Position numbers and translations under genes: made by a program
The notes under the pieces: generated by a model
The model's database searches: none
Told to the model about the DNA's origin: nothing
The model's input: the letters and a program-made list of their open reading frames with translations, nothing else
Shown here: positions 1-34,247 of the stretch, one piece after another
Numbering within the stretch: the first letter of the stretch is position 1
Layout: each line of letters begins with the position of its first letter
Source of the DNA: Prasinococcaceae sp. CCMP 1430
Lineage: Eukaryota; Prasinodermophyta; Palmophyllophyceae; Prasinococcales; Prasinococcaceae
DNA length: 34,247 nucleotides
Direction: 5' to 3'
NCBI GenBank assembly: GCA_013416795.1
Contig: RQSC01000002.1
Coordinates: forward strand, 599,326 to 633,572

Positions 1-228
1 CCACACACGCGCACGCCCCCCCCCGCGCGCGCCGCCGCGCACCGCATGCACGCATCACCCCGCGCCGCAAAAAGCGCCCCGCGGAAACGCGACGGAATCT
101 CCGCAAGATCTCAGTCCACAACCCCAAAAATTGCGCAATGTGACGTCACAATGCACTCAAAACACACGCGGATGTCACGCAGCAAACGCCGCGAATTGGA
201 AAACCGACGCCACGCCGAAAGGCCCGTC

Positions 229-300
229 TGTGTGTGTGTGCGTGTCAGCGTGTGTGTGTGTGTGTGGGAATGTGTGTGTGTTTTTCAGTGTGTGTGCGTG
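229..300. repeat. TG-rich microsatellite
   Basis: Runs of TG dinucleotides interrupted by CG, AA and TTTTC steps. It has no coding value in any frame. Confidence 0.9.
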
Positions 301-840
301 CAAAAAAATGCGTCGTGTCATGAGTCGTTTCCGTCGAAAACAACGGTGAATTTAGCGACAATTCGCATCGACTGCTCAAAATAAATTAACATTGTGCATA
401 AAAATCTCAACGCGCGCGTGTGTGAACGTGTGTGCGTACGCGTGTTTTTCCGCGCGCGCCGGCGGCGGCGCGGCGTGGTCCGGTGCGCCGCCAAGGGGCG
501 CGCCGTTTTCGCCATCAGATCCGAATGCGGTTTTGCGCGCCGCGCCCCGCGGGCCCGCAGGGGGACAGCGCGCGCGCCCGAATGCCGCCAAACACTGCTG
601 GCAGGGCCTGCGGCGAGGGCGACGGGGCCAGCCACACCTCCGGGGTCACCTCCCGCTTGACCTGGGTCGGGCGTCACCTACGGCCTCACCCCCGGGCTGA
701 AGTGCGCACGGCACGTGCAGTACTGTGTGTGCCGCTGGGCACGCACTGGACCGTACCGTATGTGCTCCGCACCGTCGAAGTGTTGCCACGGGAGGGGCCC
801 GTTGGGTGCGGTTTGGGGTTCGGAGCCGTTTCGCGGTTTG

Positions 841-905
841 GAGGGTTTGCGCACCCTAACCCCTAACCTCGTTATTTCGGCATTGAGGGTTTTAATGAAG
901 GGTTC
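841..905. promoter_or_regulatory. Cluster of ACCCTAA / AGGGTT motifs
   Basis: The block contains GAGGGTTTG, CACCCTAACCCCTAACC, GAGGGTTTTAA and AAGGGTTCG within 65 bases. Similar single motifs occur in other intergenic regions of this window. They resemble the plant telo-box (AAACCCTA). Calling them a promoter element is inference; a short interstitial telomere-like tract is the alternative. Confidence 0.35.
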
Positions 906-1476
906 GTATTTAGATGCATTTTCATCGGATGCCCCCGCACGGGCACACTCGAGCCGCGGGGGGGGGGGCGCAGCTGATAAAATCTGACCGAAAAAAAAAA
1001 AAAAACGGCACCGGCGCGTGCGGTTTGACCTGCGCGAGCCGTTGCGATGCGGCAGCGAGGTGACGTCGAATGCGCGTTGGCACGATGGGGGCCAAGGGAG
1101 TGGGGGTGAGAGGCTCCCGTGGTCGCATGTGACGTAAACGTGTCTTCACTGTCGTGGGCGATGCGCGCGGGCATTGGAGTTCCCCCGAGCGCAGCGCGGG
1201 GCGGCGGGCGGCGGGCAGCACGGGCGCAGGCGGGCCGCGAGACGAAGGTCCCGGCACGCGAGGAGCGTGTGCGTGTGGTGGGGGTGCTTGTGGTGTGGTG
1301 GGGGTGGGGGTGGAAGGTGCGCGTGCGGGTCCGCTGTGATCGAACGGGGGCCTGAAGCGGGCCGCAGCGCAGAGCAAGGCCCAACCACGGGCGGGCGACC
1401 CGGCCGGGGAGGGCAAAGCACGGGGGCGGGCGTTGTGAGGTTGCTGTGAGAGGTGCACGCATCCTCATCGGCAGCC

Positions 1477-3536
1477 ATGAATCGATACAAGGTCCAGAAG
1501 ATGCTTGGCGACGGCACGTACGGCTGCGTGTGGCGCGCCGTCAACCGGCAGACCTCAGAGGTGGTCGCCATCAAGAAGATGAAGCGCAAATTCTACAGCT
1601 GGGAGGAGTGCATGCAGCTCCGCGAGGTCAAGTCACTGCGTAAGCTCAACCATCCCAACGTGGTGAGGCTCAAGGAGGTCATACGCGAGAACGATGAGCT
1701 GCACCTAGTCTTCGAATTCATGGACAAAAACCTGTACCAGTGCACCAAGGACCGAGACAAGCTGCTGCAGGAGGGAAAGGTGCGCAACTGGGCCTTCCAG
1801 ATCTTGCAAAGCCTCGCGTACGTGCACAAGCATGGCTACTTCCATAGGGACCTCAAACCCGAAAACCTGCTCGTGAGCTCAAGTCCGACGGGCGGTGACG
1901 TGGTCAAATTGGCAGACTTTGGCCTGGCACGCGAGATTCGCTCGCGCCCGCCGTACACCGACTACGTGTCCACCCGCCGGTATCGCGCGCCAGAGGTTCT
2001 GTTGCGCTCGACACATTACAACTCGGCAATCGACGTGTGGGCCGCGGGCGCCATCCTGGCTGAGCTCTTCACGCTGCGGCCACTCTTCCCGGGTTCGTCC
2101 GAGGCAGACGAGATTTACAAAATATGCAGCGTGGTTGGGACGCCCACCCAGCAGAGCTGGCCGGAGGGCTTGCGCCTGGCTGAGGCCATGAAATTCAAGA
2201 TGCCTAAGTTCGCCCGCACACCGCTAGCGACACTTATCCCGACGGCATCCCCCGAGGCGATTGAGCTCATGGAGGCCATGACACGCTGGGACCCCGCCAA
2301 GAGACCTACGTGCGTGCAGTGCCTTCAGTTTCCCTTCTTCCAGGTAGGCATGAAGGTCCCGCGCGGCCCTTCGATGATCCCCGGTGGCGGCACTCGCGCG
2401 CGGCCGAGCTCGTACGGTTCGGGTGGTGCAGTCGGCGGTGACACGGGCGGGGCCAGGAATGGTGCGCCGCGTATGAACGACTGGGCAGGGACCAGAGCGC
2501 CGCTGGTTGCGGGCATGTCCAACACCATGGGCAGGTGCGCGCGCGCGAGTTTGTGCGCGCTGCACGCGCAGGCTCTGCAAACGTGTCCTTGTGTCTCTGA
2601 CACATTCGCGCAAACGCGTCTCTCGCATCCAGAAGCTATGGCAGTGCTACCAAGGCCGGCGGCGTGCTCGCCAAGGGCTCTACTAACCATCAGGTGGGGC
2701 AGCGGGCGGGCGGAGGGATGCGCCCCGCTGGGGTAGGCGGAGGGGGCGGAGGCGGCGTGCTGGGTGGAAAGTTCGGTGGTGGGCTCGGCGGCGGGAGCGG
2801 CGCGCTTGGCGGAGGGGGCGGCGCGCTCGGGGGTACAGGCGATGTTCTCGGCGGTGCTGGCGACGTGCTCGGCGGCGGCGGGGGCGTGCTCGGCGGCGGT
2901 CGTGGTGGCGTGCTCGGTGGTGGTCGTGGTGGCGTGCTCGGCGGTGGTCGTGGTGGCCTGCTCGGCGGTGGCCGTGGTTCCGTGCTCGGCGGTGGCCGTG
3001 GTTCCGTGCTCGGCGGCGGCGGCGGCGTGCTAGGCGGTGGTCGTGGTGCCGTGCTCGGCGGCGGCGGAGGCGTGCTCGGCGGTGGTCGTGGTGGCGTGCT
3101 CGGTGGCGGTCGTGGTGGTCATAACCTGCAGGCGCGGCAGAGCGCGGGGCCGTATGGCGCAGCTCGTCACGGCTCGATAGACCCTCTTGGAGGGGAAGGA
3201 GGAGGGCTGAGCCTGGGCCACAAGGCGGGAGCCAGCCGCGAGCGCTTCTCACGCGAGCGTAATAGCCGTGAGCGCAGCGGCGGCGGCGTGTTTGGCAACG
3301 CGGCAGGGGGCGTGCGCTCTTCACGCTTTCGCGCGGGTATGCCCGTCAAGCCACACGCGCTACCACCCATCGGCGCAGGCGGCCTGGGGGGCGTCAGCGT
3401 CGGTGGTGCTCCAAGGGCCCCAGGCGGTGGCGTTTGGCCCAACACTGGCGGCAAAGCTGGCCTCTATGGTGGCAACTATGGCGGCAACCACTCGAAGCCT
3501 CTGGGCGCACCATCGTACTCGGGCCCGTACAGATGA
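1477..3536 (+). CDS. RCK-family (MAK/ICK/LF4-like) protein kinase with glycine-rich tail
   Basis: Serine/threonine kinase of the CMGC RCK group; relatives such as MAK, ICK and Chlamydomonas LF4 act in cilia and limit flagellar length. Two exons, 1477-2534 and 2633-3536, encode 653 residues; the intron (98 nt) starts GTGCGCG and ends ATCCAG, and the phases match. The ATG at 1477 is chosen because relatives begin MNRY followed by a GDGTYG loop. Visible: glycine loop 11-16, Lys33, Glu50, HRDLKPEN 123-130, DFG 147-149, dual-phosphorylation TDY 161-163, APE 171-173, and a domain end near FPFFQVG (285-291). Arg168 replaces the Trp usual in STRWYRAPE. The tail from about residue 400 is almost pure Gly with Val-Leu and Arg, from a 24-bp DNA repeat. 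The ciliary role is inferred from family membership; the kinase call is firm. Confidence 0.93.
2757..3120 (+). repeat. 24-bp minisatellite encoding VLGGGRGG units
   Basis: A roughly 24-bp unit encoding VLGGGRGG or close variants repeats about a dozen times within the second exon of the kinase gene. It is regular from about 2875 to 3118 and more diverged upstream. It stays in frame and encodes most of the RGG/GGG-rich kinase tail. Confidence 0.9.
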
Positions 3537-3801
3537 GCGGGAGTAGCCATGGCGCTCTCGTCGCATCGGCGATCAAGGGCCAGCAGCAAGGTGGACGCGG
3601 GCCCGAACGTACCGGCTTGAGGGACCGAGTAAAATCCAACCCGATGTGGTGCACACGGGATGCCGCGGCGGCAGCTTCGCTCGTGTCTGGAAAAGCGCCT
3701 TGCTAGAGAGCATCGCAGCGCATCCACGCTGCCTCCTCTCACTTGCCGGTGCTCAAAAATGAAAAGAATAGTACTAGTCGAATGAATAGTCTCTTGAGCG
3801 C

Positions 3802-6800
3802 TCAATCGCCCGCCTGTTCGCACCCGATCGCAGCAAGGAAGTTTCGCGTGTTGCTAGCAGCCTTGCGCACAGCACTGTCTGCCGCGCGCACTGCGTGATT
3901 CGAGCGTCCGTCGCCCGCGGAGGAGAACGCAGCATACGCGCGGTACACCTTCGCTGCGAGTGGCCTTGTGTCGCCAGTACCCTGCGGCACGTACCGCTCA
4001 CTGAGGGGTGAGCGCTGCCGCTCGAGCTCCGCAATTGCCGCCACGTGATCGAACGCTCTCCCGCCCAGCATAGGCATCTTGCTCAGCGCACTGACGACGC
4101 AGTGCGCGAGTCGAGCGAGCGTGAGTGCGCGCGCGTGAGAGAAATCACACCAGTCAGCGCACTCACGGTCGTACCACACGCGCACGTGCACCGTGGCACC
4201 TACGCACGCACACGGAATGCAGAGAGGCTGCCTGCAAGGCCAGGGTCGCAAAGCGGCGCATCTGGAAGCGCACCTCCCCCTGTCGTACTCGCACTCGCCG
4301 CCCAATGGTGTGGGCTGCACCACGAAAATACGTCGTCCGCTGAGCGGGTGCTCGCGCACGACCACGCCCTCCCACTTGTTTGTCACCCAATCGGGCATGC
4401 CGCCACCGTGTTGACCGCGTGCATAGTATCGTGGCAAGCATGCGCGGCTGAGGTCGCGCACGAAGGCAGCATCGGCGTCGTGTAGGTGGGCACGGCGGTC
4501 ATTACCACCCCTGCTGTTCAGTAGCGCACCCTCCAGGATGGCTTCGGCTTTCGCGAGCACGTGCGCGCACGAGCGGTAGGGCTGATTTGCGAGCACAACA
4601 GGCGGCACCAGCGCGTCAGAAGTACCCGCGAGTTTGCGTGTGCGCGCACCACGCGATTGCACGCCCCGCCCACTCGGTGCCCGCGCGGGCGCTCTCGCCT
4701 CCGATCGGCCGCAGGCGGTAGCTTGTGCAGGACCCGCTCCCCCCGTGCCCATTGCCGAGACCCGCGCGAACTGCAGCGCGTCGTCCAGGTGCCTGAGCGT
4801 TTCGACAGCGAGAATTGCGCGAGATCGCGTGTTCCATCTGGCGGCCGCTGCGCGCTGGGGTACGCCAGGCCCACAGAAGGGCGCGGGATTGCGCACATCG
4901 ACACGCACTTCTGGATCGAGGATGCGCGTCCCCAGATGCTGTGCGTCGAGTGTTCCGAACGGCATCGAACTGAGCACGCGCAAGACTTCGCTGAGCGCGT
5001 TGCGGTGTTCGTCGGAGAGGCCAGTTGGGACGCGAGGCGATGATCGCTCCTTATCGCCCTTCCTGCCACGGCGGGTGGCGCGCTCTTCCTCCGAGTCAGC
5101 GAGTCCGTCCGTGTGAGCGCTCGTGAGCGCATCCAGCCTCGCCCGCACGGCCTCTGCGACGAGCTCAAAAGCGCATTCGTAGCTGTCAGCCTCGAGCGAC
5201 CCAGCAAGGCGTGCTGCAGCCACGGGGACCGCCAGGGTGAGGAGTGCCGTGGCCACGTGATGGGGCCGGTCGACGCCAGCGGCGGCATCCAGTGCCACCG
5301 CGCAGGCCACCATCGACTCGAAGACGCGTTCCGTACACACGTCTTTCATTGCGCTGCCGTCTGCGTCTGAGGTTGCGTTGCTCGCCTCTTGCGCATCTGC
5401 GGAAGCCTCGATCGCTCGCGCCTGCACAGGCAACAAGTAAGGCAGCAGACCGAGCTCGCGCAACAGGTAGAGGCTCTCCGCGGCTTTGCCGTAGCAGAGC
5501 AGGCTGCCTACCTCCTTCTGCAGCCGCGAGGCGTTTTCGTCCGCGAGCAGGTGTGCACGCGCGCGCACCGCCTGCGCGACTGCACTAGGAAACCAACCAC
5601 CGATGCGCGTGGCCACGCGAACCGCCCGCAGCATGCAGGGTGGATCGTCGCGGAAGAGTGACATGGGGTGGTCGATGGTGTCGACGCGACGCTCCTGCAA
5701 GTCACGCAACCCACCGACCGCGTCGTAAACGACATTGGCCTGCGTGTCCCAAGTGAGGCCGTTCACCGTGAAGTCGCGCGTGATCATGTTCTGCACCCAC
5801 TCCGCGTCGAGCGCGGACGGACCGGCAACGACCGCGCCTTGTGCGCTCTCAGATGAGCTTTCGGGTCGCCCACGCGGGCCAGCATCGGGGACGAGCTCGA
5901 GCGAGGCGGCCGCATCCTCGGCAATGGCACGCGCGGCTCGTGCGTTGCGCACGTTTGCACGGTGTGGCCGCCGCCTATCGCTAGCGGCTCCCAGGGTATC
6001 GCGTGCGCCCAGCTCGAATGTCTCGCCAGCGGCGCTGCCAGCGCCCTTGCCAGCACCCCCGCGGGTCTGCACAATAACAAGCTGTAGCGTGCGACCGAGG
6101 ATGCGCGTGCGAAATGGCGGCTTTGAGAGCGAACGCACGGCTTCCGCGGGGCTGACGTCGGTGGTGACGTCTATGTCCTTGGGCGTCGCACCCAGCAAAA
6201 TGTCGCGCACGGCACCGCCCTGCACGTACGCCGCCGCACCGGACTCTGCCAGCACGCCCACGCACTGACGAATGGAGCGCGGTATGCACGCACGCGCGTC
6301 GAGAAGGTGCGTGCGCGCGCCGTAGGCAGCGAGGCCCATAAAGCGCGGGTAGGCCTCGTCTAGCGACCCAGCTGCATCCTGCAGGCGACCTGCCTCGGGC
6401 AAGCGCTCTCTCGCGCTCGCGCTCGCGCTCTCACTCGCCGCTCGCCGCTGCATTTCCTGCGTCCGCCGCCCCTGGTGCTCATTCTCATCCTCCCACTGCT
6501 GCTGCTGCTGCTGCTGCTGACGCCGCCGCGCGACGCTTTGCCGCCGCCCGAGCGCGTCAAGATGCCCAAGAACGTCGCGGAAGTCGCCGCCGAGCGTGAC
6601 GCGATGCTCTGCTCCATCCGAGCCCGCACCGACGGCGTCGGCAGCGAGTTTGGCCGCGCCATCCACTATGAGGTCGGCCCAGGCCATGCCATTGAGCGCG
6701 GAAGCTGCAGCGCTCGCGCACGCGGTGTTTGCGACGCGCACCTGCGCGGCGCCCGTTGCACCCACGCGCGGCGGGCGATGGATGACCATCTGCGCCGCAG

Positions 6801-6891
6801 CGCTCGCCCCGGCGTGCGGCGCGAGTGCTGCAGCGAGCGCGGCAGCTCCGACTTCCGGCCCGACGTTTTCAACGAAGACCGTGTCGCCCAT
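3802..6891 (-). CDS. CCA-adding enzyme / poly(A) polymerase-like nucleotidyltransferase with extra domains
   Basis: Class II nucleotidyltransferase, the family that adds CCA to tRNA 3' ends or poly(A) tails in bacteria and organelles. From the first in-frame ATG (6891) it has 1029 residues, over twice the usual 400-500. Visible: GGAVRD 225-230; catalytic DxD in KDIDVTTD (239-241); RDFTVNGLTWD 372-382; and FRDDPPCMLRAVRVA (413-427), matching the EDPLRMLRA motif. Residues 1-78 read like an RRM fold (TVFVENVGP, AAQVRVANT, ADLIVDG), followed by polyglutamine 125-132. About 400 residues after the head domain match nothing I recognise. The frame stays open upstream to 7176 with a hydrophobic, Leu/Ala-rich stretch but no ATG, so a 5' exon with a targeting peptide is possible. 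CCA addition cannot be told from polyadenylation by eye. Confidence 0.87.
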   Translation of the reverse strand: MGDTVFVENVGPEVGAAALAAALAPHAGASAAAQMVIHRPPRVGATGAAQVRVANTACASAAASALNGMAWADLIVDGAAKLAADAVGAGSDGAEHRVTLGGDFRDVLGHLDALGRRQSVARRRQQQQQQQQWEDENEHQGRRTQEMQRRAASESASASARERLPEAGRLQDAAGSLDEAYPRFMGLAAYGARTHLLDARACIPRSIRQCVGVLAESGAAAYVQGGAVRDILLGATPKDIDVTTDVSPAEAVRSLSKPPFRTRILGRTLQLVIVQTRGGAGKGAGSAAGETFELGARDTLGAASDRRRPHRANVRNARAARAIAEDAAASLELVPDAGPRGRPESSSESAQGAVVAGPSALDAEWVQNMITRDFTVNGLTWDTQANVVYDAVGGLRDLQERRVDTIDHPMSLFRDDPPCMLRAVRVATRIGGWFPSAVAQAVRARAHLLADENASRLQKEVGSLLCYGKAAESLYLLRELGLLPYLLPVQARAIEASADAQEASNATSDADGSAMKDVCTERVFESMVACAVALDAAAGVDRPHHVATALLTLAVPVAAARLAGSLEADSYECAFELVAEAVRARLDALTSAHTDGLADSEEERATRRGRKGDKERSSPRVPTGLSDEHRNALSEVLRVLSSMPFGTLDAQHLGTRILDPEVRVDVRNPAPFCGPGVPQRAAAARWNTRSRAILAVETLRHLDDALQFARVSAMGTGGAGPAQATACGRSEARAPARAPSGRGVQSRGARTRKLAGTSDALVPPVVLANQPYRSCAHVLAKAEAILEGALLNSRGGNDRRAHLHDADAAFVRDLSRACLPRYYARGQHGGGMPDWVTNKWEGVVVREHPLSGRRIFVVQPTPLGGECEYDRGRCASRCAALRPWPCRQPLCIPCACVGATVHVRVWYDRECADWCDFSHARALTLARLAHCVVSALSKMPMLGGRAFDHVAAIAELERQRSPLSERYVPQGTGDTRPLAAKVYRAYAAFSSAGDGRSNHAVRAADSAVRKAASNTRNFLAAIGCEQAGD
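6494..6522 (-). repeat. CAG repeat encoding polyglutamine
   Basis: A CTG run on the + strand, CAG in the gene, codes for eight glutamines between the RRM-like region and the nucleotidyltransferase head of the CCA/PAP gene. It may be length-polymorphic. Confidence 0.85.
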
Positions 6892-8064
6892 GGCCTCGGC
6901 GCGCAGCGCCTGCGTACCACTCTTGGCCTGCTCTCGGCCCAGCGGTGCTCGCCGGCGGCGCGGTTGCTGGTGCTGGGCGGCTCCGCTGGTGCGCGCCGGC
7001 CGCTCCGCTGCGTCCCTCAGCCTCGCCGCGCGGTCCTTGCGCGCGAGGGCGAGCGCCTCCCTGTGGTGCTGCCCCCACCGCCGCGGGAGCTGCAGGCTGG
7101 CAGCAGCAAGCAGCAGCAGAGCCTGCAGCAGAGCCTGCAGAGGGCCTCGATATCGATCTCGGTCGGAAGGTTCCAAAAGCCCAATCCAATTCCGGACCAG
7201 AAGCAGGCCGTCAGCGACGCGGAGTCACATTCGTCCACGGTACAATGCTCCGCAGCACTCTTTCATAATCAATCAATCCAAAGTCAGAGTCAACGAGCCA
7301 GCACGCACGCCACGAGCGAACGACGAGCGCAGAAGGAAAAGTGTGGCGTCCCTTGCCAAAGGCGGATGTACTCCCGCGTGGGATTCACCAGCATGAGTCA
7401 GAGAGAGTGGGATTGAAGGAGTGAACCACCCCGAATGCAAATGCTGATGACTGAGTGAAGGGGGATTGCGCGGGAGCGCGCCGCGCGCGCCATTGCGCGC
7501 GCGGCAGCCAGAGTCCTACAAGAGGCAAGCCGGAATGTGTGGATGGTGCGGGATGGGGGGAAAGGAAGGGGGGTGGGTGCGGGGGAGGAAGAGGACGCGG
7601 CCCCCGCCTGCGCGCTCTCTGGCGCCGCCGCCTCGCCGGCCGAGAGCCTCGAGCCCCGAGCAATTCGAACCCTTTTCCCATCACCCTAAAACACACCCCA
7701 AACTGCGGGGACCGCCGCGCGCGCACGCGCGCTGCGCCGGTGCATATCCGAATCGGGAGGCGCCGAACCCCCAACCGCCCCGCCCCCGCTCGCGCATCAG
7801 ATCGCACCCGGCTCAACCCAACGATCCAAACCCTACCGCAAATATCACACCCCGGCCGCGCGCGCATGCGCGCGCGCGCGCGCGCGCGCGCGCGGCCACC
7901 GCCGAAACCTCAACCCGGCCCCGCNCCGACGCCCGTGGCGGGGTCTCGCGCCGGGCGGTCGGAGCGTGTGAGTTGGGGGGAGGGTGGTGGGGGTGGGGCG
8001 GGTGGGGGCGCCGCGGACACGAGGAGGGAGGCCGCGCCGTCGGTGAGAGGGGCGCAAGCGAGCG
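6892..8064. other. Divergent intergenic region between CCA/PAP and thioredoxin genes
   Basis: No gene is supported on either strand. On the minus strand, 6892-7176 is open in the CCA/PAP frame without an ATG and could be a 5' exon part. The rest contains two ACCCTA-type motifs (about 7682-7690 and 7828-7836), a CG dinucleotide run (7868-7895) and one unknown base (7925). Promoters of both genes should lie here. Confidence 0.55.
7868..7895. repeat. CG dinucleotide microsatellite
   Basis: An almost pure alternating CG run, followed 30 bases later by an unknown base (7925). Such tracts are hard to sequence and can form Z-DNA. Confidence 0.9.
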
Positions 8065-8775
8065 ATGGCTTCGCGGTGTGCGTGCTCGATGGTGGCCCCG
8101 CGTGGGACCGGGGGCCATCGCGGCACATATGGCGGCACGGCGCAGCGCTCGCGGCCGCCGGTGCGGCGGCCGCGGCGTTCGGGGACGGCCAGCGCCGCCG
8201 GGGTGGAGACGAGCAAGAGCTCGGCGGGCAAGAGCTCGCCCGAGTGGTGGACGATGAACAGCGCCCCCAACATGGTCGACGTGGGTTCGACCGTTGAGTT
8301 CGTCGACGCGCTCGCGAACGCAGGGGACAAACTTGTGGTAGCCGACTTCTACGCGACGTGGTGCGGCGCGTGCCGCGCGCTCTACCCGAAGCTCTGTCAG
8401 ATCGCGACCAAGAATCCCGACGTGATTTTCCTCAAGGTGAATCTCGCCGAAAACAAGAAGATGTGCAAGCAGCTCGGCGTCAAGATGCTGCCGTACTTCC
8501 ACCTGTACCGCGGCCGGCGCGGCAAGATAGCACAGTTCACCTGTAGCATCTCAAAGGTGAAGCGACTGCGCGACGCCATCAGCGAGCACACCGGGGAGAA
8601 TTGGGACGCGGATGGGCCTTTGCGGCACGACGCCGACGTGACGGCCGAGCTCGCCGCGCTGCTCAGCGGCGAGGCGAGCAGCGTCAGCAGCGATCCGGAT
8701 GGGTTGGGGAGCGAAAGCGACGGAAACTCCACTAATCCCGCGGCGGGCGCGGCTCCTGCACGCACCGACAAGTAG
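8065..8775 (+). CDS. ACHT-like plastid thioredoxin
   Basis: Thioredoxin-fold oxidoreductase of 236 residues, single exon, starting at the ATG at 8065. The core (about 61-180) resembles plant atypical Cys/His-rich thioredoxins (ACHT): a WW near 61, PNMVDV, then DFYATWCGACRALYPKLC with active site WCGAC at 99-103, cis-Pro143 in KMLPYFHLYRG, and extra cysteines at 111, 134 and 160. The first 60 residues are rich in Arg, Ser, Thr, Ala and Gly with few acidic residues, as in plastid transit peptides, so a stromal location is inferred. ACHT proteins pass oxidising equivalents to plastid enzymes. The last 50 residues are acidic and Ser-rich, probably disordered. It ends convergent with the next minus-strand gene, 531 bp away. 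Confidence 0.92.
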   Translation: MASRCACSMVAPRGTGGHRGTYGGTAQRSRPPVRRPRRSGTASAAGVETSKSSAGKSSPEWWTMNSAPNMVDVGSTVEFVDALANAGDKLVVADFYATWCGACRALYPKLCQIATKNPDVIFLKVNLAENKKMCKQLGVKMLPYFHLYRGRRGKIAQFTCSISKVKRLRDAISEHTGENWDADGPLRHDADVTAELAALLSGEASSVSSDPDGLGSESDGNSTNPAAGAAPARTDK

Positions 8776-9306
8776 TGCCCGTGCGCGTCTCGCGCTGCTC
8801 ATGACGCACTGACAGAGCAGGCGGCGACCACATATCTTGGTGGGCGACGTCTTTGGCATTGGTCATTGGATTAATTACAGTACACACATTTCGTACACAG
8901 CTGCTCACGCGCCTTGTGCCGCCAGTGCCTTGGCGTTGCCACGCGCAGCGCGTCAGCGGCGCCCTCCTGCGACGCGAGCGCTTCCGCTTCGACGCGCAGC
9001 TGCTGGGCGAGGAAGACGTCACCTCCTTCGCGTGTCTCCTCGCCCGCCTGGCGCGCCGGCGTCCGACTCCGAGGGCGTCATGCGCATACGAGACGCGGCG
9101 AGGCCGGTGGCGTTGGCATTTCGCACCCGCGCGGCTTGAATGGCACATGCGAAGCACAAGCGGTGGGCGCACAGCGCCCCTGCCATCAGCGTGGAGGCGG
9201 CGCGAGAGCGCGTGGATACATATACAGCGCCACTTACGGGTACCAGACCTGCGGAGCGACTGCGGCGCGACAGTCGCGCGGTGCGAGGTGCGGGCGCGAG
9301 GGCGCA
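8776..9306. other. Convergent intergenic region
   Basis: This lies between the 3' ends of the thioredoxin gene (+) and the basic-protein gene (-). The open frames are GC-biased and show no motif. It must hold both 3' UTRs; no clear polyadenylation signal was identified. Confidence 0.55.
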
Positions 9307-10421
9307 TCAGACGCCCCACTTCTTGACCGCGTAGTCGACGAGCCCGTTGGTGTACAGGTGCTGCTGGAAGGCGTAGCACTTCTTGATCGGATGGTGGAGC
9401 AGCCAACCGTTGCCCAGGTCCCTCCCGTGCACGTCCGTAAAGTTCCAGGCCTCCTGGTACAGCTGCTCCATGTCATGCGCGAGCGTAAGCGCCTCACCTT
9501 CCATGAAGCAGCTTCCCTTGCGCCTCGAGCGCGGATGCTGCACACCCTCGCCGCTCGCGAGCCTCTCCAGCTGCCTCATCACGCGGGACACGTTTGTCTC
9601 TGACGCGGGCCTGTCGAACCACTCGCAGTGCCACTTGTCGGTCTCAAGGAAGGCGCGCATGCCCTCGAGCAGGTCCACCTTGTGGAGTTTCGCCAGCGTC
9701 TCCTCTGGCAGCGATGCCAGCTCGAAGGTCCACTCCTTGCGGCGGCGGCGCACCCTGACCTCATCCTCGCTGTCTTCGTCGGTGTCGACGTCTGTCTCCG
9801 CGTCCGGGTCCACGTAGCGCACGCGGCGCTTGTTGCGCGGCTCCAGCCCCGCAAGCTGCAGGTCGAGCTGCGACATCTTGGACGGGTCGACCTCGGCGAC
9901 CTGCTTGCGCTGGCGGCGCGAGCGGCGCGCCTCGGCGTCCGGATCGGCCTGTGCGGAGCGCTTCCGCTTCAGGGGGGCCTTGGTCCGCTTTGGCTTTGCG
10001 CACACTTTCTGCGCGAACGCGGGCGGGGGAGCGCGCGCCGGGGCGGCGGGAGTCAGCGCCATGGCAAGTGCGCGGGGAAGAGACGCGAACAAGCGAGCAC
10101 ACCTCGGCTGGCCGGTCGAGTGTCTGTCGCGCAAGGGTTGGTTGGTTGGGGTGGTTGGGAAGGTTGGTTGGTTGGGTGGGTGGGGAAGAAGGGACGGAGC
10201 TAATGACGCACCTCTAGCTTCTGCTTCGCATCGAAGAGCTTGAACTGCTTCATCTTCGCGAGGTTGGCTGCGATTCTGGCGTTGCGCTCCGCCTCGTAGG
10301 GGTTGGCCGCCGCCTTGGTCATCGCGTTGGCCGCCGCCGCGGCGAAGCCCGTCGCCTTCTTCGCGGGCGACGCGGGCGGCGCGCCGGCCTTGCGCGCGCG
10401 GAAGAGGGGCATCACGGCCAT
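9307..10421 (-). CDS. Two-exon basic protein of unknown function
   Basis: Predicted exons 10421-10212 and 10008-9307 give 303 residues. The donor is GTGCGTCAT (10211) and the acceptor TTCGCGCAG (ends 10009); both are phase 0 and the intron is 203 nt. The first exon alone ends at a stop 4 codons past the donor. Joining restores a pattern seen in many eukaryotic nuclear proteins: NPYEAERNARIAANLAKMKQF, then KPKR and RRSRRQR basic clusters (likely nuclear localisation signals). An acidic segment (DVDTDEDSEDE) follows, then a compact C-terminal domain of about 140 residues rich in Trp and His (WHCEWFDRP, EAWNFTD, GWLLHHPIKKCYAFQQHLY). I do not recognise that domain. An alternative acceptor at about 10110, or two separate genes using an ATG at 10062, cannot be excluded. 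Confidence 0.65.
10137..10188. repeat. TTGG-rich tract inside the predicted intron
   Basis: Repeated GGTTGG / TTGG units on the + strand, CCAACC on the gene strand, upstream of the predicted acceptor. It may act as part of the pyrimidine-rich region of the intron. Confidence 0.6.
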
Positions 10422-10793
10422 GGCCGCACGCCCTGCCCCGCGCGACGCGACGAGGGGGGCGCAGGGAAAAGGGGCGAGGCTGCGGTGGGGTTGGGATGGT
10501 AACCGCAGTGGCGCCTCTCGCGCAGCGCCGCCGCCCCCCCCCCCTCCCCGGCCCCCTCGCGCCCCGTGCCCCGCGCCCCGACGCCGCGCCCCTTTTCCCG
10601 CCAAAAGCGGACGCCCCATCAAACCGCACGCGTCCCCCGGCCGTCACCCACGCAACACTCCGCGCCTCCGTAACGACACATCAGTTCGCAGGCGCTGGCG
10701 CGCAGCGCGTGGCGGCTGACCTCCCACCGACCGCACCGACGCTCGTCCATCAGTACTACAGAAAGAACAAGCCAGATCCAGATCGACGTGCGT

Positions 10794-11068
10794 CGTCGGT
10801 CGTGCGACGTGCCAATTCCGGATCCAATCACCGCTCACATTCGATTCGGAGGGCGCGGACCGTCGATCGGCGCGGGAGTCGCGAGGATCTTTTTCCCGCG
10901 TCTGAGGACAGACTGCTGCGCTGCGAGGCACCGTCGGTCGTGCGACGTGCCAATTCCGGATCCAATCACCGCTCACATTCGATTCGGAGGGCGCGGACCG
11001 TCGATCGGGGCGGGCGTCGCGAGGATCTTTTTCCCGCGTCTGAGGCCAGACTGCTGCGCTGCGAGGCA
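10794..11068. repeat. 138-bp direct tandem duplication
   Basis: Two copies, 10794-10930 and 10932-11068, repeat with a period of 138 bp and differ at only about three positions (GGCGCGGGAGTCG versus GGGGCGGGCGTCG, and GGACAGA versus GGCCAGA). They lie between the divergent basic-protein gene (ATG 10421, -) and ATPase gene (ATG 11456, +), so they duplicate part of a probable bidirectional promoter. The unit contains ATTCCGGATCCAATCACC, with a CCAAT-type box. Each copy is open for 46 codons in some frames because the period is a multiple of three, but no protein motif is seen. Confidence 0.93.
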
Positions 11069-11455
11069 AGTTCGCGCTCGTGGCCCGCGCGCGTCTGCGC
11101 GCGCGCGAGCGAGGAATTTCGCGTGTGTGCGGGATCTTTTCGCCGGGACGCTCCCAACCCCAACCCGAAACGCGGCGGGGGGGCCGCCGCCCCCCCCGCG
11201 GCGAGGTGCGGCCGCACCCGGCCGGGCGCGGGACTCAAACCCTGATGAGGAATTGAACCGGAATGTGCGCGGGAGGCTGGGAACGCCCCCGGGGGGAAAA
11301 CGCGGGGGGGCAAAAGGGCGCCACTGCGCGCGCGCCGCGGCTGCGGCGGGGCGCGGGGCCTCGGCCCTTCCGCGGGCGCGGGCGGCGCAGACGGCGGGGC
11401 GGCCTCGCTTCCCGAGCTCGAGGTCGCGCGCGTGCCCGCAGGCGCGCCCGCGGGC
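11069..11455. other. GC-rich leader of the ATPase gene
   Basis: This region links the tandem duplication to the ATPase coding region. It contains CAAACCCTGAT at about 11236 and long G and C runs. An ATG at 11263 opens a basic, Arg/Gly/Ala-rich frame that could encode a plastid transit peptide if spliced into the ATPase frame, but I could not find a safe splice pair. Confidence 0.4.
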
Positions 11456-12754
11456 ATGGTGATGGTCCCCGTCGCGCAGGAGGTGCCCGGCGGCGACGGG
11501 GCGCCCGAGGCGGGGGGTTCCACCATGTGCGGCCCGGGCGAGGACAACTGCCTGCCCGAGGACGGTGGCACCGTGGTGCGCGACGACCTCGATGCGCTGC
11601 TGGGCGTGCTTCCGGAGAGCATCCGCGAGCCGCTCGTGCGCCACCCCTTGCGCACGTCGCTGCTCGAGGTCGTGCTCGACCTCGGTCGCAAGCCCGAGGC
11701 GCGCTTCCTCGGCGTGGACGGAGGCGAGTTCCTGAGCGAGCACGAGATAACGGCCGCAGACCTCGAGGCGGCGGAAGCCGCGGTCGGCGAGTTCGGATCT
11801 GACAACCGCGCGGGCGTGACCGGCACGCTGCACCGCATCAGCGCGCTGCGCTCGAGGCGCGGCGCGCTCGTCGGGCTCACGTGTCGTGTGGGGCGCGCGG
11901 TCACAGGCCACGTCGACATGATCCGCGACATGCTCGCACAGAACGAGTCCATCCTCTTCCTGGGCGCCCCGGGCGTGGGCAAGACTACGGTCATCCGCGA
12001 GATGGCGCGCGTTCTCGCCGACCTGAGCAAGCGCGTGGTCATCGTGGACACCAGCAACGAGATCGGCGGGGACGGTGATGTGCCCCACCCCGCCATCGGC
12101 CGGGCGCGCCGCATGCAGGTCCCTGACCCGGCCGCCCAGCAGCACGTGATGGTTGAGGCAGTGCAAAATCATATGCCCGAGTGCATAGTAGTGGATGAGG
12201 TTGGCACGCAGGAGGAGGCGCTGGCGTGCCGCACCATAGCCGAGCGCGGCGTGCAGCTCGTGGCGACGGCCCACGGCCAGGTGCTGGAGAATGTGCTCAA
12301 AAACCCGACGCTCACCGAGCTGGTCGGCGGCGTGGCGCCGGTCACGCTGTCGGACGACGAGGCGCGCGCTCGTGGCACCCAGAAGACCATCCTCGAACGC
12401 AAGGGCCCGGTCACATTCACTGTGGTCATCGAGATGCGCGAGCGCAACCACTGGATCGTGCACCGCCCCAGCGATGACAGCGTGGACATGCTCCTGTGCG
12501 GCAAGCGCCCCATCGTCGAGTCGCGGACACGCAGCGAGAACGGCGAGATTTTCAGCCAGGAGGTGCCGTACGACAATGGGGAGCCCGCCGAGGAGAGCGC
12601 GCCCGCCGGGGCCGACCCGCGCTACTCGTGGGCCGACCAGCTGAGCGACGTCAGCGAGCGCGACGCCCTGTCGGAGCTTGCGCGCGCGGGCTACCTGGGC
12701 GGGCGCGGCGGGCCGGCCGGCATGGGGACGGGGAAGCGGGGGGGCAGGCGCTAG
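11456..12754 (+). CDS. Ycf45/SPD1-type (SpoIIIAA-like) plastid AAA ATPase
   Basis: P-loop ATPase of the family that includes plastid Ycf45, bacterial SpoIIIAA-like proteins and Arabidopsis SPD1, which is needed for plastid development. From the ATG at 11456 it has 432 residues. Visible: the family segment GLTCRVGRAVTGH (140-152), Walker A GAPGVGKTT 170-178, VVIVDTSNEIGGDGDVPH (194-211), GRARRMQVP, Walker B CIVVDE 243-248, and RGVQLVATAHG (264-274). These match plant members closely. The upstream frame has no ATG back to the stop at 11243, so the N terminus, probably a transit peptide, may lie in an unresolved first exon. The C-terminal 100 residues are low in conservation and end in a basic GKRGGRR tail. 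The gene is divergent from the basic-protein gene. Confidence 0.9.
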   Translation: MVMVPVAQEVPGGDGAPEAGGSTMCGPGEDNCLPEDGGTVVRDDLDALLGVLPESIREPLVRHPLRTSLLEVVLDLGRKPEARFLGVDGGEFLSEHEITAADLEAAEAAVGEFGSDNRAGVTGTLHRISALRSRRGALVGLTCRVGRAVTGHVDMIRDMLAQNESILFLGAPGVGKTTVIREMARVLADLSKRVVIVDTSNEIGGDGDVPHPAIGRARRMQVPDPAAQQHVMVEAVQNHMPECIVVDEVGTQEEALACRTIAERGVQLVATAHGQVLENVLKNPTLTELVGGVAPVTLSDDEARARGTQKTILERKGPVTFTVVIEMRERNHWIVHRPSDDSVDMLLCGKRPIVESRTRSENGEIFSQEVPYDNGEPAEESAPAGADPRYSWADQLSDVSERDALSELARAGYLGGRGGPAGMGTGKRGGRR

Positions 12755-13007
12755 CACCGCTGCCCACGACGACTCGACTTGGAGTTTTTTGCATTCATTC
12801 TTTTTGTTCATCATCGCCGTGCCTGCGTGCGCACACGTGTGCGCTTTCGATCTCGCAAGGGACGCCGTATTCCGCGACAGGACGTGTATAAGGATAGCTT
12901 ACAGTGACAACCGATGGTCGACCACGCGCGTGCGGCACGCGCAGCGCCTGCCCCTCACCAAGCGGCATCGAGCCCTCCGCGCCCCCTGTCCCCCCGCGAG
13001 CGTGTGC
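12755..13007. other. Convergent spacer
   Basis: This lies between the ATPase stop and the 3' end of the ARM-repeat gene. It contains a T-rich stretch (GAGTTTTTTGCATTCATTCTTTTTG at about 12782), notable in such GC-rich DNA and possibly part of 3' processing signals. No gene is seen. Confidence 0.5.
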
Positions 13008-15105
13008 TCAGTGCACCGTTGCCACAGGGTGTCCATCGCGGCGACCAAGCACGCCCATGCGAAAGGTGGCGATGTTTTGCAGGTACTTGGGCACGCCAGC
13101 GCTCTCCATGGGCGCGAGCGACTCGTCGTCCATGCCAATGTTGAGCATGGCCTCGCGCGCATAGAAACGCGTGGTTTCTGACTGCGCCTCGAGCAGCGGC
13201 TGCAGCGCCCGGATGCCACCCACCTCAGCGATGACGCTGCGGTACGATGGATCCTGACTGAGCTGCCGCAATGCCGCGGCACAGAACGCCTGCGACTCGG
13301 CCTGGCCAGGCGCGAGTGCCTTGCCCTTCTTCCCCTTCTTGCCCTTCTTGCCCTTCTTCTTCTTTGACTTTTTCTTTTTGGACTTCTCCTCGACAGGCGC
13401 TGCCCCCTGCTCGCCCCCCGGCTCGCCCCCCGACTCGCCCCCCGACTCGCCCCCCGGCTCGCCCCCCGGCTCGCCCCCCGGCTCGCCCTCCGGCTCGCGC
13501 CCGTAGGACAACAGCCGTGTGAGGGCTTCCACACCGCCCTGCTCGGCGACCGTCGCCATGCGCTGCTCGGCCTTGGACATTTTGGTGCGATCTGTGCCAT
13601 CCGTGCCCAGATGCGGGCCATCATAGAAATTCGTCGCCCCGCCGAGCGGCACCTCGTGCACGCCAAGTGGCCCACGCTCGCGCGTGAGCTCGCTGCTGCC
13701 CAGCGCCCCCACCGCCGCGCCCGCGCCTACGTCGCTTTCCGCAGGACCGGCAGCATCGACCGTGCCCGGCGTGACGGGCCCACCCTCGCCGATGCCCGCG
13801 CTGCCACGGCTCAGCGTGAGCTCTTGCATGCCCAGTGTGGTGGCCGTGGTGTCCTGGCGTCTCTCGGAGCGCAGCACCTCGATGTACTCGCGCGCCTCGA
13901 GCGTAGTGGGGCTCACCAACAGGAAGAGACAAGCAGCGCCCGCCGCACGCCCGGGCAGCGACAAGGAGCGGTCGGCCACAGCGCGCACCACCGCATGCAC
14001 GCCACCCGCGCGCAGGAGCCGCACCTTGCCCTCCTCGGACGCCATGGCGCGCTCCAAGCATACAAGCGACTGTTCGCGCAGCATTGCCGGCAGCGTGGTC
14101 GCGGGCCCCGGCGGCGCGTCGGAAACGCCCTCGCCCTCCGTCGCGGTCGACTGCAATGCTTGCAGCGTCTGCAACAGCGACTCTACCGCATGCGCGCGAC
14201 ACGCGGCCTCGACTGCCGCCACGCGCGCGTCGCACCCCTCGCGGGCCGCCGCGGCAAGCAGCGAGGTCAAGAGGCGCGTTGCATCCAATCGCGAGCGATC
14301 AGTCGCGCTCTTCTCCCCAGCGATCACGCGCGCAACGCGCGCCAGGCCCGCGTGGTTGTCCGCCTCGGCTGCCTTGTAGACATTTTCCGCGACCACCTCC
14401 GCGCGCGTCTGCTCCGACATGGTGACCAACCACGAGAGCGCCGCGCTCTCTGCCGCCGCGCTGCGCGCCTGGAGCGTGCGGTAGAAAAGGCTGCAAAGCT
14501 CCTCGGGGTACACCTTCGGCTCAGCGATGTCGTCAGCACTGGCTAGTGCCGACAGCACGCCGATTAAAGCTGTGTTGTCCTGCGGCGCCTCGACAGCCGT
14601 GGCATCGCCGGCCAGGGCCACCTTGGCTGCCACCTCGCACGCGCCCAGTGCAACAATTTCTTTCCGCTTGCTCTCAGGCCCAGCGGCCGCCAGTTGCCAA
14701 AGAAACATAGCCGCGCGCGACCTCGAGATAGTGCATTCGATCTGCGCGAAAGAGTGTGACAGCGCGCGCAGGTGTTAGCTCACTGACATAATACTGCAGA
14801 GAGAGACAGAGAGAGTCTCTGCCTTCCTTCGTCTCCGCTCCTCTTCTGCGCTTGTATGCGCACGCGCGCACGCACGCGCGCACGAATCGCACGACGCACG
14901 CTCGTGCTGGCAAACGCTCGCTTACCTTGTTGAGCGAGCTCGGCCCACGAACGTTCTGTATGAGCTCATCAGGGTTGTTGGAGAGAGCCCAGAGCTCGTC
15001 GCTCATCCACGCGGGCTTCGCGACCTTCTCCTTCTTACCCTTCTTGCCGCCCTTCTTGCCGCCCTTGTTCCCCCCCTTCTTGCCGCCCTTCTTGCTTTTC
15101 GCCAT
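13008..15105 (-). CDS. ARM-like repeat protein with lysine-rich tracts
   Basis: Two exons, 15105-14926 and 14741-13008, encode 637 residues. The donor GTAAGCGAG (14925) and acceptor CTCTTTCGCGCAG (ends 14742) are both phase 0; joining gives SSLNK-IECTISRS-RAAMFLWQLAA, a smooth helical start. The protein is mostly Ala/Leu-rich helical pairs with Gly turns (ALGACEVAAKVAL, LLRAGGVHAVVRAV, EQGGVEALTRLL, EVGGIRALQPLL), typical of armadillo/HEAT arrays. Two lysine-rich tracts stand out: residues 3-27 (KKGGKKGG units) and a KSKKKKSKKKKGKK stretch in the C-terminal half. The latter is preceded by GEPG/GESG repeats from a 12-bp DNA repeat. No function is assigned. ARM proteins usually bind partner proteins, and a flagellar or cytoskeletal role is only a guess from the genome context. 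Confidence 0.75.
13320..13385 (-). repeat. Lysine-codon tract (AAG-rich)
   Basis: A CTT-rich + strand run encodes the second lysine-rich segment of the ARM-like protein. Confidence 0.8.
13408..13497 (-). repeat. 12-bp minisatellite encoding GEPG/GESG
   Basis: The unit GGCTCGCCCCCC (+ strand), with CGACTC variants, repeats about seven times inside the ARM-like gene and encodes alternating GEPG and GESG. It stays in frame. Confidence 0.9.
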
Positions 15106-15689
15106 GGCTGCAAGCTGGCTCCCCCCGCCCAACCACCAGCCTGCCGCGACCCTCCTCGCCCCTTCCCGCGACGCTGCGCCCGGGACCAGGCACACGGCGG
15201 CCAAGTGCACGGCGCGTCTGCGCCTCGCGCACGCCAAGCGTCGCCTTCGCACCCCTCCGCCGCCGACCCGCCCGCGCGCCCGCGCGCGCTCTGGCGCACG
15301 AACGCGACGCACGCGGCCGCGGGGCGCCGCCTGCGCGTGTGCGCGCGCGCAGTGCATCGCCTCCCCCCTCCCTTCCTCCCGCCACGCCACGCCCCCCGAC
15401 CCCACACCGCACCCTCACCCCGTCCAAAAAGGGTAACGCTGCTGCGCGGTTCCCCGGGCGCCGCAGCGGCGGGTCAACGTCCGTTGCGTTGCAAGCAAGG
15501 AGACGACCTCGGTCGACACGTGCAAAACCTGAATACCATCGTGCATATTTGAGGTTTAAAGTAGGGTTCAATGTGATTCTCATGGCCTTCCGACCCTCTC
15601 TCTCCCTCTAGAGCTAGAGACCTCCCTCTTGAGCTACTCGAGCTAGCGCTAGCCAGTCCTGCTGCAGCTGGACGCCGCTGCCGCCCTCG
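15106..15689. other. Spacer upstream of the ARM-like gene
   Basis: Promoter and 5' UTR of the ARM-like gene and 3' UTR of the protease gene, both minus strand. It holds long C-rich runs, a GTAGGGTTC motif at about 15561 and a TCTCTCCCTCTAGAGCTAGAG stretch. No gene is seen. Confidence 0.5.
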
Positions 15690-16670
15690 TCACTTCCCGG
15701 CGACACCGAGCGTTGCCGCGAGTGCCTCGAGGACGTTGCCGCAGCCCACGGCACGGAAGTCGCGCGCCGCGGCGCGCGCGGCTCCCTCCGCGCTGCGCAT
15801 CGCATCGAGGCGGGCCTGGGTGCTTGGGTGATCGAACAGGTACCCCCCCACGGTCCCGCCGGGCACTGCCTTGTGTATGGTCGCGAGGCCCAGCGCGGCG
15901 CGGTCGGGGCGGAAGCACGCCGAGGCCGCCAGCCTGAGGCCCAGTGCATCAGCCGCGTATTCGCTGGTGCGCTGGCGCGGCAACTCGATGCCGAGATGCG
16001 CTGCAGCGCCCACCGCCGCCAGGAGTGCCGCCTCAGTAAGCAGCCCACCTGTGGGGTCGACAGCGGCGATGAATGCCATCTGGCACATGGCCGCCACGCC
16101 CACCGCATTCGCGTGCTCGCGGCCGTGATACAGCAGCAGGTGCGACAACTCATGCGCCAGGACGAAAGCAAGCTCAGCGTCGTTGGGCAGCGACTCTAGC
16201 AGCCCACGAGTGCAGAATATGGTGTTGCGAATTGCCGGCAGAACGAAAGCGTTGAGCTCCGGCGTGTCGAGCACGACAACTTGTACGGAGGAGCGCTTCG
16301 CGAGCGCGCGTAGCGAATCAGTCGTCAAAGATTGCATCGCGCGCTCATTCAGAGCAGGCTCGCTGACATTCTCAGCATCATGGTCCTTCGCTCGTGCCCG
16401 CTCGCGTATCTCGCGCACAGCTTGGCGCTTCGCCGCCCCGACGATACGCCCGGCCACGCGCTCGGCTCGCTGCTTCAACGGATCAGTCGCGTCGAGCACC
16501 CCCGTTTCACTGTGGCCGCCTTGACGAAGCGCGGCCCACGCAGCGGCGTTGGCGTACGCCTGTGGGTCCTCCAGTACCTCGAACGAACCGTGCGCGCGAC
16601 CCGCTGCGAACGTGGTCAGCCCAAGGGCGACCGCCCGCATCCCGCGGCTGAGGCGCGGCGCCCACCGCAT
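15690..16670 (-). CDS. M48-family zinc metalloprotease (Oma1-like)
   Basis: Zinc endopeptidase of family M48, in which the mitochondrial quality-control protease Oma1 is the best known eukaryotic member. The single exon of 326 residues starts at the ATG at 16670; a second ATG at 16640 precedes a hydrophobic Ala/Leu stretch (MRAVALGLTTFAAG) that could be part of a targeting or anchor segment. Visible: HELSH at 173-177 (HExxH zinc motif), the third ligand Glu237 in SEYAADALGLRL, and the family segment LNAFVLPAIRNTIFCTRGLLE (about 139-160) just before the active site. A Gly/Ala-rich hydrophobic segment (about 190-228) lies between the zinc motifs, as in M48 proteins. The C-terminal DHPSTQARLDAM (296-307 region) is the usual M48 ending. 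Organelle, mitochondrion or plastid, cannot be told. Confidence 0.9.
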   Translation of the reverse strand: MRWAPRLSRGMRAVALGLTTFAAGRAHGSFEVLEDPQAYANAAAWAALRQGGHSETGVLDATDPLKQRAERVAGRIVGAAKRQAVREIRERARAKDHDAENVSEPALNERAMQSLTTDSLRALAKRSSVQVVVLDTPELNAFVLPAIRNTIFCTRGLLESLPNDAELAFVLAHELSHLLLYHGREHANAVGVAAMCQMAFIAAVDPTGGLLTEAALLAAVGAAAHLGIELPRQRTSEYAADALGLRLAASACFRPDRAALGLATIHKAVPGGTVGGYLFDHPSTQARLDAMRSAEGAARAAARDFRAVGCGNVLEALAATLGVAGK

Positions 16671-17103
16671 TGCAGTACGGGCTGTTTCACGATGTGACAG
16701 GCGTCCCACGGTGGCGCAGTGCCGCCTGGACCTCCCTTCCCCCCGCCTCCACCGACCAAGCGGGCGCGCCCGCCTACCCTTCAACGGCTCCGCCGCTGCC
16801 ACAGCAGCAGCGGCATGTGGCGCGCGCCGCCGCCTCGAGGCCGTTCCCCCAGCAGACCACTAAATTGACGGATAACGCATCGATTGCGCGCTTTTGCAAC
16901 CGAAATAATCCCCCTCGCGACGTGACGGCCGCTCTGCGCACTCTGTGGCGCATTTACGAGATTTTGTTTTACAGATGTCGTCGTCGCCACAGACGCGCAG
17001 AGGCGGCGACAAGGGCAGCGTCGCTGCCCGCGTGCCGACGCTCGCACGCACGAGCACGCTTCCGAGCCCACACGCGTGCCCCTTGGCGCAGCGCGACCTG
17101 CCT
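16671..17103. other. Spacer between protease and tectonic genes
   Basis: Both neighbours are on the minus strand, so this holds the protease promoter and the tectonic 3' UTR. A TTTACGAGATTTTGTTTTACAG stretch near 16950-16975 is the most AT-rich part. No gene is seen. Confidence 0.5.
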
Positions 17104-18987
17104 CTACACGTTGAAGGGGTAGAGCACGCCCGAGTCGAGCTTGGGCAGCAGCGGCGGATTGCTGGGCAGGACGCCCGCGGGCGGGTCCTGCGCCATCGCC
17201 AGGGTCTCGAACGCGTGGGAGAGGTAGAAGTCCTCGCTCGCCCCCGCATCCGCCGCAGTCGCATCGGAGAAAGCCCAATCGCCATACGACCACACCATCC
17301 GCGCGTAGGCTACCTTGGCCTGCGGATCAGTCTGCGGGCCCTTCAGCGCCGTGAGCAGCTGCACCTTGAAGCCCACAGGCATGTTGCGGCACGCGCGGTC
17401 GTTTTCGTTCCACGAGACGAGCGTGAGAGTTGGATCCTCCTCCAAGACCTCCACCCAGTCGGCGATGTTGTGGGCGTTGCTGTCGGCCCACGTGGCGACG
17501 TAAGTCTCCGCCGCGCCATCGAGGCCGAACCAGCCCGCGGCCAAGTCCTCACTCGGCGGAGGAACCACGTCGGTGGACAGGCCCTCGCACATGGTTCTGA
17601 GCTGGTCCAGCGTGAAGCTCATCTTGCACTGCGACACGGTCGAACCACCGAAGCGCACGGCCACCGAGGCGGAAGGGGAGCACGCGCCGGTCTCGTCGGC
17701 GCCCGGGATGCGCAGGCCGCCGACGAATTGATCGACCGCCGTTCTCCCGTCTCCGGAAGGCGCCTGGGCTACAGCGCCGGCAAGAACGCTCGCACCCTCG
17801 TCGTAGCCGGGCATGCCGCTCGTGGGGCGCTCGATGCCTGGGCTGTTTGTATTCTCGAATGTAGCTGCGTATGTGACAGGCACATAGACAGCGCTGCGCG
17901 TGACGCTCAGGACTTCAACGTCGACGGAGACCGCAGAGATTGCGCCATCGCTCGAGTAGCTGACGGTGTAGCTGACCGCAGAGACGGCGTTGGTGCACGT
18001 GGCTGCAACGGCATCGTACACGGGCGTGGGAATCGCTACCCCGCCAGCGAGATCCACAGGGTTGCGAGTGCCGTCCGTCGCGTCGATAACAGTCACCGAG
18101 CTGATGGTAACCTGCACGCGGTCTCCCGCCCCTCCGTTGGTCGCCAGGAAGAGCGATGTGAAAGAGGAAGCATCGAATGCGCCGCCCACGCCACAAGAAC
18201 CTGCATTGAGCAGCCTCTCACACGCGGACGCGTGCGCGTCGTTCATGAAGCGCACGGGGCGCGCCCCCTCGACGCATGTCGCGCCGAACGCGGTACCCGG
18301 CAGCGCGAAGTTGCCGCCGCGCGGGGCGGGGACCGCTGTGTCCCGCGCCGCGCCGACAAAGGCCGGAATGGGGAGGCCGACCTTGAAGGTGATCGAGGCA
18401 TCGGATTCCGCAGATTCCTCCGCAGCGCTGTCGGCGAACGCGGTAGAGCGCGCCGCAACCGCCGCGATGGTGTCCTCGGCGCCCTGCGTGGCCGTGTAGC
18501 CGTCCCCGGTCGGGTCGGAGAAGAAGCGCCCCAGCGAGGGGTTGTTGTCGGTGGTCACGCACAGCTGGTCGCTGAGGAAGTCGCCCGAGGAGGCGGCCTT
18601 ATACACGACGCCGTAGTCTGAGCCGCCCAGGTTGACCTTGTGGAAGGTCGCCTGGTCGTTGCAGTACTCGATGCTCGGCGCGGGTGGGCCCTCGGCCTCG
18701 CAGCCGGCGCCCGTTGTGCAGTCGCACGAGAAGAGCCTCTCGAGCTCCTCCGCGGCGCAGTCGCTGTCGCAGCAGCAGTTGCCATCGCAGCCGCCTGCCG
18801 TGAGGTCGCACGCGCAGGTGTCGTCCCCCGTCACAGCCACCTCAGTCGGCTCGGGCGTAGCGCGCACATCATCCCAATTGATGCCATACACTGCCGGCTG
18901 CGCCGCGCGAGCGTCGCTGAGGAGGAATGCGAGCGCGACGCCCGCCGCGAGCGCGCACGCGCACGGCAGCCAGCCGCGCCGCGCCAT
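17104..18987 (-). CDS. Tectonic-family ciliary transition-zone protein
   Basis: Tectonics are secreted or membrane glycoproteins of the MKS/B9 complex at the ciliary transition zone. The single exon of 627 residues starts at the ATG at 18987, which is followed by a clear signal peptide (CACALAAGVALAFLLSDARA, about 9-28). The hallmark cysteine block follows at 58-96: CACDLTAGGCDGNCCCDSDC, then FSCDCTTGAGC, as in tectonics (CDCDLTPGxCDxNCCCDxDC). The rest is a long beta-rich region (SVTVIDATDG, SYTVSYSSDGAISAVSVDVE) like the tectonic DUF1619 domain. It ends LYPFNV with no membrane helix, so it resembles the secreted TCTN1 form more than TCTN2/3. A plus-strand open frame of similar length overlaps this gene and is a shadow. 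It supports a ciliated organism. Confidence 0.88.
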   Translation of the reverse strand: MARRGWLPCACALAAGVALAFLLSDARAAQPAVYGINWDDVRATPEPTEVAVTGDDTCACDLTAGGCDGNCCCDSDCAAEELERLFSCDCTTGAGCEAEGPPAPSIEYCNDQATFHKVNLGGSDYGVVYKAASSGDFLSDQLCVTTDNNPSLGRFFSDPTGDGYTATQGAEDTIAAVAARSTAFADSAAEESAESDASITFKVGLPIPAFVGAARDTAVPAPRGGNFALPGTAFGATCVEGARPVRFMNDAHASACERLLNAGSCGVGGAFDASSFTSLFLATNGGAGDRVQVTISSVTVIDATDGTRNPVDLAGGVAIPTPVYDAVAATCTNAVSAVSYTVSYSSDGAISAVSVDVEVLSVTRSAVYVPVTYAATFENTNSPGIERPTSGMPGYDEGASVLAGAVAQAPSGDGRTAVDQFVGGLRIPGADETGACSPSASVAVRFGGSTVSQCKMSFTLDQLRTMCEGLSTDVVPPPSEDLAAGWFGLDGAAETYVATWADSNAHNIADWVEVLEEDPTLTLVSWNENDRACRNMPVGFKVQLLTALKGPQTDPQAKVAYARMVWSYGDWAFSDATAADAGASEDFYLSHAFETLAMAQDPPAGVLPSNPPLLPKLDSGVLYPFNV

Positions 18988-19857
18988 GGCTTCACCGCGT
19001 ACTGCCGCGCGCCGGCGCACGCGCCCGCGCGCGCGCGCGCGCGCGCGAATTTTTGAAAAACGGGGAACCGCGGAGCGCCGTTCCGAAATGCCGAGCGCCT
19101 GAATTCATTCCGGGCAGGCGCCCTCCGCTCCCCCGCGCGCGAAATTCGCCCGCCGCAAAACTGCGGCCGCGCGGCGCAGTCCCCGGACCGCACCGCGCCG
19201 CCCACCCGAAGATAGGGTTTGTATGCACAAAGGGTTCATACACGTTCGTGTATATCACATCGGATGTACACTAGTTGTGTTGGAGAGGTTCAGGTTTGGT
19301 GCGAGCGCCGCCACCGGCCGCCCGCGTTCCCCGACCGAGCGCCTCCGCCGCTCCCTTGACCGAGCGAGGGCGAATGCATGATGACGGTGATAACGGCCGA
19401 CCCCACGCGTGCTCTCGTGATGAGTCTCGTCACCTGGTAGCGGGAAGCGAGCGCTGCACGCCGACGCTGGCTCCGATGGCTCGCCGCGCGCGCGCGTGCT
19501 GCGGCAGTTGCTGGTGTGGACAAGTCAGCGCCGCGCCGCATCAGGGCGTTCTGCGCACCGCATCAGGGGGGCGGGGGGGGCGGGAACGCACGCGGCCCGG
19601 GAAAGGGGCGGCGTGGCACCGGCTTCCCTCCCGCCGGGTGACCGCGTGCAGAGGGAGCGAGCGACCTCGCGTGGGCTTATGCGCCTATGGGTTCTGGGGG
19701 GGGGGAGAGGGGGCAGGCACATGCCGCGCGCGGAGCGCGTGCAGCATGCGTCAGTGCGCGTGCCTGCGGTGCTCGGGCGCGCCGGAGCGACTCGCACCCC
19801 TGCCAGCGCACGCGTGCCGCAGGCCCTGTGACAGAAATCCACGCTGCGCGTCGCGGC
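18988..19857. other. Divergent intergenic region between tectonic and p25-alpha genes
   Basis: It holds a CG dinucleotide run (19026-19047), an AT-richer block with GATAGGGTTTG and AAGGGTTCATACACGTTCGTGTATATCAC (19210-19260; ACACGTTCGTGT is an inverted repeat), and G runs. Promoters for two flagellar-type genes would lie here. No extra gene is supported. Confidence 0.5.
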
Positions 19858-20719
19858 ATGCCGTCGGGGCCCGATCTGGTCAAGAAGGCCAAGCGCCTGG
19901 AGAAAGAGGCTCGTACCGCGTTCAATGAGTATGACATCAGTGGCAATGGCCTCATCGACAAGGACGAGTGCACGCATGTCCTCGCCGACCTCGGCATGCT
20001 TGATGGCCTGTCGACAGCGTCGTTTGGGAGTCTCCTCGACGATGCGTTTGCACGCGCCGATGCCGACGGGTCAGGCAAGCTGGACTTTCAGGTGCGCGCG
20101 CTCACGCGATGGGCGGGAGCACGCCGCGCGCCTGCGTGCGCCAGCGCCCCACAGTCGTGTGCTGCCATCGTGCGCTGGATGGTCTCACGTGCACACGTGC
20201 GGGCATGCGCACGTGCGCGAGCGAGCACGTACTTGCATACCCGCGCAATGCACGCGCGCGATCATTCGCTGTCGCCACGCGTCCGGAGCGCGCTCGCTCG
20301 CTGACGTGCCCCACCGGCGCGCGCGTGCGCAGGAGTTCACCAAGTACTACAACTCGGTGATGCGCTTCCGCTCGTCGGCTGAACCGGATGCGGGCGTCGA
20401 AGAGGGCGGCCCGCTGCACTCGCTGTACATAGATTTCTGCTCCTTCGGATCGAGCCTCGTTGCAGATGAGATGGACGGGGCCAAGTTCGCCAAGTTCTGC
20501 CGCGATTCGAAGCTCATCACCAAGAAGTTAACCTCAACGGACGTTGATATCATCTTCGCGAAATGCAAGACCAAGGGCCAGAGAAAGATCACGTACGCCC
20601 AGTTTGTGAGCGCGCTCACTCTATGTGCTGAGACCAAGGGCATGGAGCTGGGTGTGCTGGTGGAGAAGGTGCTTGAGGTCGGCGGGCCGACATTGACAAG
20701 GGCACCGGCGCGGCGATGA
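19858..20719 (+). CDS. EF-hand plus p25-alpha (TPPP-like) protein
   Basis: TPPP/p25-alpha proteins bind and stabilise microtubules and are tightly linked to ciliated organisms. Two exons, 19858-20091 and 20333-20719, give 206 residues. The donor GTGCGCGCG (20092) and acceptor GCGTGCGCAG (ends 20332) are both phase 0; the intron is 241 nt. Exon 1 holds EF-hand 1 (DISGNGLIDKDE, 26-37). EF-hand 2 (DADGSGKLDFQE) crosses the splice junction, which supports the join. Exon 2 is the p25-alpha core: DGAKFAKFCRDSKLI, TSTDVDIIFAKCK, RKITYAQFVSAL, ending VLEVGGPT. After GGP the annotated frame gives only 9 more residues; a +1 frame reading ends DIDKGTGAAMTLADMCNTKR before a stop, so the extreme C terminus is uncertain. 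Standard animal TPPP lacks canonical EF-hands. Confidence 0.87.
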
Positions 20720-20987
20720 CCCTCGCTGACATGTGCAACACTAAAAGGTAGACGTCGCCGACAACAACGGCGAGCGCTGCCGGTGCTGCGAGACGCGCGT
20801 GGGCACCGCCGGTGCCACTTAATAATAGAGGGCGGCGAGTTGCCGCACAGGAATGCAACCGTACACGCGCTCTGCGCGAGCGTCGACGTGTGGTCCGTGG
20901 TGTGACTTGTTGCTGCCAGATTGTTACAGTACAGTGAAATCACGTGGGAATCTAGATTAGTGTGGCTACCGAGACTACAACCCCCGC
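20720..20987. other. Convergent spacer
   Basis: This lies between the p25-alpha gene (+) and the lectin-domain gene (-). It is AT-richer than the surroundings, with CACTTAATAATAGAG near 20817. No gene is seen. Confidence 0.5.
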
Positions 20988-23900
20988 TTACGCCGGAACG
21001 CACCCAGGCTGGTTGCACCAGTTCCAAGCCAGAATATCATGCGTCTCGTGCACCTCCTCCGGGTCGAAGCCCTGCTTGGCGAAGCCCTTGGAGCCCGTGG
21101 AGGCGGTGAAACCCACGTAGGCGTTGCCGTCTGTGTCTAGGATCTTGGCCATGTCGCGGTCCTCGACGGCCACCTGGAAGACGAAGCGGTCCATGTCATC
21201 GATGAAGACCTGGAGCTCGCCGGGGAACTCCTTGATGATGTTGTAGTCGATCTCGTTGTCCTGTTTCGGCTCGAAGGCGGGCATCATGGTGATGCGCACC
21301 TCGCGCTCCTCAGCAGTCGCACCGGCAGTCTCGGTGTCCTCGAGGTTGGCCTCGTCGTCGTCAATGACCTTGATCACGCGGCAGACCTCCCCGTCGTCGC
21401 CGAAGCCCGTGGTCGCGACAGGCGGGGCCTGGCGGCACGCGTGGTGCGTCTCGCAGGTGATGTCGCGGTTGACCTTGATCTTGGCGTTGGCCTTGACGCG
21501 GTTCGCGTAGCCGAACTCGTAGCCCGTGCGCAGCTCTGCCTTGAATCGCGTGAGGTGGTTGCCCTTGAGGCGGCGGCGATCGCCGTCGGCGGTCACGATG
21601 TCCGTCGTGGTGATCTTGCCCGAGCCCTGCTTCTCGGTGGTGAAGCCGCGGGTGTAGCGGATCTTGACGGTGTGCTCCTGGAAGTCAGCGAGCGTAGGCA
21701 CGCTCGGCGTCGAGCCGAAGTGCGCACCGTTTTCGTCGTCCGAATGGAGCGCCTTAAGCATCGGCTGCGAGGCGCCCCACGGCTGGTGCGCGTACTTGGG
21801 CTCGGTGGTCATGAAGACGCCCAGGTGGTTGTCGTTGTACGAGACGTACTCGGTCGCGTTAATCCACCAGTGCTGCTTGCCCTGCTTGGGGTCACGGCGC
21901 TCGACATTGTAGAACGTGTCGAACTCCACCGCTAGCGCCTTCTTGAGGCCGTGCGGGCACTCCTCCCAGTTGCCAAAGTAGTTGACGGTGTTCGACTTTT
22001 TCGAGTTCGAGTAGCCCAGGCCGTCGGACGGGCAGCCCATGAGGGCGCCGTCGCTGCCGTCGAAGCTGCACGTGCCATGGACGCCGTTGTCGTAGTCGGC
22101 GCCCGGGCAGTCGAACACGCCATCCTCTTGACGGTCGTCGTTGGTGATGACGAAGGCAAAGCCGTCCGCGCCGTCACAGATCTTGTCCTCGCCGCCGCAC
22201 TGCGAGGGGTCGGTGATCTGGAAGACGAAGTTGGTCTCGAAGCCGTCCCAGATGTGCAGCTTGCGATGCCACCACACGGCGCCCGAGCGCTGCGCGTCGG
22301 GGTACGACGCGCCGCCCGCGTCGCGCCAGCGAACGAAGGCGTTGTTCTGGCGCTTGCGCGTCTCGGTGAGGCGCACCACCCACTGCGGCGAATCGGCCGA
22401 GTTGAGCACCACATCGGCGTCGCGAACGAAGCGCAGGTTGTTCTGCACGCACATCGACTTGTGCGAGGCGTCGGCGAAGCCCGACACGTTCTTGGCGCCC
22501 TTACCCGAGTCCTCGCACTCGAAATCAGGGAAGTTGAACTCAAGGTAGAAGCGCGCGGTGTACTCCGACGAGCCCACCGTTTGCGGGTAGCGGTTGTCGC
22601 CCATCACGCCGGTCACCCACCTCTCGCAGTTGGGCTCGAAGCTCTCCTGAATGTAGTGACCCAACGATGTGCTGTATGCCGTGCCGCCCGCGCCGCCGAG
22701 CACCGACTTGTCGAGCGTGTCGGTGAGGCACGCGAAGTCGTACTCGTCCTCGTCGATAGCCCACGGCACCGACTCGCGCACTGACGTCAGGTGGTAGTTG
22801 GTGGTGTCAGGGCGGCCCGAGCCGTCGTCGTCGCGGCGCGTGTACAGGTCGATGTTGTCGTTCACGGTGTGCACGGCGATGCGGAAGTTGTAGTTCGAGT
22901 GGTCGGGCTTGACATAATAGTACGCGAACTGCTGCGGCTGAACCACCGAGCTCACCTTGAACCCGCAGCAGCCGGGGTCCACCTCGCAGTACTTGTACGA
23001 CCAAGTCTGATAGAAGGTGTGCTCAGGGTGCGGCAGGTACGCGAGCGGGTGCTCGTCGGGCACAATGTCCTCGTACGGCGGAAGGCGACCCACCGTCGTG
23101 GTGTCGCCCAGCGAATCGGTGTGCCCGACGCCGCCACGCTTGCCGGCCGCGCACTTGAGGATCTGGTAGTTCCGCGCGGTGCTCGTCACGCTGCTCAGGC
23201 GCGAGTCCGACACGAGCGACGTGTCCGACAGCACGCGCACCACGCGGATGTCGTAGTCATCGCTGCCGCCCAGCGGATCGAGGAGGCGAACGATGTCGCC
23301 TGGGCTGACGTCCGAGGTGAATTTGGCGTCGCGGTTGGAGTCGTCCGGATCGGGCGCCGAGGTGAGGAGCATCGTATCGGCGTCCCACTCGACGAGGCCC
23401 GGCGCGGTCAGCTTCGGACGGTACGAGGCCTCGGCGATGGTGGTCGCGTCCGTGGTGATCGACATGCACTTGCCGTGGTTGTAGCACACGGGCGGGTTGG
23501 CGTTGTCGTCAGTCAGGAAGCGCTCGCCTGTCGCGGTGCAGCGCACGTGCGCATCACGGGTCAGCGACAGGAACGGAGGCCGAGCGCGAGAGGAGGCCGA
23601 CGGGATCGGTCGCTTGCCTCAGTAATCGTTTCTCAAATTGTCGACACACTTTTTTGGCTGGCAGGCCATTCAGTCGCAAATTACCATTTTGTATGACATC
23701 TCAGGCAGGTGCGGGCGCAGCGGTGCATGTCCGGCACACGGCACCAAAGCGCGGAACGCGACGCACAGCAGCACGCAGAGGAGCAGCAGGGCGGCGCCTC
23801 AAGCACGCGCGCCAGCACAAGCGTCGCCGCGCAAGACGCACCCTCGGTCGAGAAGTAGTACTCGCAGTTCTCGATGTCGGCGACGTGCAGGCGCCACGAG

Positions 23901-25820
23901 TCGTACGCGGTGAAGTGGCCCGAGGTGGCGACGGCCGTGGCGTCCCACTTGATGTACACCCCGAACGCCTTCTGCAGCTCCTTGTCCTCGAGCTGCTTCC
24001 ACGAGTCCGAGGCCATGGTAATGCCGCAGTCCACATTGTTGTCCATGTCGGCGGCAGTGCAGCTGTCGTCGGCGGCGTTGGAGTCGCCGTCGTCAGTGTG
24101 CTTGAAGGTCTTCCACCACACGTGGTACTTGAACTTCGGGTCGGTGATGTGTGCCGTGACACGATCTCGACGGTGACGCCGCGCGGCCACAGAGGCAGCA
24201 GGCGCGTGAGGCCGCGCACGTGCAGATCGCTCGCCTCGGCGTCGGTTCCCGAGATCGGGTGGAACTCGCGGTTGCCCAGCGTGAAGGGGCGGTCGATTGT
24301 CATCTCAACGTCCGACTGGATTGAGTTGATCTGGCGCGTCTGGCCACAAGCAGTGATGTAGTAGCCCGTGCGCAGCTGCGTGAGGAAGCGCGTGTTGCCG
24401 TAGAGGCCCTGCGTGCGCCCCTCACCGTACATGCTGGAGAACTCGCGGTTGGACCACGCCTCCGACACCACGCGGCGGCCGTACGACCGGATCTTGCCGT
24501 AGCCGGGCAGCAGCATGGTGTACCAGTTGAAGTGCGTGTGCATGAGCAGCGGCTCCGAGAAGGAGTTCTCCAGCAGCAAAAAGTACTCGGCGTACGAGCC
24601 GACGGTGCCCAGCTCAGCCACGCGCTGGGTCTCGAGGTCGCCGTTGATCTCGACGGTCATCCACGGGCCGCTGCCGAAGTACGCGCCCGTGCCGCTGTTG
24701 GCCCACGTCGAAGCCGGGCCAAACTGCGACTCGAAACGCGTGCCGCGGCCGACGATGCGGTGGCGCTTGAGCGTGCACGCGCCCGAGCAGGTCTCGATGT
24801 TGCCGTCGTTGACTTCGATGGCGGTGGTTCCCTCGAACGCGTCCACCTGATTCGCGTGCGTCTCGATCACGCCGAGGCCAGTGGCCGCCTTGCCCACACG
24901 CGGCGGGCACGCCACCCACGACCACTCGAACTCGTCGGCCATGGTCGTGTCGGAGTGCGGCAGCGCGGCGCCGCCGGGGCCGTAGCCCCCAGCCGTCGTG
25001 TACGCCCCGTCGGCGGCGTCGATGCCCGCGGCCGGATCGTGGTCGACGGTCAGCTCTGTGTCCGACTTGATCGACGTGATGGTGCGCACCACGGGCGGGG
25101 TCAGCGTGTCGAGCACGAGCAGGTAGCCCACCTTGAGCTCCTTGGTGAACTTGCAGCCCGCGGTGCGGTCGCCGGACGACGTGATGTCGGGGGTCGACGG
25201 CAGGTCGTTGGCGGCGGCGCCCTGGTGCTCGCACAGCACGGTGAGCTGCTCGACGGACTCTGAGCCCGACAGCACGACCTCGTGCGCCTGCGAGCCGTAG
25301 CGCAGCGCGCCCTTGCCCCGCGGCATGCCCGGCTCGAAGGCAATGTAGTCCGAGTGGAACGAGCACTCGGCGGCGGCGCCCGCCATGAGCACGAGCTCGG
25401 TGTCCGAGGTGACCTCGAGGATCTCGAACTCGCAGACGGTGCCGTTGACGGTCACCTTGAGGCGGAAGGGGTTGAAGCCCATCTCCTTTGCCGTGTCCAT
25501 GTCCGTTTGCGGCGAGTCCGCCACCTCGGGCTCAGAGTCCGACGGGTAGAGCATGCCGTCGACGTTGAGGCTCGACTTGCCGCGGAACTGCTTGGTGAAG
25601 ACGGTGTTCAGCCCGGTGACAGTGTTGCCCTGCGCATCGTCGAGGATCACCTTGCCGATGCCGCCGACCATGTACGCATCGGGCGAGTACGGGTTACCCT
25701 CGGTGTGGTCACCCTGGCCGGTGAAGCCAAAGCCGCCCGCGTGGAACGGGTCGTTGCCGCACCAGCCGCACGTCGTGTCGGCAACGCATGACGCGCAGTT
25801 TGTGTGGTACTCGCAGCCGC
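20988..25820 (-). CDS. Large surface-type protein with PSI, repeated beta modules and L-type lectin domain (5' incomplete, one frameshift)
   Basis: Exons seen: 25820-23842 and 23527-20988, at least 1500 residues. The acceptor at 25821-25823 (GACCAG) opens a PSI-like Cys motif, CEYHTNCASCVADTTCGWC. At least four modules follow, each with a [KNT]xxF..[LV] start and an SD[TV]xxx signature: about 25655-25380, 25158-25038, 24405-24280 and 23324-23199. The intron 23841-23528 (donor GTGCGTCTT, acceptor GCGACAG, phase 1) joins FSTEG to ERFLTDD. The C-terminal third (22440-21000) is an L-type lectin domain: FETNFVFQITDPS, DGFAFVITND, LAVEFDTFYN, DNHLGVFM, HTVKIRYTRG, ELQVFIDDM, ending THDILAWNW. Near 24159 the frame shifts by one base: PRGVTVEIV continues as TAHITDPKFKYHVWW in another frame. 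A 5' exon with the signal peptide is not found. Role unknown; extracellular glycan binding is inferred. Confidence 0.8.
24155..24165 (-). other. Apparent frameshift within the lectin-domain gene
   Basis: Upstream codons read GVTVEIV; downstream protein-like sequence (TAHITDPKFKYHVWWKTF) resumes in a different frame, as if one base were missing at GTGTC-ACGG. No GT-AG pair is available for an intron here. Sequencing or assembly error is more likely than gene decay because both sides look conserved and the downstream splice phase fits. Confidence 0.75.
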
Positions 25821-25875
25821 CTGGTCGTGAGTGGGCCGACGCGCGTCAGCGGCGTTCGATGCCTGCGCTGCGCGC

Positions 25876-25898
25876 AACACACACACACACACACACAG
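25876..25898. repeat. CA microsatellite
   Basis: A (CA)n run, probably inside the 5' intron of the minus-strand lectin-domain gene. Confidence 0.9.
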
Positions 25899-26024
25899 TA
25901 GCGCCCCACGCACACATACACAAAAAACAAACGGGATGGGGGGACCATCGAGGCGCCAACTGCCGCGCGCGGGGGGCCTGCTCCAGGCCGTCACTACCCG
26001 AGGCTGCACCGTCGCGCGCGCGCG

Positions 26025-26025
<1 letters not shown>

Positions 26026-26057
<32 letters not shown>
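26026..26057. repeat. 32-base G homopolymer
   Basis: An uninterrupted G run on the + strand, C on the minus strand. Its true length is doubtful in any assembly. Confidence 0.9.
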
Positions 26058-26413
26058 CGAGAGCGAGCGCGCGAGCGGAGAGGATGGGGGATCACCCTTC
26101 TCCCACCATCTCGTCTCTCGCCGCCCCCATCGCCCCGCGCGATCGCGCGCCGTCGCCGCCCCCCTCTCGCCGGTCCCCCCACCCCGCCTCCCCCCAAAAC
26201 AGCAAAAAAAAACCATAGACCCTAAACCCCAAATCGGCGGCGGCTGTCGACGCCCGCCAGGTGGCGAGGTCACTCCGCAGGGGCGTTTCGCGCGGCGGTT
26301 GCGGTTGCGCCCGGCGTTTTTCGGCGGGAAAACACCGGAACGGATGCGAAACCAGTCCTTTCGTCCCCCTCCCCGCGCTTCCTTTTCGGGGCCGCGCGCG
26401 GCCGGATCCGGGT

Positions 26414-26558
26414 NACACACACACACACACACACACACTTGCACGCACACACGCACACGCACACGCACACACACCACACGCACACACACACGCACACGCA
26501 CATGCACACAAACTCACACACGAAGATGCACGCACACGCACACGCACACACACACACA

Positions 26559-26599
<41 letters not shown>

Positions 26600-26625
26600 A
26601 CGCACACATGCGCACGCACACGCGC
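26414..26625. repeat. Long CA/CG-rich microsatellite preceded by an unknown base
   Basis: About 210 bp of CA repeats with CG and TG interruptions. The unknown base at 26414 directly at its edge suggests an assembly join and possibly missing repeat length. Confidence 0.9.
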
Positions 26626-27056
26626 ACCGCGCCCGCGCCGCGCGGCGCGCGAGTGGCGCCACGGCCGTGGCCTGCTGCGCGCATGCAGGCTCGCGCCCAC
26701 GCGCGAAAGCGCAACAAAGGAAAAAGAGGAAGAAAACGAACCCCAAACACGTACGGCGGTCTTTAGGGTACGTGCCTGCGACTTCGGCGCCCATTACGTT
26801 CTAAGTGATGAGAGAAATGAAAACGGGTTTGCGGATTCGCGTATCGCCTTTGATTTTGATGTGTTCGGCAACGGCGGGGCGCAGGCGGGCGGGAGGAGGG
26901 GCGCCGCGGGGGAACGGACTGCGGGAGCGCGCGAAGAGGTGCGCGGCGCGCGGCGCGGGGCGCGCGCCACAGCAGCCACGGCGCGCGCGCGCACGCCCAG
27001 CCTTCCCCCATCCAACCCCACCACCCTTCTCCCGGGCGCTCGTGGCCGCAGCAGCC

Positions 27057-28128
27057 ATGATGGACCCCTCGGAAGCGGTCACCGCGATCGCCGTGGCGGG
27101 CGAGGACGTCGAGGAGCTCAAGAAGGCCATCGCCGACGCCGCCTTCCTCGACGGCCTGCCGGGGCACGCGAGGCAGCGGCTGCGCGGTGCGCAGCGCGCC
27201 GAAAAAAAAAAGGGAGGGGGGAAAACGGCACGCGAATTCGGGGCGAGCGGCTCCCGTTGTGTGCGCGCGCACATGCAGGGCGCGCGGGCGGGCGCGCGAA
27301 TCCGCGCGCAGCCGCGAAACGGCACGGAAAAAAAAATGCGGCGCGCCGCGGGCGCGCGAACAGGCGCGCGCGTGCGGACGCGGACGCGGACGGGCGCGCA
27401 GGCGCCTGCGCGCGAAGTGGCGCGCGTGGCGCGCGCTGTCGCCCGGCCCGGAGGACCGAGCACGCGGCCATGCGCTCTCACCCTGCTGACGCGTGGCGGC
27501 GATGCCTATGCACCCCGCGGTTCGCGCTCGCATCACGCAGCTGCGCGTGGCCTCTTGCGCCGGCTGGAGCGCGGCGGCTCGACGCTCAAGGTGAAGGCCG
27601 AGAAGGCCAAGGAGCAGGAGGCCTCCAACCCGCAGACCAAGCAGGACATCCCGCCTGTCACGTATGAATTCATTGACCTTGAGGAGAGCAAGGCAAAGTA
27701 TGACATCGAGAAGTTCGACGAGAAGTGGGAGGGGCTCGAGAAGCTGCGCTGGCGCATGGTCCAGATGCCCGGTGGCGCCATCAAGAAGCCTGACGCCTTC
27801 TACTGGCTCTACGGCCTGGGCATGCAGGCCACGGAGGGTGACAATGACACCGAGAGGCCCATGTGGGCGGAGAAGGGCGGCCTCGACTTCGAAGGCCGTG
27901 CGCGTTGGGACGAGTACGAGGGCCGCAAGGGCATGGACCAAGAGGAGGCCAAGCAGAGATTCGTCGAGTTTTTCGAAGCCGGATACGACCCAAAGAAGTG
28001 TACGTCCCCGCGCGTCGTTGGCAGCATGAGCACAGCCAGGGCCGCCGCGCGTGCGTGCCGTCGCTGCGCGCGAAGGGCGCTAACGCGCGCGCACTCAACT
28101 TGCTATCACAGGCCTCTACCAGTTCTGA
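27057..28128 (+). CDS. Acyl-CoA-binding domain protein, three exons
   Basis: ACBP domains bind long-chain acyl-CoA and shuttle it between compartments. Exons 27057-27186, 27541-27999 and 28112-28128 give 201 residues. Intron 1 (donor GTGCGCAGC, acceptor CATCACGCAG, 354 nt) and intron 2 (donor GTACGTCCC, acceptor GCTATCACAG, 112 nt) are both phase 1. The last exon is only 17 nt and ends LYQF plus stop. The domain sits in the C-terminal half: YWLYGLGMQATEGDNDTERP corresponds to the ACBP LYKQATVGDVNTERP segment, and LDFEGRARWDEYEGRKGM to LDLKGKAKWDAWNxLKG. The N-terminal part is helical and charged (EDVEELKKAIADAAF, KVKAEKAKEQE), perhaps coiled coil. No signal peptide is seen, so cytosolic is the default. 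Intron 1 is filled with G/C runs and A runs. Confidence 0.8.
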
Positions 28129-28264
28129 GTCTGCGGAGCGTGCTGCGTGGACACCCCAACGCACAAATATTAGTGTGCCGACGCACGCGCTCTGTGTAAT
28201 TGTCATGAGCTGTGCGCGGCGTAGCACAGTACCGACCCTTCGCTCGCGTGCACCGCCAAGTGCA
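28129..28264. other. Convergent spacer
   Basis: A short interval between the acyl-CoA-binding gene and the minus-strand signal-peptide protein gene; it contains CACAAATATTAGTG. No gene is seen. Confidence 0.45.
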
Positions 28265-29941
28265 TCACACCGTTGCGACCAGTCCAAGCCTGTTCACCCA
28301 TGCGCTCAGCGGCGTGTCCCGTTGTGGCATCGTCGCTGCCATGCGCCCCATGGGATGAGCGGGCGCAAGGAGCTCAACGTTCGCGAGACAGTGCGCGAGC
28401 CACTGCCCCACTGGTCGTGCGATTTCGGCACCTCGGCTGGCCGTTGGATCTGCGACTGTGATACCTGCTGGCGCAGTAGCTTCCAGCAGCTGTCGACACA
28501 TCGCCAAGCTGCCATCCCCCGTGACGTTGGCATCACGGGCCAGGGCGTTCGTGGCTGACGCCCTGAAGAGAGCCTCGGCTGTTCGCTCCAGGGCAGCGCT
28601 GAGGGATCCGAGCGCTGGTGGAAGCATAGATGCGTCGTTGATACGCGCGGCAGCAACGCCCTCCACGCCGCTGCTCTCAGAGGGATGCTCTGAGCGTGCG
28701 CCATGCTCAAGCTGACCCGCAAGCTCACAGAGCGGCCACGGGAGCACGTCGCAGAGCTGGTGTGCGCCAATAAGACCATCCGTTGGGCCGACGTTTCCGC
28801 GCAGACCGAGTGCCGTACCTCCTCCCATCGCGTAGCGACTGCTCCCGCGCACACTGGAAACCGGAGGAGGACAACCACCATCAGTCTGGATGCGCCCTTC
28901 GTTCAGTCCGAGCGCATTTAGGCTCACCAGAGGGCGCCGGTAAGCCCACACAGGGAAGAGCGGCGGGTCAAAGAGAGGCACGCTTTCGCCGATGCCAGTG
29001 CTACTGCCGCCGCCTGCCGCGCGGCGATGGCGGCGTGGGCCAGTCGGTTGTTGCTCGCGCTCCAATGCGCGCAGATGTGTCAATGCTCGCATCTCCTCGA
29101 GTGCCATGGCACCGCCACCCGCACATCGCGCCGCCGCCGCGAGAGCTGCAACCGCCGATCTGTTTGGCAGACGCTGTGGCGCGTCGGTCGCGACGGGCAT
29201 AGCCGCCACAGCATCGGAGCGTACCGCCGAATCGGTACCGCCCACCTGCCAAATGACCGCCGAGTGACCCTTCACCTCCAGCGCCTCTGTCAGCACAGCT
29301 CCTATAGACAAAAATGAACCGAGCTTCCTGAGCTCGGCAACTTCTGCTGACGCGACGGCAGCGGGAATGTCCCCTCCCATGCGCGCGTTAGCCACCGCTG
29401 CCTGTCGCGACAGTCCCTCTGGTGTCACGGGGACGAGCAAGCTGTCTCTGGCGACGGTGGCGGTGCCATTGTCGCGGCGATTTCCTCCCTCGCCCAAGGC
29501 GGCAGCGATGGCGCGCCGTGCACAGGTCAGCAGCTGCAATTCCTTCTCGCCTTGATCAGACTCTCTGCTGCCGTCGATGGCGAGAGCAAGCATCCAAGCC
29601 CCAGGGGCGGACGCCTCCGCGGCCACCGCGAACGCCGCGAGCGCTGCTGCAACAGACGCATCTTCGCCCCGGCATGAGGCCGGGGGCAGCGCGCGCCCAG
29701 CGTGCCCCACGCCACCCATGACGGTATACGCAACACCCACGAGCACAGCGCCGCCCCTCACTCGGCCCTTTGCCAGGCGCGCGAGCGCTGCCGCGCCCTC
29801 GTCCTTCCGAGGGCTTGTCAGCGCTCCCGGCGCACCGCTCACGCCTGCCACCTCGGCCCGGGCCGCCGCCGCCGCCGCCGCCGCTGCCGCTGCCACCAGA
29901 AGCAGCAGCGCCACAGCCGCTGCTGGAGAGACCCGGTGCAT
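28265..29941 (-). CDS. Signal-peptide protein of unknown function
   Basis: Single open frame of 558 residues from the ATG at 29941. It starts with a strong hydrophobic signal sequence (MHRVSPAAAVALLLLVAAAA, then a polyalanine run ending near ARAEVAG at 28-34), so it is probably targeted to the secretory pathway or, in a complex-plastid alga, could be part of a bipartite plastid signal. The rest is Ala/Gly-rich with blocks that look structured (SLLVPVTPEGLSRQAAVANARMGG, VAELRKLGSFLSIGAVL, VIWQVGGTDSAV, PLFPVWAYRRPLVSLNALGL, LCDVLPWPLCELAGQL). No family was recognised and no other membrane helix is obvious. Codon use and GC look like the neighbours. I weighed GPI-transamidase GAA1 and glycosyltransferases and found no convincing motif. 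Confidence 0.6.
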   Translation of the reverse strand: MHRVSPAAAVALLLLVAAAAAAAAAAARAEVAGVSGAPGALTSPRKDEGAAALARLAKGRVRGGAVLVGVAYTVMGGVGHAGRALPPASCRGEDASVAAALAAFAVAAEASAPGAWMLALAIDGSRESDQGEKELQLLTCARRAIAAALGEGGNRRDNGTATVARDSLLVPVTPEGLSRQAAVANARMGGDIPAAVASAEVAELRKLGSFLSIGAVLTEALEVKGHSAVIWQVGGTDSAVRSDAVAAMPVATDAPQRLPNRSAVAALAAAARCAGGGAMALEEMRALTHLRALEREQQPTGPRRHRRAAGGGSSTGIGESVPLFDPPLFPVWAYRRPLVSLNALGLNEGRIQTDGGCPPPVSSVRGSSRYAMGGGTALGLRGNVGPTDGLIGAHQLCDVLPWPLCELAGQLEHGARSEHPSESSGVEGVAAARINDASMLPPALGSLSAALERTAEALFRASATNALARDANVTGDGSLAMCRQLLEATAPAGITVADPTASRGAEIARPVGQWLAHCLANVELLAPAHPMGRMAATMPQRDTPLSAWVNRLGLVATV

Positions 29942-30401
29942 GCGGCGGCGGCCGTGGCGGCGGGGCGCATGTCGTGTGGCGCCGCCCCCTCCCGCATGTC
30001 GCCTGGCCCGCCTGGCGCACAGCTGCTCGAGTGCAGGCGCGAGTGCAATAATGCAGCGACACGACTCGTAACAGCCTCTGCGCGCGCCTGAATTAGCTGA
30101 GCAGAGCTGAGGCGTGATATTCGAACCCTGATCTCATGACCTCAAACATGGACCCTATCCGAATCGCACGGCCATGCATGCGGATGCCCACGGCGCCGAG
30201 GTCTCGGGGGGGGGAGCCCCGGGGCTGGCGGTGGCGCGGGCACGCGCGCCTCCTCAGCTGCCTCCGAGGGGACCGGTGCCGGCGCTCGGAGGCTCACGGC
30301 GACGCGCGGGCTGCAGGGGAATCGTATTACACTTCGCGGCGGCGGCGGCAGCAAGTTGGGGCGGCGCCTGACTGGCGCCCCCGCCCGCCTTGCATGGCGT
30401 C
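29942..30401. other. Spacer upstream of the signal-peptide protein gene
   Basis: Both neighbours are on the minus strand. It holds a TTCGAACCCTGATCTCATGACC stretch (about 30119) and G/C runs. TTCGAACC recalls a tRNA T-arm, but no cloverleaf can be built. No gene is seen. Confidence 0.45.
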
Positions 30402-31587
30402 TCATGCGACCCGCGCCCCGCCCTGCGCGGCCTCCTCGTCCTTTGCAAGCGCACTCCACATGAGGGCCGCCCCGGCCGCGTTCACAAGGCCGAGGAGCAG
30501 CAAGCCGCTCTCCACGGCCCCACGCGCGACCAACACTCCGAACGCCATGAAAATGCCCAGCCTGCCTACTACCGTGGATTGGTAGAACGCTCGGAGGCCA
30601 TCCGCGTCGCGGCGCCCCGCGCCGATGTAGTAGCAGCCGAAGGCGCAGCACAGCACGCCAAACACCTGTATCCATCCCTTGGCTATCGTGGAGGTGCTGA
30701 AGAGCATACCAAATGTCTTGAGCGGCGCGAAGAGCAACGCAAGGCCAGCAGCAGCGATGTACGCCCCCGTCAGCAGCGACGCCCGTGCGGCGTTGCGGTC
30801 GGGGCGACCGGACGACCGCCTCATGGCCGCCTCCGCGGACACTGCGCCGTCGCCGCCGAGCCGCTGCGATGGCGAGCACGTGGGCCCGTCAGCGATACGT
30901 CTGCATGGCAGGGCGCCCGCGGCGCGCGAGGCGCCGGCTAGCTTACCTGGGCCGCAGGGGCGATTTCGATTGCGCCGCCGCCGCCAATGGACGCCACCTC
31001 CGCGCCGCTAGCGACCTGCACGTCCTCGTCATCGTCGGGCCCGTACGCGACACTGCCCGCGATACGCAGCATGCTCGGTTGCATCTGAAGCGCAGCAATG
31101 ATGCAGCTCTCGTCGCCGTACACGCCCGCCGTAGCCTCCCCACGTAGGCGGCCCCACACGTACACATCGCCGCCGGCGGTCACCGCGGCTGTCGCCCCGA
31201 GCCAGGAAACGGGACAGAGGAAAGGTGCGGGGGCACGCGGCCAGCACAGGTCAATACATCGAATTGCTTGTCAGCGGGCGCGTCTGGACACCGCCGTCGC
31301 GGGGCGCTCGCAGAGGCGGTGGTGTGCGTTGAACAGAGGGGCGCGCGTGCAGGCGGGCGGGCGCACGTGGGGGTGGGGTGGACGGGCTTGGGGCCCGGAG
31401 GCTGCAGGCCCGCGATTGCCGCACCGTTGGTGTTCACATCCCCATATATGATCAGGTCGCCCTCGGCGCTCTCCGTCTGCCCCCCTCGCAGCGTGCGCCG
31501 CACGACGCGCGCCGGCAGGCGGCGCCGCGGACGGCGCCGGGGGCGCGGACGCGGACGCGGGGATCGAAGCGGCGGACAGGAAGCCAT
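30402..31587 (-). CDS. minC: MinC C-terminal domain apparently fused to a four-helix membrane protein
   Basis: MinC, with MinD, blocks FtsZ assembly and places the division site in bacteria and plastids. Predicted exons 31587-31425, 31188-30947 and 30863-30402 give 288 residues. Intron 1 (donor GTGCGGCAA, acceptor GGCGACAG, phase 1) rebuilds the MinC_C core: TLRGGQTESAEGDLIIYGDV, then NTNAAVTAGGDVYVWGRLRG, GDESCIIAALQMQPSMLRIAG. Intron 2 (donor GTAAGCTAG, acceptor GCCATCGCAG, 83 nt, phase 0) joins EIAPAAQ to RLGGDGAVSAEAAMRRSS. About 125 residues with four hydrophobic segments follow (LLTGAYIAAAGLALLF; WIQVFGVLCCAFGCYYIG; VGRLGIFMAFGVLVA; LLLLGLVNAAGAALMW). Without intron 2, MinC stops 2 codons later and the membrane protein would start at the ATG at 30824. 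The N-terminal FtsZ-inhibiting domain is absent; an Arg/Pro-rich start stands instead. Confidence 0.68.
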
Positions 31588-31616
31588 ACGTGCATCCCGC
31601 GGGCTTCACGCCGTGG

Positions 31617-32543
31617 ATGAAGGCCGACGTGCTGCCGCTGCTTGCCGAGGGCATGGAGGCCGTGCTCGCCGAGGCGGGCCGGTATAAAGCGCGGCTCGTG
31701 GACGGCAGCGAGTTCCCCGACGGCTACAGAGACCCCGAGTGGGCGCCGTGGGACCCGGTGGAGTGGCTCGCGAGGTGGTTGCGCGAACACAATCCGCGAC
31801 GCGTGCGGCCGCCACCGACGCCGCCCCCCCCCGAGAGACTTCCGGTGGACAAACTCGAGTACGAGGACCTCACGCGCGACGAGAAGCTGCAGCTGTGCTT
31901 CATGTTCCTCGACAAGGACGGCGGTGGCTCCCTGGACATGGAGGAGGTCATGGTCCTCGCCGAGGTAGCAGGCGGCTTCAACCCTGCTGACGCGGAAGGG
32001 GCGCTCGCAAAGGCCAGGGAACAGCTGATCGCAATGGACACCGACGGCGACGGCCTGGTGGACGAGGGAGAGTTCGTGGCCGCTATGCGGACGATACTCG
32101 AGCCGTTGGACGACGCGGAGTACGACAAGGCCGTGCGCGGCGTCCTCAGCAAGAAGCTCTACGCCGACATGACCAAGGAAGAGAAATACGACCTGTGCTT
32201 TCGGCAACTCGACCGCGACAACTCGGGCGGCGTGACGATCGAGGAACTCGCGGCCTTTGGCAGCTCGGTGTCGGGCGTGGAAAACTTGGACGACGCAGTC
32301 TTGGAGACGCTGGAGGCGCTCGATGCCGACGGGAGCGGCTCAGTGGAGCGCGAGGAATTTCACATGGCGCTCGAGGAGATCACCGCTGGGCTCAGCCAAG
32401 AAGACTTCGAAGAGGCGCTCAAGAGGTTGTTCGACGTCTTCACGGCGGGTGCGGACGCGCGGCGAAACAGGGCCGCTGGCAGCGGCAAATCCGCCGTCGA
32501 GGAGGCGCTCGAAGGCATCCAGGACGGGACACTGGTGGCTTGA
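31617..32543 (+). CDS. Four EF-hand calcium-binding protein with Dpy-30-like motif
   Basis: 308 residues from the first ATG in frame (31617). Four canonical EF-hand loops are visible: DKDGGGSLDMEE, DTDGDGLVDEGE, DRDNSGGVTIEE and DADGSGSVEREE, arranged as two pairs, so calcium binding is likely. Near the N terminus, DPVEWLARWLREHNP (about 45-59) resembles the Dpy-30/RIIa-type helix common in flagellar proteins, followed by a Pro-rich linker. The frame is open upstream to 31503 with protein-like sequence (RKPYVHPAGFTPW), and a good acceptor (TCTGCCCCCCTCGCAG) ends at 31491. A first exon further upstream, antisense to the MinC gene, is therefore possible. It is divergent from the MinC gene with 29 bp between the two ATGs. 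Role unknown; flagellar calcium sensor is a guess. Confidence 0.85.
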   Translation: MKADVLPLLAEGMEAVLAEAGRYKARLVDGSEFPDGYRDPEWAPWDPVEWLARWLREHNPRRVRPPPTPPPPERLPVDKLEYEDLTRDEKLQLCFMFLDKDGGGSLDMEEVMVLAEVAGGFNPADAEGALAKAREQLIAMDTDGDGLVDEGEFVAAMRTILEPLDDAEYDKAVRGVLSKKLYADMTKEEKYDLCFRQLDRDNSGGVTIEELAAFGSSVSGVENLDDAVLETLEALDADGSGSVEREEFHMALEEITAGLSQEDFEEALKRLFDVFTAGADARRNRAAGSGKSAVEEALEGIQDGTLVA

Positions 32544-32707
32544 GCGCCACCAGCGGGGTCTCTGTACCCCTGCGCACGCGAGCGCTGCGCGGGGGCGCGC
32601 CGCTGCACATGTATGGCTGTAACACTAGCGCTAGTTCACACCAATCACCTGGTGTGTATTAATGGCGCCGCAGGCCGCACCCACTGGGCGGCGGCCGGCC
32701 GCTCGCG
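32544..32707. other. Convergent spacer
   Basis: A short interval between the EF-hand gene and the candidate lumen-protein gene. It contains CTAGCGCTAG, a perfect 10-bp palindrome near 32624, and TCACACCAATCACCTGGTGTG, an imperfect inverted repeat near 32636. It may hold 3' ends of both genes. Confidence 0.4.
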
Positions 32708-33475
32708 CTACGGACGGAGGCGGAGCGTGAAGTTGCGGCCGAAGCCAGTCTTGGCAGCCTCGTCGGTGCACGTCGCGACACAGGTGTCGGCCGCGGCGCG
32801 CATCGCCTCAGCGCTCGGAGGCAGGCCGCTCAGCCGCTGCTCGCGCGCTGCGTACTTGGCCCCGCTCGCTGCGCAGCTCGCGTTGCACGCCTCGCCCGCC
32901 GCGCCGAGCAGCGCCGCTTTGGCCGCGCCCTGCGTGACATCAATGCCCGGCGCAGTTTCGGCGGCGGCGGATGCGCACTCGGCACCCTCCATTTTGCTGG
33001 GCACGAAGCGCCCGGCGTCGCCCCCCTCCATTGCGGCCGAGTAGGCCGCCACGCACACGTCCACGGTGACGCCCGGCGCCCGGCCGACGATGTCCTCGCC
33101 GGACGGGCCACCAAGGCGCAGCACCTCAAAGCGCTTGTTCACCGTGCCGTACAAGGTGAAAGGCGCGAACGAGCTGTCGTCGTCACCGACGGAGCCGATC
33201 GAGCCATTCTTGAGCGCAGAGCTCAGCGCCTCACGCAGCGGAAGCGCTTCGGCGGGCGGCGGTGAACACGCCGTCAACGCAGCCGCTGCGACCACTGCAG
33301 CCGCGGCCGCAGCCCGTGCCTGCCAATCCCCCGCCGTCGCAATCTCTGCATTGCCCCGTGCCCGTGCCAGCTCCCCTTTACCGCCGGCTGCGCGCTTCTG
33401 CGGCGGCCGCCGCCGCCCTACCCCGTGCCGCTCCTGCGCTGCACGCGTTCTCCGGCGGGCCGCGGCCGCCGACAC
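32708..33475 (-). CDS. Candidate thylakoid-lumen or secreted protein, 5' end unresolved
   Basis: Open frame of about 255 codons without an early ATG; an in-frame stop lies at 33498, so the start codon must be in an unseen upstream exon or the true start differs. The N-terminal part is Arg/Ala-rich, then a hydrophobic Ala/Val stretch (ARAAAAAAVVAAAALTACSP) ends in AEALP, which resembles a plastid lumen-transfer signal with an AxA cleavage site. The mature part (about 175 residues) begins LPLREALSSALKNGSIGS and has DSSFAPFTLYGTVNKRFEVLR and a set of cysteines in pairs (CNASC, CVATC) that could form disulfides. It ends GRNFTLRLRP. I do not recognise the family. The 5' end abuts a fragment resembling a plastid tRNA gene. 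Confidence 0.5.
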   Translation of the reverse strand: MSAAAARRRTRAAQERHGVGRRRPPQKRAAGGKGELARARGNAEIATAGDWQARAAAAAAVVAAAALTACSPPPAEALPLREALSSALKNGSIGSVGDDDSSFAPFTLYGTVNKRFEVLRLGGPSGEDIVGRAPGVTVDVCVAAYSAAMEGGDAGRFVPSKMEGAECASAAAETAPGIDVTQGAAKAALLGAAGEACNASCAASGAKYAAREQRLSGLPPSAEAMRAAADTCVATCTDEAAKTGFGRNFTLRLRP

Positions 33476-33519
33476 CGTAGTTCGTAGCCACGTGCTCTAG
33501 TCCACTGAGCTACAAGCCC
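33469..33519 (-). pseudogene. Truncated plastid-type tRNA-Arg(ACG)
   Basis: Read on the minus strand, 51 nt match the 5' part of plastid/cyanobacterial tRNA-Arg(ACG): acceptor 5' strand GGGCTTG, TA, D-arm GCTCAGTGGACTAGAGC, anticodon arm CGTGG-CTACGAA-CTACG (one G-T pair) with anticodon ACG at 33485-33483, and variable loop GTGTC. The T-arm consensus (GGTTCGA) is missing. The bases that follow (GGCGG-CCGCGGC-CCGCC) can fold as a stem-loop but lack TTC, and the 3' acceptor strand does not pair with GGGCTTG. It is therefore probably a nuclear insertion of plastid DNA, broken at the T-arm. The plastid tRNA comparison is from memory of the family, not from a search. Confidence 0.65.
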
Positions 33520-33846
33520 TGTATTTCTCATCGCCGCGCGCCTCGCGACGCGTGTGGGCTCGCGGCGGCGCGCCGCTCGCCCGCGAACGGATAGAGCACC
33601 GGTCGGCGCGCTGTTCGGGTCCGTGCCTGAATCCTCCTCCACAACAGCACGAGTTAGGTACTATGTAGGGTTTATAACTGACGCTGCTGCATGCTGCATG
33701 CTGTACCTGTACTCTGTGCCCGCCGCTGCACCCGTCGCGGCCTGCCGGCTGAGGCTGCACCTCCCAACGACGGAATTCGCATGTCATCGGTGCTGTGCGT
33801 GAGAAATTCGGAGGGGATCTCCGGTCACGAGGAGTGGAACCCACAT
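33520..33846. other. Intergenic region without a recognised gene
   Basis: AT-richer than average, with GTAGGGTTTATAAC at about 33665, a GCTGCATGCTGCATGCTG repeat near 33684 and a TGTACCTGTACTCTG stretch. Possible 5' sequence of the lumen-protein gene and 3' sequence of the last gene. No coding region is supported. Confidence 0.45.
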
Positions 33847-34247
33847 TTACAATGGGGAGTCAACCATCCTTCGCGAATGGATACCGCACACCGTAGGACT
33901 TAATATGGAATCCTTGGAATCCTTATCCGCATGCTGCGCGCGGGCGGTGCGGATGGATGGGGGTCGGGCCTCCTCCGAGTGCCTCCTGCGCCGAGGAAAG
34001 AGCGGCAGCGTGCGCGTACCCGACGCGCGCACCGCGCCCAGCGTGAGCGGGAAGTACAGCGGCAGCAGGGGGCACGCGGCGCCGTAGTGCCAGCCGCAGC
34101 AGCGCTGGCAGCCGCAGTACGCCGTCGTGTGCATGCGCTCCGTGCGCGGCATCGCCAAGCCGCCTTTCTCGTCGCGCGAATCGATCCCTGCGCCGGCCGC
34201 CGAGCCGCCCGTCTGCCACCGCGACCGCGGGGCGCGCGCGGCGCGCG
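33847..34247 (-). CDS. Partial protein with a 3D-like cysteine motif, cut by the window edge
   Basis: The minus-strand frame is open from the window edge to a stop at 33847 (about 132 codons). Its clearest part is MHTTAYCGCQRCCGWHYG, close to the start of eukaryotic and bacterial 3D domains (TAYC-C-CCGW), which occur in cell-wall or peptidoglycan-related proteins and in some plastid-lineage proteins. After PLYFPLTLGAVRASGT the sequence becomes basic and low in conservation. A 47-nt GT-AG interval (GTGCGCGCG to CGGCGCAG, about 34000-33954) could be an intron that would lead to a stop near 33923. The N terminus lies outside the window. Low confidence in the family. Confidence 0.4.
   Translation of the reverse strand, partial: RAARAPRSRWQTGGSAAGAGIDSRDEKGGLAMPRTERMHTTAYCGCQRCCGWHYGAACPLLPLYFPLTLGAVRASGTRTLPLFPRRRRHSEEARPPSIRTARAQHADKDSKDSILSPTVCGIHSRRMVDSPL

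Follow-up and report, generated by a model that had tools for sequence, protein, structure and literature searches.

A predicted membrane-anchored MinC in a prasinococcalean alga: a MinC C-terminal domain joined to four membrane helices in a single gene

We analysed a stretch of 34,247 bases from Prasinococcaceae sp. CCMP 1430 (from here on the window, with a GC content of 67.4%) and confirmed by sequence comparison a three-exon gene on the minus strand (31587-30402), whose predicted product of 288 residues consists of a MinC C-terminal domain (MinC_C) and a four-helix membrane domain. The original prediction of one nuclear gene containing both parts was upheld, as the fusion is common to the window and to a related protein, P0005. 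With moderate confidence we read the product as a plastid MinC that lacks any recognisable N-terminal domain, has acquired a C-terminal four-helix anchor and works with MinD. Table 1 gives the positions of the individual features.

Table 1. Features of the MinC_C membrane fusion gene (window positions)
Feature	Position	Strand	Remarks
Exon 1	31425..31587	-	ATG, 27-residue leader and start of MinC_C; 5' end provisional
Intron 1	31189..31424	-	236 nt, GT-AG, GTGCGG...CGACAG; splits MinC_C
Exon 2	30947..31188	-	Bulk of MinC_C, up to the final beta strand AIEIAPAAQ
Intron 2	30864..30946	-	83 nt, GT-AG, CAG/GTAAGC...CATCGCAG/CG; P0005 has no intron at the same point
In-frame TAG	30938..30940	-	Two codons inside intron 2
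Exon 3	30402..30863	-	~27-residue linker, membrane domain of four helices, short tail, stop codon TGA
PF03775 MinC_C match	30992..31506	-	Residues 28-120, spanning intron 1
R-G-G-Q	31477..31488	-	Aligns at the RSGQ (MinD-binding) site of E. coli MinC
Membrane helix 1	30726..30782	-	Manual bounds, based on hydropathy and model
Membrane helix 2	30618..30677	-	Manual bounds
Membrane helix 3	30519..30575	-	Manual bounds
Membrane helix 4	30447..30506	-	Manual bounds

The MinC_C core that had been proposed to extend over two exons was recovered by the profile search: the joined protein scored 87.4 bits against PF03775 (cut-off 33.2) and covered positions 1-90 of the 102 in the profile. When the exon frames were searched separately, exon 2 reached 58.8 bits and exon 1 only 21.6 bits, which is below the cut-off. 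The structure model of exon 2 is all-beta with a mean pLDDT of 80.6 in the best of five models (43.5-58.2 in the other four). The WGRLRG stretch of the domain is invariant in 11 aligned rows and is present in the fusion, as is the last strand. RGGQ has three of its four residues in common with RSGQ, the motif reported to bind MinD in E. coli MinC (PMC6803595, PMC5548801), and the MinC match P0013 likewise carries RGGQ. In all seven NCBIfam MinC models listed the joined protein stayed below the cut-off; the best score was obtained with TIGR01222 (88.5 vs. 95.25 bits, profile positions 118-205 of 226). Because these cut-offs were missed we name the locus a MinC_C membrane fusion and not a standard MinC. 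A search for the N-terminal domain of MinC (PF05209) gave no match in the assembly, and the same search misses the Synechococcus elongatus control too; the MinC match P0015 matches solely through its residues 179-232. The predicted protein, whose 5' end is provisional, has no recognisable N-terminal FtsZ-binding domain. It is also predicted not to be soluble, with four putative membrane helices in the same chain.

For intron 1 we selected, among the splice pairs leaving an open frame, the one that met the MinC residue count across GDVN...GDVYVWG. Joined in this way, exons 1 and 2 align without a gap across the intron with 11 MinC matches. The 83-nt GT-AG interval of matching phase and the length of 288 residues had been anticipated as well, and splice sites and open frame agree with both. 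Excision of intron 2 removes the in-frame TAG and opens the frame into the membrane domain; if the intron is left unspliced the predicted protein ends with ...AAQVS and has no membrane domain. The open frame is preserved in 6 of the 15 donor/acceptor pairs tested at intron 2, and frame agreement by itself is weak evidence for the join. The sequence CAGGTAAG occurs a single time in the window, both strands counted together, at the intron 2 junction. An alternative acceptor at 30831 (116-nt intron) is in frame, but it loses the linker common to P0005 and was rejected. Exons 1, 2 and 3 (the last counted from its ATG) have a third-position GC of 0.80-0.81, whereas intron 1 is flat over the positions with 0.72-0.73; two FtsZ frames from the same assembly lie above the fusion exons with 0.94 and 0.91, a difference that counts against our reading of the gene. 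Overall, the evidence for the join from within the window is suggestive.

Strong evidence for the join comes from sequence comparison with P0005. We searched with the joined protein, scoring the 7993 candidates that shared most words, and obtained 13 proteins: P0001, P0005 and 11 MinC proteins with PF03775. In P0005 (256 aa; one cluster with 8 member sequences and 1 contig of 1662 bases, from an ENA record) a single frame connects the MinC_C end to the same membrane domain, uninterrupted by a stop, a Met or an intron. The protein begins within MinC_C, contains an apparent unspliced intron at a different position, deduced from the amino acids, and then resumes with the end of MinC_C. The P0005 segment MEPSQLSIAGVVSFGPEE aligns to MinC_C with a BLOSUM62 score of 58, which was reached by none of 5000 shuffles, and GAEVASVDSDSGRVVISAAGRRFGADG aligns over the window's splice junction with a score of 63, reached by 5 of 5000. 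Tested with a profile built from the 11 MinC proteins, P0005 without the deduced intron reached 14.3 bits (positions 60-97), compared to a best score of 5.7 bits among 2000 shuffles of the first 70 residues. Left unspliced, the protein scored 3.9 bits, no higher than shuffled sequences attain, and -0.1 was obtained for the junction piece on its own; the Pfam search assigned P0005 to no family. Residues 109-249 show 61% identity to the membrane domain. The MinC part of P0005 is short yet collinear and the membrane part clear. Since no Met separates the two parts, the membrane domain of P0005 cannot start on its own ATG, and the single frame makes two separate genes unlikely. The original prediction had proposed a look at related algae for the same fusion; P0005, a protein from a relative, has it, but no junction intron.

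We weighed these results against a pair of neighbouring genes, one for a MinC_C protein of 137 residues with the end AAQVS and one for a four-helix protein of 140 residues starting from the ATG at 30824. Two features of the window would suit two genes, the in-frame TAG two codons past MinC_C and the ATG at the start of the membrane domain; in addition, three public predictions (P0001, P0002 and P0004) give the pieces of the fusion separately. However, these three look like calls on unspliced DNA, and the protein searches that yielded the pieces P0001-P0004 worked under a length rule that precluded the full-length fusion. The open frame of P0005 over both parts, the position of the window's sole CAGGTAAG and the residues ahead of the ATG, which resemble P0005 (RLGGDG vs. 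RRFGADG), all speak for a single gene, so that we consider two genes very unlikely. P0001 is near-identical to the membrane domain of the window. Its residue 1 is Met where the window has ACG (30881-30879), and since this difference lies inside the predicted intron 2, the source of P0001 is probably a strain or copy that differs slightly from the window. P0004 is 98% identical to the window and has the same ...AAQVS boundary. This boundary would also be expected from one gene with two products, an anchored form when intron 2 is spliced and an anchorless MinC_C when it is retained: retention stops the protein after two residues and keeps the whole matched MinC_C. Intron 2 is absent in P0005, so such a switch would not be clade-wide, and we regard the two-product explanation as improbable.

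The four hydrophobic helices of the original prediction were found again in exon 3, as four hydrophobic stretches and as a helical AlphaFold model with a mean pLDDT of 78.2. The linker, loop 2-3 and the tail hold 11 basic residues compared to 2 in loops 1-2 and 3-4; for acidic residues the counts are 8 and 1, respectively. This charge pattern fits an N-in, C-in topology, though the contrast is modest once the acids are counted. The membrane domain had no match in the Pfam search. DUF2065 (PF09838) matched neither the window protein nor P0002, and P0003 reached it only weakly (20.0 bits, cut-off 24.3). Fold searches against solved structures gave no clear match for the four-helix domain and a sequence search of solved structures returned 10 weak matches (best E 0.11). 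No relatives were confirmed among the pattern stretches of genome_contigs (109 and 163) or viral_contigs (39 and 23). Identity of the membrane domain is 61-62% with P0005 and 78-81% with P0002. P0003 is a stand-alone helical protein of 129 aa; its membrane domain is related, at 33% identity across 67% of the query, but it has no MinC part.

The 27-residue leader of exon 1 is rich in Arg and Pro, contains no acidic residues and is a possible presequence. A further exon upstream is also possible. We considered upstream MinC exons antisense to the neighbouring gene, but the minus-strand frames at 31452-32336, 31724-32155 and 31271-31720 had no Pfam match with E <= 0.1 and were rejected. The neighbouring gene (31617-32543, plus strand) lies head to head with the fusion and encodes an EF-hand protein, with several EF-hand families above the cut-off and a Dpy-30 motif below it. 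Only 29 bases separate its first in-frame ATG from the start of MinC, and coding-like sequence extends further upstream of that ATG; a misplaced 5' end in one of the two genes is therefore possible. Elsewhere the window contains two tandem copies of a 138-bp unit with 97% matches (10794-11068), a run of 32 Gs with a long AC / CGCACACACG array (26026-26627) and, on the minus strand at 28265-30133, an open frame of 622 aa. In this frame a hydrophobic stretch follows the first Met, and no Pfam family matched with E <= 0.1.

To place the fusion among other division genes we searched the assembly (24.5 Mb, 145 contigs). It contains one MinC_C match. A full-length minD was detected with 362.1 bits, the sole MinD above the family cut-off, and its stretch IRDADRVIGLL, which we read as helix 7, is identical to that of the solved Aquifex MinD. 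The gene adjoins ftsW in plastid-like DNA of 25-30% GC. A MinE-like frame scored 25.2 bits in the assembly (cut-off 25) and 23.2 bits, below the cut-off, as a translated frame. Two FtsZ genes exceed the cut-off, with the ends IPSFLKRRQ and FPWLR; the former we take to be the MinC target. Two ARC6-type matches lie above the cut-off. The search for ARC3 returned weak FtsZ-like matches on contigs C72 and C112, of which the one on C72 was rejected, its frame being read from the sequence as beta-tubulin; the presence of ARC3 in the assembly is possible. The AT-rich minD-ftsW stretch (L002, G000:C136:240210-243983) is located on a contig of 476,838 bp, which far exceeds the 72-86 kb reported for Prasinococcales plastid genomes, and the contig may be chimeric or repeated. 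According to a 2014 survey (PMC4194372), the plastid carries ftsW in some Prasinococcales, in Nephroselmis olivacea and in Picocystis. The suggestion that the fusion replaces MinD is not supported, because full-length minD persists in the same assembly, together with two FtsZ genes and a weak match to MinE.

According to our favoured reading, the protein would be imported into the plastid, with the beta-solenoid of MinC_C on the stromal side and the four helices in the inner envelope. From what is typical of the families, MinC_C would dimerise, bind the plastid-encoded MinD via R-G-G-Q and bind the C-terminal tail of an FtsZ2-type protein. An anchored MinC_C would already be at the membrane; MinD would then be unneeded for bringing it there, since the protein resides there, and a bypass of MinD's recruiting role is possible. 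MinD and MinE would activate the anchored MinC and move it laterally, which would limit the sites of the FtsZ ring. What the sequences show is the structure of the gene, the presence of the fusion in a relative and the co-occurrence of MinD, a MinE-like frame and FtsZ genes in the assembly; inner-envelope location, topology and FtsZ inhibition are inferred. In E. coli, MinC tethered by the transmembrane part of ZipA is reported to block division without MinD, and more strongly with it, and MinC_C itself is reported to have FtsZ-inhibitory activity (PMC6803595). A bolder version, which we hold only tentatively and think rather doubtful, is a natural integral-membrane MinC freed from MinD recruitment: a resident inhibitor of the FtsZ ring in the inner envelope that works without an N-terminal domain and whose arrangement by MinD/MinE relies solely on lateral movement. 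Retention of intron 2 could in that case release an anchorless form in the window species.

The chief rival assigns the work to the membrane domain and makes the dimer and MinD-binding face of MinC_C an adaptor through which MinD/MinE place an envelope protein, with no FtsZ inhibition. It gains from the missing PF05209 match in the assembly (the control being missed by the same search), the good conservation of the membrane domain in P0005 and P0002, the distant relative P0003 that has no MinC, and the report that MinDE provide membrane proteins with a generic cue (PMC6158289). The inhibitory activity reported for MinC_C (PMC6803595) argues against it, as do the presence of an FtsZ with the IPSFLKRRQ end and the lack of a second MinC in the assembly, where the fusion would have to serve; we judge the adaptor unlikely.

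A mitochondrial rather than plastid Min system appears least probable of all. MinC and MinD were predicted to be mitochondrial in Nannochloropsis (PMC3499364) and are listed for Andalucia (PMC7050145). The sole MinD above the cut-off, however, lies in AT-rich plastid-like DNA beside ftsW. An Arg-rich leader would suit mitochondria too. The MinC matches look cyanobacterial, one of the 11 being named (Cyanobacteriota), which points to the plastid.

The fusion resembles bacterial and cyanobacterial MinC (PF03775 / TIGR01222) in its MinC_C with WGRLRG and the last strand, and differs in that no N-terminal domain was found, in RGGQ for RSGQ and in four added helices. The MinD-independent tie to the membrane is shared with the engineered ZipA(TM)-MinC and MinC-MTS of E. 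coli, which are laboratory constructs (PMC6803595) and taken as whole MinC, whereas the algal fusion is natural and contains MinC_C only. The MinC of Chlamydomonas (XP_001692722; Table 1 of PMC4641359) is likewise a nuclear green-algal MinC alongside MinD, MinE, FtsZ and ARC6. ARC3 and PARC6 of land plants are comparable as a MinD-interacting inhibitor of FtsZ assembly placed by an inner-envelope protein, and ARC3 has been postulated as the replacement for MinC there (PMC8646090). The anchor of ARC3 is a separate protein, unlike the built-in anchor of the fusion. To our knowledge ARC3 is not a MinC homologue. Among the titles and abstract openings listed in our searches of the open-access literature, we found no description of a natural MinC_C-membrane fusion.

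MinC is normally soluble, and its MinD-mediated move to the membrane is central to marking the division site. A naturally membrane-embedded MinC makes it possible to ask directly whether this trip from solution to membrane is needed in a plastid. The fusion may also bear on the change of MinC function in green plants, with ARC3 postulated in its place in land plants. In this alga, a regulator of chloroplast division may be fixed to the membrane at all times.
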